A stretch of DNA of 64,000 nt from Brumimicrobium glaciale (GTDB taxonomy: Bacteria; Bacteroidota; Bacteroidia; Flavobacteriales_D; Crocinitomicaceae), in NCBI RefSeq assembly GCF_004152935.1, contig NZ_SETE01000001.1:434001-498000 (forward strand), written 5' to 3'. The translations under genes were made by a program, and so were the position numbers. Shown here piece by piece: positions 1-64,000 of this stretch. The notes under the pieces are model-generated. The model did no database searches. It was given only the letters and a program-made list of their open reading frames with translations, and was not told the origin of the DNA. Position 1 is the stretch's first letter; every line of letters begins with the position of its first letter.

Positions 1-819
1 CAGCTCTTTAAAGTAGTTAAAGCTTAGCGAGTATCCGTTTTCTACCCCCTTTTTTAAATTTATCACATGGGTTAGTTTATTGTTGCTCTCATAAAATTTT
101 AAAGCAGTACCACTGTAAGCGTCCCAGTTATCATAAATGAAATGACTAGAGAAAAGAAACTTCCTATTATATGCTGAGGGAAAACCTAACTCTTTAAGTT
201 TATTGAATGAAGAATCATAGACAATATTCTTATACACCGCTAACTTATCTTTCCACTTTTCATTAAGCGCTTTTTGTTCTACAGCTTTTTCTAAATTGAT
301 TTTGGCAGTATTATAACTTGAGACTAATTGAATTGCTTTTTCAAATGAGTTAATCGCTAAATCGAACTCTTCCAGCATAAAGTATGCATACCCCATATTG
401 TTGTATGTACTGCTGTATTCGGGGTTGACATTAATTTCTTCTTTAAAATAATCAATAGATGCCCCAAACAGTCCTTCGTCAAACTTTAGGTTTCCAATAT
501 TGTATCTAACAAGTCGCGCGGAAGAGTCAATATATAAAGCCTTTTCATAATCCTGTATTCCTTTTTCTACTTCACCCTGATCCACAAATAAGTTTCCTCG
601 GTCGTTGTAAGCACGATAATCATCGGGGAAAGTGTTAAGTTGTTTGTTATAGAGTTTTAATGCTTTTTCATAGTCTCCAGCCTCATGTGCTTTTAGCCCT
701 TTCGCAAAGTAATCGGTCGAATCTTCCGTAGGTATTTGACCAACCAAGGAAAAATCTATAAGCGTTATAATAATTATGAAAAGTTTAAGAAAACATTTAA
801 AACCGAAGACAAATTTCAT
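1..819 (-). CDS. exported TPR-repeat protein with MORN-like C-terminal part (truncated by window edge)
   Basis: The minus strand is open from an ATG at 819 to base 1 with no stop, giving 273 residues; the 3' end lies outside the window. The N-terminus has a hydrophobic stretch (residues 9-25) ending near VGQ, which fits a signal peptide. Residues about 37-170 hold tandem TPR-like units (for example AHEAGDYEKALKLYNKQL, then YNNMGYAYFMLEEFDLAINS). The last 60 or so residues (FYESNNKLTHVINLKKG followed by NGYSLSF) resemble MORN/YwqK-type repeats. TPR proteins normally act as protein-interaction scaffolds; the partner here is unknown. It is transcribed in the same direction as the amidase gene upstream, 169 bases away. 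Whether it belongs to the mobile cassette or to the old chromosome cannot be told. Confidence 0.8.
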   Translation of the reverse strand, partial: MKFVFGFKCFLKLFIIIITLIDFSLVGQIPTEDSTDYFAKGLKAHEAGDYEKALKLYNKQLNTFPDDYRAYNDRGNLFVDQGEVEKGIQDYEKALYIDSSARLVRYNIGNLKFDEGLFGASIDYFKEEINVNPEYSSTYNNMGYAYFMLEEFDLAINSFEKAIQLVSSYNTAKINLEKAVEQKALNEKWKDKLAVYKNIVYDSSFNKLKELGFPSAYNRKFLFSSHFIYDNWDAYSGTALKFYESNNKLTHVINLKKGVENGYSLSFNYFKEL

Positions 820-988
820 GAGGTTAAATTAGATAAATTGTCTAAATAACAGTGTTAGTAATTGCTTTTTTTTCGTTAATTCAAGTCTCTTTAATAGAAC
901 CTACCAATATTTTTAGGAATAAATTTTATAAAGACATTCTCTAAACTAAGCGTTTTAACTTTCTTGTTTTTATGGATATATAGTTGTT

Positions 989-1918
989 TTACAACTCCAA
1001 CAACATCTCTATCAACGCTTCCTGAGGCGCAACATCCAACTTAAATTTATTCACATTCGCATGAGACCAAACACCAGGAGTATCTGCACATGTTTTAGTT
1101 CCAATCAAATCAAAAGCTTTAACTCCTTCTTTCCGGATGAGGTTTGGAAGTCCTTCTCTGACATCAATATTGTGCTCATTTGCTAATTTGAGCAATAATC
1201 CTTTGAGTGATTTGAGTTGTTCGACAGAATACTTATGAAAGTAATTATAGCCTCTAAATTCATCCTCTAATTCAATTACTTGATCAGGAATTACTTCTTG
1301 GCCAACATAAGTGAAGTATGAATTTTTATCTCTCTCAATGATTTTTGGTTTTCCGTTTACTTCTTTTTCAAAGTAGCCTTTTGTCAATTGACCAAAGCTA
1401 CATATTTCAATTCCTATGCTTTCACGGTGCAGTGGCTGGCTGCCTATTCCAAGGTGCCAAGCCCAGGCATTATTTGGAATTGCTTGAAGTATTTTACCAT
1501 CGTGATCTGAATTATCATTGTGAATGGATTGGCCACCAATTACAAATTCTGTTGCTACTTTGTGTGGTCGTTGCCCCCAATCATCGATAACGCGATAAGG
1601 GTTTTGCCAACCTGCAGTATGATGCAAGAAAATCCATTTTTTCTTTGTGGGTTGGTTATGGTATGCATGTTCTGGAAGAAGATATTCGGAGAATATTTCT
1701 TCATCATCATTTGGATTGTTGAGCATTTCCCAACCGTCGCAGAGTAGAGACCAGGTTGCTGGTCCTACGATTCCATCGGGAGCAATGTTTTGTGATTTTT
1801 GAAAGAACAAAACAGCATGATGGGTTTGTGGTCCGAAGATTCCATCTGGTAGGAGGTTGAGGAGGAGCTGGAGTTGTTTTACTTCTTGGCCGTGGGAGTG
1901 GAGTTTTAGTGTTTTCAT
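989..1918 (-). CDS. peptidoglycan-binding N-acetylmuramoyl-L-alanine amidase
   Basis: A protein of 309 residues with two recognisable parts. Residues 5-60 form a PG_binding_1 domain containing two similar motifs (LPDGIFGPQT and APDGIVGPAT). Residues about 93-290 look like an amidase_2 / PGRP-type domain: the HHTAGW motif with His99-His100, AWHLG with His155, and a terminal HANVNKFKLD block (His286, Asp295) that supplies the remaining zinc-site positions in this family. Such enzymes cleave the amide bond between muramic acid and the stem peptide. No signal peptide is visible, so it may act as an endolysin-like protein or leave the cell by another route. It is the last gene of a leftward cassette after the DnaC-like ATPase, which suggests cargo of the mobile element, but no phage structural genes are present. 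Confidence 0.85.
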   Translation of the reverse strand: MKTLKLHSHGQEVKQLQLLLNLLPDGIFGPQTHHAVLFFQKSQNIAPDGIVGPATWSLLCDGWEMLNNPNDDEEIFSEYLLPEHAYHNQPTKKKWIFLHHTAGWQNPYRVIDDWGQRPHKVATEFVIGGQSIHNDNSDHDGKILQAIPNNAWAWHLGIGSQPLHRESIGIEICSFGQLTKGYFEKEVNGKPKIIERDKNSYFTYVGQEVIPDQVIELEDEFRGYNYFHKYSVEQLKSLKGLLLKLANEHNIDVREGLPNLIRKEGVKAFDLIGTKTCADTPGVWSHANVNKFKLDVAPQEALIEMLLEL

Positions 1919-1941
1919 AGAAAAATTATTTTATAATTTTT

Positions 1942-1961
1942 GGGCGTTTTGCAAAACGCCC
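1942..1961. repeat. 20-bp perfect palindrome (REP-like)
   Basis: GGGCGTTTTGCAAAACGCCC is its own reverse complement and fills the gap between the ATPase stop and the amidase start. The outer GGGCG/CGCCC and central TTGCAA resemble the palindrome at 2946-2964 (GGGCGATTGCAAATCGCCC) inside a nearby gene, so both probably belong to one dispersed palindromic family. It may form a hairpin in the mRNA between two co-oriented genes. Confidence 0.8.
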
Positions 1962-1968
1962 GTACATA

Positions 1969-2592
1969 TTATTTTCTTTTGTCTTTTGTTTCGGGTGGAA
2001 ATGATATCAAATTGAACATCTTTCTTAATCTTGAACGAACACGTTTTCCGTATAGATTTTCAATTTCTTTTGCGGTGAGATTTGTTGTGGCGTGAGTAAC
2101 GATTTGGTGATTCACCAAGAGGTCGTAACGCTGCAATAGAATCTCTGCAATGGTATTGCATTCGTTTCCATAAAATTTGATATTCTGCTCAACTCCAATA
2201 TCATCCAAGCAAAATGCACGTTGCCTTTTTCCGTATGCTTGAATTGTATTGAATCCATTTTGGTTGAATTCAAATGCGATGTCTCTGGTGGATTTTACTT
2301 GGAAAGTTTGCTCGGGTAAAATTATGGTTTGAATAATTTGCATCCACGAGGTTTTTCCGCAACCAACAGGACCAGTTATGAGAATTCCTTTCTTGAGATC
2401 AATCCCATATTTTTTGCATTGGATATCTTCGTGAATCATGTAAATGATGAGCTTGTGAAGAGTTTTGATGTCTTCGTTGTGAATGCGAAATTCTTTTCCA
2501 AACTTCTCTCTTCCTTTGTGCTGAAGGTAGTGTAGCGTGTCGTGGAATTTAAAATGACGCATGTTATTTTTTATTTTATATGGCTTTTCCAT
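1969..2592 (-). CDS. DnaC-like AAA+ ATPase of a mobile element
   Basis: A 207-residue P-loop ATPase. Walker A is GPVGCGKT (residues 74-81), Walker B FCLDDIG (127-133), a sensor-like THATTN (166-171) and an arginine-finger region KRVRSRLRKMFN (183-194). The order and spacing are those of DnaC/IstB-type helicase-loading ATPases. Proteins of this kind sit beside replication proteins in Bacteroidota integrative elements. It starts 11 bases after the stop of the replication-initiator-like gene, so the two are probably co-transcribed and may act together to load helicase on the element. There is no transposase nearby, so an IstB role is unlikely. Confidence 0.8.
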   Translation of the reverse strand: MEKPYKIKNNMRHFKFHDTLHYLQHKGREKFGKEFRIHNEDIKTLHKLIIYMIHEDIQCKKYGIDLKKGILITGPVGCGKTSWMQIIQTIILPEQTFQVKSTRDIAFEFNQNGFNTIQAYGKRQRAFCLDDIGVEQNIKFYGNECNTIAEILLQRYDLLVNHQIVTHATTNLTAKEIENLYGKRVRSRLRKMFNLISFPPETKDKRK

Positions 2593-2603
2593 GAGTTCAA
2601 ATT

Positions 2604-3515
2604 TTACAATGGTTCAGAATAATCTTTGTTTTCGTTGACGTGTAATCTCTGCTGTGCCGGACTTCGGTTTTGTGCTTGGTATTTTTCATCCCGGATAATC
2701 CAGTTCTTTGCAGCAGCTTTCCAATTTTTCATTTTTGCTTTTCCACCAACCAACCATCCATTGGATTCATAATGGTTGAAAAAGGTTTCAGCAACTTCGT
2801 AAGACGATTTATTCTCGTGAAAAAATGTTTTTGCTTCTTTGAGTTCCGGAGGAAGGAATCTTTTGCGTGTGGAGGGCGATTTCAAATCGGCCTTACTTGC
2901 TTTTTTGGATTTGAGCGAATCGGATGATTGCAAATCACTTTTTTTGGGCGATTGCAAATCGCCCTTTCGAAAAGAAAATTCATCATCATTATTTTGGGAT
3001 GAATGGGGGGAAGATTTTTTTTCTTCCCCTTCTTTTGTTTTATATAGTTTATTATTGTTTTCTATTTGTTTATTATAGTTTACTATATGTTTAGTATTGT
3101 TTAAGAAAGGTCGCACGAGATGTTCAGATGTTGTATCAGGTGATGTATCACTTGTTGTATCAGATGATGTATCAGATGATGTATCAGATGATGTATCAGG
3201 TGTTGTACCACGTGTTGTATCAAATCTGTACATGTGAACTTTTGAAGATTTAAACCTACTTTTAGAAGGAGTGTAATTGATGTATTTCCATTCACTTAAC
3301 TGCTTTAAACACTTAGAGTAAGTATTGGTAGAACCAATTTTTGAAAACTGCATTAATTCATCCCGACGAATGTTGATTTCATTTTTAAACCGAGTGCTGT
3401 TCCATAATTGAAACAAGGACATATACAGGCTTACATGCCACGGAGTAATGCGAGGATCATCTCTAAATTTGAGCATCGCATTCTCCATGTGATGTATGTA
3501 GTTGACTGCTTCCAT
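2604..3515 (-). CDS. replication-initiator-like / DnaD-type protein with repetitive linker
   Basis: A 303-residue protein. Residues 1-105 look like a winged-helix DNA-binding domain (ITPWHVSLYMSLFQLWN, then IGSTNTYSKCLKQLSEWKYI). Residues about 107-130 are a low-complexity run of DTSS/DTTS units, followed by a Lys/Ser-rich linker. The C-terminus (FFNHYESNGWLVGGKAKMKNWKAAAKNW, split here for description) matches the short motif common at the end of DnaD-like and phage replisome-organiser proteins. I infer a role in starting replication of the mobile element, upstream of its ATPase. The linker carries two kinds of DNA repeat, at 2873-2964 and 3127-3222, so its length may vary between strains. 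Confidence 0.7.
   Translation of the reverse strand: MEAVNYIHHMENAMLKFRDDPRITPWHVSLYMSLFQLWNSTRFKNEINIRRDELMQFSKIGSTNTYSKCLKQLSEWKYINYTPSKSRFKSSKVHMYRFDTTRGTTPDTSSDTSSDTSSDTTSDTSPDTTSEHLVRPFLNNTKHIVNYNKQIENNNKLYKTKEGEEKKSSPHSSQNNDDEFSFRKGDLQSPKKSDLQSSDSLKSKKASKADLKSPSTRKRFLPPELKEAKTFFHENKSSYEVAETFFNHYESNGWLVGGKAKMKNWKAAAKNWIIRDEKYQAQNRSPAQQRLHVNENKDYSEPL
2873..2964. repeat. three related palindromic repeats inside a coding region
   Basis: Three units share the core GATTkCAAATC: one in 2873-2893, one in 2921-2938, and a near-perfect palindrome GGGCGATTGCAAATCGCCC at 2946-2964. They encode the DLQSPKKS / DLQSSDS / DLKSPS pieces of the linker. The best copy resembles the intergenic palindrome at 1942-1961, which suggests REP-type elements have been captured in frame. 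Confidence 0.75.
3127..3222. repeat. 12-bp tandem coding microsatellite (DTSS units)
   Basis: About eight imperfect copies of a 12-base unit (GATGATGTATCA on the + strand) encode the DTSS/DTTS/DTSP run on the minus strand. Because the unit is a multiple of three, gain or loss would change the linker length without breaking the reading frame. Confidence 0.85.
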
Positions 3516-3517
3516 GC

Positions 3518-3802
3518 CTACACATTTTGTTTAAGATCATCGATTATGTTAAGGATATCCTGTTTATCATAAAAGATAACACCACCCACTTTTGAAAAAG
3601 GAATAATTCCATTTACGCGCATGTTTTGCAAGGTACCTTGGGAGATTGCTAGCATACGTTGTACTTGATGAGACTTCAGAAGAACTGGATCGGGTGAGGA
3701 CGTGCTTTGAGTTAATAGCTCTTCTTTTAATGATTCTAAAGACGATAGGATTGAGTCTTTTAATTCTTGCAGATCTTCCTGCGTTACAATTGAAATTTGC
3801 AT
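3518..3802 (-). CDS. excisionase-like helix-turn-helix protein
   Basis: A 94-residue protein. The N-terminal half is a likely coiled coil (EDLQELKDSILSSLESLKEEL). Residues about 40-90 form a MerR/excisionase-type winged helix: LLKSHQVQRMLAISQGTLQN then INGI/IPFSKVGG-like wing and FYDKQDILNII. Small proteins of this type in Bacteroidota elements bind DNA and can act as excision factors or regulators. Its stop is three bases from the start of the replication-initiator-like gene, so it is the first gene of the leftward cassette. The G-rich repeats at 3857-4171 lie directly upstream and are candidate binding sites for it or for the initiator. Confidence 0.75.
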   Translation of the reverse strand: MQISIVTQEDLQELKDSILSSLESLKEELLTQSTSSPDPVLLKSHQVQRMLAISQGTLQNMRVNGIIPFSKVGGVIFYDKQDILNIIDDLKQNV

Positions 3803-3856
3803 ATGACATTGGTTTAAAGATTAGGTACAAATAGAAGTAAAAGTTTTTAATATTTT

Positions 3857-4171
3857 GGGTTGCAGGGGGTTGCACTTTTGACGTAAACCCCACGTAAAAT
3901 GCAGGATACAAAGGTTTATTTTTTTTGAGCTTGGTGTAATGCGCTCTCAGTCGCTCAATTTCTATTAAAATGACACTAAAACTTACTAAATCTTATCAAA
4001 TCCTATGAAAAATGACGGTTTAAAAGCTACAAGAATTACAGGGGGGTTGCACTTTTTCTTAAAATCAGCTTAAAGCCAATGTCTACAGTAGGTTTGTACG
4101 TATTTTTGGTGTGGAAAATAGCTGAAATTAAGGGGGGTTGCACGTGGGTTGCAACCCCCAGTGCAACCCCC
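3857..4171. repeat. iteron-like GGGGGTTGCAC cluster, candidate element origin
   Basis: The 11-mer GGGGGTTGCAC occurs at 3865-3875, 4042-4052 and 4133-4143 in one orientation and as GTGCAACCCCC at 4161-4171 in the other. Half copies (GGGTTGCA at 3857-3864 and 4146-4153) sit next to full ones, so 4133-4171 forms an inverted pair. The G runs stand out in very AT-rich DNA. The cluster lies just upstream of the HTH, replication-initiator-like and DnaC-like genes, which is where an iteron-type replication origin or an autoregulatory operator would sit. The role is inferred from position only. Confidence 0.65.
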
Positions 4172-4340
4172 TTGAATACCCCATGAACATTGAGGTTTAG
4201 CGAAAATGACATTTTTACTATTAAATTTGATTGTATTTATTGCTATTTGCCTTAGATTTGTGTCAGTAACTAGTCCGAAAAAAGAGGACTTTCAAACAAA
4301 ATGATAAATAGAATAGATTAAAATAGACATATAATAATAT

Positions 4341-4491
4341 TGTAGCGTAAGCTATTTTTAGAACTCGTAAACCGCCAGTTATACATTATCCTCTAAAATA
4401 TAGTCTTGACGCCTTGCTACGGCATGGGCTCAAGATTGTTAGAGGATGGGACCCTGGCGGTTCCCAGAGTTCTGCATGAATGGGTTCATGC
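4341..4491 (+). ncRNA. candidate structured RNA: nested four-helix fold with flanking hairpins
   Basis: On the + strand: a small hairpin TAGC-GTAA-GCTA (4343-4354, GNRA-type loop); then nested helices P1 AGAACTC 4360-4366 with GAGTTCT 4467-4473, P2 ACCGCCAG 4371-4378 with CTGGCGGT 4454-4461, P3 ATCCTCTA 4388-4395 with TAGAGGAT 4440-4447, and P4 TCTTGA 4404-4409 with TCAAGA 4430-4435, extended by GCC/GGC. A separate hairpin GCATGAA-TGGG-TTCATGC follows (4474-4491). All these pairings are perfect and separated by unpaired internal loops, which is typical of a functional RNA and not a simple terminator. It ends 20 bases before the ATG of a 65-residue ORF, so it could be a leader, a free RNA, or single-stranded DNA folding at a transfer or recombination site. 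I do not recognise the family; the strand is inferred from the GNRA loop and the ORF. Confidence 0.6.
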
Positions 4492-4511
4492 TACTTCATT
4501 ACAATTGAATC

Positions 4512-4709
4512 ATGTTAAAAGTCGAACTTCTAAATTTTCCGTTAAATATTGAACAGGTTGATTATGTCATACTGTTTATGATTTATCATAATATCGATAG
4601 TATTCAAGAACTAGTTGATCAACCCATTGACAATTTAAGACAAAAGGAGGACTGGGATGAAAGATTAGAGCTGATACTAAAGATCATTCACGAAAATCAT
4701 CATACTTAA
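4512..4709 (+). CDS. small acidic helical protein, unknown
   Basis: A 65-residue ORF starting with ATG shortly after the folded element. It is rich in Ile, Leu, Asp and Glu (DNLRQKEDWDERLELILKII) and is predicted by eye to be helical. No family is recognised. Its 3' end overlaps the end of the opposite-strand 502-residue gene by 26 bases. It could be a real small protein controlled by the RNA in front of it, or a chance ORF; codon use looks normal for the neighbourhood but the length is too short to be sure. Confidence 0.4.
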   Translation: MLKVELLNFPLNIEQVDYVILFMIYHNIDSIQELVDQPIDNLRQKEDWDERLELILKIIHENHHT

Positions 4710-6192
4710 AATTGTACATTTTAAATATTAAGGACTTCACCCTTTCGAAGCTCTTTTTATCCATATCATACATTTTATTTCTAAAACTTATATTGGAGTA
4801 TTCAATATTGTTTTTGTTGGTAATTGCATATGGTACCCAGTTCGAGATATTCGTCACATTCTCGTTGAGAGTATCGGCTTCTTTAAATAATCTGCATAAA
4901 ACGGCAATCTCTTTAATGTTCAGTGCGGATGATAATTTTTGAAAAGAATTTGATCCCTTTTTATTGAGTTTCAAGGCATGGGTTTGATCTAAATAACTAA
5001 GTTCAACATCAGTCCATTTTAGCAACTTATGTGCTAGGTGATGTTCATCCACCTTGGAATGAAATTCAGCGCTTAGTAAAGCTTGCTCAAAGTGTTTTTG
5101 CTTTATGGACAATCGAATGTTTTGTTCTTCTTTACTTTCTACCTCATATAAACTGGATTTGATATCATCAGTTATAAAGGTTAGAAAACTCTTCTTTTTA
5201 AAATTGATTGAAATCAAAAAATAGATAATTTCATCTTGGTTAATTGATGTGTAATTTATTTTTTTTAGAAAAGAATTAAATGCTTTTAAAAATTCTTTGT
5301 AAGCTTCAAAACTGTTGTAATTAATTCTATTGGAAATATCGAATGAGAGGATCTTGTTTATTTCACTTTCTATTATGGCCCTAAACCTTTCATCGAGTTC
5401 AATTTTCTTTAATTTCTTTAAAATTTCTTTAGAGAGATTTACAAAATGATTTTCATTGAGTAATTTAGAGTAATACGGAATCTGTTGATTGAGATCCATT
5501 GAATGATGAAATGTTGTCGTCACAAAGTCGAGTACCTTTACAATTGACCTGTAAACTAACATGACACAATCCTTTCTATTATAGGATTGTTTTATTTTTA
5601 TGTTTAAATCTGTAGATTTCAATTGATACTCATTGGTTATTTCATTTAAATAACTATTGAAAATACGTTGAAGTTTTTCAATTCCTTTTTTGAAGACTTC
5701 CTCTGTATTGTTGAGCGCTAATTTTCGGAGTTTATTAATATGCTCAATTTCCATTTCCTTTAACTGAATATTAAAATATCCGTAAATCAATCGGTCGTTG
5801 TCAATTTCGGACCATTCAGATTCTAGAGCAACACCAATTACATCAAAACCATTTTGCTTCTTATAAACGTAATCATTCTTTACTTTCTCGTGATTTAAGT
5901 TTAATAATTCAAAAACTTTTGGGCTTATGAGGGTTGTAGGATTATTAGGGAAGTCAATTTCATTGTTAACGAAAAAACTTTCTGCTAGGGGATGAGCGGT
6001 TGAGATTCTTAGTTCTTCAATTAACTTAAATTCACTACTCTCTTTTTTAAATTTTCCGATTATCATGTCCTTACAGACCATTTGTTCAGAGTTTAGATAG
6101 TCAGCTACTTTAAGAGCATCCAATTTGTTCGGAACTAAGGGACCATTAATTAGATCATGATATGAAATGATTTGGTTAAAAAAATCTTGCAT
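4684..6192 (-). CDS. uncharacterised 502-residue protein of the mobile element
   Basis: A long, clearly protein-like reading frame of 502 residues, rich in Lys, Asn, Ile and Glu, with no signal peptide or membrane segment. I recognise no catalytic motif. The last 120 residues (LLKWTDVELSYLDQTHALKL, then SALNIKEIAVLCRLFKEA) have a layout loosely like the C-terminal part of RteC-type regulators of Bacteroides conjugative elements: a W-T-x-x-E-L helix followed by a helix pair and a basic tail. This is a weak resemblance, not an identification. It lies between the folded RNA element and the integrase, on the integrase strand, with a 191-base gap and a terminator from that gene. Alternatives are a regulator, a defence cargo protein, or a replication accessory factor. 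Confidence 0.6.
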   Translation of the reverse strand: MQDFFNQIISYHDLINGPLVPNKLDALKVADYLNSEQMVCKDMIIGKFKKESSEFKLIEELRISTAHPLAESFFVNNEIDFPNNPTTLISPKVFELLNLNHEKVKNDYVYKKQNGFDVIGVALESEWSEIDNDRLIYGYFNIQLKEMEIEHINKLRKLALNNTEEVFKKGIEKLQRIFNSYLNEITNEYQLKSTDLNIKIKQSYNRKDCVMLVYRSIVKVLDFVTTTFHHSMDLNQQIPYYSKLLNENHFVNLSKEILKKLKKIELDERFRAIIESEINKILSFDISNRINYNSFEAYKEFLKAFNSFLKKINYTSINQDEIIYFLISINFKKKSFLTFITDDIKSSLYEVESKEEQNIRLSIKQKHFEQALLSAEFHSKVDEHHLAHKLLKWTDVELSYLDQTHALKLNKKGSNSFQKLSSALNIKEIAVLCRLFKEADTLNENVTNISNWVPYAITNKNNIEYSNISFRNKMYDMDKKSFERVKSLIFKMYNFKYDDFRE

Positions 6193-6343
6193 ATCTAATG
6201 ATTTGTTACTAAATAAACAAATTTTAACACATTATCATAGGTTTATCACAAGTAATATGGAGTCCTTATTTGTGATAATAAGTAGTATTTGATGTTAAGT
6301 TATTTGTATATAGTGTGTTATTGTCTTTTTTGGTTAGAAAAGA

Positions 6344-6371
6344 AAACACCAAGCTGTTAAGCCTGGTGTTT
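6344..6371 (-). terminator. intrinsic terminator after the integrase gene
   Basis: AAACACCA (6344-6351) pairs with TGGTGTTT (6364-6371), and the minus-strand transcript then runs into a T-rich tract (A-rich 6336-6344 on +). It lies 13 bases beyond the integrase stop. Confidence 0.65.
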
Positions 6372-6383
6372 GAGTTATTTGAT

Positions 6384-7646
6384 TTATCCCATTTTTCTTT
6401 GATCTGGACTCGCTTCAACTAATTGAGAAAGCTTTGCTTTCAAGTTTTGCATATCTTCAGACACTTTGCTCTCAATGACCTTAGCGTAAATTTGAGTTGT
6501 ACGAATAGAACTATGGCCAAGCATTGAGCTTACCGTTTCAATAGGTACGCCATTGGATAATGTTATGGTTGTTGCAAAGGTATGACGAGCGATATGCGAG
6601 GTAACCTTCTTCTTTATACTGCATATATCTGCAATCTCTTTTAAGTAACCATTATATCTTTGATTGCTGTTTACCGGAAGAAGTCTGTTTTTGTTTAAGC
6701 AGTATGGGTGTTCTCTGTACTTCTCTATAATTTCAAGTGCAACTGGTAATAAAGGAACACTTTCTTTTACACCTGTTTTTTTTCGATTTGTTTTCAACCA
6801 GGATCCACCATCTATTCCTTTGACGATGGCATCATATTCGAATTCGTAGATATCAGCATATGCGAAACCGGTGTAGCAACAAAAAATGAAAACATCACGT
6901 ACTTCAGCTAAACGCTTTATAGAGATTTCTTTAAATCTAATTCTATCGACTTCTTCTTGAGTAAGTACTTCCCTTTTAGGTGCAATGTAGCTACATCGGA
7001 AGTTTTTAAAAGGGTTTGAAGAAATCCAGTCTAATCCAACTGACATGTTCATTACCGTTTTTAGGTTCTTAATGTACTTGTGTGCTGTGTTTGTATGTAG
7101 GTTATCTTGCGTAAGCAGATAATGCTCAAATTCTGTGGCGAAGCGTAAGCGAAGCTCTGACAATGATTTGTCTTTTATTTTGTACTGGTATTTCATAAAG
7201 GCTACGACTTTCTTCTTAGTAATTACGTAGCGTGTATAAGTTTTTTTAGCTGTTTGACCTATTTGGACCTTTTCTTCCATTTTGTTGTTGTGGTAGTCTA
7301 AAGCGTCTAAGATGGTTTTCTGGGTTGGCTTCTCGTCGACTCCTAGATATTTGTTTTTTATATCTGTGCTTGTAACAGTGTTTCCTTGTGAAACTTCTTG
7401 AATGAATATTTGATTAATGTCATTTATGACTTTATCAATATAGGCGTTTAGAAAAAGGGATTTAGAAAAAGAGGGTTTAACTCTTCTTTTTTTCTCATTC
7501 CAAGCAGAAGATGGGATGTAGTGAGTGGTGGCAATTTCTGCTCGTTTGAGATCAACTACAATTCTAATGTATAGTTGAACATCTCCATTTTTAGCCTTTT
7601 GTTTTTTTGGATAAAACTGAACTTTAAACTTTTGATTCCTTTTCAT
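6384..7646 (-). CDS. tyrosine recombinase (integrase), IntDOT-like
   Basis: A 420-residue site-specific recombinase. Residues 1-100 match the arm-DNA-binding domain typical of Bacteroidota integrases, 110-210 the SAM-like core-binding domain (LHTNTAHKYIKNLKTVMNMS), and 230-395 the catalytic domain. Visible active-site residues are Lys in LKTNRKKTG, His351-x-x-Arg354 (HIARHTFAT), His378 (MLGHSS) and the nucleophile Tyr387 (TTQIYAKV). The first catalytic Arg, expected in TG-x-R, is replaced: the sequence is YTGFAYADIYEF with Ala262. Loss of this Arg is known in the IntDOT family of conjugative transposons. The gene starts 340 bases from tRNA-Gln, with palindromic repeats between, so it probably catalyses integration of the cassette to its left. 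Confidence 0.9.
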   Translation of the reverse strand: MKRNQKFKVQFYPKKQKAKNGDVQLYIRIVVDLKRAEIATTHYIPSSAWNEKKRRVKPSFSKSLFLNAYIDKVINDINQIFIQEVSQGNTVTSTDIKNKYLGVDEKPTQKTILDALDYHNNKMEEKVQIGQTAKKTYTRYVITKKKVVAFMKYQYKIKDKSLSELRLRFATEFEHYLLTQDNLHTNTAHKYIKNLKTVMNMSVGLDWISSNPFKNFRCSYIAPKREVLTQEEVDRIRFKEISIKRLAEVRDVFIFCCYTGFAYADIYEFEYDAIVKGIDGGSWLKTNRKKTGVKESVPLLPVALEIIEKYREHPYCLNKNRLLPVNSNQRYNGYLKEIADICSIKKKVTSHIARHTFATTITLSNGVPIETVSSMLGHSSIRTTQIYAKVIESKVSEDMQNLKAKLSQLVEASPDQRKMG

Positions 7647-7729
7647 ATCTACGTATTTAAAATGTTGCCAAGTAATGGTTCATTAATAAGTAGAATTGAT
7701 GCTAGGCCCTGTTGTGTAATGATTTACGG

Positions 7730-7862
7730 TTTTTTGGTGACCTAAATATTTAAAATATTTAGGTCACCACATAGGTCACCAAAAAACTACTCTGAGAGTG
7801 TTTTAAGCTTCAATTCCGGTGACCTAAAATTACTTTAAATTTAGGTCACCACATAGGACACG
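7730..7862. repeat. paired 33-bp palindromes with direct repeats, candidate att/arm sites
   Basis: A perfect 33-bp palindrome spans 7736-7768 (arms GGTGACCTAAATATTT and its complement around a central A). A second, imperfect 33-bp palindrome with the same outer arms (GGTGACCTAAA...TTTAGGTCACC) spans 7818-7850. Each is followed by ACATAGG then CAC, so the block TTTAGGTCACCACATAGG is a direct repeat 82 bases apart. An additional inverted arm (TTTTTTGGTGACCT at 7730-7743 against AGGTCACCAAAAAA at 7773-7786) surrounds the first. They lie between the integrase start and the tRNA gene, the expected place for integrase or excisionase binding sites. Confidence 0.75.
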
Positions 7863-7962
7863 AGATTTATGTATTCCCTTATGTTTGTTTGTGTTTGTGG
7901 TGGTTTGAGAATGTGTTGTATATTCTCTTTTTGATTATATTTGGTGGTATATAACAAAAAAA

Positions 7963-7980
7963 GACCTCCAAATGGAGGTC
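7963..7980 (-). terminator. terminator of tRNA-Gln
   Basis: GACCTCC (7963-7969) pairs with GGAGGTC (7974-7980) around a 4-base loop; the minus-strand transcript continues into a run of seven T (A-run at 7956-7962 on +). It lies 7 bases beyond the tRNA 3' end. Confidence 0.8.
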
Positions 7981-7987
7981 TTTTAGT

Positions 7988-8059
7988 TGTCCCACTAGGT
8001 CTCGAACCTAGACTCTTCTGTACCAAAAACAGACGTGTTGCCAATTACACCATGGGACA
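7988..8059 (-). tRNA. tRNA-Gln(TTG)
   Basis: The minus strand folds into a 72-nt cloverleaf: acceptor TGTCCCA/TGGGACA, D arm GTGT/ACAC with loop AATTGGCA, anticodon arm TCTGT-TTTTGGT-ACAGA giving anticodon TTG, and T arm CTAGG-TTCGAGA-CCTAG. CCA is not encoded. The gene has its own promoter (8101-8130) and terminator. Its 3' side faces the integrase, as expected if it is or was the attachment target, although no second copy of the tRNA 3' end was found in the window. Confidence 0.95.
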
Positions 8060-8100
8060 GCTTTTACTTGCTATCAAACCTATTTGGCTTTCTGCGAGTG

Positions 8101-8130
8101 CAAATTTATAAACTTTTTATGTAACAGCAA
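8101..8130 (-). promoter_or_regulatory. Bacteroidota-type promoter of tRNA-Gln
   Basis: On the minus strand, TTG (8128-8130) is followed after exactly 19 bases by TAAATTTG (8101-8108), a full match to the Bacteroidota consensus TTG-N19-TAnnTTTG. The tRNA begins about 41 bases downstream. Nothing else is evident between this site and the DUF2723 gene at 8364. Confidence 0.8.
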
Positions 8131-8363
8131 GGGAAGTAGAGATAATTTTTCAATAATTTTTTTTCAATGCTGATATTCAGTGAAATATGTGCTTCTATTT
8201 TTCGTTGTTAAGCAGTTGTTGGCTTATATCAGAATCCTATTGGTGGTTTTTGACATATTTCGACTCATTTAAAATCACGATTAGTATTAAATAATATATT
8301 TTAGATTTATAATTTAGCTCACAACATGAATATTATTAACTTCGTGCGATTCAAATTTACGCT

Positions 8364-11300
8364 ATGAACTATAAAAAGTTAGACATTTCTATCGGATGGT
8401 TGTCGTTTTTAATTGCGACAATCGTTTATTTTATTACAGTTGAAGACACTGCATCATTGTGGGATTGTGGAGAGTATATCACTGCAGCCTACAAGTTGGA
8501 AGTCGGTCACCCTCCAGGAGCACCATTCTTTATGCTTATTGGGAGAGTATTCTCTCTTTTCGCAGGATCTGAAGCTGATGTAGCTTTGTGGATTAATAGA
8601 ATGTCAGCGCTGAGTAGTTCTTTAACTATTCTTTTCTTGTTTTGGTCAATTACTAAATTAGGAAAGAAAATAGCTGAAAAAGACGGTGCTATAATGTCTA
8701 AAGGTCAAAAAATCGCTGTTCTGGGATCAGGATTTGTTGGTGCAATGGCTTATACTTTTACTGAATCTTTCTGGTTCTCCGCTGTGGAGGGAGAGGTTTA
8801 TGCCATGTCATCTTTGTTTACAGCTGTTATTTTTTGGGCTGTATTGAAATGGGATGAGGAAATGACGATGATCACACGTGGTGAATTAAGTCCAGAAGTT
8901 CGTCCTTTGAGATGGATGGTTTTGATCATGTTCTTATTTGGATTGGCAATTGGAGTTCACTTGCTAGGATTGCTTGTTATTCCTGCAATTGCGTATGTTA
9001 TTGCTCATCAAATGAAACCTAAAGTTAATTTCAAAACATTCTTTATCACGGGACTAATTGGAGTAATGGTTCTAGGATTTATCCAAAATGGTATTATTCC
9101 TGGAACAATCGCATTGGCTTCTAAAATGGAGATTTTCTTCGTAAACTCTATGGGGTTACCTTTCGGAGTTGGAGCTGCTTTCTTCTTTATTCTTCTTGTA
9201 GGTGGTTTAATAGGTGGATTGATTTTTACACGAAAGAAAGGATTTAAACTTGGAAATACGGTTATCCTTGGGTTAATCATGTTGTTTATTGGATATGGAT
9301 CTTTCGCTACGATAGTAATTCGTTCGAATGCAAATCCGCCATTAGATGAAAATAATCCTGAAAACTTAGTAACACTTCATGCATTCTTGAAACGTGAGCA
9401 ATACGGTTCATGGCCTTTGTTGTATGGTGAGCATTTTAACTCAAAACCAGCTTCAAACGATAAGTTTAAAGACCGTTCACCAACTTATGACAGAAGATGG
9501 GTGGTTTCTACGAACACTGGGACTGAAATTATTTCTTTCAAGGAGAAAGAATTAGCGGAAAACTATATCAAAAATAGTGGACAGAAATATCAAATGGATG
9601 AGAAGTATTTTGTGATTAATGCAAATGCACTTAAAAATCAGGTTCCTGTTTATACTCAAAATACCATTTTCCCTAGAATGTTTGTTCGAGGAGATCCGCA
9701 AAGAGCTGATGGCTATAGAAGTTGGTCTGGTTATGATTCAAATAGGAAAGTTCCGCCAAGTCAAATTGGTGATGATGGACGACCAGTTCCAACATTCGGT
9801 AATAACATGACTTACTTTGTCAATTATCAAGTGAATTGGATGTATTGGAGATATTTCATGTGGAACTTCTCTGGAAGACAGAACGACATTCAAGGACATG
9901 GTGATGAATTCCGTGGAAACTGGATTTCCGGATTCAACGTTGTGGATGAAGCAAGATTAGGTGCGCAAGGAGAAAATGCTCCTTTCTATACACAAAGCAA
10001 TCCTAGTAATACCAAATTCTTCTATATCCCACTTATTTTAGGACTCATTGGAATGTTCTTCCATTTCCTAAAAGCACCAAAAGACGGAATTGTAGTCGGT
10101 GTGCTTTTCCTTTTAACCGGATTAGCGATTGTCGTCTATCTGAATCAGAAGACATTTGAGCCGCGTGAACGTGATTATGCTTTCGCAGCCTCATTTTATG
10201 TCTTTGCTATTTGGATAGGACTTGGGGTCTATGGTTTATACGAAGCCTTTAGGTCCTTTGCGAAAGATGAATATAAGAAGTTAGGAATCAGCTTTGGTGG
10301 ACTATTGTTGCTCGGTATAATAATAGACATGGGAGCAAGTCGTGGAATGCCAACAACTGTTTCAATTTTAATAATCGGTGCAATTGGCGGTGGAGCACTA
10401 CTCGCAATGACCATGTTAAGGAAGATTAATGCACCAAAAGTTGGAGCAGCTGGTTTTGCAATTTTACTTGGTTTGTCAGCACCGTTATTGTTAAGCACGC
10501 AAGGATGGGAAGGTCATGATAGAAGTGATCGTTCTCCTGCACGTTCATTGGCTTACAATTATTTAATTGGATGTGGACCAAATTCAATCGTTTATACGAA
10601 TGGAGATAATGACACATTCCCATTATGGTACTTGCAAGAGGTAGAGGGAATTAGAACTGATATTCGAGTGGCTAACTTATCGTTAATGCAAACGGATTGG
10701 TATTCTAACCAAATGAAAATGCGTTCTTATGAATCTGATCCTTTACCAATTAAATTTAGAGAAGATCAAATTTTAATGGGTGCTGGAAATACAGATTATG
10801 TTTTATTTGTTGACTATGAAATCTATAAAAGAAGTCTTAGCACTGAAAAAGCAAATGAAATAATTAGTAAAAAGATTGAAGGGAATCCTGCTCAATTTAA
10901 ATCTGCTTTATCGCAAATTAGAAGAGGTTTAGCTGGAGCAATTACGGCAATGACGCCAAACAATGCGAAGGCTGCTGATGTTCTGCAAAAAGTGAAGGAG
11001 GAATTAGAAACTCCACTTGCTAATCCTGGATTTGCAGATTATGAAAGGATTGATTTGATTATTCGAAAAATCTTTAGTGATGTTGGAAATAAAATGATTT
11101 CAGCAGATCAAGGTTTACTTACTCAGTTAGAAACCGCTGCAGTTTCATGGACAGAATCATGGGATTACTTGCCATTAGATTACGCAATGGAGTTTGTAAG
11201 AGATGATGCGAATATGCTTACGCAACCAGGTGGTAGGACTTTAAGATATTTCCCTTCTTCTGGATTTGTACTTCCTGTAAATATCGAAAACGCTGTGAAA

Positions 11301-12368
11301 GCCGAAATTATCTCTGAAGAATTTGCAAGTAAAGCAGAATCTGAAATTAGATTTGACTTTAGAAAAGGAGGAATGTTTAGATCTGAGGTTAGAGGTTTAA
11401 GCCGTGAACAAGTAATGATGATGGATATTCTTGCTAACTTCGATTGGAAAAGAGGAATTTATTTCTCAAGTCCAGGAGGTTCGGATGTTGCAAAAGCACT
11501 TTACGGTCAAGGTTTTGTTCATAATTTTGGTCAGGTTCATGGATTAACTCCATTGAAAGGTAGTATTGCTGATGACTATGTGCGTGAGATTATGTACGAT
11601 AACATTATCAATAAATATGATTATGCAAACCTTTCTGGTGATGGTGTATTGGTAGATTACTATACACGCCGTCATACTACTCAGTACAGAAATAGCTTTA
11701 TTGATTTAGTTACGAAATACATAGGTGATTATGAGCGTTCAAAAGGACGTCCAATGAATGATTCTTTGTCCGCTTCATCGAATGAAAAATCTTCTCAATT
11801 TTATGCAGATAGAATAGAGGAAATCATTAATCATTCTTTAAAGTACTTACCAATTGATAAAGTTTTAGACTTTGGAGAACCAAGAGCAACTGGTAGAAGA
11901 CTTCCAAATGGAGATCAAGCTTATTCTGATGGTGCAGTTCCTGATTATATCAAGGCATTGTATCAAGTAGGGAAGAATGAAACTGCTGAAAAGTTAGCAA
12001 TAGAGTATATGGCACAAATGGAAACAATGATGAATTATTTCCAACACAGTGATGCCCTAATTGCTTATGGAAGTAAGGCCGACTTTATTTCTTTCTCAAT
12101 GAATTTCTTGCAGGTTTACGCTCAGGTATTTGTTAATTCACCAGATAGTGAGGCGGCAAAATACGGAAATGAGTTAGACCAAAAAATGACAAGAGATGTT
12201 GTTGGAGGAATCGTTGAAGAACTAAGAAACAAGGAAGTGAAAGAAACTATTCGTGGTGGAAGAACACGCGTGAGAACAATGGAAAAAGAAGCATTAGAAT
12301 TTGCTAAACTTTACAATGCTTTGCTTTCTGAAAACGGTTTCCAAAGTGACACAACAGACGGTCAATAA
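8364..12368 (+). CDS. DUF2723 membrane protein, O-mannosyltransferase-like (TMEM260 family)
   Basis: A 1334-residue protein. The N-terminal DUF2723 region has many membrane segments and the family motifs LWDCGEYI (residues 32-39, with the acidic pair expected in GT-C glycosyltransferases), HPPGAPFFMLIGR and WFSAVEGEVYAMS. Further hydrophobic segments extend to about residue 715, followed by a large soluble domain of about 600 residues. Related eukaryotic TMEM260 is a protein O-mannosyltransferase, so transfer of a sugar to exported protein or to the cell surface is a reasonable inference; the donor and acceptor here are unknown. The neighbouring deacetylase gene overlaps its end, suggesting a joint role in envelope sugar chemistry. 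Confidence 0.85.
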   Translation: MNYKKLDISIGWLSFLIATIVYFITVEDTASLWDCGEYITAAYKLEVGHPPGAPFFMLIGRVFSLFAGSEADVALWINRMSALSSSLTILFLFWSITKLGKKIAEKDGAIMSKGQKIAVLGSGFVGAMAYTFTESFWFSAVEGEVYAMSSLFTAVIFWAVLKWDEEMTMITRGELSPEVRPLRWMVLIMFLFGLAIGVHLLGLLVIPAIAYVIAHQMKPKVNFKTFFITGLIGVMVLGFIQNGIIPGTIALASKMEIFFVNSMGLPFGVGAAFFFILLVGGLIGGLIFTRKKGFKLGNTVILGLIMLFIGYGSFATIVIRSNANPPLDENNPENLVTLHAFLKREQYGSWPLLYGEHFNSKPASNDKFKDRSPTYDRRWVVSTNTGTEIISFKEKELAENYIKNSGQKYQMDEKYFVINANALKNQVPVYTQNTIFPRMFVRGDPQRADGYRSWSGYDSNRKVPPSQIGDDGRPVPTFGNNMTYFVNYQVNWMYWRYFMWNFSGRQNDIQGHGDEFRGNWISGFNVVDEARLGAQGENAPFYTQSNPSNTKFFYIPLILGLIGMFFHFLKAPKDGIVVGVLFLLTGLAIVVYLNQKTFEPRERDYAFAASFYVFAIWIGLGVYGLYEAFRSFAKDEYKKLGISFGGLLLLGIIIDMGASRGMPTTVSILIIGAIGGGALLAMTMLRKINAPKVGAAGFAILLGLSAPLLLSTQGWEGHDRSDRSPARSLAYNYLIGCGPNSIVYTNGDNDTFPLWYLQEVEGIRTDIRVANLSLMQTDWYSNQMKMRSYESDPLPIKFREDQILMGAGNTDYVLFVDYEIYKRSLSTEKANEIISKKIEGNPAQFKSALSQIRRGLAGAITAMTPNNAKAADVLQKVKEELETPLANPGFADYERIDLIIRKIFSDVGNKMISADQGLLTQLETAAVSWTESWDYLPLDYAMEFVRDDANMLTQPGGRTLRYFPSSGFVLPVNIENAVKAEIISEEFASKAESEIRFDFRKGGMFRSEVRGLSREQVMMMDILANFDWKRGIYFSSPGGSDVAKALYGQGFVHNFGQVHGLTPLKGSIADDYVREIMYDNIINKYDYANLSGDGVLVDYYTRRHTTQYRNSFIDLVTKYIGDYERSKGRPMNDSLSASSNEKSSQFYADRIEEIINHSLKYLPIDKVLDFGEPRATGRRLPNGDQAYSDGAVPDYIKALYQVGKNETAEKLAIEYMAQMETMMNYFQHSDALIAYGSKADFISFSMNFLQVYAQVFVNSPDSEAAKYGNELDQKMTRDVVGGIVEELRNKEVKETIRGGRTRVRTMEKEALEFAKLYNALLSENGFQSDTTDGQ

Positions 12369-12975
12369 AAGATTACATAAAATACCCAAACTTGTGGCGT
12401 GGATTTTTCCGCGCCGCATTTGGTTTGGGACAAATGGAAATGTGTGCTTAACTTTTGATGATGGTCCACATCCTGAAATTACTCCTTGGTTGTTGGATGA
12501 ATTGAGGTCACATAACATAAAAGCGACATTCTTTTGGCAAGGATGTAATATTGAAAAATATCCTGAATTTTTGAAAAGAGCAATAGATGAAGGACATATT
12601 GTTGGTCATCATGGTTTCAATCATCAATCAGGAAAAGAATTATCTTTTGAAGAATTCAAATCGAATTTTGAAAAATCAAGAATGTTGGTAAAGTCAAATC
12701 TGTTTCGACCGCCTTATGGTGATTTGAATCGAAAACAAGCCAAATACGCTTTAAATAAAGGCGAAGTTGTGATGTGGAGCTGGATGAGTTATGATTTTGA
12801 TTCAACTATTTCATCTAAAGAGGTTCTTCAGAAAGCTAAAAATCAAATTCAGAATAGAGATATTTTGATATTTCACGAGAACGAAAAAACAATTCACAGA
12901 ATTAAAGAAATTATACCTGCCATTATTCAAATTATTCACAATAAAGGGCTTAATTTTGCACTGGTAGAAAAGTAA
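12346..12975 (+). CDS. polysaccharide deacetylase (NodB family)
   Basis: The reading frame shows all NodB motifs: TFDDGPHPE (metal and base Asp pair), HHGFNH (metal His pair), RPPYGDLNR, the WSWMSYDFD block and FHEN near the end. Members remove acetyl groups from N-acetylglucosamine or related sugars in polysaccharide or peptidoglycan. No ATG fits the usual short N-terminal region; GTG at 12346 gives a 210-residue protein of usual family size, while TTG at 12301 or ATG at 12316 would add residues inside the preceding gene. The overlap of 23 bases with the DUF2723 gene points to translational coupling. No clear signal peptide is present. Confidence 0.82.
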   Translation: MTQQTVNKRLHKIPKLVAWIFPRRIWFGTNGNVCLTFDDGPHPEITPWLLDELRSHNIKATFFWQGCNIEKYPEFLKRAIDEGHIVGHHGFNHQSGKELSFEEFKSNFEKSRMLVKSNLFRPPYGDLNRKQAKYALNKGEVVMWSWMSYDFDSTISSKEVLQKAKNQIQNRDILIFHENEKTIHRIKEIIPAIIQIIHNKGLNFALVEK

Positions 12976-12985
12976 CGATAGTATT

Positions 12986-14041
12986 ATGAGCGAAGAAAAA
13001 AGAACATCATTAGAATCAATAGGAGAATTTGGATTGATTGAAGAACTGACAAAGAACTTCAAAAACAAAAGAGCATCCACAATCTATGGTGTAGGAGATG
13101 ACGCAGCAGTGATCGATAAAGATGGCGAAAACGTAATGCTCGTTTCTACAGATGCATTAGTGGAGGGAATTCACTTCAATTTGATGTACACACCATTGAT
13201 GCACTTAGGTTATAAGGCTGTCGTGGTAAATCTATCAGACATTTATGCAATGAACGGAACGGCTGAGCAAATCACCGTTACAATCGCCGCTTCGAGTCGT
13301 TTTCCTAAGGAGGCACTTGAAGAATTGTACAAAGGAATTGAAAAAGCTTGTGATTTTTATGAAGTTGATTTAGTGGGTGGAGATACAACTTCTTCAGTTT
13401 CTGGATTAATGATTTCAATCACAGCAATTGGAACTGCCAAAAAAGAAGATGTTGTTTATAGAAATGGAGGAAAAGAAAATGAATTACTCGTTGTATCAGG
13501 AGATTTAGGAGCTGCCTATATGGGGCTTCAGATCTTGGAACGTGAAAGATCTGTTTATAAAGCCAATCCAGATATTCAACCAGATTTAGATGGATACGAT
13601 TACATTTTAGAAAGACAATTGAAACCAGAAGCAAGAAAAGACATCATTAAATTCTTAAAAGAATTAGATGTTAAACCCACTTCAATGATTGATATTTCTG
13701 ATGGATTAGCCTCTGAATTGTTTCATTTATGTAGCCAATCTAAATTAGGAGCGGTTATTTATGATGAAAAATTACCAATCGATACATCCGTTTCTACAAC
13801 TGCAATAGATTTCGATATCTCCCCAACAACTTGTGTGCTAAACGGAGGAGAGGATTACGAATTATTGTTCTCTATCAAACAAGAAGACTTCGATAAAATC
13901 AAAGGAAATCCGCACATGACAGTGATCGGTCATTATACAGCGAAGGATTCAGGTTTGTATTTGGTGGATAAACAAGGTTCTGCAATTAAATTAAAAGCGC
14001 AAGGTTGGAATCACTTTAATGGAGAAGGGGGGGATTTATAA
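12986..14041 (+). CDS. thiL: thiamine-monophosphate kinase
   Basis: A 351-residue protein of the AIR synthase fold. It begins with GEFGLIEEL and GVGDDAAVID, then has VSTDALVEGIHF, LVGGDTTSS and a C-terminal GGEDYELLF block, all characteristic of ThiL. It phosphorylates thiamine monophosphate to the cofactor thiamine diphosphate using ATP. It follows the deacetylase gene by 10 bases and so is probably in the same transcript, without obvious functional connection. A run of seven G (14027-14033) sits seven bases before the end of the gene; slippage there would only alter the last residues. Confidence 0.95.
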   Translation: MSEEKRTSLESIGEFGLIEELTKNFKNKRASTIYGVGDDAAVIDKDGENVMLVSTDALVEGIHFNLMYTPLMHLGYKAVVVNLSDIYAMNGTAEQITVTIAASSRFPKEALEELYKGIEKACDFYEVDLVGGDTTSSVSGLMISITAIGTAKKEDVVYRNGGKENELLVVSGDLGAAYMGLQILERERSVYKANPDIQPDLDGYDYILERQLKPEARKDIIKFLKELDVKPTSMIDISDGLASELFHLCSQSKLGAVIYDEKLPIDTSVSTTAIDFDISPTTCVLNGGEDYELLFSIKQEDFDKIKGNPHMTVIGHYTAKDSGLYLVDKQGSAIKLKAQGWNHFNGEGGDL

Positions 14042-14485
14042 TTGATAATTAACAATTGATAATTGTTTTTCGCGGTTTGTTATTCGCTGTGTTGGAACGC
14101 GGATGAAGCGGGCCTTCGACAGGCTTAGTCACCGAAGAGTAATCCGTTGACTGAGCCTGTCGAAGGCAATGAAGAGACAAGGGTAAATATATTGAAAAGA
14201 CTAGAAATAATATACAAATAATTAGGTTTCATCTTAGAATGCTCAGTCACCCTTTTATAAGCGCGGATTAACAAGGGTTTTTAAATTATGCTGTTTTTTA
14301 AATCCGTGTAAAATCAGCGTTCGAAGATCTGTGTCATCCTGATTAAAATGCGGACAAGATTCCGCGTTCCATTGAACCATGTAGCGATCATGGTTGTTAT
14401 AGATTAAACATTTCAATGCTGATAACTTCCATCATTCCTGCTCAATTTAAGCTTGTTTTTTCACGTACTTCGTAAAAACTAGAGC
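14042..14485. other. repeat-containing intergenic region
   Basis: No gene is visible. Immediately after the thiL stop there are two copies of the AT-rich motif TTGATAATT(G). A long inverted repeat occupies 14112-14167 (separate entry). Around 14265-14370 are decayed repeats built from AATCCGTG/ATCTGTG-like words, and a small hairpin AACCATG...CATGGTT lies at 14375-14395. No convincing promoter for ddl could be chosen. Confidence 0.6.
14112..14167. repeat. REP-like inverted repeat (CTTCGACAGGCT family)
   Basis: GCCTTCGACAGGCTTAGTC (14112-14130) is nearly the complement of GACTGAGCCTGTCGAAGGC (14149-14167), with an 18-base loop. Sequences with this TTCGACAGGCTyAGTC core are widespread palindromic intergenic repeats in bacteria. 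Confidence 0.8.
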
Positions 14486-15469
14486 ATGATAAACGTAGGA
14501 ATCTTTTGTGGTGGATATTCATCTGAATTCGAAATATCTATTAAAAGCGCAAGTACTATTTTGGAGAATCTTCCGAAAGAGGAATACAATGCTTTTTTAG
14601 TGCGTGTAACTGAAGAGGGTTGGTTTGCTGATTACCAAGGTGAATCAGCTGAAGTTTCTCCGATCAATTTTACCTTCACATTGAAAAATGGAGAGGAAAT
14701 TAAAATTGATTTATCACATGTTTACATTCACGGTGATCCTGGAGAAAATGGAAAACTACAGGCTTATTTTGAAATGAAGAACATGCCTTTCATTAACAGT
14801 AGCGCGCTTTCTTCTGAGCTTTCATTCGATAAATGGTTTTGTAATCAATTTTTAAGAGGATTTGATATTAAAGTAGCAGAATCACAGTTGCTATTAAAAG
14901 ATACATCATATTCAACTAAAGAAATTGGTGAACGGTTGGGTTATCCTTTATTCGTAAAACCAGCAGATTCAGGTTCAAGTTATGGGATTTCAAAAGTGTA
15001 TGCACATGAATATTTGCAAAAAGCAATTGATGCCGCATTTGCTGAAGGAAACACTGTTGTATGCGAAGCGTTTTTGAAAGGAACGGAAGTTACATGTGGA
15101 GTTTACCGCAACGATAATGGAGTTATTCCTTTACCATGTACAGAAATTGTATCAGAATCTGATTTCTTTGATTACGAAGCAAAATATTTAGGAAAATCTC
15201 AAGAAATAACTCCGGCAAGAATTAGCGACGAACTCACTAAGAAAACGCAAGATTTGACAGTGATGATTTATCAATTACTTCAAATGCGTTCATTAGCAAG
15301 AGTTGATTTTATGATTGTTGATGATGTGCCTTATGTCATTGAAGTCAACACAACTCCAGGTTTTTCATCAGAATCTTTAGTCCCAAAAATGCTAAAATGT
15401 GCTGAAATTTCAATACATGATTTCTGGAAAGAAATTTATGCCTTCGAAAGAAAACAGTTCGGGCTGTAG
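14486..15469 (+). CDS. ddl: D-alanine--D-alanine ligase
   Basis: A 327-residue ATP-grasp enzyme. The N-terminal domain begins VGIFCGGYSSEFEISIKSA, the central domain has FVKPADSGSSYGISKV for ATP binding, and the C-terminal domain carries EVNTTPGFSSESLVPKM with the metal-binding Glu/Asn and the family signature. It joins two D-alanines for the peptidoglycan stem peptide. The gene stands alone, convergent with the DUF59 gene. Confidence 0.93.
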   Translation: MINVGIFCGGYSSEFEISIKSASTILENLPKEEYNAFLVRVTEEGWFADYQGESAEVSPINFTFTLKNGEEIKIDLSHVYIHGDPGENGKLQAYFEMKNMPFINSSALSSELSFDKWFCNQFLRGFDIKVAESQLLLKDTSYSTKEIGERLGYPLFVKPADSGSSYGISKVYAHEYLQKAIDAAFAEGNTVVCEAFLKGTEVTCGVYRNDNGVIPLPCTEIVSESDFFDYEAKYLGKSQEITPARISDELTKKTQDLTVMIYQLLQMRSLARVDFMIVDDVPYVIEVNTTPGFSSESLVPKMLKCAEISIHDFWKEIYAFERKQFGL

Positions 15470-15492
15470 CTTTTATTTAATAGGTATGGACG

Positions 15493-15540
15493 TTTTGTGG
15501 GTTGGCGGCTGAGCGTAGCCGAAGCCCCACCCCTACAAAA
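15493..15540. repeat. inverted repeat between convergent genes, probable bidirectional terminator
   Basis: TTTTGT (15493-15498) faces ACAAAA (15535-15540) and the inner arms CGGCT/AGCCG (around 15507-15522) pair, giving a GC-rich hairpin flanked by T and A runs. It sits between ddl and the DUF59 gene and overlaps the last eight bases of the latter. The GC-rich core looks like a dispersed REP-type element reused as a terminator. Confidence 0.6.
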
Positions 15541-15844
15541 ATCCCAATTCCAACTTTGCTTCTTCACTCATCATTGTCTGATCCCAAGATGGATCAAAAA
15601 CGATATTTACTTTCGCTGATTTTACTCCTTCAACTGATGCAATTTTATCTTCAACCTCTTTTGGTAGAGACTCTGCCACAGGACAGTTCGGAGAAGTTAG
15701 TGTCATTTCAACCTCAACCGATTGGTCACTATTGATTTTAACTTCATAAATTAATCCTAATTCATAAACATCTACAGGGATCTCCGGATCGTAAATAGTT
15801 TTGATTACATCAATTATCGTATTCTCTAATGCAATGTTTCCCAT
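15533..15844 (-). CDS. SufT/MIP18-like Fe-S assembly protein (DUF59)
   Basis: A 103-residue protein from the ATG at 15844 (MGNIALENTIIDVIK). A longer frame to 15892 exists, but its extra residues are unlike the family. It shows YDPEIPVDVYELGLIYEV and the conserved Cys in TLTSPNCPVAESLP, then VNIVFDPSWDQTMMSEEAK, the standard DUF59 order. Members help deliver iron-sulphur clusters to target proteins and are usually found with suf genes; here it is alone. The stop lies within the inverted repeat shared with ddl. Confidence 0.88.
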   Translation of the reverse strand: MGNIALENTIIDVIKTIYDPEIPVDVYELGLIYEVKINSDQSVEVEMTLTSPNCPVAESLPKEVEDKIASVEGVKSAKVNIVFDPSWDQTMMSEEAKLELGFL

Positions 15845-16142
15845 CTTTTTATTTTTTACAAAGATATTGTTTGTTTTACAGATAAATGGCAAAACGATCT
15901 TCTTTTTTAGAAAGATTATAAATAAGGGGGTGACAATTGATAATTGTCAATTGATAATTGACGATTATCTGTTAATATGATAGAGTTTGATTTCTAACTC
16001 GCCATTTGCAAGTTAAATTGTTTAATAGAGTCACGTTGGATTTGTTGATTGTTTTTTAGAGTGAAAAGATTGGGAGAATGTTAATTAAAAATGATAATAT
16101 CATTTCACATTACTGTGATCTGAACAAAACTTCCCGTCTCTT
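15845..16142. other. AT-rich intergenic region with TTGATAATTG repeats
   Basis: No gene recognised. At 15932-15964 the words TTGATAATTG and its complement alternate (ACAATTGATAATTGTCAATTG, cut here), forming a self-complementary stretch. The rest is unremarkable AT-rich DNA leading to the CAATTAT array. Confidence 0.6.
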
Positions 16143-16198
16143 CAATTATCAATTATCAATTATCAATTATCAATTATCAATTATCAATTATCAATTAT
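16143..16198. repeat. eight tandem copies of CAATTAT
   Basis: The 7-base unit CAATTAT is repeated eight times without error (56 bases). The array overlaps the last codons and stop of the glycosyltransferase gene, so it encodes the IIDN tail. A 7-base unit is not a multiple of three: changes in copy number would move the stop but only alter the extreme C-terminus. Confidence 0.95.
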
Positions 16199-17302
16199 TT
16201 TCCCAATCGCCAACCACAAATCCCTTGCGGTATAATCCCAAGAAAAATCTTTTGCTCTTTCCAATCCTTTTTCAATTAAAGAATTGCGAAGTTTTTCATC
16301 ACTCAAAAGTAAATGGAGCTGTGATTGAATAGATTCAACAGAATATGGATCACAATACAAAACTGCATCACCACCAATTTCTGGAAGAGATGTTTTATTT
16401 CCTGCTAAAATTGGAACTCCTGATTGCATTGCTTCAACCAATGGGATCCCGAAACCTTCAAAATAACTCACAAAAGCCAAACAAGTTGCACTTCCCATTA
16501 TTTCAGCAAGATCATTTATGGAAACATGCCCTGTGAAATGAATAAATTCTTTCATTTCAGGTTCTAATTCAATGGCTTCGCTGTTCCACATAGGTTCGCC
16601 TACCAACAATAAATGATGCGGAATCTTTTCGTCTTTTTTAAGCTTTTTGTACGCTTCAATTAACCGCTGAACATTCTTTCGTTTATGAATTGCACCAACA
16701 AAAACTATATATGGTTTTCCTTCAGTATGTTTTTCGCGAATTTCCTGCTTTATACTTTCTTCAATTACTTTGTAGAGTGGAGAAACACCATTATAGGTTA
16801 CATCAATTTTATCAGCCGAAATACCGTAAGTTTCCATGATATCTTTCTTCGAGAAATTGGAAACAGTACAAATTCTAGCCGCCTTTTTAGCAAATAAAGG
16901 AAATCTTTTCTTGAAGAATTTCAGAACATCTTTTGGAACATCTTGCGGATTATGTTCAAAATTTAAGTCATGAATAACCGCCAATTGTGGAAGTTCAGCT
17001 CTTAAAGAAAGATAACCATCAGGAGAAACAAAAATATCGCACTCGTACTTTTTTAAAGCACGTGTAATCGAGTAATCAAACCAAATCTTCTGTAAAATAG
17101 TATGTCTAGCTGGAGGATGAACAATTACAGGAGTTATATTATCTGAAAAAATGAATTTTTCATCAAATGGACGATCAAAAAAGAAAATGAATTCGTGCTC
17201 AGGATGCTGCTGAGTTATTCTCAACATTGTTTCATAGGTGTACCACCCAAAACCCTCCATTTTGTTTTTTAACAAAAACCTTGTGTTTACGCCTATTTTC
17301 AT
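16184..17302 (-). CDS. GT4-family glycosyltransferase
   Basis: The chosen start is the ATG at 17302 (MKIGVNTRFLL), giving 372 residues; the frame is open further upstream to 17419 but that part is unlike the family. The N-terminal Rossmann half ends with a LAVIHDLNFE and CTVSNFSKKDI block, followed by GAIHKRKNVQRLIEAYKKL and the GT4 signature FEGFGIPLVEAMQSGVP with the donor-binding Glu pair, then SLPEIGGDAV. Such enzymes transfer a nucleotide-activated sugar to lipid- or polysaccharide-linked acceptors in the cytosol. No other capsule or LPS genes are adjacent, so the acceptor is unknown. Confidence 0.88.
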   Translation of the reverse strand: MKIGVNTRFLLKNKMEGFGWYTYETMLRITQQHPEHEFIFFFDRPFDEKFIFSDNITPVIVHPPARHTILQKIWFDYSITRALKKYECDIFVSPDGYLSLRAELPQLAVIHDLNFEHNPQDVPKDVLKFFKKRFPLFAKKAARICTVSNFSKKDIMETYGISADKIDVTYNGVSPLYKVIEESIKQEIREKHTEGKPYIVFVGAIHKRKNVQRLIEAYKKLKKDEKIPHHLLLVGEPMWNSEAIELEPEMKEFIHFTGHVSINDLAEIMGSATCLAFVSYFEGFGIPLVEAMQSGVPILAGNKTSLPEIGGDAVLYCDPYSVESIQSQLHLLLSDEKLRNSLIEKGLERAKDFSWDYTARDLWLAIGKIIDN

Positions 17303-17461
17303 AAATTCAGTTGGCAAAGATATTAATATTCTATTAATGCGGTATCCTGTATGCTGTTGCAAAATAGCATTTAAATAAGGTAAATGTATAGTCAATTGGT
17401 ATTTCGTCCGAAACGTCATTCAACAACAAAACATATTGTCTTTTATTTAAACTAAAAACAG

Positions 17462-17560
17462 TACTTTTGTACATTATTTTAGTGAGAACCGTTTAACGAT
17501 TTAAAATTCGTTTCCGAGGACTTTATAAAGCATTGGTATTTATAAAGTTCTCATCGAAAC
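17462..17560 (+). promoter_or_regulatory. promoter motif and leader hairpin before the PLP decarboxylase
   Basis: TACTTTTG at 17462-17469 matches the -7 box TAnnTTTG, though the nearest upstream TTG is 23 bases away. The presumed leader holds a long inverted repeat: GTTTC 17510-17514 with GAAAC 17556-17560, enclosing GAGGACTTTATAAA and TTTATAAAGTTCTC around a 9-base loop. The hairpin ends 13 bases before the ATG, where it could affect ribosome access. Confidence 0.5.
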
Positions 17561-17573
17561 AGCATAAAGTATT

Positions 17574-18965
17574 ATGGAAGAAGCATTAGCAGTTTTTCAA
17601 TCTATCGCATCAGAGTTATTAGCCGACGAGAAAGTTAATTCTGTTGTAGATTATATTCCTGCAGACCAATTGTTTGATAAACTAGATCTTTCACTTATCG
17701 ATCAACCGATCGATGATGAAACGCACCTAAGAAAGTTGAAAGAATTGGTGATGGCAACTCCTAGAACTGCAACGAATGCTTTCTTTAATCAACTATATGG
17801 TGGAAGAAATGAAAAAGCTGTGCTGGGTGAGTTATTGGCTGTTTTGCTCAATAACAGCATGTATACTTACAAAGCTGCTGGAGCACAGGTGGGTGTAGAA
17901 AAAATTGTATTACGCAAAGTTTGTGAAATAATTGGTTGGAACGAAAACGCAGATGGAACATTCGCTACTGGCGGATCGATGACGAATTTCATGTCTATGT
18001 TGATGGCAAGAGACGCTTTCAATAGTAAAATACGTTTCGAAGGAGTTCAACAAAAAATGACGGTTTATACTTCAATTGAATCTCATTATAGTATTCCTAA
18101 AAACGCCTCATTTGCAGGAATAGGAAGGAATAATGTGCGTTATATCCCAGTTAATAAAGTAGGGGAGATGATTCCTGCAGATTTAGATACAGCAATTGCA
18201 AAAGATATCGCTGATGGTTTCCATCCAGTTATGGTAAATGCTACCGCTGGAACAACTGTCTTAGGAGCTTTTGATAACGTTGAAGCAATAAACGAAGTAT
18301 GTAAAAAATACAATGTTTGGATGCACGTTGACGGCGCATATTGTGGTTCAGTTATCTTTAGTGAAAAATATAAACACCATTTAAAAGGTCTTGAAAATGT
18401 TGATTCATTTAGTTTCAACGCGCACAAAATGATTGGAACGCCATTAACGTGTTCTTTAATCGTTGTTAAAGACAAGAAAAATCTCAGAAATTCATTTGCA
18501 AATGAGGCTGAATATCTTTTCCAATCAGATGAAGATGATTTCAACCCAGGAAAAACTTCATTGCAATGCGGCAGAAGAAACGATGCTTTAAAATTCTGGA
18601 CACTATGGAAAAGTGTTGGAACAAAAGGACTAGAAAAAATCGTTGATCACCAATTTGATTTGGCTGATACCGCAAGAGATTATGTAAGAAATCATCCCGA
18701 TTATAAATTGTACAGCTTCGAAGATTCAATTTCCGTATGCTTCAATTACAAAAACATCTCAGCCAAAGACATCTGTGCAAAATTATACGAACACGCGGAA
18801 TTAATGGTGGGATACGGAGCTTTTCAAGAAGACGAATTCATCAGATTTGTAACTATAAATGCTCAAAATAGCAATGAAGATATTCTACTTTTCTTTAAGA
18901 AATTAGAAGGTTTCGTAGCCGAACACTTTAATGAATTGAAAATTGAAAAGTTAGGAATTAATTAA
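17574..18965 (+). CDS. pyridoxal-phosphate-dependent decarboxylase (group II; glutamate/aspartate decarboxylase-like)
   Basis: A 463-residue PLP enzyme. Visible sites are TGGSMTNFMSM (phosphate contact region), His171 in ESHYSIPKNA (stacks on the cofactor), Asp253 in HVDGAYCG, and the Schiff-base Lys285 in FNAHKMIGTP. The family decarboxylates amino acids such as glutamate, aspartate, cysteine sulfinate or aromatic amino acids. Short length and overall pattern favour an acidic amino-acid substrate, but this cannot be fixed from sequence alone. It is a stand-alone gene with a structured leader. Confidence 0.85.
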   Translation: MEEALAVFQSIASELLADEKVNSVVDYIPADQLFDKLDLSLIDQPIDDETHLRKLKELVMATPRTATNAFFNQLYGGRNEKAVLGELLAVLLNNSMYTYKAAGAQVGVEKIVLRKVCEIIGWNENADGTFATGGSMTNFMSMLMARDAFNSKIRFEGVQQKMTVYTSIESHYSIPKNASFAGIGRNNVRYIPVNKVGEMIPADLDTAIAKDIADGFHPVMVNATAGTTVLGAFDNVEAINEVCKKYNVWMHVDGAYCGSVIFSEKYKHHLKGLENVDSFSFNAHKMIGTPLTCSLIVVKDKKNLRNSFANEAEYLFQSDEDDFNPGKTSLQCGRRNDALKFWTLWKSVGTKGLEKIVDHQFDLADTARDYVRNHPDYKLYSFEDSISVCFNYKNISAKDICAKLYEHAELMVGYGAFQEDEFIRFVTINAQNSNEDILLFFKKLEGFVAEHFNELKIEKLGIN

Positions 18966-19242
18966 TGATCAATTAATGTTTAATGTTTATGGTTTAATGT
19001 TTAACGGGTTTTGCGCTGGACGGTTTTTTAAATTGTAGTGTTTATTAGTAAACTCAATTTCTACACAGTAGAAATTCAATATCCAACCACGTTAAACATT
19101 AATAATTTACAATTAAACATTAAAACAAAACCACGTTTAACCCTTAAACATTAAAACAAAACCACGTTTAACATTAATTAATAATTAACCCTTAAACATT
19201 AAAAAAACCACTCCTAACGCGTTAACCATTAATAATTTACAA
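18966..19242. repeat. degenerate TTAAACATTAA repeats
   Basis: Words such as TTAAACATTAA, CCACGTTTAAC and AATAATTTACAATTAAAC recur several times across this gap, including two near copies of a block of about 30 bases around 19095-19165. They form a low-complexity spacer between the convergent decarboxylase and ASCH genes. No gene is seen. Confidence 0.7.
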
Positions 19243-19545
19243 TTAAACATTAAATAAAACCACCGTCACTTCATCTTCCAACCCAATATCAGGATAAAAC
19301 CGTTGCATTTGTTCCCACATATCTTGGTGATTTTTAAATCCATCATTCTCTAAATCCTCCCTTTTCACGTTCTCCAATCGCGTATAATAAACCATAACAA
19401 CATCAACAATCTGTTGACGATTAGTTTCCACACTTTCAAACAATAATTCACCCAAAGCAATATCTCTTCGCCCCTTCCGAATCGTAGTTACTTTGCCTTT
19501 CTCTAAAGCATCAAATATGTCCTCGTATAATGTTAGTTTTTGCAT
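19243..19545 (-). CDS. ASCH-domain-like small protein
   Basis: A 100-residue protein. TTIRKGRRDIALGELLFES near the N-terminus and a C-terminal EDGF-like segment (LENDGFKNHQDMWEQMQRFYP) follow the ASCH-fold layout: a basic loop after the first strand, then a strand pair and a helix. ASCH domains bind RNA or act on modified nucleosides. The exact activity is not known. Its stop is embedded in the repeat-rich spacer. Confidence 0.6.
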   Translation of the reverse strand: MQKLTLYEDIFDALEKGKVTTIRKGRRDIALGELLFESVETNRQQIVDVVMVYYTRLENVKREDLENDGFKNHQDMWEQMQRFYPDIGLEDEVTVVLFNV

Positions 19546-19743
19546 TTTTATTGGATCTTCAAGTTCTTTATATCCTAAATATAATGTAAACGATTTAATA
19601 ATCGAATAGATTCCCGTACTTACTTCATTCTCTTTTTCTTCTTTGCGCTTCCTTCGTAATTCCTAATAACGCTGACGAGAGTTTTTAATTCGTGGTTTCC
19701 TATCCAACGTTTTTTCTTAATTTCACATTCCAATCAATTATAT

Positions 19744-20394
19744 ATGAAATCGTTTTTCTTGTTTCTATTTTTCTGTCTATTATCCAGTTCAGCTTATACA
19801 CAAGATAACTCAATTATGTTTCACGGCAGTAAAATCGAAATTCCTGAAGGATTCTCAGAGTTGTCAGCAAAAGAATTAGCTGCTTTTAAAACCAAAATAT
19901 TCAACCGTCCAATAATGAAGGTTTATGAAAAAAGAAACGATCCTTCTGATCTGGAACGAATTATCATTTATTTCGATTCTCTACAAGGAACAAAAAACTT
20001 GAAGTTTGAACAACTCGTTAAAATTAAGCTTGGAGTAATTAAAGAAAGTAATATTGTATTCAATGAAGTGAAAGTTGATCCAATAAATCATTATGTTTCT
20101 GGCAAGTCAATAGTGACCGGAGACACCTCAATGTTTGGTTTTTCAGTTGACGAATATGGGATAATGGGATTTCAATTCGATAAATCAACAGGAATCAATG
20201 AATCAACCAAAGAGCAGTTTGAAAACATTCTAAAATCTACAAAACATAAATCTCCATATAAATACATTCCACGAGAAATCCCTGAAGCTGAAGATGCTAA
20301 AAAAGACGAGGAAATTAGTGGGTGGTTTATGGCTCTTGGCTTTGCAGCAATGGTATTGGTTTGGTTCGTTAGAAAATATGCAAGAAACAAGTGA
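19744..20394 (+). CDS. exported protein with C-terminal membrane anchor, unknown
   Basis: A 216-residue protein with a signal peptide (MKSFFLFLFFCLLSSSAYTQ), a soluble middle of mixed strands and helices, and a C-terminal hydrophobic segment (WFMALGFAAMVLVWFV) followed by basic residues RKYARNK. That gives a single-pass inner-membrane protein with most of its mass outside the cytosol. No family is recognised and the gene is isolated. It begins MKSFF directly at the only well-placed ATG. Confidence 0.65.
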   Translation: MKSFFLFLFFCLLSSSAYTQDNSIMFHGSKIEIPEGFSELSAKELAAFKTKIFNRPIMKVYEKRNDPSDLERIIIYFDSLQGTKNLKFEQLVKIKLGVIKESNIVFNEVKVDPINHYVSGKSIVTGDTSMFGFSVDEYGIMGFQFDKSTGINESTKEQFENILKSTKHKSPYKYIPREIPEAEDAKKDEEISGWFMALGFAAMVLVWFVRKYARNK

Positions 20395-20606
20395 ACAATT
20401 GATAATTACGATTGTGGAAATATCGTTTAAGCCATCGTTAATTATAAAGCTCCTTATCTCAACAATTTAGAATTACGTTACCACGAGTTTTAGACCCATA
20501 TATCTAATTCTTAATTATTTACTCTTCTTTGCGTCCTATACGATTCCTTAGCATCTTAGCGGTTAAAAACCCCTTAATCACTTCGCAGCAGAGATTCTTA
20601 TAATTC

Positions 20607-23054
20607 TTAGTTCTTATAATTTTTCTTCGAAAAACTAAAATCTATTTTATAATAAAAAATCGGCAAGAATCCCAATTGATAACGTTGTGCAATAGGCTCT
20701 GCTGTTGGGTCAGTTAAACTAGGTGCATAACTCAACGCTAAAATATTTTCAGTATTCAGAATATTCACCAGGTCCAAACCAATCTCATGTGTCAACTTTT
20801 CAGTATTCAGCACATACGTTAACTTCAAATCCAATCTGAAATAATCTTTAAATTGACGCGTGTTGAAAAGAGAATCTTTAAACACCAATTCGCTATTGAT
20901 TTCTGTTTGTGTAACATCAACATAACCATATCTTCTTCCTCCAGCAGCAGTGACTTTAAATCCTGCAGAAATCATATTTCTATCATTGATTTTAAACTCT
21001 TTTCCCGCCAGGAAATTCACAGCATAATTTCCGTTGAAATCTGTATTTCGCTCAACTCCGTCACTTCCCTTGTATTTAGATTCGAAAAGTGAACCCGTAG
21101 CTAAGAAATAGAAAGATTTATTGAAATATTTCTGCAATGTTAATTCTACACCATAGTTTCTACCTGTTCCTTCATTGACTAATTCGTCAGGGAAGAATCT
21201 TTGGAATCCGGATCCTTGATTAATCAAGCTGAAAGACGAAGAATACATATTCACTGGAATATTATACAAATGCTGGTAATAAACTTCTGTCTTTAAAGTC
21301 AGACTATTCTTGAAGTTCTTTTGATATCCAAGTGCACTGTGAAAACTCTTCGTGAAATCCATGTCTTCATTCAATCTGCGTAAATCTCCATCCGTATCCA
21401 CTTGCTGATAAGTATATTGATAAGTTGGTTGCATTTGTGAGTGTAAACCAGCTCCAGCGCTAAATTGGTTACCGTTTTTTAATCTCAGTTGCCAACCCAA
21501 ACGCGGTTCAACATAACTCCAACTGTCACTTAAAGAATAGTACTGACTGTGAACACCAGCCGTGAAATCCATTCTTTCGTTAATTTTCCATTTGTATTGA
21601 ACAAAAGGTTGAATTAACGCACTGTAACCTTCAAAATCATGTCTTTTTATGAAATAGGTATGAGAAACATCTAATGCGGAATCAACATTTTTCATTAAAT
21701 ATCCGTCCACATTTATTCCTGCTCTTATAATATTTCTGTTGTTCACTTTGTGATTTACACTTGCATAAAGTGCCGTTTTATAAGTTTGGAATTTATATCC
21801 CATCAACTGATAAATAGAATCTGTTCGAATTTCGTAACTCTCAACACCACCAACTATACTTGTATCTATGCTTCTCTCCAAAAAGTCATGACGAGACCTC
21901 TGTTGATCATAAGTTTGAGCAATTGTCGCTTTAAAGAAAGTGTTTCGAGAAATAGGTTTTTTATAGCTCACTCCCAAAACACCCATCGCAGTTCCAAAAT
22001 ATTGATCTCTGTCTCCCTCTCCAAATGCTTCTTCTGAGATTTCTTTCTGATCTGAAATTTTAATCGCTATATCAGATGCACCACCTATCGCAAAAACTCC
22101 AATGTGTCCGCCTTTTTTCAATGGAAATGACAATTTTACTGCTCCATCACCATAAGTAGGCACTGCATCAGTTCCAATTCGAATATTCATCGCCTGAAAA
22201 ATACTTAAAGTACTGTATCGTCCCATTACCAAATAACTAGAACGTTTGTCACGGTTGATTGGGCCTTCAGCTAGAACTTCTGTTCCTAGAAACCCAAACT
22301 GACCAGTAAATTCATGTTTATCTGGGTTTCCATTTCTTAAACGTAAATCAAAAACTCCAGAAATTGAATTCCCATAATCTGCTGGAAATGCCGACATAAA
22401 AAAGTCAGAATTAGCCAGTATTTTATTGTTTAAAATAGCAACTGGTCCACCTGTAGAACCCGACGTAGCAAAGTGATTTGGATTGGGTAAATCAATTCCT
22501 TCAACTTTCCATAATAATCCAATTGGAGAATTTCCTCTCACTACGATATCGTTTCTTGAGTCATCAGCCCCTTGAACTCCAGCAAAATTACTCGCCATTC
22601 TTGCGGGATCACCTCTAGAACCTGCATAACGTTCTGTTTCCTCAACACTGAATTGACGAGCCGAAATAGTCGCCATTTCATTGTTTACTTGACCCACTTT
22701 TTTACCAATAATATTCACTTCTTCAGTGGTTACAATATCTTCATTCAACTTAACATTAACAATGCTTTCTCTTCCAGAGTTTACGGTAACCGTGTTTGAA
22801 GTATTCAAATATGAAATATAACTAGCCGTTAATTCATATTTTCCAATTGGAACGTTTTGAAAGTTATATAAACCATCCAAATCCGTCATGTTTCGCAGAA
22901 TAACACTAGAATCAGATGATATCAAAACTAATTTAGCTCCAATTAATGGGTATTGTGATTCAGAATCAACAACGCTACCTTTTAGAGTTTGCGAAATTTG
23001 ACCAAATAGTGGCAGTGAAACCAGAGCGAGTATTAAGAGTAGATACTTTATCAT
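20607..23054 (-). CDS. TonB-dependent outer-membrane receptor with carboxypeptidase-regulatory-like N-domain
   Basis: An 815-residue protein. After a signal peptide (ending LFGQ) comes a CarboxypepD_reg-like beta sandwich (residues about 23-110, LKGSVVDSESQYPLIGAKL), then a plug domain (residues about 120-230, DDSRNDIVVRGNSPIGLLWK and VEGIDLPNPNHF), and an outer-membrane beta-barrel ending in an aromatic-rich strand (YYKIDFSFSKK). Such proteins import siderophores, vitamins or oligomers using TonB energy. No SusD partner is adjacent, so a glycan role is not supported. It is followed upstream by a peptide-type binding lipoprotein gene in the same direction (31 bases away), which could hint at peptide uptake, though this is inference. 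Confidence 0.88.
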   Translation of the reverse strand: MIKYLLLILALVSLPLFGQISQTLKGSVVDSESQYPLIGAKLVLISSDSSVILRNMTDLDGLYNFQNVPIGKYELTASYISYLNTSNTVTVNSGRESIVNVKLNEDIVTTEEVNIIGKKVGQVNNEMATISARQFSVEETERYAGSRGDPARMASNFAGVQGADDSRNDIVVRGNSPIGLLWKVEGIDLPNPNHFATSGSTGGPVAILNNKILANSDFFMSAFPADYGNSISGVFDLRLRNGNPDKHEFTGQFGFLGTEVLAEGPINRDKRSSYLVMGRYSTLSIFQAMNIRIGTDAVPTYGDGAVKLSFPLKKGGHIGVFAIGGASDIAIKISDQKEISEEAFGEGDRDQYFGTAMGVLGVSYKKPISRNTFFKATIAQTYDQQRSRHDFLERSIDTSIVGGVESYEIRTDSIYQLMGYKFQTYKTALYASVNHKVNNRNIIRAGINVDGYLMKNVDSALDVSHTYFIKRHDFEGYSALIQPFVQYKWKINERMDFTAGVHSQYYSLSDSWSYVEPRLGWQLRLKNGNQFSAGAGLHSQMQPTYQYTYQQVDTDGDLRRLNEDMDFTKSFHSALGYQKNFKNSLTLKTEVYYQHLYNIPVNMYSSSFSLINQGSGFQRFFPDELVNEGTGRNYGVELTLQKYFNKSFYFLATGSLFESKYKGSDGVERNTDFNGNYAVNFLAGKEFKINDRNMISAGFKVTAAGGRRYGYVDVTQTEINSELVFKDSLFNTRQFKDYFRLDLKLTYVLNTEKLTHEIGLDLVNILNTENILALSYAPSLTDPTAEPIAQRYQLGFLPIFYYKIDFSFSKKNYKN

Positions 23055-23085
23055 AGTATTTTATTTGTGAGTAAAAATAGACAAA

Positions 23086-24813
23086 TTATTGTTTTTCTTT
23101 GGTTTCCCATTCTTTTTTTGACCAATCCTTTAGATATACATTTTTGAATGAGTAACTATTCATTTTGTTGAGCTTTAGGTTGCGCACTTTAGAATAAATG
23201 ATTTTTATAGTTTCCTCATACCATAAAATAATGAAAGGTGAATCGTCCATTAAAATCGTTTCAGCTTCAGCAAAAAATCGATAACGCTCAACTATTTCTG
23301 GACTTATTTTTCCCTGTTCAAATAAAGCATCGAAATTATCATTCTGATAACGTGAATAATTTGTCATGGATGGTTGTGAAGAATCTCCAGGAACAGTTTT
23401 CCCATAAGCAGTCATTAAAAAGCTTTCTGGACTATTGTACTCAGCAAACCAAGAAGAACGAAATAAATCTCCTTTTGCGAATTTTTGATCTTCTAATTTC
23501 TCTTCAAAAGTCACGCCTTCCAATTTTATATCAATATTTAAAGTCTGTTTCAATTGGCTTGCAATTTCTATTGCTACATCAGAATGTATTGTTCCTAAAT
23601 TATATTTCAAATGTATAATTGGAAAATCTTTACCGTTAGGATAACCTGCTTGAGCCATTAATCTTTTTGCTTTTTCAGGTTCAAATGTATATCCATGTTG
23701 ACCTACATTTTCAGATTTATAACCATTAAATGCCATTGGTGGAATTATTCCTCCATCACCTTTCTTGAAAGCTTGGTAATTTAAAATGTTCGAAATTATT
23801 GCTCCACGATCAATTGCGTAATTAAAAGCTTTTCTTACCCTAACGTCTTTAAATTCAGGTTTCAATAAGTTGAAATAGTAATATTGAGTAGCCAATAAAG
23901 GCTTTCTAACTAAAATGAATTTTGGAGGCGTGCCATTGAAATCTTCAATTTGTCCTTCGCCCAACATTTTAGACACTTTTTCTGGCGGTAACCCTTCAAT
24001 TAGATGAATTTCTCCGCGTTCAAACATTTCTAGTTGTTCAGTTCTTTGCCCTTCAACTTTCATTATTAAAGTGTCTAAATAAGGCAAGGCAAGGCCATTG
24101 TTATCTTTGCCATAATAATTTTCATTCCTAGCCAAGACAATTTCTTCTCGGTTATTCTTTATGCGGGTTCCTGAATAAGTAAAAGGTCCAGTGCCAATCA
24201 ATTCGTTTTCTAATCCAGCCTCAATAGCTTTTTTTGAAACAATTAAAGCAGCAGTTTGAGTAAGTTTATTTACAAAATTAACATCGCGTTCAAGTAATTT
24301 CATTTCTAAAGTATTCCCGCGAAATTTCAATCCTGAAATGTGATCTGCTTCCTTGTTATAAAATTTGTCAGCACCTTCTAAAAGTCCTCTAAAAATTGAA
24401 TAATATGCGCTGCTGGCCTCGGTTTTGTTTTGTTTACAGGCCAATTCAATACTGTAAACTACATCTTCTGCAGTAAACTTGTTTTTTCCTTCAATGGAAG
24501 GATGTCTATGGAAATACACATTGTCTCGCAATTCAAAACTTATTGTTTTACCATCAGCCGAAATTGTCCAATCTTTTGCGAGTCCAGCTCTTGTTTCTAA
24601 AGATTTTGGATCGAGTTCCACCAATCCTTCATAAACTTGATTAAGTAAAGTGGAAGAATAAAGATCCGTCACATACCTGGGAATTAAAGTGGATGGAGCG
24701 TTGTTTATTGCAAAATTGAATGTTCCACCTGCATATTTGAACTTCTTTTTCTTAGAAATATCACCGCAAGAACTAAAAGCAACAAGCAATAAGATAATTA
24801 GTAAATTCCTCAT
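23086..24813 (-). CDS. ABC-type oligopeptide-binding lipoprotein (SBP family 5)
   Basis: A 575-residue protein using the ATG at 24813 (MRNLLIILLLVAFSSCGD), where a lipobox places the lipid-attachment Cys at residue 16. A longer frame to 24852 lacks a reason. The body matches solute-binding family 5: LAKDWTISADGKTISFELRD, KFTAEDVVYSIELA, FNYAIDRGAIISNIL and SWFAEYNSPESFL. It captures a peptide, or a similar ligand, for uptake; no permease or ATPase genes are adjacent. Expressed in the same direction as the receptor gene. Confidence 0.87.
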   Translation of the reverse strand: MRNLLIILLLVAFSSCGDISKKKKFKYAGGTFNFAINNAPSTLIPRYVTDLYSSTLLNQVYEGLVELDPKSLETRAGLAKDWTISADGKTISFELRDNVYFHRHPSIEGKNKFTAEDVVYSIELACKQNKTEASSAYYSIFRGLLEGADKFYNKEADHISGLKFRGNTLEMKLLERDVNFVNKLTQTAALIVSKKAIEAGLENELIGTGPFTYSGTRIKNNREEIVLARNENYYGKDNNGLALPYLDTLIMKVEGQRTEQLEMFERGEIHLIEGLPPEKVSKMLGEGQIEDFNGTPPKFILVRKPLLATQYYYFNLLKPEFKDVRVRKAFNYAIDRGAIISNILNYQAFKKGDGGIIPPMAFNGYKSENVGQHGYTFEPEKAKRLMAQAGYPNGKDFPIIHLKYNLGTIHSDVAIEIASQLKQTLNIDIKLEGVTFEEKLEDQKFAKGDLFRSSWFAEYNSPESFLMTAYGKTVPGDSSQPSMTNYSRYQNDNFDALFEQGKISPEIVERYRFFAEAETILMDDSPFIILWYEETIKIIYSKVRNLKLNKMNSYSFKNVYLKDWSKKEWETKEKQ

Positions 24814-25244
24814 TTGAAAATAAGTAATGTGTGTTTTATTTGGTTTAAGCAAAGGATAATAAAAATAAATACAACACCGAATTTAAAATAATAATTTCAT
24901 TTCCTACCCCATAAAGGCTTTATTTAATCTACAAACGACTATTCAAATTGAACCAATCCCAACGAAACCAGCTAGCCACCGAACCATTCATCCAACTAAC
25001 TCCATCAACCAAACCAGCCATCCACCCAAAACAAATCTGCGAAAACCACACCCCACCTCAGCCCAACTACCTCCACCCAAAAAACAAATCTGCGAAATCC
25101 GCGAAATCTGCGGGAAAACCAACCCCACCCAACCCCACCCAACCCAACTCATCCCAACCACCTCCACCCAAAACAAATCTGCGAAATCCGCGAAAATCTG
25201 CGGGAAACATATTAACTTAGAAACCAAATATCTCAATTCACAAC
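24814..25244. other. C-rich intergenic spacer with short repeats and G-quadruplex motif on the minus strand
   Basis: From about 24950 to 25210 the + strand is unusually rich in C and poor in G, built from CCACCCAAAACAAATCTGCG-type words repeated at about 25025, 25075 and 25165. At 25123-25145 it reads C4-A-C3-AA-C4-A-C3-AA-C3, so the minus strand has five G tracts with 1-2-base loops. A frame of 90 residues is open here, but its Pro/Lys/Ser composition is that of a repeat and I do not call a gene. Confidence 0.7.
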
Positions 25245-25649
25245 ATGAACAAAATAGAACACATAGGCATCGCAATTAAAGACATGGACAGTGCCATCAA
25301 AATATACGAGCAATTACTAAACACAAAATGTTATAAAGTAGAAAACGTAGAATCAGAAGGAGTGAAGACGGCTTTCTTCAAGATCGGAGACTCTAAAATA
25401 GAACTCCTAGAAGCAACAAACCCTGAAAGTCCAATTGCAAAATTTATAGAAAAACGAGGCGTTGGAATGCACCATATTGCTTTTGATGTAACGGATATCG
25501 AATCAGAAATTGAAAGACTTTTATCACAAGATTTCCAACTGATTCAGAAAACACCAAAAAATGGAGCTGATAATAAAAAAATAGCCTTTTTACATCCAAA
25601 ATCAACAGCTGGACTATTAGTTGAATTATGCCAAGAGCGAACGGACTAA
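25245..25649 (+). CDS. mce: methylmalonyl-CoA epimerase
   Basis: A 134-residue protein of the VOC (glyoxalase) fold. It starts NKIEHIGIAIKDMDSAI with the first metal His, continues KIELLEATNPESPIAKFIEKRG, then GVGMHHIAFDV with further metal His, and ends GLLVELCQ with the last metal Glu. This matches methylmalonyl-CoA epimerase closely. It interconverts (R)- and (S)-methylmalonyl-CoA for propionate metabolism. It overlaps the convergent HAD gene by 24 bases. Confidence 0.92.
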   Translation: MNKIEHIGIAIKDMDSAIKIYEQLLNTKCYKVENVESEGVKTAFFKIGDSKIELLEATNPESPIAKFIEKRGVGMHHIAFDVTDIESEIERLLSQDFQLIQKTPKNGADNKKIAFLHPKSTAGLLVELCQERTD

Positions 25650-26252
25650 CCTTATTACGTTGTCGTTTTTTACATCCAAATGATGCGCTTGAATTCCAAT
25701 AGACTTTGCGCCTTCAATATGCTGCATTGAATCGTCGATAAATAATGTCTCTTTCGGATCAAAACCTTCTTTGTTGCAGAGTGTTTCAAAAATCTCTGCA
25801 TCTGGTTTTCTCATTCCCATTGCGCAACTAAAATACAATTCTTTAAAGTAATTAGAAAGCGATGATTCTCCATAAACTTCATTGAGTTGCTTATGGAAAA
25901 ATTCTAAATGAATAGTGTTCGTATTGCTTAACAAAACAGTATTGTATTCTGATTTAAGCTCCATCAAGAAATCTAATCTTTCTTTGGGTAAATCCAATAA
26001 CATTGCGTTCCAAGCATTAATAATAACTTCATCTGTTGTTGATTCAGGTAAATAGTTTTTTATTCCACTAATAAATTCCTCACCACTGATCTCTCCTTTT
26101 TCTAATTGATTAAACAAGTCCGTTTGATTGGCTTGTGTGTATAGACTTTGAAAATCTTGATTTCCCAGTTCAGTAAATGCATCAATAGTGAGTTGGTAAT
26201 TTAAATTCAATAAAACTCCGCCTAAGTCGAATATGATATTCTTAATTTTCAT
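25626..26252 (-). CDS. HAD-superfamily hydrolase (YihX-like)
   Basis: A 208-residue protein with HAD motif I IIFDLGGVLLN, where the second acidic residue of the usual DxD is replaced by Gly as in YihX-type phosphatases, motif II LLSNTN, and motif III/IV KPDAEIF followed by FIDDSMQHIEGAKSIG. It is probably a sugar-phosphate phosphatase; the substrate is unknown. The last 24 bases overlap mce on the opposite strand. Confidence 0.85.
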   Translation of the reverse strand: MKIKNIIFDLGGVLLNLNYQLTIDAFTELGNQDFQSLYTQANQTDLFNQLEKGEISGEEFISGIKNYLPESTTDEVIINAWNAMLLDLPKERLDFLMELKSEYNTVLLSNTNTIHLEFFHKQLNEVYGESSLSNYFKELYFSCAMGMRKPDAEIFETLCNKEGFDPKETLFIDDSMQHIEGAKSIGIQAHHLDVKNDNVIRLVRSLLA

Positions 26253-26300
26253 GTTGTTTGTTTAAAAGACAAATGGTGCAAATACAATTATAAACAAAAA

Positions 26301-26328
26301 AAGGGCAAACATTTTACTGCTTGCCCTT
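26301..26328 (-). terminator. terminator of the YceI lipoprotein gene
   Basis: AAGGGCAA (26301-26308) pairs with TTGCCCTT (26321-26328), with an A-run before it and T's after it on +. On the minus strand the A-run becomes the U tail just downstream of the YceI stop at 26352. Confidence 0.8.
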
Positions 26329-26351
26329 TTCAATATTCTAATAATCAAAGA

Positions 26352-26987
26352 TTATTTCTTCATTAACTCAGCATGAAGTTTGAATTCTATTTCTGTTGAA
26401 ACAGCTCCTTCTTCAGGTTTCTCTGGATTAACTGTCATTCCTTTCATTTCTGCATCACCGAAATCAATAGAGAAATCACCTTTCATAGTCATACCTTTAT
26501 CGTTCGTTTCAATTTTAATTGGAACTGTTCTGATCATTTCAACACCACCAACAATAAGCATTAACTTAGCGTTTCCTTCAATATACTCCATTACTTTTAC
26601 ATCAGTAACAGCATATTTATCAATATTGAAGAAGTCTTCATTTGCAAGGTGACCTTGTAATTTTGGTTTTCCACTTGCTTCGTCAAGATCCTGTACATCA
26701 ATAGTTTTCATGTCAACTGTGAAGTGACCATTAAATTTTTCACCATCTTGAAGCATTGTTCCATCAGTGATTTTTACAACACCATTGTGGCTATTTCCAT
26801 CGTTTTGTCCTCCTATCCATGAACCAGCCCATTCAATTTTGCTGTTTTCTTGGTCAAGTTGGTACTCTGCAACAACTACCTCTTCTTTTTTATCTGCATC
26901 GATAGCACCATCAGTACTTTCTGCTCCTCCACATGACGTAAAAGTTAATGCTGCAAAAGCCAATACTCCGTAAATTACTTTTTTCAT
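26352..26987 (-). CDS. YceI-family lipoprotein
   Basis: A 211-residue protein from ATG 26987 (MKKVIYGVLAFAALTFTSCGG) with a good lipobox. The body shows the YceI lipocalin-like pattern: LDQENSKIEWAGSWIG, a GHFTVDMKTIDVQDL segment and HLANEDFFNIDKYAV. YceI proteins bind long isoprenoid or amphiphilic lipids and are secreted. A TACATTTG box lies 28 bases upstream. The open frame continues upstream to 27041 but would place the lipobox internally, so the shorter start is used. Confidence 0.88.
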   Translation of the reverse strand: MKKVIYGVLAFAALTFTSCGGAESTDGAIDADKKEEVVVAEYQLDQENSKIEWAGSWIGGQNDGNSHNGVVKITDGTMLQDGEKFNGHFTVDMKTIDVQDLDEASGKPKLQGHLANEDFFNIDKYAVTDVKVMEYIEGNAKLMLIVGGVEMIRTVPIKIETNDKGMTMKGDFSIDFGDAEMKGMTVNPEKPEEGAVSTEIEFKLHAELMKK

Positions 26988-27014
26988 ATTCTCTCTTTTA
27001 ATAAATTTAATTTG

Positions 27015-27022
27015 CAAATGTA
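27015..27022 (-). promoter_or_regulatory. -7 promoter box of the YceI gene
   Basis: CAAATGTA on + is TACATTTG on the minus strand, matching TAnnTTTG, 28 bases before the start. A TTG lies upstream at shorter spacing (16 bases) than the usual 19. Confidence 0.6.
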
Positions 27023-27260
27023 ATAAAATTTTAGGTACCAAGGTATGTAAATCGTTAAGCGTATCGTTATCAGTTGTTAATATTTCAAAATTGTGAATTA
27101 GTTTTAGTAATTCGCTTAATAATTAAGTTGTTATTATAGAAAATAATTATAAAAATGAACGCATATTCTAAAGAATTGAATGTTTAATGCGTTTTTTAGA
27201 AGAGTTTATCACTTCACTATTATATGATTTCTGAAAAATCTTCCTAAATTCGTGGGTTAA

Positions 27261-28151
27261 ATGGGAAAAGATATTGAAAAATATGGGAGAAGAGGTCTGC
27301 AGTCAGGCTATCTCTCCGTGGTAGTCGGAATTTCACTAGTACTCTTTATGCTGGGACTTGTTTTGGGTGCCTACTTTGGATTGGAGCATACTCAAAATGC
27401 GGCCAAAGAAAATATTGAAATTGATTTATTTTTCAACCCTGAGTTGAACGATTCTGATATTAAACTCATTGAACAAGAACTTAAAGGTTGGGAGAATATC
27501 AAATCTGTTTGGTTTGTTTCGCCAGAACGTGCGTTGGAGGTTTTTCAATCAAACGAAGTGGAAGCCAATGAAATTAAAGCAATATTCAATGATAAAAGTC
27601 CTTTTCCCCCTTCTGTTTCTTTCAATCCTATTGGAAGTATAGTTGATAAACAAGGATTAGATGCAATCAAGCAAAAAATTCTTTCCACTTACCCTGAACA
27701 GGTTGCTGAGGTGAATTATGATGAAAACAGAGTTGCACAAGTAAATCTTGGATTTCTACAATGGATTTATTTATTCGTTGCAATTGGAGTTTTACTTACT
27801 GTTATTGCTTTTGCAATGATTAACAATACTATTCGATTAGCACTTTATTCAAAACGTTTCACCATTAAAACAATGCAATTAGTAGGGGCAAAATCAGGAT
27901 TTATTAGGAAACCATTTCTATGGAATTCGATTATACAAGGATTTTTATCTGCAATAATTGGAATGTCATTGCTGATGGCTGTTTTCTTCGCTTTAAAACG
28001 TTACATGGAAATCGTGAGCTCAACTTATAACTTTGAAACATTTTTGTTACTTTTCGGAGTTCTAATTTGTTTAGGTGTTCTAATTAGTCTACTTTCAACT
28101 TGGTTTGCATTAAATAAATACCTTAGAAAAAGACTAGATAACTTATACTAG
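27261..28151 (+). CDS. ftsX: cell-division protein FtsX-like permease
   Basis: A 296-residue protein with one N-terminal membrane segment (SVVVGISLVLFMLGLVLGA), an extracellular domain (about 45-165), and three C-terminal segments (WIYLFVAIGVLLTVIAF, then IIQGFLSAIIGMSLLMAVFF and TFLLLFGVLICLGVLIS). The N-terminal extracellular part (IEIDLFFNPELND, then VWFVSPERALEVF) and the FtsX-like core with ALYSKRFTIKTMQLVGAKSGFIRKPF are standard. FtsX with FtsE controls cell-wall hydrolases at division. ftsE is not in the window. It leads a gene run with DUF3098, truB, DUF389 and queA. Confidence 0.93.
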   Translation: MGKDIEKYGRRGLQSGYLSVVVGISLVLFMLGLVLGAYFGLEHTQNAAKENIEIDLFFNPELNDSDIKLIEQELKGWENIKSVWFVSPERALEVFQSNEVEANEIKAIFNDKSPFPPSVSFNPIGSIVDKQGLDAIKQKILSTYPEQVAEVNYDENRVAQVNLGFLQWIYLFVAIGVLLTVIAFAMINNTIRLALYSKRFTIKTMQLVGAKSGFIRKPFLWNSIIQGFLSAIIGMSLLMAVFFALKRYMEIVSSTYNFETFLLLFGVLICLGVLISLLSTWFALNKYLRKRLDNLY

Positions 28152-28163
28152 AATATATTCATT

Positions 28164-28427
28164 ATGGAAAAAGAAAAAACGAAATTCCTCTTCAATAAAT
28201 CAAATTATACGCTCCTTATTATTGGTGTGGTATTGAATGTTGTAGGTTTTTTATTGATGATCGGAGGTGCCGCAGAAAATTTAGATGATTTTAATGCAGA
28301 TGAATTGTTTTCACCTGTAAGATTAACTGTTGCACCAATATTAATTTTACTGGGTTACATAGTGATCATTTTTAGTATCATGAAAAAGCCGAAAATTACA
28401 AAGGACCCAAATTCAACGGAGAATTAA
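28164..28427 (+). CDS. DUF3098 small membrane protein
   Basis: An 87-residue protein with two hydrophobic segments (YTLLIIGVVLNVVGFLLMIG and APILILLGYIVIIFSI) separated by a short acidic loop DDFNADELFSPVRL. This layout and the position just after ftsX in Bacteroidota identify DUF3098. The function is unknown; a role linked to division or envelope is only suggested by position. Twelve bases separate it from ftsX. Confidence 0.85.
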   Translation: MEKEKTKFLFNKSNYTLLIIGVVLNVVGFLLMIGGAAENLDDFNADELFSPVRLTVAPILILLGYIVIIFSIMKKPKITKDPNSTEN

Positions 28428-28443
28428 ATTCCTTTATATCTGA

Positions 28444-29163
28444 ATGGAGAATACAACTTATCAATTTCGAAAAGGTGAAGTTTTATTGGTCGATAAGCCT
28501 TTAGATTGGACCTCTTTTGACGTGGTGAATAAACTACGTTGGAAACTGAGTAAAAAATATGGTATCAAAAGATTTAAAGTAGGTCATGCCGGAACATTAG
28601 ATCCTTTAGCTTCTGGATTATTGATTATTTGTACTGGGAAAAGCACAAAAATAAGTCAAGATTTAACTTCAGAAGACAAAACCTACACAGGTACTTTTTT
28701 ATTAGGAAAAACAACACCTAGCTATGATTTAGAAGAGGAGTTCGATCAAGAATTTCCAATTGATCATATAACCGAAGAAGCAATAAAAGAAACTGCGGTT
28801 AAATTTACTGGTGAACAAAAACAAACTCCACCAATTTTTTCAGCCAAAAAAGTTAATGGTAAACGTGCCTATGAATCTGCAAGAAAAGGAGAAACTGTCG
28901 TTTTAAAAGAGAATGATATCCTTATTCATTCATTTACTATTACAGCAATTCGTTTTCCAGAAGTAGATTTCGAAATCAAATGTTCAAAAGGAACTTATAT
29001 TCGTTCTATCGCTAATGATTTTGGAAAAGCATTAGACTCAGGTGCTACCCTGATTGCTTTGAGAAGAACGCAATCAGGAGATTTCCTACTAGAGAATGCT
29101 AAGTCTGTTGAAGAATGGGCTGAAATTATTGAGGTAAGCGAGATGGTGGATGAGTTAAACTAA
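28444..29163 (+). CDS. truB: tRNA pseudouridine-55 synthase
   Basis: A 239-residue protein starting from an ATG 16 bases after DUF3098. Motifs are LLVDKPLDWTSFDVVNKLR, the catalytic-site KVGHAGTLDPLASGLL with Asp53, PPIFSAKKVNGKRAYE and CSKGTYIRSIANDFG. It makes pseudouridine at position 55 of the tRNA T loop. Confidence 0.95.
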   Translation: MENTTYQFRKGEVLLVDKPLDWTSFDVVNKLRWKLSKKYGIKRFKVGHAGTLDPLASGLLIICTGKSTKISQDLTSEDKTYTGTFLLGKTTPSYDLEEEFDQEFPIDHITEEAIKETAVKFTGEQKQTPPIFSAKKVNGKRAYESARKGETVVLKENDILIHSFTITAIRFPEVDFEIKCSKGTYIRSIANDFGKALDSGATLIALRRTQSGDFLLENAKSVEEWAEIIEVSEMVDELN

Positions 29164-29172
29164 AACAACTAT

Positions 29173-31062
29173 ATGGTGACCAATGAAAATATCTTTGTGC
29201 TTGCAGATCTTGAAGTATTAGACCAAGAGAGTGAAAAAACCAAAGAGTTTTTAAAGGAGAATTGTCCAAATATTCTAGATTTCAGTTTTTTTGATCTAAA
29301 ATCTCTTAACGATACTGATCGTGTTTTTCTATTCTTAAGCGATGTTCAAATTAAAGAATACCTTCCAAAAGTAGCCGTAACAAATTGTGCGATTGGTTTT
29401 CTGCCTCATCCAGACGGGGCTCAAACTCGTTCGGGTTATCAAGTTCCAAAAGATTTTAAAGAAGCATTTAAAGAACTGGTTGAATCAAAGCGCGTTGTGG
29501 AAACCGGAATACTAAATTGTAATGGTGAACTGGTTCTTAATTATGTTGTAATAGGCACCATAGTTACATTTCTTACTAAAAAAGCAAAAAGCAGTAACAT
29601 CTTTTACAGGTTAGGAAGGTTCTTTCGCTACCTAAAACGATTGGTAAATATTCGTTCTTTACCCTTTACAATTCAAACTGAAGAGAGAGAGCCTATAGTG
29701 ACAGCTGCTTCTGACATCATGATTGTTCAGTATGCTCATAATTCAGTTGTATCTCGAATTTTTGCGACCAATGAACTTTCTAGTGAGAAACTATTTCATA
29801 CATTCATTTTTGCGCCAAGAAGCGTTTTGCAATTGGTTAGGGCTTATATCATGAAGCTTTTACTAGGTGATGGTCAAAAAAACAAAGCTTTTACATTTTT
29901 AAGTAGGTTGAAAACAGAAGATTTAACCATTTCTTCTACTCAAGAATTCAATTGTCACATTGATGGTAAACACAATTCCGTTAAAGAATTAGTATTTTCA
30001 TTTCAGCAAAGTTTTAATCAAATCCCTAGTGATTCCATTACTTATGAAATAGAGTCTAAAGACTCCAAAGGATCAAAAAGTTTTCAAACCAAATATCTTC
30101 CAAAAGGGAATTTGATTCAAGAAATGGTGCGCAAGAACTTGCCTTTTATTTCACATGCATCTGCTGATGAGTACAAGGAGTTGTTTAAGCAGTTAAGAGA
30201 AAATGCTAAGCCGACTCAGAATTATGTTGTGCTTATGATTCTATCTATCATTTTAGCAACACTTGGAGTTTTTGCTAACTCTTCTCCAGTAATTATTGGG
30301 GCAATGATTCTGGCTCCGCTAATGGCTCCAATCATCTCTTTTTCGATGGGTGTTTTAAGGCAGGATCGCCAATTGATGAAAAATAGCTTTATTACAATGT
30401 TGGTGGGGATAGGAGTAGGGTATTTGTTTGCCATAATTTTTACGCTCATAACTCCTTTAACACAAATCAATGCAGAAATCACATCTCGTATAAAACCCAA
30501 TATCATTGATTTAGGAATAGCTGTCGTTTCTGGAGCTGCAGGAGCTTATGCGTATTCTAAGGAAGAAATTGCTAAAACACTCGCTGGAGTTGCTATTGCT
30601 GTAGCTTTGGTTCCACCATTGGCCGTTTCTGGAATTGGTATCGCTTGGCTTAATTTTGATATCTTTTTTGGAGCCTTTCTTTTACTGATTACCAATCTTA
30701 CAGGAATGGTTTTGGCAGCGGCTTTAGTGTTTTTACTCACCGGATATAGCCCTTTTCAATTGGCAAGAAAAGGACTGTTGATTTCTTTGTTTGTTGTACT
30801 CTCAATAAGTATTCCTTTAGGTTACGGTTTTTTTAAAGTTGTTGAAGAAAACAAAATTATTCGTTCATTGAATGATACCGTGGTTAAAGGTATAACTTTA
30901 GAAAAAGTAGTTATGGAATCTAGGAAACCAATGGTTATTTCTTTAGACTTTGTGGTAGATCACACACCAAGTAATGAAGAAATTGATAACGTTAAAAATA
31001 AAATTGAAAAAATGCTAGATGAAGAAGTTACCCTCAAAGCTGCCATTAGAGTGAAAAGATAG
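29173..31062 (+). CDS. DUF389 (TIGR00341-type) membrane protein with large N-terminal domain
   Basis: A 629-residue protein. Residues 1-330 are soluble, partly reminiscent of a diacylglycerol-kinase-like fold (CAIGFLPHPDGAQTRSGY), but the kinase nucleotide-binding Gly motif is not visible. Residues about 350-570 are the DUF389 membrane domain: VLMILSIILATLGVFANSSPVIIGAMILAPLMAPI, and AVSGAAGAYAYSKEEIAKTLAGVAIAVALVPPLAV (both quoted as landmarks, cut to short pieces in use: SSPVIIGAMILAPLM and GVAIAVALVPPLA). DUF389 function is not established. It lies between truB and queA, starting 9 bases after truB. Confidence 0.8.
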   Translation: MVTNENIFVLADLEVLDQESEKTKEFLKENCPNILDFSFFDLKSLNDTDRVFLFLSDVQIKEYLPKVAVTNCAIGFLPHPDGAQTRSGYQVPKDFKEAFKELVESKRVVETGILNCNGELVLNYVVIGTIVTFLTKKAKSSNIFYRLGRFFRYLKRLVNIRSLPFTIQTEEREPIVTAASDIMIVQYAHNSVVSRIFATNELSSEKLFHTFIFAPRSVLQLVRAYIMKLLLGDGQKNKAFTFLSRLKTEDLTISSTQEFNCHIDGKHNSVKELVFSFQQSFNQIPSDSITYEIESKDSKGSKSFQTKYLPKGNLIQEMVRKNLPFISHASADEYKELFKQLRENAKPTQNYVVLMILSIILATLGVFANSSPVIIGAMILAPLMAPIISFSMGVLRQDRQLMKNSFITMLVGIGVGYLFAIIFTLITPLTQINAEITSRIKPNIIDLGIAVVSGAAGAYAYSKEEIAKTLAGVAIAVALVPPLAVSGIGIAWLNFDIFFGAFLLLITNLTGMVLAAALVFLLTGYSPFQLARKGLLISLFVVLSISIPLGYGFFKVVEENKIIRSLNDTVVKGITLEKVVMESRKPMVISLDFVVDHTPSNEEIDNVKNKIEKMLDEEVTLKAAIRVKR

Positions 31063-31146
31063 TGTATTTATCACTCAATTTGTAGCCTTATATTACTATC
31101 TTGTACATTTGAAATTAGATTAGCAGAATATCATGGATATAATTGT

Positions 31147-31154
31147 TACATTTG
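31147..31154 (+). promoter_or_regulatory. -7 promoter box upstream of queA
   Basis: TACATTTG matches TAnnTTTG 35 bases before the queA ATG. A second match, TACATTTG at 31104-31111, has a TTG 21 bases upstream at 31080-31082. queA therefore has its own promoter options although it lies behind the truB-DUF389 run. Confidence 0.6.
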
Positions 31155-31188
31155 TAACCCTTTAAAAAAAGAGTACGATTTGAATAAA

Positions 31189-32238
31189 ATGAAACTTTCT
31201 GAGTTCGACTTCGAATTGCCCGAAGAGCTCATCGCAAAACACCCTGTTGAAAATAGAGACGAGTCTCGCATGATGGTTATACATCGTGAAACAGGTGAAA
31301 TTGAACATAAATTATTTAAAGACGTCATCAATTACTTTGGTGAAGGTGACGTTATGGTGCGCAACAACACCAAAGTTTTTCCTGCTCGTTTGTATGGAAA
31401 CAAAGAAAAAACTGGCGCTAAAATTGAAGTTTTCTTATTGAGAGAACTAAACAGAGAATCACTTCTTTGGGATGTTTTAGTTGATCCAGCTCGAAAAATC
31501 CGTATTGGTAACAAGTTGTACTTTGGAGATGATGAATCTCTTGTAGCAGAAGTTATCGACAATACGACTTCTAGAGGACGTACTTTGCGTTTTCTTTATG
31601 ACGGATCTTACGAAGAATTCAAAAATAAAATTGATGAATTAGGTGAAACACCATTGCCTAAATATATCGATAGAGAAGTTGAACCAGAAGATGCTGAACG
31701 TTTCCAAACGATTTATGCTAGTGAAGAAGGAGCTGTTGCAGCACCAACCGCTGGAATGCACTTTTCTAAACAACTATTGAAAAGACTTGAGCTTAAAGGT
31801 ATCGAGTTTGCAGAAATCACTTTACATGTTGGTTTGGGTACATTTAGAGCTGTAGAGGTAGAAGACCTTACAAAGCACAAGATGGATTCGGAACAAGCTG
31901 AAGTGACGCAGGAAAATGCAGATATCGTAAATAAAGCTAAAGAGAAGAAAAAACGTGTGTGTGCTGTTGGAACAACTTCAATGCGTACTATCGAAACTTC
32001 TGTTTCTACAGATGGAATGTTGAAACCTTACGAAGGATGGACAAATAAATTTATTTTCCCTCCTTATGATTTCAGTATTGCTGATTCAATGATTACTAAC
32101 TTTCATATGCCTTCTTCAACTTTATTGATGATGGTGTCTGCATTTTTAGGTCATGAATTGATGTTGAGAGCATACCAAGAAGCAATTAAAGAAAAATATA
32201 GGTTCTACTCTTACGGAGATGTGATGTTGATCATATAA
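31189..32238 (+). CDS. queA: S-adenosylmethionine:tRNA ribosyltransferase-isomerase
   Basis: A 349-residue protein beginning [19 protein letters not shown] at the ATG at 31189; an in-frame TTG nine bases earlier is less likely. QueA signatures seen are [56 protein letters not shown] and [11 protein letters not shown]. It transfers the ribosyl part of SAM to preQ1-tRNA in queuosine synthesis. A strong terminator follows it. Confidence 0.96.
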
Positions 32239-32273
32239 CGCTATCGTAAAAGAACATATTTAAGAAATAATTT

Positions 32274-32303
32274 AAGTCCCGACGTAACTGTCGGGACTTT
32301 TCT
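32274..32303 (+). terminator. intrinsic terminator after queA
   Basis: AAGTCCCGAC (32274-32283) and GTCGGGACTT (32290-32299) form a perfect 10-bp stem with loop GTAACT, followed by a T-rich tail. Confidence 0.93.
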
Positions 32304-32317
32304 TTTATCTTCGTTTT

Positions 32318-32980
32318 ATGAAGCAATCTGTGATTATTACTGCTGGAGGAATTGGGAAACGCATGAAAAGCGATTTACCAAAGCAATACATTTCTGTTCA
32401 AGGACTTCCTGTGCTAATGCATACGATCAATAAGTTTTATGCATACGATGCGGAAATGCAAATTGTTATTTCACTGCCTAAGGATTTTATTCAAATGTGG
32501 AAAGACTTATGTGAAAAGCATGAATTCAATATTCCGCACGAAATTACAGAAGGAGGAATAGAGCGCTATCATTCCATTAAAAACGCATTGCAAAAAGTGA
32601 AGGGCGAAATTGTGATGGTTCATGATGCAGTTAGGCCTTTAGTAAGTATACAAACGATTTCAAATGTAACTGAAAAAGCAAAATCTAAAGGAGCTGCAAT
32701 TCCTGTTTTGCCAATAAAAGATACTTTAAGAAAAGGCGATAGCGAAAATAGTCAGCACCAAGACCGATCAGAGTTTTGGATTGTTCAGACTCCACAAGCC
32801 TTTAAGTTAGATTTACTTCAGGAAGCTTATCAAATTCCATATTCGTCTGCTGTTACAGATGATGCTAGTCTGGTGGAGGCAATGGGGAAACAAGTTTTTC
32901 TAACTGAAGGGAACGAAGAAAATATTAAAATCACAACTCCATTCGATTTAAAGTTGGTGGAATTTCTTTTGGAAAAATAA
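32318..32980 (+). CDS. ispD: 2-C-methyl-D-erythritol 4-phosphate cytidylyltransferase
   Basis: A 220-residue protein with the nucleotide-binding AGGIGKRMKSDLPKQYI, IVMVHDAVRPLVS and a C-terminal TDDASLVEAMGKQVFLTEG region plus KITTPFDLKLVE. It makes CDP-methylerythritol in the MEP route to isoprenoids. It lies directly after the queA terminator; the start overlaps no other gene. Confidence 0.95.
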   Translation: MKQSVIITAGGIGKRMKSDLPKQYISVQGLPVLMHTINKFYAYDAEMQIVISLPKDFIQMWKDLCEKHEFNIPHEITEGGIERYHSIKNALQKVKGEIVMVHDAVRPLVSIQTISNVTEKAKSKGAAIPVLPIKDTLRKGDSENSQHQDRSEFWIVQTPQAFKLDLLQEAYQIPYSSAVTDDASLVEAMGKQVFLTEGNEENIKITTPFDLKLVEFLLEK

Positions 32981-33054
32981 GTATATTGATTTTAAATAAA
33001 ACACCTATATTCTCAAGGCTATTCTTAATTTTGCCTTGCTAAAATTATTTAAAT

Positions 33055-34005
33055 ATGAAGGTAATAGATCACATTAATGAAGCTAAGGATACATTGTTTT
33101 CGTTTGAGATTCTTCCTCCACTAAAAGGAAAGAGTATTCAATCAATCTATAATGGTATCGATCCGTTAATGGAGTTTAAGCCGAAGTTTATCAATGTAAC
33201 TTATCACCGTGAAGAATACGTTTATAAGGAACGCGACAAAGGTTTACTAGAAAAAGTTTCCATTCGTAAAAGACCAGGAACTGTTGGGATCTGTGCCGCA
33301 ATCATGAATAAATATCATGTTGATGCTGTTCCTCATCTTATTTGTGGTGGATTTAGCAAAGAAGATACTGAAAATGCTTTAATCGATTTGCAATTTTTAG
33401 GTATCGATAATGTTCTTGCATTAAGAGGTGATCCCATAAAAACAGAGGTGACTTTTAAAGCGGCCAATAAAGGACATAAGTACGCCGTAGAATTGATCGA
33501 ACAAATTCAAAGCATGAACAGAGGTCAATATACCATGGATGAAATTCAATTAGAACCCACCGATTTTTGTGTTGGAGCTGCTGGATATCCTGAAAAGCAC
33601 TTCGAAGCGATGAATATGGCAACAGATTTGCAATACCTGAAACAAAAAGTGGATATGGGAGCAGATTATATTGTGACCCAATTGTTTTATGATAACAGTA
33701 AGTATTTTGAATTCGTTAAGAAATGCCGAGAAATTGGAATTACGGTTCCAATTATTCCAGGACTAAAACCAATTTCTAACTTGAGACATATTTCATTTCT
33801 GCCAAAGTTTTTTAATATAGATTTACCTTTGGAGCTTTCGACTGAATTGTTGAAATGTAAAACCAATGAAGACGTAAAACAAGTAGGAATAGAATGGGGA
33901 ATTCAGCAATCAAAAGAATTAAAAGCTGCTGGTGTACCATGTATCCATTATTATACAATGACCAATTCTACTGAAGTAAGAAAAATTGCTTCTGAATTAT
34001 TTTAA
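33055..34005 (+). CDS. metF: 5,10-methylenetetrahydrofolate reductase
   Basis: A 316-residue TIM-barrel flavoprotein. Features are FSFEILPPLKGKSIQS, FINVTYHREEYV, LALRGDPIK and GADYIVTQLFYDN, plus FCVGAAGYPEKH, all in the normal MetF order. It reduces methylene-THF to methyl-THF for methionine synthesis. A TAATTTTG box at 33026-33033, 22 bases upstream, may be its -7 element. The next gene starts 4 bases after its stop. Confidence 0.95.
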   Translation: MKVIDHINEAKDTLFSFEILPPLKGKSIQSIYNGIDPLMEFKPKFINVTYHREEYVYKERDKGLLEKVSIRKRPGTVGICAAIMNKYHVDAVPHLICGGFSKEDTENALIDLQFLGIDNVLALRGDPIKTEVTFKAANKGHKYAVELIEQIQSMNRGQYTMDEIQLEPTDFCVGAAGYPEKHFEAMNMATDLQYLKQKVDMGADYIVTQLFYDNSKYFEFVKKCREIGITVPIIPGLKPISNLRHISFLPKFFNIDLPLELSTELLKCKTNEDVKQVGIEWGIQQSKELKAAGVPCIHYYTMTNSTEVRKIASELF

Positions 34006-34009
34006 AATT

Positions 34010-34564
34010 ATGAAAACCATGAAGAATTTATTTTTGATTACACTGTCAGCTATGTTTTTAAGCCTCAATATGTGGGCGCAAGAAGCTGAGCCTCTAAATC
34101 TTAGGAATGTACTAGTTGTCGGACAACAAGATGATTTATCAGACCGATATATTCTTGAAGTAGGGCTTTTGCAATTGTTTAGTGAATATAAAATCAAGAC
34201 CAAAGCATCTTTGAATGTTGTGAAACAAAGAGGAACGGATGAACTTTTATTGAATGATTCAATCCATCAAAAATTAAAATCTGAAGGAATTGATACTTAT
34301 TTATTGGTTTCAATTAGAGGGTATAATAAACGTTTCAAACCTTCAGATAATGCAAATCCAATCGAAGAAGAAATAAACGCTGGACATTTGTATCCATTGT
34401 ACAGAGAGAGTGCATCAACAGTAACGTTTTCATTCACTTTTTATCGCGATATGAAGCCTGTTCATTATGAATTAATTAAAACTGGAACAGTTGGTTCTAA
34501 AGAAGCCGTGATGAAAAAACTGCTTAAGAAGGTTGAAAAGAGATTAGAGAAGGAGTGGTTGTAA
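34010..34564 (+). CDS. exported hypothetical protein
   Basis: A 184-residue protein with a signal peptide (KNLFLITLSAMFLSLNMWAQ). ATG 34010 is preferred over an upstream in-frame ATG at 33986 inside metF because the latter would put the signal peptide deeper; ATG 34019 is also possible. The mature part is mostly mixed strands and helices (NVLVVGQQDDLSDRYILEVGL, cut; IDTYLLVSIRGYNKRFK), ending in a basic helix VMKKLLKKVEKRLEKEW. No family recognised. Coupled tightly to metF. Confidence 0.65.
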   Translation: MKTMKNLFLITLSAMFLSLNMWAQEAEPLNLRNVLVVGQQDDLSDRYILEVGLLQLFSEYKIKTKASLNVVKQRGTDELLLNDSIHQKLKSEGIDTYLLVSIRGYNKRFKPSDNANPIEEEINAGHLYPLYRESASTVTFSFTFYRDMKPVHYELIKTGTVGSKEAVMKKLLKKVEKRLEKEWL

Positions 34565-34870
34565 AAATAGGTAGTATGCAATTGGCCTTAGGCTATGTAC
34601 CTTATCTTCAGTTTAATAGAGTTTATTTGTTGAATCTCTAATAATTCATTGGATGTGGGATTTGCGAATTGACACTTCACAAATCTTTTAATTATTTATT
34701 GGATGTTGTTTAAATTATTTGAGTCTTTGAATAAAAATCATCATTCACAATGGAAATGGACGGTTTGCTAATCGTCCCTAAATTGTATATTTGATTGATT
34801 GTTATCTTTGATTTTTTAATCTTTAAATCCATTGAATTTTTCAATTCCTAATTAACCATTCGTAATTGAA
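34565..34870. other. intergenic region between convergent genes
   Basis: AT-rich spacer between the metF-linked hypothetical gene and ribE. I see the short word AATTATT(TATTGGATG) twice around 34635-34705, but no gene, promoter or clear terminator. Confidence 0.5.
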
Positions 34871-35458
34871 CTATTCGGCATTCCTTCTAAACATCTTTGC
34901 AATGTATTTCCCTAAAATGTCAAATTCCAAATTCACGGTATCACCAACCCTCAATGCGTGAAATTGAGTATGTTCATACGTGTAAGGAATAATATGCACA
35001 GAAAACTGATTGTCTTTTGAATCTACGACAGTCAAACTCGCTCCATTAACTGTAATCGATCCCTTTTCAACTGTCATATCTTCTGATTTATATTGAAACG
35101 TGAATACCCAGCTGCCGTCCTTTTCTTCGACAGCAATGCACTCGCCTGTTGTGTCAACATGTCCTTGAACGATATGTCCGTCAAAACGACCGCTTGCTGG
35201 CATGCAGCGCTCCAAATTAACTTTGTTGCCAATCTTCCAGCTTGAAAGATCCGTTTTATTCAAAGTTTCATCAATTGCAGTAACAGTGTAGTCTTGGTTG
35301 TCGATTTTAACTACTGTCAGACAAACACCATTATGGGCCAAGCTTTGATCAATTTTTAATTCACTAACAAACGAACATGTAAGGGTGAAATGAATATTAG
35401 TTCCTTCTCTTTCAATGTTCTTTATTTCTCCAAGATCTTCGATTATTCCAGTAAACAT
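34871..35458 (-). CDS. ribE: riboflavin synthase, alpha chain
   Basis: A 195-residue protein made of two lumazine-binding repeats: MFTGIIEDLGEI with GVCLTVV and then GHIVQGHVDTTGE with NGASLTVVD. It converts two lumazine molecules to riboflavin. It follows panC at 14 bases, so both are likely one transcript. Confidence 0.95.
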   Translation of the reverse strand: MFTGIIEDLGEIKNIEREGTNIHFTLTCSFVSELKIDQSLAHNGVCLTVVKIDNQDYTVTAIDETLNKTDLSSWKIGNKVNLERCMPASGRFDGHIVQGHVDTTGECIAVEEKDGSWVFTFQYKSEDMTVEKGSITVNGASLTVVDSKDNQFSVHIIPYTYEHTQFHALRVGDTVNLEFDILGKYIAKMFRRNAE

Positions 35459-35472
35459 AAGCGTTTTTTATT

Positions 35473-36327
35473 TTAATTTTCTTCAGTGGAAACCATTTCC
35501 ATATTGTCAATAAGCCTCACTTCTCCACAAAATGCAGCAATACACGCTGTTGCTCCAGGAACCCAATATTGGTTCAAATCATTTAGGGTTTCAGGGTGAA
35601 CAATTTGTAAGTATTCCAATTTCAAAGCGCTGTCTTCGAAATAACGTTTCATTTTTTCCAATGTAACTGCTGGCGAATATGTTTTTGCCCAAGACTGACC
35701 TTTATTCAGTACTTGTGATATTACAACAGCTTGCTCAAGTTCTTGTTCACTCAATCTTAAATTTCTACTGCTCATTGCTAAACCACTTGGGTTTCTCATG
35801 GTATCTACAACCACTATTTTTACCGGTAATTTCAATTGTTTTACCATTTCAATTACAACAGCAACTTGTTGAAAATCCTTTCTTCCAAAATATGCTCTTG
35901 AAGGTTGAACCAATCTAAAAAATCTAGAAACAATATTTACAACTCCATCAAAATGTCCAGGTCGGTGTTTTCCCTCCATCGTGTTTTCGATGTGATCAAG
36001 ATCAACTTTTTCAGCTTTATAATCATCAGGATACATTTCTGATACCGCAGGAAGAAAAACAAAATCGCAGCCGTTTTTCTCCAAAAGTGCAATATCTTCA
36101 CTTTCAGTCCTAGGGTATTGTTCTAAATCTTTAGGGTTATTAAACTGTGTAGGGTTAACAAAAATACTCACAATTACAAAGTCGCATTCTGCTTTTGCTT
36201 GCTTGATTAATGATATGTGTCCCTCGTGCAAAGCGCCCATGGTAGGCACAAAGCCAATTTTACGGTTTTTTTCTCTTAACGGTTGAAGATGGCCGTCAAG
36301 TTCATTTATGCTGTGTAATTTTACCAA
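35473..36327 (-). CDS. panC: pantothenate synthetase
   Basis: A 284-residue protein with the ATP-binding FVPTMGALHEGHISLI, SIFVNPTQFNNPKDLEQYPR, YFGRKDFQQV and LAMSSRNLRLS. It joins pantoate and beta-alanine. There is no ATG near the N-terminus: the start that matches the family (VKLHSINELDGHL) is TTG at 36327, an unusual start that could limit translation. A TAGTTTTG box lies about 32 bases upstream. Confidence 0.93.
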   Translation of the reverse strand: MVKLHSINELDGHLQPLREKNRKIGFVPTMGALHEGHISLIKQAKAECDFVIVSIFVNPTQFNNPKDLEQYPRTESEDIALLEKNGCDFVFLPAVSEMYPDDYKAEKVDLDHIENTMEGKHRPGHFDGVVNIVSRFFRLVQPSRAYFGRKDFQQVAVVIEMVKQLKLPVKIVVVDTMRNPSGLAMSSRNLRLSEQELEQAVVISQVLNKGQSWAKTYSPAVTLEKMKRYFEDSALKLEYLQIVHPETLNDLNQYWVPGATACIAAFCGEVRLIDNMEMVSTEEN

Positions 36328-36358
36328 TATTTCTCTGACTAGATTAAATCTAAATCAA

Positions 36359-36407
36359 CAAAACTATCTTTTTATGCTGAAATTCCGAATTTTTTTTTAT
36401 ATTTTTG
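36359..36407. promoter_or_regulatory. divergent promoters for panC and the starch-synthase-like gene
   Basis: On the minus strand TAGTTTTG (36359-36366) faces panC; on the plus strand TATTTTTG (36400-36407) lies 25 bases before the next ATG. Both match TAnnTTTG. No TTG was found at the ideal 19-base spacing for either. Confidence 0.6.
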
Positions 36408-36432
36408 TAAACGTTTTACCAAAATACATTTC

Positions 36433-37257
36433 ATGGAGAAGAAGAAAATCCTTTTTGTTTCGCAAGAGATTAAACCATTTTTACCAAAGTCTGAAGTATC
36501 TACTGCAGCCCGTAAACTACCACAAGGAGTTCAAGAGAGTGGCAAAGAAATTAGAGTTTTCATGCCTCGATTTGGAGTGATTAATGAAAGACGTCACCAA
36601 TTGCATGAAGTAATTAGATTGTCTGGAATGAATCTTATTGTGGATGATATGGATCATCCTCTAATTATCAAAGTGGCTTCTATTCCAACAGCTCGTATGC
36701 AAGTTTATTTTATAGATAACGAGGAGTACTTTAAGCGTAAGGGTGTTTTCTCTAACGATAAGGGGGAAGAGTTTGAAGATAATGACGAACGTTCGATGTT
36801 CTTCTGTAGAGGAGTTCTTGAGACGGTTAAGAAATTAGGCTGGAAACCAGATATCATTCACTGTCACGGTTGGATGACTTCTTTAATGCCTATGTACGTT
36901 AAAGATATTTACAAAAATGATCCGCATTTCTCAGATACCAAGGTTATTTACTCATTATACGATAATGAGTTTAACAAAAATTGGGAAGGAAGATTTGATG
37001 AAAAACTTAAATTTGAAGGCTTTAGCGATGAGATTATCGATTCGATAAAAGCAGGTGATTATACCAGTTTAAACAAAGCTGCAATTAACCACTCTGATGG
37101 AGTAGTTATGGGGAGCGCGTCTGTTAACGATGAGTTGAAAAAAGCTTTTGAGGAAACTGAAGCTTTTAAATTAGAATTTGAATCTGAAGAGATTCAACCT
37201 AAGGTGATGAGTGAGTTTTTCGATAAAGTGATAGACGAAGAAGCATTGATTCAATGA
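36433..37257 (+). CDS. single-domain starch/glycogen synthase-like protein (GT5 N-domain)
   Basis: A 274-residue protein matching only the N-terminal half of glycogen synthase: ILFVSQEIKPFLPKSEVSTA, VFMPRFGVINERRHQ and PDIIHCHGWMTSLMPMYV. Full-length GT5 synthases are near 480 residues and need a second domain for ADP-glucose, so this protein may lack catalytic competence. This truncated type next to panC and DUF4270 is a normal arrangement in Bacteroidota. Its role is unknown. Confidence 0.8.
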   Translation: MEKKKILFVSQEIKPFLPKSEVSTAARKLPQGVQESGKEIRVFMPRFGVINERRHQLHEVIRLSGMNLIVDDMDHPLIIKVASIPTARMQVYFIDNEEYFKRKGVFSNDKGEEFEDNDERSMFFCRGVLETVKKLGWKPDIIHCHGWMTSLMPMYVKDIYKNDPHFSDTKVIYSLYDNEFNKNWEGRFDEKLKFEGFSDEIIDSIKAGDYTSLNKAAINHSDGVVMGSASVNDELKKAFEETEAFKLEFESEEIQPKVMSEFFDKVIDEEALIQ

Positions 37258-38582
37258 TGATAAAGAATACAAAGATTAATAAACTTAAAACGTGGCGAAA
37301 AGTAGCAGTACTTTTCGCTGCTTTTTTTTGTTTAAGCATAGTGATGTCCTCTTGCAAGAAGAAAAGGAACCCTGTTGGTTCTAGTGCCCTTTCATCTGAG
37401 ACACTAATGAATTCCAGTAGTGTAGATACTTTTCAGTTGAAAACATATACCGTTGAAGAAGATTCTATTTATTCAATGGATCCTAGTTTCAACCTTATCG
37501 GTAGTTACGTTGATGAGATCTATGGAAGAGTAGAAGCTAATTTCTATACGCAATTGACACTTTCTGGTTTTTCACCAGATTTCGGGAATTTAAGTGAAGT
37601 AGCAATTGATTCAGCAGTGATGGCATTTGAATACGGAGGATATTACGGTAATCTAACGGAACAATTATTTGAAGCTTACGAAATTTCAGATGAGTTGACA
37701 CGTGATTCCAGTTATCTGAGAACCTCAGTTGCGGGTGTTATACCACAACAATTAGTGCCAACGTTGAATAACGAAGGATTAATTACACCAAATCCATTGA
37801 AAGCTTCTGTTGTTGGTTCAGATACCCTTAATCCACAATTAAGAATACCAATGGATACCGTTTTTGCTCGTAACCTTTTGTCACTGGCACAAAATTCAAC
37901 CAATGATGCAGATTTCTTACAAAGCTTTAAAGGACTTCATTTTAAGGTGAATAATGGAATGCAGTCCGCTGGTGAAGGAACAATTCTTTATCTTTCAACA
38001 ACAAAGCCCGCTTCGAAAATGACGGTTTATTATACCAAAAACGGAGAAAAGGGGAGTTATGATTTTATCGTGAATGGATCAGCAATTGATTTCAATCATG
38101 TTGAAACCGATTATTCTGGAACAAAAGTTGAACAATTGATCAATGATTCAACATTGGGTGAAACTGAGTTTTATGCACAGTCATTTTCTACAAGAGCAAA
38201 AATTGAATTTAGTTCAATAGATTCTCTTCCTAAAAATATTATTATTCATCAAGCAACTTTAGAGTTACCAGTAAACTATTATAAAGGCAGTAATTTTTAC
38301 CCTAGTTCGGAAATAATTGCAAGTAGTGAGCCTTTTGGTAATGGTATAAAGTATTCAATTTATGAGGGTAAAACTAGTGTGCTCTATAATTCAACAAAGA
38401 AATCTTATGTCTTAGATTTAAGGAAACATATTCAAGGAATTATACAGGGAAAAATTCCAAATTCAGGTATATTTATTTCTCCTAAAAATTATAATTCAAC
38501 AGTTGAACGTATTGTATTTAATGGTGTTAACACCCAAAATAAAAAGAAACCTAAATTAAGTATTGTTTACACGGTGCTTTAG
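37254..38582 (+). CDS. DUF4270 lipoprotein
   Basis: A 442-residue protein with a signal peptide and lipobox (VLFAAFFCLSIVMSSCKK), then a beta-rich body typical of DUF4270 (VEANFYTQLTLSGF, SAVMAFEYGGYYGNL; later IEFSSIDSLPKNIIIHQATL). It overlaps the previous stop by four bases (ATGA), which implies coupled translation. Function is not known; it is predicted to be in the outer membrane or on the surface. Confidence 0.88.
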   Translation: MMIKNTKINKLKTWRKVAVLFAAFFCLSIVMSSCKKKRNPVGSSALSSETLMNSSSVDTFQLKTYTVEEDSIYSMDPSFNLIGSYVDEIYGRVEANFYTQLTLSGFSPDFGNLSEVAIDSAVMAFEYGGYYGNLTEQLFEAYEISDELTRDSSYLRTSVAGVIPQQLVPTLNNEGLITPNPLKASVVGSDTLNPQLRIPMDTVFARNLLSLAQNSTNDADFLQSFKGLHFKVNNGMQSAGEGTILYLSTTKPASKMTVYYTKNGEKGSYDFIVNGSAIDFNHVETDYSGTKVEQLINDSTLGETEFYAQSFSTRAKIEFSSIDSLPKNIIIHQATLELPVNYYKGSNFYPSSEIIASSEPFGNGIKYSIYEGKTSVLYNSTKKSYVLDLRKHIQGIIQGKIPNSGIFISPKNYNSTVERIVFNGVNTQNKKKPKLSIVYTVL

Positions 38583-38609
38583 TATTGATTAACTTAATAA
38601 AATTTAACT

Positions 38610-40457
38610 ATGTGTGGAATCGTCGCTTATATCGGAAAAGAACAAGCTTTTCCAATCATCCTAAAAGGTCTTAAAAGATTAGAATATAGAGGTTATGATA
38701 GTGCTGGAATTGCAGTGCTAAATAATGAGCCAGCACTTAATAATTATAAACGTTCTGGTAAAGTTTCTGAATTAGAGGATTTTGCTTCTGATAAAGATAC
38801 TTCTGGTACAATCGGAATAGGACATACACGTTGGGCAACTCATGGTTTGCCTAACAATACAAATGCTCACCCTCATGTTTCTACTGATGGAGAAATGGCA
38901 TTAATTCACAATGGTATCATTGAGAATTACGATTCATTGAAAGAAGAATTGATGTCAAGAGGATATGTTTTTCAAAGTGAAACAGATACGGAAGTTCTAA
39001 TTCACTTAATAGATGACATAAAGAAAAAAGAAAAAGTAAAGACAGCAGAAGCGGTTCGTATAGCACTAAATAGTGTTGTTGGCGCTTATGCAATTGTTGT
39101 TTTAAGTAAAGATAATCCAGATCAATTAATAGCTGCCCGTAAGTCAAGTCCTTTGGTTGTTGGAATTGGAAAAGACGGTGATTTCTATTTGGCATCTGAT
39201 GCAACACCAATAATCGAGTATACAAATGAAGTTGTATATATGGAGGATGAGGAAATTGCAATAGTTGATAGAAATGAAGGGTTAAGAATTTTTAGTATAC
39301 AAGATCAAGAAAAAGTTCCATATATCCAGCACTTAGAACTTCAATTAGAAGCAATAGAGAAAGGGGGATACGAGCATTTTATGCTTAAAGAAATCCATGA
39401 ACAACCTCGTTCTATTAAAGATTGCTTTAGAGGTAGACTTAACGTTGATGAAGGTTGGGTAAAACTTGGAGGAATAAAAGATTATGAGACTAAATTAGCG
39501 AACGCTAAGCGTATTATCATGATTGCATGTGGTACTTCATGGCATGCTGCTTTAGTTGGTGAATATCTATTTGAGGATTTAACAAGAATCCCGGTAGAGG
39601 TAGAATATGCTTCTGAATTTAGATACAGAAATCCAATCATAAACGAAGACGATATTGTAATTGCAATTTCTCAATCTGGAGAAACAGCAGATACAATGGC
39701 AGCTTTGAATTTAGCTAAATCAAAAGGTGCAACAATTTTAGGGATATGTAATGTTGTAGGTTCTTCTATCTCAAGAATTACAGACGCAGGATCATATACT
39801 CATGCTGGACCAGAAATTGGAGTGGCTTCAACAAAAGCTTTTACGGCTCAAGTTACTGTTCTTACTTTAATGGCTTTAGCGATTGCACGTAAAAAAGGCA
39901 CATTGGATGATTCACGTTTTAGAAGAATTATTACAGAATTGGAGCTTATTCCAAATAAAGTAGCCAAGATTTTAGAGAAAGCTCCAAAAATTGAAGAAAT
40001 TGCTGCAGTATATAAAGACGCAACCAACGCATTGTATTTAGGAAGAGGAAACTCTTTCCCAGTTGCTTTGGAAGGTGCGCTTAAGTTGAAAGAAATTTCA
40101 TATATCCATGCAGAAGGTTATCCAGCTGCGGAAATGAAACATGGTCCAATTGCTTTAATTGACGAGGAAATGCCAGTATTTGTTATTGCAACAAAAGGGC
40201 CGTCTTACGAAAAAGTAGTAAGTAATATCCAAGAAGTTAAAGCACGTAAAGGAAAAATAATTGCTGTAATTACAGAGGGCGATACGCAGGTGAAAGCAAT
40301 AGCTGATCACTATATAGAAATACCGGATACAGATGAAAATTTGACACCGTTATTAACAACTATTCCTTTCCAATTAATCTCGTACTATGTTGCGGTAATG
40401 AGAGGTGCAAACGTTGATCAACCAAGAAATTTAGCTAAGTCTGTAACTGTAGAATAA
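38610..40457 (+). CDS. glmS: glutamine--fructose-6-phosphate aminotransferase (isomerizing)
   Basis: A 615-residue enzyme of usual length. The nucleophile Cys2 follows the start Met (MCGIVAYIGK). The glutaminase domain shows RGYDSAGIAV and GHTRWATHG; two SIS domains follow with IACGTSWHAAL, SQSGETADTMAAL and the C-terminal RNLAKSVTVE. It makes glucosamine-6-phosphate for cell-wall and LPS precursors. The gene starts 28 bases after DUF4270. Confidence 0.97.
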   Translation: MCGIVAYIGKEQAFPIILKGLKRLEYRGYDSAGIAVLNNEPALNNYKRSGKVSELEDFASDKDTSGTIGIGHTRWATHGLPNNTNAHPHVSTDGEMALIHNGIIENYDSLKEELMSRGYVFQSETDTEVLIHLIDDIKKKEKVKTAEAVRIALNSVVGAYAIVVLSKDNPDQLIAARKSSPLVVGIGKDGDFYLASDATPIIEYTNEVVYMEDEEIAIVDRNEGLRIFSIQDQEKVPYIQHLELQLEAIEKGGYEHFMLKEIHEQPRSIKDCFRGRLNVDEGWVKLGGIKDYETKLANAKRIIMIACGTSWHAALVGEYLFEDLTRIPVEVEYASEFRYRNPIINEDDIVIAISQSGETADTMAALNLAKSKGATILGICNVVGSSISRITDAGSYTHAGPEIGVASTKAFTAQVTVLTLMALAIARKKGTLDDSRFRRIITELELIPNKVAKILEKAPKIEEIAAVYKDATNALYLGRGNSFPVALEGALKLKEISYIHAEGYPAAEMKHGPIALIDEEMPVFVIATKGPSYEKVVSNIQEVKARKGKIIAVITEGDTQVKAIADHYIEIPDTDENLTPLLTTIPFQLISYYVAVMRGANVDQPRNLAKSVTVE

Positions 40458-40463
40458 TAGAAT

Positions 40464-41246
40464 ATGAACATTGATTTAACAGGTAAACACGCAGTTGTTT
40501 GCGGAAGTACACAAGGAATAGGAAAAGAATCAGCTTTGGCATTGTCTAAGCAAGGTGCATCAGTTACTTTGGTAGCAAGAAATGAAGCCAAACTAAAAAC
40601 TGTTCTTGCTGAATTAGAGCCAAATGCTAAAAACGATTATATCGTTGCAGATTTCTCGAATCCAAAAGATTTAGAAAAAAAAATTAAAGCTTGGGCTTCT
40701 AAAAATAAAGCTCACATTTTATTGAATAATACTGGTGGACCAAAAGGAGGACCGATTAGGAAAGCAAAAGTTGAAGAATTTACTGATGCTTTTACAAATC
40801 ACCTTATTTGTAATCATGTTTTAGTTCAAGCGCTTTATCCTGGGATGAAAGAAGAAGGCTACGGTCGTATCATAAACATTATTTCAACAAGCGTTAAACA
40901 ACCTTTGGATGGACTAGGTGTTTCTAACACAATACGCGGTGCAGTTGCTAACTGGAGTAAAACTTTGGCCAATGAATTAGGTCAATACAATATTACAGTA
41001 AACAATGTACTTCCAGGAGCAACAAACACTGTAAGATTGCAATCTATTGCTGAAAATAAAGCAGCGCAATCATCAGGTTTAAATTACGAAGAGATTCTAG
41101 GAAATATGGCTGCACAGTCTCCTATGAAAAGAATAGCTCAACCAGAAGAAATCGCTAATGCAGTTGCGTTTTTGGCAAGTCCAGCAGCAAGTTATATCAA
41201 CGGAATAAATGTACCAGTCGACGGAGGAAGAACAAAGTCTTTATAG
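40464..41246 (+). CDS. atypical SDR-family oxidoreductase-like protein
   Basis: A 260-residue Rossmann protein. The cofactor motif GSTQGIG (14-20) and LLNNTGGP (86-93) are normal. The usual catalytic YxxxK is replaced: the segment is LGVSNTIRGAV with Ser154 and Arg158 in those positions. A subgroup of SDR proteins has this substitution, and its activity is unclear. The C-terminus INGINVPVDGGRTKSL is standard for the family. It follows glmS by 6 bases and is closed by a terminator. Confidence 0.85.
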   Translation: MNIDLTGKHAVVCGSTQGIGKESALALSKQGASVTLVARNEAKLKTVLAELEPNAKNDYIVADFSNPKDLEKKIKAWASKNKAHILLNNTGGPKGGPIRKAKVEEFTDAFTNHLICNHVLVQALYPGMKEEGYGRIINIISTSVKQPLDGLGVSNTIRGAVANWSKTLANELGQYNITVNNVLPGATNTVRLQSIAENKAAQSSGLNYEEILGNMAAQSPMKRIAQPEEIANAVAFLASPAASYINGINVPVDGGRTKSL

Positions 41247-41267
41247 TACAATAAACTAATATTTAAG

Positions 41268-41300
41268 AAAATGAGTGTGCTTCGGTACGCTCATTTTTTG
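41268..41300 (+). terminator. terminator after the glmS-SDR run
   Basis: AAAATGAGTGTGC and GTACGCTCATTTT pair with G-T wobbles around a short TTCG loop, followed by T's. Confidence 0.85.
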
Positions 41301-41732
41301 TTTTAGATACTTGCGATATGGTTTGTTCGTTTTTATTGGTCTCATAAATAGTTTAAAGTATGTGCTTTAGTGGATCTAGCTTTAGCTTCTGAAATATATT
41401 ATATCAACAATAAATGTTAGATAAAACACAAAAAGTCTAATATCTAAATATTTTGATAACTACAAAATTTTATTCTCATTTTAACTATGGTACTTTCAGG
41501 CCGTAGTGGGTCAGTTTTGTAGCTTTTTTTAATATAAAATCTAAATCATATTCAGCGTAGAATTAACATAATTATTCTTCCCTAATAACTCTGTGTCCTT
41601 TGGTATAACCCTTTTTTATCGTGCAAGGAGTTGGAATTGAATAGTGTGATTACTAATAAAAGTTAAATTAACACTTGTTTAACAGATTTTTAATTTCTAC
41701 ATTGTACCACATTTAATCTAAACCAACACCTT
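41301..41732. other. spacer before the adhesin array, partly duplicated at 49450-49830
   Basis: No gene seen. Words such as CTTTAGCTTCTGAAATAT, ACAAAAAGTCTAATATCTAA and CTATGG...CAGTTTTG (41330-41520) recur in the same order in the gap after the first giant gene. This is the expected trace of a tandem duplication. The promoter of the first gene is at 41675-41705. Confidence 0.65.
41675..41705 (+). promoter_or_regulatory. promoter of giant surface protein 1
   Basis: TTG at 41675-41677 is followed after 20 bases by TACATTGT (41698-41705), close to TAnnTTTG. The whole block is similar to that before the fourth gene (60977-61020), including TTAAATTAAC and TTTAAC/GTTAAC. Confidence 0.55.
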
Positions 41733-44700
41733 ATGAAAAATGTATTTCCAAATTTGAATTCAAATAAATCTGCTCATAATATGAAGCGATGGAAAACTTT
41801 TTCTAATCTCTTTCCCCCAATATTTCTAACAGGAAAGTTTAACAAAACTAGAGAAATTCGTACTACTCAAGAAGAGAGTGGTATGGTAAAAAATAATTTT
41901 ACATCATCCCTAACCTATAAATCTAAATTTATGAAAAGTTTTATTCTCTCTATTTTTTCTATTTTAATTCTAACAATAGGAAACACCCAAGTTTTAACAG
42001 AAGGATTTGAAAGCGGTATTCCTGTGAATTGGTCTCAAGAATATGAATCAGGGTCTGCAGATTGGGTGCAAGCAGCTCAAAATAGTAATAATACTATTGC
42101 TCCACGCACAGGAACGGGTATGGCTCATTTTCAAACTAACAATTACACTAGTGTTACAAAACTCGTCACTCCAGAGTTAGACTTAACATCTTTAACAGTT
42201 CCAGAGTTGTCCTTTTACTTTGCTAACGTGAGTTGGGGGAGCGACATAACTGAGTTAAGAATGTATTATAAAAACACTGCTGGAGGTGCTTGGACTCAAT
42301 TTGGATTGTCTTATACAACAGCCCATACTAGCTGGACACAAGTAGAAATTATATTGCCTAATCCTAGCAGTACATATTATATTGCTTTCGAAGGGTCTTC
42401 AAATTATGCTAGAGGATTAGAATTAGATGATATAATTGTTATAGAAGCTCCATCTTGTATAGCACCAACTGCTCTGACGACAACAAATATCACAGCTACA
42501 TCTGCTGATTTAGGCTGGACGGATAATAATTCTGCTACAGCATGGAATGTTGAATATGGTGCAGCTGGATTTGGCCAAGGAGGAGGAACAATGGTAACTG
42601 GAACTACAACAAATCCTCATTCATTATCAGGTTTATCTGGAAACACTGCTTATGACTTTTATGTTAAGTCAGATTGTGGTGGTGGAGATGAGAGTGCATG
42701 GTCAGGACCTTTTAGTTTTACAACAAGTTGTTCAGCGGCAAGTGTGCCTTACACTCAGGATTTTGAATCTGTAACTATTCCTGGTTTGCCATCATGTACT
42801 TCACTTGAAAATACAGGAATTGGAAATGATTGGAGGACAGGTAATCCAACAGGATTTACGGGACAAGTACTAAACTATTCTTATCATGGTTCATCTCCTG
42901 CCGGTACAGCTAATTCTTGGTTTTATACGCAAGGAATTGATCTTGATGCTGGAGTAGCTTATTCAATTTCTTATAAATACGGAAATAATAGTACAACTTG
43001 GACAGAAAGTTTGAAGGTTGCTTTTGGTGCATCTCCAGTTGAATTGTCAATGACAAATTCTTTAGCAGATTATCCAGCTATTAATACTAGTACCCCTATC
43101 GATGCCAATATTACTTTTACGGTGGCTACAGACGGTGTATACTATTTTGGGTTTAATTGTTATTCAATTGAAAATCAAAATCAATTATATGTAGATGATA
43201 TACTAGTTGATGTGGTTCCAACTTGTTTAGCCCCTTCTACACTAACAGCTGCCAACATTACCGCTTCATCAGCAGAATTAGGATGGACAGATAATGCATC
43301 AGCAACAACATGGAATGTTGAGTATGGTGCAGATGGATTTGCGCAAGTTGGTGGAACAACCATAACTGGAACGACTACTAACCCTTATTCATTATCTGGC
43401 TTATCAGCTAGTACAGATTATGACTATTATGTGCAAACAGATTGTGGTGGTGGAGATTTGAGCACTTGGGAAGGGCCTTTTAGTTTTACAACGCCTTGTG
43501 CAATTGAAGTACCTGATTATACAGAAGATTTCACAACCTTTTTAAATCCTTGCTGGAGTAAAGCAAAAGGACCAATTTCTGGGCCTACCTCTTTCGGTTC
43601 TTCCCAGTGGGTTTCTGATAACTTTGGGAATACAGGTTCAAACAATAGCGCAAGATTTAATTTATATAATACAGGAGGTCAAGAGTGGTTGATTACCCCA
43701 ATGTTTGATTTAACAGGAGGTGGTTTTGAAATCAATCTTGATGCAGCACTAACTCCATGGTCAGGTACCGCGAGCTCAATAATTGAAGCAGATGACGCTG
43801 TTTATGTAATGCAATCAATTGATGGTGGTGCTACATGGACAACGATATATACTTGGGATGCGGCTAATTCGCCATCCAATATAGGTGATAATATTACTAT
43901 AGATATTAGCGCTATAATAAGTGCAACAACACAGTTTGCTATTTTCGCTTTAGAAGGAAATACTTCAGGTGGTGATTACAGGTTCTTTATAGATAACTTT
44001 AAAGTGAGAACACCGCCTTCATGTAATGCTCCTTCTGCACTAACAGTAACAAATTTAACAGCTATATTAGCAGATTTAGGTTGGACAGAGAATGGAACAG
44101 CAACAGCATGGAATGTTGAGTATGGTGCAGATGGTTATACCCAAGGTGGAGGAACAATGGTTACTGCAACTACAACAAAACCGCATTCAATTTCTGGTTT
44201 GTCGGCAAATACTGCTTATGACTTTTATGTACAAGCAGATTGCGGGGGTGCTGGAACAAGTACTTGGTCTGGTCCTTTTAGTTTTACAACACCTGCTTCT
44301 TGTCCTGCTCCTTCAACTTTAACAGCAACAAACTTAACAGCAACGTCAGCTAGTCTAGGTTGGACAGAAAACGGTACAGCAACAACATGGAATGTTGAGT
44401 ATGGTGCAGATGGATTTGCGCAAGTTGGTGGAACAACCATAACTGGAACGACTACTAACCCTTATTCATTATCTGGCTTATCAGCTAGTACAGATTATGA
44501 CTATTATGTGCAAACAGATTGTGGTGGTGGAGATTTGAGCACTTGGGAAGGGCCTTTTAGTTTTACAACACCATGTGGTAGCATTACTCCAGATTATTCA
44601 ACTGATTTCACTTCGTTTCTGCCATCCTGTTGGGATGAAGCGAGTTCAGGTACGCTTACCACAGGACCTACTTCAATTGGAACTGGATCATGGCATCAAT

Positions 44701-47700
44701 CCGTTACTAGAGCTCGTATTAATCTTTACTCTAACAATACGGAAGATTGGTTATTAACGCCAGCATTTGACTTGTCGGTTGGTGGCTATGAGTTAGTTAT
44801 TAATACAAATGCAACGGATTATGGTTCTACTACTTCATTTAGTGATATGGGGTCGGATGATGAGGTACAAATAGTTGTTTCAACTGACGGCGGTACGACA
44901 TGGACTGCTATTTATACCTGGGATAATACAAATCCTTTACAATTAGCAGCCAATGATGTTTCCATTGATTTAAGTGCTTACACTGGCGCTAATACCTTGT
45001 TTGGAATTTGGGCTTATGAAGGTACTGTAAATGATACGGAAGACTATTATATATATATTAATAACTTTGAGATTAGAACACCTCCTTCTTGTTTAGCTCC
45101 TTCTACTCTAACAGCAATAAATATAACTTCTACATCTGCTGACTTAGGTTGGACAGAAAGCGGTACAGCAACTACATGGAATATTGAATATGGAACTTCT
45201 GGATTCATTGCAACAGGAACACCAAGCATCACAGGAACTACAACAAATCCGCATTCAATTTCTGGTTTATCAGCAAATACTGCTTATGACTTTTATGTGC
45301 AAGCAGATTGTGGTTCAGGAACAAGCACTTGGTCAGGACCTTTTTCTTTTACTACACCTTGTGGTGTGCTCACTCCAACTTATACTCAGGATTTTGCATC
45401 ATTCTTGCCAGACTGCTGGGAAGAAGCTAAAGGAATTTTAACTGCCTCAACAATACTTACAGGAACTTCTTCTTCATGGATAGCTGATGGTTTCGCTAAC
45501 GCTGGTTCATCTGGTGCAGCTAGAATGAACATTTATGCGACAAATCAAAATGAATGGTTGATTTCTCCTTCTATGGATTTAACAGGTGGACCATTTCAGT
45601 TAAAGTATGATGTTGCATTAACAAAATTTTCTGGGAATACAGCTTCAACAATGGATCTAGATGATTCTTTAGTTGTCGTTATTTCTACAGATAATGGTGC
45701 AACTTGGTCTGATGCAAACATTCTTAAAGTATACACAAGTGGCTCAGAACCATCGAATACTGGAAGTTTGGAAATATTAAATCTTTCCGCATATACTGGG
45801 ACTATTAAAATTGGTTTCTATGCCTATTCTTCGCAAAACCTTAGCGTGGATAATAATGTATACATAGATAATTTTGTTGTGGAATTAGTACCGTCTTGTT
45901 CTGCTCCATCTACGCTAACAGCAACAAATATCACTTCATCATCAGCAGATTTAGGTTGGACAGAGAATGGAACCGCAACAACATGGAATGTTGAGTATGG
46001 TGCTTCTGGATTCATTGCAACAGGAACACCAACTGTAACGGGAACATCAACTAATCCTTATTCAGTTACTGGATTAAGTGCAACCACTACTTATGATTTT
46101 TATGTACAGTCTGATTGCGGTGGAAATCAAAGTTCTTGGACAGGTCCGTTTTCAGTCACTACTCCATGCGGAACATATACTCCTGATTACGCACAAGATT
46201 TTGCATCATTCTTGCCAGACTGCTGGGAAGAAGCTAAAGGAATTTTAACTGCCTCTACAATACTTACAGGAACTTCTTCTTCATGGATAGCAGATGGTTT
46301 CGCTAACGCTGGTTCATCTGGTGCAGCTAGAATGAACATTTATGCGACAAATCAAAATGAATGGTTGATTTCACCTGCTATTGATTTAACTGGTGGTCCA
46401 TTCCAATTAGAGTATGATGTAGCATTGACTGTATATTCAGGAACTGGAGCAACAACATTAGATGCGGATGATTCATTGGCTGTAGTTATCTCTACTGATA
46501 ATGGAGCAACTTGGTCAAATGCTAATATTCTTAAAACTTATACTTCAGGATCAGAGCCTTCAAATGCTGGTGAACATGCGACTATTGATTTGTCTGCTTA
46601 CTCAGGTGTTGTTAAGTTTGGATTTTATGCAACTTCAACAGTAAACCTATCTGTAGATAACGATATTTTTATAGATAATATTCTGGTAACTAGTTTTTGT
46701 GCTTCAACTTCCGGAACAGACACCCAAGCTGCTTGTGAAACTTTCGATTGGATTGATGGAAATACATACACATCATCAAACAACATTGCAATGCATACAT
46801 TGACAAATGCAGCAGGTTGTGATTCTATTGTAACACTAGATTTAACGATTAACAATTCAAATACTGGAACAGACACCCAAATTGCATGTGACAGTTATAC
46901 ATGGATTGATGGAAATACATATACAGCATCAAACAATACTGCAACACATACTTTAACGAATGCAGCAAATTGTGATTCAGTTGTAACGTTAGCTTTAACA
47001 ATCAACAATTCATCAACTGGAACAGACACGCAAATTGCATGTGACAGTTATACATGGATTGATGGAAATACATATACAGCATCAAACACAACTGCAACGC
47101 ATACATTAACCAATGCAGCAAATTGTGATAGTGTTGTAACTTTAGCTTTAACAATCAATAACTCAAGTTCTGGAACAGACACGCAAGTAGCATGTGATAG
47201 TTATACTTGGATTGATGGGATGACTTACAATTCATCGAACAATACTGCAACACATACATTAACCAATGCAGCAAATTGTGATAGTGTTGTAACCTTAGCT
47301 TTAACAATCAACAATTCCACAACTGGAACAGACACTCAAGTTGCTTGTGTAAGTTTGACTTGGATTGATGGAGTGGTTTATACGGCAGATAATAATACTG
47401 CAACACATACAATAGTTGGCGGTTCAATGCATGGTTGTGATAGTGTTGTTACTTTAAATTTGACGATGAACAATATAGTAACAGGAACAGATACACAAGT
47501 GTCATGTGATAGTTATACATGGATTGATGGAATGACTTATACTTCATCGAATAATTCAGCGATTCATACAATAGTTGGTGGATCAACTCAAGGTTGTGAT
47601 TCAATTGTAACGTTAGATTTAACAATCAACAATTCAAATACTGGAACAGATACGCAAGTTGCTTGTGATAGTTATATTTGGATTGATGGAAACACCTATA

Positions 47701-49379
47701 CTGCATCAAACACAACTGCAACGCATACATTAACCAATGCCGCAAATTGTGATAGTGTTGTGACTTTAGCTTTAACAATCAACAACTCAAATACTGGAAC
47801 AGATACGCAAATTGCTTGTGATAGTTACACTTGGATTGATGGAAATACTTACACTGCATCAAACACAACTGCTACGCATACATTAACCAATGCAGCAAAT
47901 TGTGATAGTGTTGTCACTTTAGCATTAACAATCAACAATTCATCAACTGGAACAGACACACAAATTGCTTGTGATAGTTACACTTGGATTGATGGAAACA
48001 CTTACACATCTTCAAATAACACTGCAACGCATACTTTAACCAATGCAGCGAATTGTGATTCAGTGGTGACTTTAGCTTTAACAATCAACAATTCCACGAC
48101 TGGAACAGATACACAAGTAGCATGTGATAGTTACACTTGGATTGATGGAAACACATACACATCTTCAAATAATACTGCAACGCATACTTTAACCAATGCA
48201 GCGAATTGTGATTCAGTTGTGACTTTAGCTTTAACAATCAACAATTCAACAACTGGAACAGACACACAAATTGCTTGTGAGAGTTATACTTGGATTGACG
48301 GAAACACTTATACTGCATCAAACAATACTGCAATGTTTACTTTAACCAATGTAGCGAACTGTGATTCAATTGTGACTTTAGATTTAACAATCAACAATTC
48401 AACAACTGGAACAGATACACAAACTGCTTGTGAGAGTTACACTTGGATTGATGGAAACACTTACACATCTTCAAATAACACTGCAACGCATACTTTAACC
48501 AATGCAGCGAATTGTGATTCAGTGGTGACGTTAGCTTTAACAATCAACAATTCATCAACTGGAACAGACACACAAATTGCTTGTGAGAGTTATACTTGGA
48601 TTGACGGAAACACTTATACTGCATCAAACAATACTGCAATGTTTACTTTAACCAATGTAGCGAACTGTGATTCAATTGTGACTTTAGATTTAACAATCAA
48701 CAATTCAACAACTGGAACAGATACACAAACTGCTTGTGAGAGTTATACATGGATTGATGGGATGACTTACACTTCGTCAAACACTGCAGCAATGTTTACA
48801 ATAGTTGGTGGAGCAGCAAATGGATGTGATTCAATTGTGACCTTAGATTTAACAATTGATGACCTGAATTTTGCTGGAAATGATACTTCAATAGTTATTT
48901 GTATTAATCAATCAGTTGATTTAGGTACTTTGTTGAGTTCAAACGCTCAATTAGGAGGTACTTGGTTAACTCCTGCTGGAATTCCTATTTCAGGTACTGT
49001 TATCACTTCAAATGTGGCTAATGTTTTTGATTATAGTTATGAAGTTTCTTCGTTGGCTTGTCCAACAAGTGTGGCGACTATTTCAATAACAGTAGACCCA
49101 GGATGTGACCATTTATCGATCATAAAAGAAGCAATGGTGGATATATCAGTATATCCAAACCCTGCATCAAGTGTCTTGACGATTCTTAATCCATCTAATG
49201 TTTCATCTTTAAGAGTGGAAATGTTAGATATGAATGGTCGATTAGTGTTAGTTGAAGACAAAGCGTTGAATAATGCAACTAAAGCTACATTAGCAATTGA
49301 TCGTCTTGAAACAGGAGTTTATACATTACGTGTATACAATTCCGAATCACAGAGAATCTTCAAGATTGTGAAAAGATAG
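41733..49379 (+). CDS. giant modular surface adhesin 1 with T9SS sorting domain
   Basis: A 2548-residue protein if the first ATG is used. The signal peptide MKSFILSIFSILILTIGN begins at residue 67 (ATG 41931), so this may be the true start and the first 66 residues a leftover leader (see findings). Modules in order: jelly-roll (choice-of-anchor J/MAM-like) domains, and six Fn3-like modules of about 90 residues (LGWTENGTATTWNVEYG ... CGG..W.GPFSFTT) spread over 42450-46165 and alternating with jelly-roll modules; then 14 copies of a 51-residue repeat (46713-48867); a linker with SITVDPGCDHLS; and the C-terminal sorting domain (ISVYPNPASSVLTILNPS ... VYTLRVYNSESQRIFKIVKR, ends) used for T9SS export and surface attachment. 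The role is probably adhesion; carbohydrate binding by the jelly-roll modules is possible. Confidence 0.88.
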   Translation: MKNVFPNLNSNKSAHNMKRWKTFSNLFPPIFLTGKFNKTREIRTTQEESGMVKNNFTSSLTYKSKFMKSFILSIFSILILTIGNTQVLTEGFESGIPVNWSQEYESGSADWVQAAQNSNNTIAPRTGTGMAHFQTNNYTSVTKLVTPELDLTSLTVPELSFYFANVSWGSDITELRMYYKNTAGGAWTQFGLSYTTAHTSWTQVEIILPNPSSTYYIAFEGSSNYARGLELDDIIVIEAPSCIAPTALTTTNITATSADLGWTDNNSATAWNVEYGAAGFGQGGGTMVTGTTTNPHSLSGLSGNTAYDFYVKSDCGGGDESAWSGPFSFTTSCSAASVPYTQDFESVTIPGLPSCTSLENTGIGNDWRTGNPTGFTGQVLNYSYHGSSPAGTANSWFYTQGIDLDAGVAYSISYKYGNNSTTWTESLKVAFGASPVELSMTNSLADYPAINTSTPIDANITFTVATDGVYYFGFNCYSIENQNQLYVDDILVDVVPTCLAPSTLTAANITASSAELGWTDNASATTWNVEYGADGFAQVGGTTITGTTTNPYSLSGLSASTDYDYYVQTDCGGGDLSTWEGPFSFTTPCAIEVPDYTEDFTTFLNPCWSKAKGPISGPTSFGSSQWVSDNFGNTGSNNSARFNLYNTGGQEWLITPMFDLTGGGFEINLDAALTPWSGTASSIIEADDAVYVMQSIDGGATWTTIYTWDAANSPSNIGDNITIDISAIISATTQFAIFALEGNTSGGDYRFFIDNFKVRTPPSCNAPSALTVTNLTAILADLGWTENGTATAWNVEYGADGYTQGGGTMVTATTTKPHSISGLSANTAYDFYVQADCGGAGTSTWSGPFSFTTPASCPAPSTLTATNLTATSASLGWTENGTATTWNVEYGADGFAQVGGTTITGTTTNPYSLSGLSASTDYDYYVQTDCGGGDLSTWEGPFSFTTPCGSITPDYSTDFTSFLPSCWDEASSGTLTTGPTSIGTGSWHQSVTRARINLYSNNTEDWLLTPAFDLSVGGYELVINTNATDYGSTTSFSDMGSDDEVQIVVSTDGGTTWTAIYTWDNTNPLQLAANDVSIDLSAYTGANTLFGIWAYEGTVNDTEDYYIYINNFEIRTPPSCLAPSTLTAINITSTSADLGWTESGTATTWNIEYGTSGFIATGTPSITGTTTNPHSISGLSANTAYDFYVQADCGSGTSTWSGPFSFTTPCGVLTPTYTQDFASFLPDCWEEAKGILTASTILTGTSSSWIADGFANAGSSGAARMNIYATNQNEWLISPSMDLTGGPFQLKYDVALTKFSGNTASTMDLDDSLVVVISTDNGATWSDANILKVYTSGSEPSNTGSLEILNLSAYTGTIKIGFYAYSSQNLSVDNNVYIDNFVVELVPSCSAPSTLTATNITSSSADLGWTENGTATTWNVEYGASGFIATGTPTVTGTSTNPYSVTGLSATTTYDFYVQSDCGGNQSSWTGPFSVTTPCGTYTPDYAQDFASFLPDCWEEAKGILTASTILTGTSSSWIADGFANAGSSGAARMNIYATNQNEWLISPAIDLTGGPFQLEYDVALTVYSGTGATTLDADDSLAVVISTDNGATWSNANILKTYTSGSEPSNAGEHATIDLSAYSGVVKFGFYATSTVNLSVDNDIFIDNILVTSFCASTSGTDTQAACETFDWIDGNTYTSSNNIAMHTLTNAAGCDSIVTLDLTINNSNTGTDTQIACDSYTWIDGNTYTASNNTATHTLTNAANCDSVVTLALTINNSSTGTDTQIACDSYTWIDGNTYTASNTTATHTLTNAANCDSVVTLALTINNSSSGTDTQVACDSYTWIDGMTYNSSNNTATHTLTNAANCDSVVTLALTINNSTTGTDTQVACVSLTWIDGVVYTADNNTATHTIVGGSMHGCDSVVTLNLTMNNIVTGTDTQVSCDSYTWIDGMTYTSSNNSAIHTIVGGSTQGCDSIVTLDLTINNSNTGTDTQVACDSYIWIDGNTYTASNTTATHTLTNAANCDSVVTLALTINNSNTGTDTQIACDSYTWIDGNTYTASNTTATHTLTNAANCDSVVTLALTINNSSTGTDTQIACDSYTWIDGNTYTSSNNTATHTLTNAANCDSVVTLALTINNSTTGTDTQVACDSYTWIDGNTYTSSNNTATHTLTNAANCDSVVTLALTINNSTTGTDTQIACESYTWIDGNTYTASNNTAMFTLTNVANCDSIVTLDLTINNSTTGTDTQTACESYTWIDGNTYTSSNNTATHTLTNAANCDSVVTLALTINNSSTGTDTQIACESYTWIDGNTYTASNNTAMFTLTNVANCDSIVTLDLTINNSTTGTDTQTACESYTWIDGMTYTSSNTAAMFTIVGGAANGCDSIVTLDLTIDDLNFAGNDTSIVICINQSVDLGTLLSSNAQLGGTWLTPAGIPISGTVITSNVANVFDYSYEVSSLACPTSVATISITVDPGCDHLSIIKEAMVDISVYPNPASSVLTILNPSNVSSLRVEMLDMNGRLVLVEDKALNNATKATLAIDRLETGVYTLRVYNSESQRIFKIVKR
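43302..43492. repeat. 191-bp exact repeat (copy 2 at 44379-44569)
   Basis: The DNA of an Fn3-like module (TTWNVEYGADGFAQVGG and on to YVQTDCGGGDLSTW) is identical over 191 bases at 43302-43492 and 44379-44569. A second pair, 45391-45565 and 46198-46372, differs in about two bases over 175. Such identity implies recent recombination or gene conversion. Confidence 0.9.
46713..48867. repeat. 14 tandem 153-bp repeats (51-residue units)
   Basis: Each unit begins GTDTQxACxSYTWIDGNTYT and ends CDSVVTLALTINNS. Most are exactly 153 bp; three (numbers 5, 6 and 14) are two residues longer with the variant HTIVGG or FTIVGG. Units 11 and 13 are the same in sequence and lie 306 bp apart (starting 48255 and 48561), so a two-unit block was duplicated recently. 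A conserved Cys pair per unit may form a disulphide outside the cell. Confidence 0.95.
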
Positions 49380-49404
49380 TAGAATAACAATTGGTTTATA
49401 GTTT

Positions 49405-49434
49405 AAAGCGCTTCTCAATTGAGAGGCGCTTTTT
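49405..49434 (+). terminator. terminator of surface protein 1 (conserved in the array)
   Basis: AAAGCGCTTCTC and GAGAGGCGCTTT form a 12-bp stem with one G-T pair and AATT loop, followed by T's. The same hairpin follows the next two genes. Confidence 0.92.
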
Positions 49435-50382
49435 ACTTGATCTCTTTTCTTGCTCTCAGAAATAGTTGAAAATATGCACCTTAGTGTATCTCGCTTTAGC
49501 TTCTAAAAACCTTTATATCTAACATTAGATTTTGATATTAGAAAAAAGACAAAAAGTCTAATAACTAAATATTCCCTAGATATATAATTTTATTGGGCTA
49601 CCAATATAGGTCGTTAATCCCTAATTTTAACGATGTGTTTTTTCAATAATACAGCCGATAATCGCATTGATTAATTTTACCCCACCCAAGCCAACGAAAA
49701 CCTGTCATTCCGATGGAGTGAAACGACGAGGAATCTCTTTTTAAATAATAACGACTTAGCTTGGTAACCCAATAATTTTATTCTCAAATGAACCTATGGC
49801 AATTTTAGTCCATAATGATTCAGTTTGCGTGTTATCTTATATTCCAATTTTATCTTTCCAACACCCCATAGCTTTAGCTTTTTCACTTCCTCATTTCACA
49901 GAATAAATTAAACCTGCCGTTAAGTTTTGTAGCATCGGCGTAAATAAACATATTCTTTATGTGTCATTTGAAAGATATTTAGGGATTTGAAGTGGTTCTG
50001 TATCGTTCTATGAAATCATTTTCACACTCTTTTTTACTTCTACATAAAAATAGGTTGTGAAACTTTCCTTATGTACAGCTTGTAATAGTTTTCCAAAATA
50101 TGTTACAAAGCGCATTCCGAAATGCCATTTTAATTACCATTCTAAATTGAAGATTAATGGTGATGGAGAGTTTGTAACAACATTTTTTTTAAAGTAAAGC
50201 ATCATAAATGCATTTAATTCTAATCTTCCAATTATTTCTTGAGATTTATTTTTTGTTGAACCGCTGTATTTTCGGCTTGTCTCTTGATTTTAAGTGAGAA
50301 ACAGTTTTTATTTTAAGTCATTTGATTTTTTGAACAAAAAATTAATTATGTTTGGAGCTAAAATTATTACTAATTAAAACTA
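49435..50382. other. long non-coding spacer between surface proteins 1 and 2
   Basis: No gene is supported over 948 bases. The first 400 bases resemble 41330-41520. At about 49705-49740 is CCTGTCATTCCGATGGAGTG, then AAACGACGAGGAATCTC, a form of the common palindromic genomic repeat (GTCATTCCG...GAGGAATCT). The rest is AT-rich and without recognised signal. Confidence 0.6.
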
Positions 50383-53300
50383 ATGAAAATGAATGCTTTA
50401 TTCTTAAAAGGTATTTTGATTCTAACCGCTTTTTTTTGGGGGATCAACCTAAATGCCCAGTACTGTATGGTTTCAACGACCTCGTCAGGCGATTATCTAT
50501 CCGCAGTAAGTTCTGTTGGAGCAACTTCAAATATTAACTATACAGCGTCATCTCAACCTGTTGGTTCTTATGCTGATCAAACAGCTCAGTCGCTTGTTAC
50601 CTATGGGACTCAAACATTTGATGTTATTACTACCTATGTAGGAGGTAGTAACGGTGTAAATATTTGGGTAGATTGGGGTAACGATTTTACTTTTGATGCT
50701 ACTGATTTAATAGCGTATCAAGCTAGTTCAGCTGCAACAAAGACCTTTACTATTACTGTACCAACTGGAATTCCGGCGGGTAGTTATAGAGCGAGAGTAA
50801 GAGGTCAGTATGGAGCTAATGCAAATCCAGCAGCGTGTGGAAGTGTGAATTTTGGATCTACTGTTGATTTTACAATAACGATTTCTACTCCTCCTTCTTG
50901 TCTTACACCAACAAATTTATTGGTGAGCAGTATCGTAGGAACAACCATGAATTTAGGTTGGACAGAAAATAATGCAGCAATTGAGTGGGAACTGGAATAT
51001 GGTTCACCTGGTTATACTGCAGGAACTGGAACGACAATAAATGTTACTTCCAATCCTTATGCATTTACTTTTACGCTTGGAACTGAATATGACTTTTATG
51101 TACGTTCAATTTGTGGGCCTGGTGATGTTAGTTTTTGGTCCTCTCCGCTTAAATATTCGTACTGTGGTGTTGCTACAACAAATACAGGTGACCGTTTAAG
51201 TGTGGTGAATTCATCTGGAGCTGTATCGAATGTTTCTTATACTGCATCGGTTTTACCTCCAGGTTCTTATGCTAATGAAACAGCACAGTTGTTTGAGTCT
51301 TATGAAACACAAACGTTTGATATTAACACCACTTATGTAGGTGGTGGAAACGGTGTGAATATTTGGGTAGACTGGAATAAAAATATGGTTTTTGACGCTG
51401 GTGAACTAGTAGCAAGTCAAGTTAGTTCGGCTGCTTCAAAAACTTTATCAGTAACTGTTCCAGCTGGAACGGCTCAAGGAGATTATAGAATGAGAGTACG
51501 TGGTCAATATGGTTCTGCTGCAAATCCACCAGCTTGTGGGAGCGTAGCTTATGGAACAACTGTTGACTTTAAGTTGACAATTGGAACGCCTCCTTCTTGT
51601 TTATCACCTACGGCTTTTGTTGCGTCAAATATCTTTGGAACTTCAGTAGATTTAGATTGGATTGAAAGTGGTACGGCTACCGCTTGGAACATTGAATGGG
51701 GTTTATCTGGATATACTCCTGGTTTAGGAACTAATGTTCCTTTAACAGCAAATTCACATACATTGTCTGGATTGTCTACTTCAACTGGTTATGACATATA
51801 TGTTCAAGCAAATTGTGGGGGTAGTTTAAGTAATTGGACAGGTCCTATTTCTATTACTACTGCATGTGGAACATTTACTGCTCCTTTCTATGAAGGATTT
51901 AATGCAGCCATACAACCAAATTGTTGGTTAAATGTTTCTTCAGGTACCGGTACAGGTATTAATAATACTTGGAACTTTAACAAGCAAGGTGAATATGGAG
52001 CGTTAGCAAATGGAAGAGCTATAGGGACATTTGTTAGTTCGGATGGTTCTACACCAAATCCAGACAGTATGATGTTAACTACACCTTGGATTGATCTTTC
52101 TGCACTTACTGTACCGGAATTAACTTTTGAATGGTTCAGTAACAATACAGATACACCAGGAGATAATGTGCCATTGCATATTGACATTAATAATGGAACA
52201 GCTTGGACAAATATAGCTACTTACCAAGGAGATAACCCACTGTGGCAAGATGAATCAATTATTCTATCAGCTTATGCTGGAGGTACAATTCAAATTCGTT
52301 TTAGAACGGATCAATCTGTTCCAGGTGTTGCATATCACAATGATATCTTATTAGATGAAGTGAGTGTAATTGAGGCTCCAACATGTCCTCAACCTGCTTC
52401 ATTAATGGCATCAAGTATTACAGCTAATTCAGTAAATTTAAATTGGACGGAAACAGGATCAGCTACATTATGGAATTTAGAGTATGGTCCAGTTGGATAT
52501 ACTCAAGGTTCAGCTGCAGGGACTAATGTGCCTGCCAATTCCAATCCTTTTACTTTAACAGGATTAAACCCTGCAACTGATTATGATGTTTATCTTCAGT
52601 CTGAATGTGGAGTTGCTGATTTAAGTACGTGGGAAGGTCCATTTAGCTTTACCACATTGTGTTTAACGCAAATGGCCGGAAGCTATACTGTTGGTACTGG
52701 AGGTGATTTTATTGATTTTACAGCAGCGGTATTGGAATTGAATACATGTGGTGTCTCAGGTGCTGTAATAATCACAGCATTGACTGGTTCTGGACCATAT
52801 AATGAGCAATTAATCATCGAAGAAATTGTAGGTGCAAGTGCTGTTAATACTGTTACTTTAGAGGGTAATGGAGAAACATTAACTTCTGTAACTACAACAG
52901 GCGATAAGAGCTTGATTTTACTTGATGGAACTGATTATACGACAATTAATAACTTTAATTTAGTAACACAATCTATAACAGATAACTATGTGATTCAATT
53001 AATCAATGATGCTGATTTCAATACTATTTCAAACAACAATATAGATCTTACATCTACATTGACAAGCACGAGTACTAGTAATGCAGGTGTTGTTGTTTCG
53101 GGAAGTTTGACAAGTGCAACTGGAACAACAGGTACATCAGGTTCTGACAACTCAATTACTGCTAACACGATTATAGGTGGTTATTATGGTATCACTGTGG
53201 TTGGTCAGTCTAGTAACCTTACTGAGAATAATATAATTTCAGATAATATACTAGAAGATTTCTATTACTATGGTATTTACTTACCTTATGGAAAGGACAA

Positions 53301-55962
53301 CGTTGTTGCTAATAATGACCTCAGCCGTCCTAATAGAACATCAGTTTCTTCTTTTTACGCACTTTATTTTTCATCTGGTGGTGAAGGACACACAATTTCT
53401 GGAAATAATATCCATACTCCTTTCGGAGGAATAACTTCGGCATCAACAAGTGCGGGTTACGGTGTTTATTTTACAGGTATAGATTCTCCATTAGGGAACG
53501 AAAGTAAGTTGTATAATAACATCATTAACCTAAGTGGTAACAATGGTACAATGTATGGGATTTACAACAGCAGCAGTGATGGAGTTCATTATTACCACAA
53601 TACAATTGTGATGGATGATGCTAGCTCAACCTCTGGAATCACTAGAGGTTTCTATCAAACATCTACTGCAACTGATATTGAATTTAAGAACAATATTATC
53701 AATATTACAAGAGCGGGTTCAGGTGCTAAACAATGTATGTATTTTAGTACAGCTGCATCTACAATTGTAAGTGATTATAATGTGTTGTATATGAACTCTG
53801 CTGCAGGAGCAAACGATATTGGTTATGTTGGTGGTGCACAAGCTACTTTAGCAGCTTGGCAACTAGCATCAAGTGGTGATTTGAACTCTGTTGGAGATGA
53901 TCCAATTTTAACAAATATACCAGCAGCTAGTTATTTGCCTTCAAACCCAGCAGTAAATAATATTGGTGTGCCTTTGGCGAGTGTTACAACTGACTTTAAT
54001 GGTAACTTGAGAAGTGTGACTGCGCCTGATCCAGGTGCTCACGAGTTTACACCTCCAGCTTGTCCACAACCTACTAGTTTGACTGCAATAAATATTACTT
54101 CTACTTCATTAGACTTAGGATGGATAGAAAATGGTACAGCAACTGGTTGGAATATTCAATGGGGTGCTGCAGGCTTTAACCTAGGTTCTGGTGCCAATTT
54201 AACTGCTGGCTCTAATCCATATTTATTATCAGGATTAAGCCCTTCAACTGATTATGATATTTATATTCAAGCAGATTGTGGAGGCGGGGATTTAAGTACA
54301 TGGTTAGGCCCTGTTACTTTAACTACTGGATGTGTTGTGTATACTGCTCCTTTTTATGAAGGCTTCAATACTGCTGTTCAACCACAATGTTGGGAAAACA
54401 TTTCTTCTGGGACAGGAACTGGTATAAATAACAACTGGAACTTTAATAAACAAGGGGAATATGGAGCATTGGCGAATGGAAAAACGATTGGAACTTTTGT
54501 GAGTTCAGATGGTTCTGTTCCAAATCCAGACAGTATGATGTTGTTCACTCCTATGATTGATCTTTCAGCATTGACTACACCAGCTTTAACATTTGAATGG
54601 TTCAGTAATAACACCAATAATCCTGGAGATAACGTTCCTTTTATTATTGATATCTATAACGGGACAACTTGGACCAATATTGATACCTTGAAAGGAGATA
54701 ATGCACTTTGGTTAGAAGAGTATTATGATTTAAGTGCTTATGCTGGGAACACAGTTCAGATTCGTTTCATGACGAATCAATCAGTGCCAGTTACTGCTTA
54801 TTATAATGATATCTTACTGGATGAGGTGAGTATTATTGAAGCTCCTATTTGTACAGATCCTACTGCATTAACAGCAACAAATATTACAGGAACTTCAGCT
54901 GATTTAAGTTGGACGGAAAATGGGACTGCATCATCGTGGAAAATCGAGTATGGTGCTACTGGATTTACAGCAGGTACCGGTACTATTGTAGTTGGTGTTT
55001 CTACAAATCCTTTCTCGTTAGTTGGTATTAATCCTTGTTCAGACTACGATTATTATGTTCAGGCTGATTGTGGTGCAAGCCAAAGTGCTTGGGTAGGTCC
55101 TTTCGCATTCTCAACGCTTTCTACTCCGGTTACAGGAACAGATACACAAGTTGCATGTGAAACATTTACTTGGATTGATGGAATGGTTTATACCGCTTCT
55201 AACAATACAGCTATGTTTACAATTGCTGGTGCTGCTGCATTTGGTTGTGATTCTCTTATAACATTAGATTTAACAATCAATACTTCAGTGACAGGAACAG
55301 ATAACCAAGTTGCTTGTGAAACATTCACATGGATTGATGGAACGGTTTATACTGCTGACAACAATACCGCAACATTTACAATAGTAGGTGGAGCTGCTAA
55401 CGGTTGTGATTCTATCGTAACATTAAACTTAACGTTCGATATGGCAAATTCTGCTGGAAATGATGATATGATTGTAGTTTGTATGAATCAACCTGTTGAT
55501 TTAGGCGCTTTATTGAGTTCGGGAGCTGATGCAGGTGGTGTTTGGTTAGATCCAATTTATGCAACATTGCCTAGTTCTCAAATTACAGCTTCAGCTCAAC
55601 CAGGTACTTATGACTATAGTTACGTAGTTCAATCTGGTGCTTGTCCAGCGGATACTGCTGTAATCACGATTAGTGTAGACCCTGGATGTGACTACTTATC
55701 AATTGAAGATCAAAAAATGATTGATATTTCAGTTTATCCTAATCCTGCAACAAGTGTGTTGACAATTCTTAATCCATCAAATACTTCATCATTAAAAGTA
55801 GAGATGTTAGATATGAATGGTCGAATTGTACTTGTTGAAAATCAAGCGTTGAATAATGCAACGAAAGCTTCTTTAGCAATTGAGCACCTTGAAAGTGGTG
55901 TTTATACGCTACGTGTTTATAATACTGAAGGACAAAAAACTTTCAAAATTGTAAAAAGGTAA
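50383..55962 (+). CDS. giant modular surface adhesin 2 with beta-helix and T9SS sorting domain
   Basis: A 1859-residue protein with a signal peptide ending NLNAQ. Order of modules: GEVED domain (GGSNGVNIWVDWGNDFTF), Fn3, GEVED (GNGVNIWVDWNKNMVF), Fn3, jelly-roll domain (PFYEGFNAAIQPNCW), Fn3, a right-handed beta-helix of about 460 residues (about nt 52670-54050, YTVGTGGDFIDFTAAV to DPGAHEF), Fn3, a second jelly-roll, Fn3, two copies of the 51-53-residue GTDTQ repeat, linker and sorting domain (ISVYPNPATSVLTILNPS). The two jelly-roll modules share most of their residues. Exported by T9SS; the beta-helix may bind or modify a polysaccharide, but no catalytic residues are evident. Confidence 0.88.
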   Translation: MKMNALFLKGILILTAFFWGINLNAQYCMVSTTSSGDYLSAVSSVGATSNINYTASSQPVGSYADQTAQSLVTYGTQTFDVITTYVGGSNGVNIWVDWGNDFTFDATDLIAYQASSAATKTFTITVPTGIPAGSYRARVRGQYGANANPAACGSVNFGSTVDFTITISTPPSCLTPTNLLVSSIVGTTMNLGWTENNAAIEWELEYGSPGYTAGTGTTINVTSNPYAFTFTLGTEYDFYVRSICGPGDVSFWSSPLKYSYCGVATTNTGDRLSVVNSSGAVSNVSYTASVLPPGSYANETAQLFESYETQTFDINTTYVGGGNGVNIWVDWNKNMVFDAGELVASQVSSAASKTLSVTVPAGTAQGDYRMRVRGQYGSAANPPACGSVAYGTTVDFKLTIGTPPSCLSPTAFVASNIFGTSVDLDWIESGTATAWNIEWGLSGYTPGLGTNVPLTANSHTLSGLSTSTGYDIYVQANCGGSLSNWTGPISITTACGTFTAPFYEGFNAAIQPNCWLNVSSGTGTGINNTWNFNKQGEYGALANGRAIGTFVSSDGSTPNPDSMMLTTPWIDLSALTVPELTFEWFSNNTDTPGDNVPLHIDINNGTAWTNIATYQGDNPLWQDESIILSAYAGGTIQIRFRTDQSVPGVAYHNDILLDEVSVIEAPTCPQPASLMASSITANSVNLNWTETGSATLWNLEYGPVGYTQGSAAGTNVPANSNPFTLTGLNPATDYDVYLQSECGVADLSTWEGPFSFTTLCLTQMAGSYTVGTGGDFIDFTAAVLELNTCGVSGAVIITALTGSGPYNEQLIIEEIVGASAVNTVTLEGNGETLTSVTTTGDKSLILLDGTDYTTINNFNLVTQSITDNYVIQLINDADFNTISNNNIDLTSTLTSTSTSNAGVVVSGSLTSATGTTGTSGSDNSITANTIIGGYYGITVVGQSSNLTENNIISDNILEDFYYYGIYLPYGKDNVVANNDLSRPNRTSVSSFYALYFSSGGEGHTISGNNIHTPFGGITSASTSAGYGVYFTGIDSPLGNESKLYNNIINLSGNNGTMYGIYNSSSDGVHYYHNTIVMDDASSTSGITRGFYQTSTATDIEFKNNIINITRAGSGAKQCMYFSTAASTIVSDYNVLYMNSAAGANDIGYVGGAQATLAAWQLASSGDLNSVGDDPILTNIPAASYLPSNPAVNNIGVPLASVTTDFNGNLRSVTAPDPGAHEFTPPACPQPTSLTAINITSTSLDLGWIENGTATGWNIQWGAAGFNLGSGANLTAGSNPYLLSGLSPSTDYDIYIQADCGGGDLSTWLGPVTLTTGCVVYTAPFYEGFNTAVQPQCWENISSGTGTGINNNWNFNKQGEYGALANGKTIGTFVSSDGSVPNPDSMMLFTPMIDLSALTTPALTFEWFSNNTNNPGDNVPFIIDIYNGTTWTNIDTLKGDNALWLEEYYDLSAYAGNTVQIRFMTNQSVPVTAYYNDILLDEVSIIEAPICTDPTALTATNITGTSADLSWTENGTASSWKIEYGATGFTAGTGTIVVGVSTNPFSLVGINPCSDYDYYVQADCGASQSAWVGPFAFSTLSTPVTGTDTQVACETFTWIDGMVYTASNNTAMFTIAGAAAFGCDSLITLDLTINTSVTGTDNQVACETFTWIDGTVYTADNNTATFTIVGGAANGCDSIVTLNLTFDMANSAGNDDMIVVCMNQPVDLGALLSSGADAGGVWLDPIYATLPSSQITASAQPGTYDYSYVVQSGACPADTAVITISVDPGCDYLSIEDQKMIDISVYPNPATSVLTILNPSNTSSLKVEMLDMNGRIVLVENQALNNATKASLAIEHLESGVYTLRVYNTEGQKTFKIVKR

Positions 55963-55988
55963 ACAAAAAAATAGTTTAAATTTTAAAC

Positions 55989-56017
55989 AAAGCGCTTCTC
56001 ATTTGAGAGGCGCTTTT
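55989..56017 (+). terminator. terminator of surface protein 2
   Basis: AAAGCGCTTCTC (55989-56000) and GAGAGGCGCTTT (56005-56016) around ATTT, followed by T; nearly identical to the hairpin at 49405. Confidence 0.92.
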
Positions 56018-56097
56018 GCTTTTATAGGTTTTTTATTATCATAATGATAATTAAGAATGATCTCTATTCATTAATAAAGCAACCCCTTTTCAAATTC

Positions 56098-56105
56098 TAC
56101 GTTTG
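56098..56105 (+). promoter_or_regulatory. -7 promoter box of surface protein 3
   Basis: TACGTTTG matches TAnnTTTG, 36 bases before the ATG; no TTG at the ideal spacing. Confidence 0.5.
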
Positions 56106-56141
56106 TATTAGTAATTAACTTACACTATTATACAATTATTT

Positions 56142-59100
56142 ATGAAAAATCAATTCTTTAAAGTCGGTTCTTTTTTTATTCTATATTTTCTTTTTATTCA
56201 AAATCTTAGTGCGCAGTATTGCATTGGGGGAGGCCCTCAAACTACTGCGAATGCAAACATTGAATCGGTAACTATTACAGGTGAAAATACCACCAGTATT
56301 TCCTATATATCCAGCTGTCCAGGGGTAGTTGGGGTTGAAAATCAAACAACCCAATCAGTCAGTCTAAACGCTGGAGATACATACACATTTAATGTGAAAT
56401 TTGGAACATGTGGAAGCAGCTCATTTGGTCGGGGTCAAGCTTGGATTGATTTTAATCAAAATCAAATTTTCGAGCCTTATGAATCAATTGGAACTTCTTC
56501 AGGAACTCCTGGAGTGTTTCCATGGGTGGGCAGTGTCTCACATACCTTTACAGTGCCAATTACAGCTGTGATAGGTCCTACCAGAATTCGTGTTATGCAA
56601 CAAGAAATAATTAATTCATTAAGCCTAAACCCATGTGCTTCCTTTAATTCGGGTTCTGTTGTCGACTTTACAGCAGATATAGATAACACGATATGTACTC
56701 CAGTATTAGCACCTTTTTATGAGGGATTCAATAATGGTGTATTGCCAACTTGTTGGCAAAATCTTTCTTCTGAGGTGACTACAGATTTAGATGCGTTTTG
56801 GAAATTCAATCATGCTCCAAGTTTTGCTGCTGCTGCGAATGGCAAAACTGTTGGGACTTATGCGATGAGTGATGGTGCATTTCCTTACGCAGACAGTGTT
56901 ATGTTGCTCACTCCTTTTATTGATCTGTCAACTTTAGCCAATCCTGAACTAACTTTTGAATGGTTTAGTAATAACGCAAATTCTCCAGGTAATAATGTCC
57001 CTTTAATCATAGAAATTAATGATGGCACTTCTTGGAATTACTTGGATACTTTGAGGGGTGACAATACCGCCTGGGTAAACGTGTTTTATGACTTAGCCGC
57101 CTATGCTGGAGATACAATTCAAGTGCGTTTTATGGCAAATCAAGATTTTCTGATTGGTCCTGCATTTTATAATGATATCCTTTTAGATGAAATAACTATT
57201 GATGAAAAGACTTCTTGTTTGCCAGTAGCAAATCTAGCAGCCACAAATATTTTAGGAACCACTGCTGTTTTAAGTTGGACTGAAAATAATTCTGCAACAA
57301 CTTGGAATATTGAATTCGGAGCACCCGGTTTTATTCAAGGTTCAGGAACAGGTACTACTATCTCATCGGTAACATCGAATCCTTACACAATTAACGTAAC
57401 TCCCTTAACAGATTATGAATTTTACGTTCAATCAGATTGCGGTGGAGGTGATTTAAGTATATGGACTGGACCTTTTATGTTTTCATCGCAATGTATTAAT
57501 GTTGTAGCTCCATGGATAGAGGGCTTTGATAATGGAGGGGCAATACCTACTTGCTGGTATCAAGGTGTCGCAAATAATGAAGATTGGAGATTTAATGATT
57601 TAAATTCTCAACCTCCAAATAGTCATGTCGGAAACAATGGAGTTATAAATGGATCAACAACAAGTGGTGGTTATTTCGCATGGGTAGACGATTCAAATCC
57701 AAATAGCGCAGCAACAACATTGATCAGCCCTCCAATAGATGTGTCTGGTTTGGCTGCGCCAATGCTGAGATTTTTCCTTCTTAGTGACAATGAAGGATTT
57801 TCGAATGTTAACTTTTCTGTTGATATTTGGGATGGTACAGCATGGAACATAGCTATGTTTACAAGCAATTCCAACACATTAAATAATGCATGGCGAGAGA
57901 TTGATGTTTATATGAACACACTTACGATCACGGGAGATATTCAAGTGAGATTTGTGGTAGATGAAAACAGTAGTATTAGTTCGCGGGACGATCTTGCAAT
58001 AGACGATGTGGAGATTAGAGAAGCGCCAAGTTGTTTGATGCCAACGAATTTAACTGCACCTAACTACACATTAACTAGCGCTAATTTAGGTTGGACAGAA
58101 AATAATTCAGCAACGAGTTGGAATATTGAATTCGGACCGGCTGGTTTTGTTCAAGGATCTGGAGCAGGAACAAGTGTATCAGGTGTTGGAACAAATCCTT
58201 ATACAATTAACACATTAGCTTTTACTGATTATGAATTTTACGTTCAATCCATTTGTTCATCAACTGATCAAAGTGGTTGGGCTGGACCTTTTGCATTCAC
58301 AACAACTTGTAACGGTGTTATAGCGCCATGGGTTGAGGACTTTGAGAATGGGGGGGGTAGGCCTGAATGTTGGTATCAAGGGTTTTACAATAATAAAGAT
58401 TGGAATTTTAATAATGTACCTCCTGTATATAGTCATATAGGAAGCAATGGGGTCTTAAATGGAAACACTGCAAGTGGAGGGTATTTTGCATGGGTTGATG
58501 ATTCAAGTCCTCATAGTTTAGAAACATCTTTGTTAAGCCCTTTTATAGACATATCTTCTTTAACTGTACCAATGTTGCGGTTCTTTCTCATTAGTGACAA
58601 TGAAGGAGACTCAAATGTTAACTTTTCTGTTGATATCTGGGATGGGGCAGCATGGAACATTGGAATGTTTACAAGTAATTCCAATACAGTAAATAATGCC
58701 TGGCAAGAAATTGATATTTTGTTGAATACGCTAAATATTACAGGTAAAATTAGATTGAGATTTGTGGTAGATGAATTGAATGGTAATGATTCTTGGGATG
58801 ATGTTGCAATAGATGATGTTGAGGTTAGAGAAGCACCAACTTGTTTTAAACCAACATATTTAACTGCATCGAATATTGCACTTAATTCAACAGGTCTAGG
58901 TTGGACTGAAAATAATTCAGCAACTAATTGGAACATTGAATATGGCCTTGCTGGATTTGTACAAGGATCTGGAGCGGGAACAAGTGCTACAAATGTTGGA
59001 GCAAGTCCTTATATAATTAACACATTAGGTTCTACAAATTATGAATTTTATATTCAATCAGATTGTGGTGGTGGAGATTTAAGTGAATGGGCTGGACCTT

Positions 59101-60593
59101 TTTTATTCACAACGCCATGTGATAGTGAAATAGCACCATGGTCAGAAGATTTTTCGAATAATGGATATATACCAGATTGCTGGGAGCAAGGGGCTTCCAA
59201 CGGTGAGGACTGGATTTTTGATGATGTTGCCCCTTTTCAAACGCACATCGGAAACTATGGAACAATGAACGGTTCAACAGCAAGTGGAGGTTATTTTGCA
59301 TGGGTTGATGATAATCCGCCACATAATATCGGAACTTCTCTGTTAAGTCCAATGATTGATGTTTCGGGCTTAACAATTCCAATGCTTACATTTTATTTAA
59401 TCAGTGATAACCAAGGCTATACAAATGTTGATTTTCGTGTTGATGTTTGGGATGGAGCAAATTGGAATATTGGAGCTTTTGCAAGCAGCAGCAATACTAA
59501 CGGTGGCTGGGAAAAATTCTATGTTTTATTAAATACATTGAATATTTCTGGAGATATTCGTTTGAGGTTTGTTGTTGATGAAATGAATGGTTCAGGTTTT
59601 CGTGATGATATAGCAATAGACGATATAAGTATAACTGAAGGTGCTTGTAGTCCTGTATCAGCTTTGGGAGCAACAAATATTACAGCAAGTCAAGCCGATT
59701 TAAGCTGGACAGAAAACAATCTGGCTACAGCTTGGAATGTTGAATATGAGATAACTGGATTTATACAAGGAAACGGTACAGAGGAAAGTGGAGTTACTAA
59801 TCCATACACATTGTCAGGTTTGGATATGAATACTACTTATGATTATTATGTTCAGTCGGATTGTGGAGGAGGACAAAGTACTTGGACAGGACCATTTACT
59901 TTTACTACACTTTGTGTTTCAACTACTGGAACAGATACACAATTGGCTTGTGAGAACTATACTTGGATTGATGGAATAAATTATACAACTGATAACAATA
60001 CAGCAACGCATACAATAATAGGTGGTGCAGCAAATGGTTGTGATTCTATTGTTACATTAGATCTAACAATTGCCCAAGCAAACAATGCTGGATTAGATAA
60101 TTCAATTACTGTTTGTTTAAACCAACCTGTCGATTTAGATACGCTTTTAAGTGCAGGAGCAGAAGCTGGAGGTGTTTGGTTAACACCAGCTGGAATTCCT
60201 ATTTCAGGTTCTGTTATTACTTCAAATCTGGCTAACGTTTATGATTATAGATATGAAGTTTCTTCTTTGGGATGTCCAACAGTTTTCGCAGTTATTTCAA
60301 TAACAGTAGATCCTGGGTGTGACTATTTATCAATAAAGAATGAGATTTTAACTGACATTTCAGTATTTCCAAATCCTGCAACAAGTGTATTAACCATTCT
60401 TAATCCTTCTAATATATCCTCTTTAAAAGTAGAAATATTAGATATGAATGGAAGAATCGTACTTGTTGAAAACAAAGCATTGAATAATACATATGAAGCT
60501 ACATTAGCGATTGAAAACCTTGAAAAAGGAGTTTACACGCTAAGAGTTTATAATTCTGAAAACCAAAAGACTTTCAAGATTATTAGGCAATAA
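56142..60593 (+). CDS. giant modular surface adhesin 3 with T9SS sorting domain
   Basis: A 1483-residue protein with a signal peptide ending NLSAQ. Modules: a GEVED-like domain (GRGQAWIDFNQNQIF), a jelly-roll domain (PFYEGFNNGVLPTCW) like those of protein 2, then Fn3, and three further jelly-roll/Fn3 pairs of a distinct type (ASGGYFAWVDD ... SPMIDVSGL ... RLRFVVDEMNG) at about 57480-59900; one GTDTQ repeat, linker and sorting domain ending KTFKIIRQ. The repeated type may bind carbohydrate. A G8 run at 58350-58357 lies in the third jelly-roll module and could cause frameshifts. Confidence 0.88.
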   Translation: MKNQFFKVGSFFILYFLFIQNLSAQYCIGGGPQTTANANIESVTITGENTTSISYISSCPGVVGVENQTTQSVSLNAGDTYTFNVKFGTCGSSSFGRGQAWIDFNQNQIFEPYESIGTSSGTPGVFPWVGSVSHTFTVPITAVIGPTRIRVMQQEIINSLSLNPCASFNSGSVVDFTADIDNTICTPVLAPFYEGFNNGVLPTCWQNLSSEVTTDLDAFWKFNHAPSFAAAANGKTVGTYAMSDGAFPYADSVMLLTPFIDLSTLANPELTFEWFSNNANSPGNNVPLIIEINDGTSWNYLDTLRGDNTAWVNVFYDLAAYAGDTIQVRFMANQDFLIGPAFYNDILLDEITIDEKTSCLPVANLAATNILGTTAVLSWTENNSATTWNIEFGAPGFIQGSGTGTTISSVTSNPYTINVTPLTDYEFYVQSDCGGGDLSIWTGPFMFSSQCINVVAPWIEGFDNGGAIPTCWYQGVANNEDWRFNDLNSQPPNSHVGNNGVINGSTTSGGYFAWVDDSNPNSAATTLISPPIDVSGLAAPMLRFFLLSDNEGFSNVNFSVDIWDGTAWNIAMFTSNSNTLNNAWREIDVYMNTLTITGDIQVRFVVDENSSISSRDDLAIDDVEIREAPSCLMPTNLTAPNYTLTSANLGWTENNSATSWNIEFGPAGFVQGSGAGTSVSGVGTNPYTINTLAFTDYEFYVQSICSSTDQSGWAGPFAFTTTCNGVIAPWVEDFENGGGRPECWYQGFYNNKDWNFNNVPPVYSHIGSNGVLNGNTASGGYFAWVDDSSPHSLETSLLSPFIDISSLTVPMLRFFLISDNEGDSNVNFSVDIWDGAAWNIGMFTSNSNTVNNAWQEIDILLNTLNITGKIRLRFVVDELNGNDSWDDVAIDDVEVREAPTCFKPTYLTASNIALNSTGLGWTENNSATNWNIEYGLAGFVQGSGAGTSATNVGASPYIINTLGSTNYEFYIQSDCGGGDLSEWAGPFLFTTPCDSEIAPWSEDFSNNGYIPDCWEQGASNGEDWIFDDVAPFQTHIGNYGTMNGSTASGGYFAWVDDNPPHNIGTSLLSPMIDVSGLTIPMLTFYLISDNQGYTNVDFRVDVWDGANWNIGAFASSSNTNGGWEKFYVLLNTLNISGDIRLRFVVDEMNGSGFRDDIAIDDISITEGACSPVSALGATNITASQADLSWTENNLATAWNVEYEITGFIQGNGTEESGVTNPYTLSGLDMNTTYDYYVQSDCGGGQSTWTGPFTFTTLCVSTTGTDTQLACENYTWIDGINYTTDNNTATHTIIGGAANGCDSIVTLDLTIAQANNAGLDNSITVCLNQPVDLDTLLSAGAEAGGVWLTPAGIPISGSVITSNLANVYDYRYEVSSLGCPTVFAVISITVDPGCDYLSIKNEILTDISVFPNPATSVLTILNPSNISSLKVEILDMNGRIVLVENKALNNTYEATLAIENLEKGVYTLRVYNSENQKTFKIIRQ
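58350..58357. repeat. G8 homopolymer inside an adhesin gene
   Basis: Eight consecutive G encode part of ENGGGRPE. It is the longest G run seen in this AT-rich window. A one-base slip would shift the frame near codon 737 of 1483 and remove the sorting domain. Confidence 0.85.
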
Positions 60594-60617
60594 GCTATTC
60601 ATTAATATGATTTTAGA

Positions 60618-60647
60618 AAAGCGCTTCTCAATTGAGAAACGCTTTTT
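60618..60647 (+). terminator. terminator of surface protein 3
   Basis: AAAGCGCTTCTC and GAGAAACGCTTT pair with one mismatch around AATT, then six T. It is homologous with the hairpins at 49405 and 55989. Confidence 0.9.
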
Positions 60648-61046
60648 TCATGAAAAACGCTATTAAATCAAAAAAATCCTATTCTATTTCATTTTTTGTT
60701 GAGAGAAATAAAACCCATATTTAACGTATTTTTCGATTTCCTTTCATACAAAGCTTTTTAATTTAGGTTTTATTTAAAAATTTAATTTGTCCAATTCTTT
60801 GTACTAAAAGTTGTAGAAAACGGAAAATAAAATTTAGGAATCTCATTCCACTATTATCAATAGAAATAGGGCTTGAACGTAATTAAGTCTAATGTATGAA
60901 TGTATTTATATTGCTCTTTTAGCTGCTCGTCGAAATATGCACTTTAAGATTGATTCATAAGACATTATTAATTAATGTTAAATTAACTTTTGGTTAACCA
61001 TCTATAATTCCGTACTTTTGAAAGTCAAATTCAAAAATTAGAACTT
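60648..61046 (+). promoter_or_regulatory. spacer with promoter of surface protein 4
   Basis: TTG (60990-60992), 20 bases, then TACTTTTG (61013-61020), 26 bases before the ATG; a good Bacteroidota promoter. The remainder of the spacer is AT-rich; GAAATATGCACTTTAAG near 60935 resembles a piece of the spacer at about 49468. No gene seen. Confidence 0.7.
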
Positions 61047-64000
61047 ATGAAAAAAGTCAACCCGGAGAGGGAACCTCAATTATTTAAACCTGAGAATACA
61101 CGATGGAAATCAATTTCCAATGCATTAGGTGTGCTACTTTTATTTATTGGAATATCAACTTCTGGTATTTCACAGACTATCCAGATAGGAAGTGGGACTG
61201 CAGTAAATTCCTACATACCACTATATTATCTTTATAATTATAATTATTCACAAACTATCTATACTCAAAGTGAGTTAACTGCTGCAGGTATGGATCCGAC
61301 TCAGGGATTAATTACTAAAGTTAGGTATAAAGCAACTACAAGTCAATCTACTGCTAATTGGCAAGATTGGGAGATTTACATGGGAAACACTACTAAAGTA
61401 GGTTTCGATAGTGGAACCGACTGGATCGGAATTGCTAATATTACTCCTGTTTTTAATGGTACAATTGCTGCAAATGTTGTCGCAGGACAGTGGCTAGAAA
61501 TTACTCTAACTACTCCATTTCAATGGGATGGAACAAGTAATATTGTGGTTGCAGTAAATGAAACAACTTCAACTTATGGAAATAATCCAGGGTGGTCCGC
61601 GTACACGCTAGCACCTTCTACAGGTCAGAAAGCTATTTACAAATACGAGGATGCTGCTCCTTATAGCGCAACAACGCCTCCTATAGGTGCATCACGATCA
61701 AATACGGTTGCTCAAATTCAATTTGATGGTAACCTTCAAGCGGGTTGTTCAGGAACTCCAGTAGTTGCTGCTATTACGGCTCCTGCTTCAGTATGTTTGG
61801 GTCTTGATGTTGATCTGGTAGGGTCATTAATTGCTTCAGCAGGTATTTCTTACCAATGGCAAGAATCTCCAAATGGTACAACATGGACAGATATTTCTGG
61901 TGCTACAAATGCAACTCATACAATTGTTGGTGGTATTACTGCTGATACTTACTACAGATTAAAAGTAACCTGTGCTAATGGTGGTACATTTGATACTTCG
62001 AATGAAGTGTTGGTCGATTTAACTTCGGCTTTTTTAGCTCCTTGGACTTATGACGTTGAAACGGCGTCAGAATCAACGAATTCTCAAATTGAAGATTGTT
62101 GGTCGTCAACACCTAATAATACAACTTCTGCTTACCGTTGGGATATAGAAGGAAACGGTGGGGGAACACCTTCATCAAATACAGGTCCTAATGTTCCTAA
62201 TAGTGGTAATACTTATTTCTATACAGAGGCATCTTCTGGTGTTACAGGAGCCGTAGCTGAATTAATTACACCACAAATTGATGTGTCTGGATTAACTACT
62301 GCATCATTAAAATTCTATTTTCATATGTATGGTGTAGATATTAGTGAGTTGTCAGTTGGTGTTTCTACTGATATGGGGGCAACTTGGACAAGTGCGCTTA
62401 CAATTACAGGTGCACAACAAACTGCAAGTACAGACCCTTGGTTAGTTCAATGGGTTGACTTGAGTGCATACACAGGAGTTCTTCAACTTCGTTTTAAAGC
62501 AATTAGAGGAGTAGGTTTTGAAGGTGATATGGCTATTGATGACATTTCTGTTATCGAGGCACCATCTTGTATTCCTCCATCGGCTCTTACGTCAGCACTT
62601 ACATCAAGTACTTCAGCTGAGTTAGGTTGGACTCAAAGTGGTTCTGCTACAGTTTGGAATATTCAGTATGGAGCTCCAGGATTTACTATAGGATCAGGTA
62701 CTCCTGAAAATGCAGTAACTAACCCTTATAATTTGACAGGTTTAACAACTGGTTCGACTTACGAATATTATGTTCAAGCGGATTGTGGAAGTGCTAATTT
62801 AAGTACTTGGACAGGTCCTTTTGAGTTTTCTATAGATTACTGTGAAGTTTCTACAACGAGTTTGTTTGAGTACTTAACTTCAATTACATCAAATGGTGCT
62901 GTTTCAAATATTTCATATACTGCAAGTTCATTCCCTGCAGGTTCTTATGCGAATGAGACTGCACAGATATTTGAATCTTATGAAACACAAACTTTCGATA
63001 TTTTGACTAACTATTCATCAGGTATTAATGGAGTAAATGTTTGGGTAGATTGGAATAACGATTTGAACTTTGATGCAACGGAATTATTAGCTTCTGCTAC
63101 TGGTGCGACTCAGCATACTTTATCAGTTACTGTTCCAACAGGTACGCCTCAAGGAAATTATAGAATGAGAGTTCGTGGTCAATGGGGCAGTTCTGCAAAT
63201 CCACCAGCGTGTGGACTTGTTAATTATGGGTCAACTGTAGACTTTACTTTAACTATTACTTCGCCTCCATCTTGTTTGTCACCTACTGCCTTGACAGTTG
63301 CTAATTTAAATTATACAACTGCGGATCTTGGTTGGACTGACGTTTCAACAAATTGGGAAATCGAATATGGTGCACAAGGATTTACTATAGGATCTGGAGC
63401 CTCAGCATTTACAAGTGCAAATCCTTATGCTGTCTCTAATTTAACACCAAATACTAATAATAGTTTCTATGTGAGAGCAATTTGTGCTCCAGGAGATACG
63501 AGTACTTGGGCTGGTCCTTATAATTTTTATACAGGACCTTGTACTCCTTCACCTACTTCAGTAGATGGAATCGGTATTACAAATGTTACAATGGGTACTA
63601 TAAATAATACAACTGGTGCTGAACCAAATAACTATGGTAACTACACAGCTCAGTCAACAAGTGTGCCTGCAGGTACTACGTTGCCAATTGATATTACTTT
63701 GGAAACAGGATACACATACAATTTATTTGCTTGGGTAGACTGGAATGGTGATTTAGATTTTGATGATGCCAACGAAGGGTATTATTTAGGAGAATCTACT
63801 AATGCAAACCCAACAACTTTTAATGCTTCTATCTTAATCCCGGCTGGTGCCGTTTTAGGTAACTATAGTATTAGAATTGGTGGTGCTGATAATGCTTTAG
63901 GTTCTACACTACCTTCTGATCCATGTTATACAGGAGCGTATGCTACATTTGAAGAATATACATTGACAATTACTGCTGCTCCGCCTTGTGCAGATCCATC
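61047..64000 (+). CDS. giant modular surface adhesin 4 (truncated by window edge)
   Basis: The frame is open from ATG 61047 to the last base, at least 984 codons. The N-terminus is MKKVNPEREPQLFKPENTRW with a hydrophobic segment and a likely cleavage after GISQ (residue 43). Modules seen: an unassigned N-terminal domain (about 45-230), an Ig-like segment (SYQWQESPNGTTWTDISGA), a jelly-roll domain (SELITPQIDVSGL-like), Fn3, GEVED (GINGVNVWVDWNNDLNF), Fn3 and a further GEVED-like domain (TYNLFAWVDWNGDLDFDD). A sorting domain would be expected beyond the edge. Role as for its paralogues. Confidence 0.85.
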   Translation, partial: MKKVNPEREPQLFKPENTRWKSISNALGVLLLFIGISTSGISQTIQIGSGTAVNSYIPLYYLYNYNYSQTIYTQSELTAAGMDPTQGLITKVRYKATTSQSTANWQDWEIYMGNTTKVGFDSGTDWIGIANITPVFNGTIAANVVAGQWLEITLTTPFQWDGTSNIVVAVNETTSTYGNNPGWSAYTLAPSTGQKAIYKYEDAAPYSATTPPIGASRSNTVAQIQFDGNLQAGCSGTPVVAAITAPASVCLGLDVDLVGSLIASAGISYQWQESPNGTTWTDISGATNATHTIVGGITADTYYRLKVTCANGGTFDTSNEVLVDLTSAFLAPWTYDVETASESTNSQIEDCWSSTPNNTTSAYRWDIEGNGGGTPSSNTGPNVPNSGNTYFYTEASSGVTGAVAELITPQIDVSGLTTASLKFYFHMYGVDISELSVGVSTDMGATWTSALTITGAQQTASTDPWLVQWVDLSAYTGVLQLRFKAIRGVGFEGDMAIDDISVIEAPSCIPPSALTSALTSSTSAELGWTQSGSATVWNIQYGAPGFTIGSGTPENAVTNPYNLTGLTTGSTYEYYVQADCGSANLSTWTGPFEFSIDYCEVSTTSLFEYLTSITSNGAVSNISYTASSFPAGSYANETAQIFESYETQTFDILTNYSSGINGVNVWVDWNNDLNFDATELLASATGATQHTLSVTVPTGTPQGNYRMRVRGQWGSSANPPACGLVNYGSTVDFTLTITSPPSCLSPTALTVANLNYTTADLGWTDVSTNWEIEYGAQGFTIGSGASAFTSANPYAVSNLTPNTNNSFYVRAICAPGDTSTWAGPYNFYTGPCTPSPTSVDGIGITNVTMGTINNTTGAEPNNYGNYTAQSTSVPAGTTLPIDITLETGYTYNLFAWVDWNGDLDFDDANEGYYLGESTNANPTTFNASILIPAGAVLGNYSIRIGGADNALGSTLPSDPCYTGAYATFEEYTLTITAAPPCADP

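Follow-up and report, generated by a model that had tools for sequence, protein, structure and literature searches.

A covarying RNA family of Bacteroidota, probably a switching 5' leader, with one copy in an integrative element of Brumimicrobium glaciale

The window, a 64,000-nucleotide stretch of the Brumimicrobium glaciale genome, holds an integrative element at 1969-7646 that encodes an integrase, a 502-residue protein (p500), an excisionase-like helix-turn-helix (HTH) protein, a Rep-like protein, a DnaC-like protein and an amidase. Between the excisionase-like gene and a 65-residue open reading frame (p65) lies the structured RNA that is the subject of this report (Table 1). The family of elements to which this one belongs adjoins tRNA-Gln or tRNA-Lys (six RNA-bearing loci scanned) and has a gene set of integrase, RteC or p500, excisionase-like HTH, Rep-like and DnaC-like proteins, often with an amidase. 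No att repeat flanking the element was found in 27 kb to its left or in the first 6.5 kb of the loci of five relatives. Two long palindromic repeats, 7735-7768 and 7818-7851 (GGTGACCTAAA...TTTAGGTCACC), are situated between integrase and tRNA-Gln, and may serve as arm sites for the integrase or as stops for transcription. The Rep-like gene contains 12-bp in-frame tandem repeats (3124-3231) that give a Thr/Ser/Asp-rich linker differing among relatives; its protein has partial matches in 13 phage records, 11 of which are Polaribacter Freya phages. Iteron-like GGGGGTTGCAC repeats, partly palindromic, occur at 3865, 4042 and 4133-4173, between the HTH gene and the promoter-like motif of the RNA. 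Part of these is retained at a locus without the RNA (L026).

Table 1. Features of the RNA locus and the surrounding element (positions in the window)
Feature	Position	Strand	Evidence or remark
HTH_17 excisionase-like protein, element backbone	3518..3802	-	PF12728, E 6.9e-7; excisionase PHROGs
Second TAnnTTTG	4222-4229	+	Sequence
Promoter-like motif: ATTG (4230-4233), 19 nt, TAGATTTG (4253-4260)	4230..4260	+	Sequence
Structured RNA, very probably a leader; entire conserved unit	4341..4496	+	R3 132.1 bits, E 1.9e-33 (window copy is among the sequences used to build R3)
H0, 5' hairpin, GUAA (GNRA) loop	4342-4346/4351-4355	+	MFE fold
P1, 7 bp	4360-4366/4467-4473	+	477/493 cells paired, shuffled 0.473, z 23
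P2, 9 bp	4370-4378/4454-4462	+	491/495 cells paired, shuffled 0.713, z 22
P3, 10 bp	4386-4395/4440-4449	+	97.4% of cells paired; 7/7 model pairs change on both sides
P4, 10 bp	4400-4409/4430-4439	+	88.2% and 82.4% of cells paired (two model parts)
P5, apical hairpin, 4 + 3 bp	4411-4417/4422-4429	+	Inner part 0.966 paired vs 0.846, z 9.8
P6, GGGA/UCCC	4448-4451/4462-4465	+	Flanks P2 3' strand; absent from model
P7, apical strand with tail	4422-4429/4484-4491	+	Excludes P5; absent from model
3' hairpin, 7 bp	4474-4480/4485-4491	+	MFE fold of window copy
P8-like helix, GGUUCA/UGAAUC	4483-4488/4506-4511	+	Immediately 5' of ATG; window copy scores 12.5
p65, 65-aa ORF, small helical HhH-like protein	4512..4709	+	
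p500, 502 aa, convergent	4684..6192	-	Slot occupied by RteC in sister elements
Tyrosine integrase	6384..7646	-	PF00589, PF13102, PF17293; adjoins tRNA-Gln
tRNA-Gln	7986-8059		Adjoins element integrase

The protein p500 was found at 8 places in 7 of 99 genomes. It has no Pfam hit above the cut-off, no match in a search of viral contigs or by tblastn against phages, and its model (pLDDT 81.6 for the best of five, 58-65 for the other four) matches nothing in the PDB at E 0.001 or better. A relationship to RteC was considered and found no support, the hhalign comparison with nine proteins from the RteC slot not being significant.

The small protein p65 starts at 4512, and the folded region ends at 4491, in keeping with the 20-base gap of the initial annotation. 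It has no Pfam hit; its AF2 model is a small helical bundle (pLDDT 88.7) with weak fold matches, all at E >1, to the NusA acidic repeat, the Rad51 N-terminal domain and the C-terminal domain of the RNA polymerase alpha subunit. One homologue matches the latter domain (PF03118) at E 7.5e-4, below the cut-off. Small ORFs of the p65 type lie directly 3' of the RNA in 12 element copies, some of them 15-22% identical to p65. The protein is probably an accessory regulator, arriving with p500 in place of RteC.

The minimum free energy (MFE) fold of 4341-4491 on the + strand has an energy of -69.5 kcal/mol, compared with -37.6 ± 3.6 for 200 dinucleotide shuffles (z -8.85). None of the 200 folded as well, which bears out the initial annotation in calling the fold far more than chance, and every helix it had named is present in the MFE fold. 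The opposite strand also folds (-59.6 kcal/mol, z -6.70). The covariance model R2 scores 153 bits on the + strand of the window versus 22.3 on the - strand. Two of the annotated details were not borne out as features of the family. The GNRA loop of H0 is GUAA here; across the family GNRA is found in 14 of 79 copies and GUUA is commoner (23 of 79). The 7-bp 3' hairpin is predicted in the window copy and was not seen as a family feature; the pairing of its strand that was put to the test, and that covaries, is P7.

Homologues of the RNA were collected in several ways. A DNA search of 99 relatives gave two clear ones, 82% and 77% identical, with compensatory swaps in P2. A strict DNA pattern matched eight genome contigs, six of them from Brumimicrobium (four), Lishizhenia and one other member of the Crocinitomicaceae; the remaining two, from Agreia, have no covariance-model match and were treated as chance. 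No viral contig matched this pattern; three matched a core pattern and were kept in the alignment. Searches with blastn (two copies against plasmids, one against phages) gave no match. Seven element copies were reached through the p500 loci. Covariance models were built from seven copies (R2) and from 36 copies (R3). With R2, 36 copies, each spanning the whole model, were detected in the family (29 of 240 genomes). R3, at E 0.01 or better, detects the RNA in the order (59 of 399 sampled genomes), the class (112 of 395 genomes, 70 of 197 genera) and the phylum (43 of 326 genomes, with 10 lying outside the class). There is overlap between these samples, and a few near-threshold matches (e.g., G087) may be chance. 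Several genomes carry at least seven copies each (seven candidates scored per genome), and the genome of the window carries one (R3). Far from being limited to the mobile region in which it was first noticed, the RNA belongs to a phylum-wide family of putative leaders, of which the element carries one copy.

In 24 other loci (390 kb), 21 of them previously negative with R2, R3 found nothing at E 1 or better. Within the window R3 gives three additional weak matches (E 0.04-0.34), so that matches near E 0.01 are insecure. Two of these, on the - strand at 47185-47329 and 48115-48259 (15 bits, E 0.04-0.06), are 930 bases apart and probably represent chance or an unrelated repeat. Two loci (L093 and L170), in genomes placed in two different families, share the surroundings of the RNA and the gene that follows it, suggesting recent transfer or contamination; the second was excluded from the alignment as a duplicate of the first. 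From among the places listed for order, class and phylum, 40 were fetched into the alignment and 20 for context.

The resulting alignment of 79 copies (78 distinct rows) shows 94.7% standard pairs in the cells of the 41 model pairs, compared with 64.9% for shuffled partners and 38-43% for partners slid by 1 to 3 columns. Both sides change in 40 of the 41 pairs (891 cells, versus 271 in shuffles), and 0 of 500 shuffles matched any of five covariation measures. A covariance comparison of homologues had been proposed in the initial annotation, and these are the compensatory changes it would look for. Because the model guided the alignment, the pair counts lean towards it; compensatory swaps are present as well when three or seven copies are aligned by sequence alone. 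Covariation on this scale refutes a chance fold or a functionless repeat.

Individual helices (H0, P0, P1, P2, the inner part of P5, and P6) were compared with shuffled partners in the 71 of 79 copies that are <90% identical, and P8 in 70. H0 is 0.917 paired versus 0.797 ± 0.013. P5 corresponds to helices 7 and 8 of the 79-copy alignment, with 100% and 96.3% of cells paired. Pairing of the 5' end with the tail (P0) is weakly supported (0.738 versus 0.669 paired, z 5.6), and a first RNAalifold model (R1) in which these two strands close the molecule was rejected for this reason.

The helices outside the model (P6, P7 and P8) are a fairer test of covariation than the model pairs. P6 has 264 of 284 possible pairs (best of four spacings), compared with 246.5 ± 2.7 and a maximum of 254 in shuffles treated by the same procedure. 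On one side it is mostly separated from the 3' strand of P2 by one or two bases (58 of 71 copies), and on the other it adjoins that strand directly. P6 would form a pseudoknot with P2 or be an alternative to P2. The tail strand GUUCAUGC (4484-4491) can pair within the 3' hairpin or with the apical GCAUGGGC (4422-4429), the latter pairing being P7. In P7 five pairs change on both sides (2.3 in shuffles), in 17 cells (3.3), and 0 of 500 shuffles reached these values; its variants include GCGUGG/CCACGC, GGGUGG/CCACCC, GUGCGG/CCGCAC and GCGCGG/CCGCGC. In P8 the tail pairs with a strand some 20 bases downstream of it, with a mean best score of 11.7 versus 7.14 ± 0.53 when shuffled (maximum 8.23, n = 70). 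Its strength varies: the score is at least 14 in 35 of 70 copies, and 14 of 70 have no such helix. In the window copy P8 would end at the base preceding the ATG of p65. P7 is mutually exclusive with P5 and shares the tail with P8, so that P5, P7 and P8 are covarying alternative helices with common strands (P8 in about half of the copies). P5 and P7 may instead be held simultaneously in a tertiary fold.

The promoter consensus of Bacteroidota is TTTG-N19-TAnnTTTG. In the window two TAnnTTTG motifs lie 88 nt and 119 nt 5' of the RNA, and L016 has TTTG where the window has ATTG. Across the family a TAnnTTTG is found within 100 nt upstream of 59 of 79 copies; read in antisense, that stretch has one in 3 of 79. 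In 71 of 79 copies an ATG opens a frame of 50 or more codons no further than 60 nt downstream; the controls gave 3 of 79 when read in antisense from the opposite end and 257 of 1580 at random positions. The structured leader, one of the options first raised for this locus, is therefore supported by covariation, by start-codon position and by upstream promoter-like motifs, and the RNA is very probably a structured leader acting in cis. In a second set of 20 copies (phylum sample, mostly a few genera), a start codon lies within 60 nt in four, and eight lack a frame of 50 codons within 260 nt; not every copy is thus a close leader. Four of this set stand 227-247 nt 5' of receptor-like genes that resemble one another.

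A run of at least five T in the 16 nt past the tail is found in 58 of 78 copies, compared with 60 of 780 control windows. The T content is 74-97% at positions 4 to 9 past the tail and then declines. The initial remark that no T run follows the structure is correct for the window copy, where the longest run past the tail is 2 and no terminator-like site was found on the + strand within 4100-4800, and does not hold for the family. Among mobile-element copies 6 of 12 have a run of at least five, the window copy not being one of them. Five copies of one genus (L189, L190, L194, L198 and L163) lie 227-247 nt 5' of similar genes, most with long T runs. Two genes at this distance were scanned (L163 and one from the second set), and both encode TonB-dependent receptors.

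These features bear on whether the RNA could be a trans-acting sRNA with its own intrinsic terminator, for which gene proximity and read-through would be incidental. A T run directly past the conserved unit, the compact closed fold, the five copies of one genus at 227-247 nt from similar genes and the eight second-set copies with no nearby frame all speak for such an RNA. Against it stand the start codon on the same strand within 60 nt in 71 of 79 copies, before differing genes, the helix P8, which in half of the copies joins the tail to a strand near that codon, and the absence of the T run from half of the mobile-element copies. An independent sRNA is improbable.

A folded DNA element has also to be weighed, i.e., a recombination, transfer or transposition site that is attC-like, REP-like or a small inverted-repeat element. 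The RNA does occur in a mobile element, some copies have complementary ends (P0), and the opposite strand folds too (median z -5.3 over the 79 copies). The sense strand nevertheless folds better in 77 of 79 copies (median z -6.5, with z < -3 in 78 of 79), its orientation is fixed relative to the start codon and the promoter-like motif, and the helices are diverse in sequence yet conserved in pairing across the phylum. As to an integron attC site, which would lie behind each ORF of a cassette array served by an integron integrase, copies were seen before an ORF, and among the matches listed few are close together on one contig (the closest pair about 130 bases apart). Of the 29 family-level loci with further RNA copies, 5 carry the element backbone and 24 do not, which lends no support to the recombination or transfer site first offered as an option. 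An integrase-like match lies close to three of the 24 (L081, L082 and L102).

The converse comparison, from the element to the RNA, points the same way. Matches to the excisionase-like protein occur in 24 of 99 genomes at 39 places, eight of which are the known elements. At 20 of the 31 others R2 was applied, and no RNA was found. Integrase, HTH, Rep and DnaC are all present at 12 of these 20 loci. In the slot between integrase and HTH gene of the 12, six proteins are RteC by Pfam (PF09357, E 3.9e-38 to 1.4e-65), those of L043, L053 and L058 were aligned with these six, and the slot contains other frames in L044 and L045 and no frame in L042. A second element, at 7700-8420 of L026 in a genome matching Brumimicrobium salinarum, has p500 and lacks both the RNA and the p65 frame; it would appear to have lost, or never had, them. 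A DNA site is accordingly very unlikely, and the structured cis leader is again the preferred reading.

What the leader would control was approached through the neighboring genes. Seventy-five downstream proteins were found, and 56 were scanned together with Pfam: five have a type IX sorting domain, three LamG, three a LuxR-type HTH and two a receiver domain, and DNA methylase or restriction domains recur. No reverse transcriptase, the criterion for a retron, was detected among 25 of the 41 Pfam families of these 56 proteins, and in the window the ORF that follows the RNA is the 65-residue p65, which has no Pfam hit. The genes downstream of the RNA appear diverse, and a pathway in common is not evident. 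Such diversity would suit a leader that binds a protein, either for autoregulation or as the target of a common RNA-binding protein, with no small-molecule riboswitch involved. The 12 mobile elements whose first gene encodes a small HhH-like protein fit as well, the weak resemblance to NusA repeats and the alpha C-terminal domain being compatible with a partner of RNA polymerase or RNA. A candidate protein was not found, however, and p65-type genes accompany only some copies, so that p65 cannot be the general partner. We regard a protein-binding leader as a rather doubtful, though real, alternative.

We therefore favor, with a probability of roughly 0.6, the reading that 4341-4496 belongs to an RNA family widespread in Bacteroidota and acting in cis as a switching 5' leader. 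Switching between P5, P7 and P8, as read from the sequences, has slightly better than even odds. Given the covariation of the exclusive helices and the T runs of 58 of 78 copies, a conditional terminator or a start-site switch is the most likely form. The RNA would be transcribed together with the downstream gene. In one state the tail would be free or held by P8; in the other it would be paired upstream, in P7 and, for part of the copies, with the 5' end as well, and a GC-rich stem before the U-tract would stop transcription. Where the U-tract has decayed, as in the window element, the switch would hide or expose the start region, and the gene under control would be p65. The balance between states would be set by a cellular signal, perhaps a metabolite, an ion or a protein. 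Whether termination is the main output is evenly poised, and a small-molecule ligand is conceivable at rather less than even odds.

A bolder proposal, tentative and on balance unlikely, is a new Bacteroidota riboswitch class in which one signal acts on a P2-P6 pseudoknot core and a three-way exchange among P5, P7 and P8, and places the accessory regulator of the element under joint control with surface and secreted proteins, response regulators and restriction-modification genes. The element would then have captured a leader and tuned itself to the state of its host. The family raises the question of what signal surface adhesins, response regulators and restriction-modification genes could have in common. 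As it stands, a small integrative element carries, 5' of its own accessory gene, a kind of putative RNA control that otherwise precedes chromosomal genes. To our knowledge, few leader RNAs of such size and with such strong covariation extend across a phylum, and one that the reference library lacks would add a regulatory input new to Bacteroidota.

The locus was initially called unrecognised, and that description stands: no Rfam 15 family reaches its gathering score on the window copy, nor on the copies of 20 further loci that were scanned. A relaxed search (E up to 5) of 4240-4720 gave three sub-threshold matches, all 3' of the RNA. A 2017 paper reportedly lists 224 RNA candidates. The parts of the literature consulted (including PMC2864571, PMC8040213 and PMC9723704) contain no description identifiable with this RNA, which may be listed in supplementary tables, and the main texts of PMC11109978 and PMC8632094 contain none of the Bacteroidota names looked for. 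The RNA is apparently an undescribed class within the structured leader RNAs. It resembles orphan riboswitch candidates and attenuator leaders in its 5' leader position, promoter motif, exclusive helices and putative output at a T run or start site, and differs from them in matching no Rfam 15 family. Flavo-1 RNA (RF01705) is described as a structured RNA widespread in Flavobacteria (PMC2864571, PMC9723704), with hits indistinctly sense or antisense to transcripts (PMC9723704); it has no match here, and of the present family 71 of 79 copies lie in sense orientation to a start codon nearby. For Flavobacterium psychrophilum 64 structured 5' transcribed regions are reported, with leaders that lack Rfam hits and some that are conserved across genera (PMC9723704). 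The leaders named there as examples (pheA, hisG, ftsY, acsA, alaS and rimP), which alone could be compared, are not among the downstream genes identified here.

For the element itself the comparison is with RteC-regulated elements, since the sister elements share Int, RteC, excisionase-like HTH, Rep and DnaC. Integrative elements regulated by RteC are of the CTnDOT type. In the RNA-bearing elements p500 and p65 replace RteC, and no RteC was found by Pfam or hhalign between integrase and excisionase in the window element. CTnDOT also encodes RteR, a trans-acting sRNA; there too an RNA goes with an integrative element of Bacteroidota. By its description RteR is set apart from the present RNA, which is leader-like and lies outside the element in most of the family-level loci.
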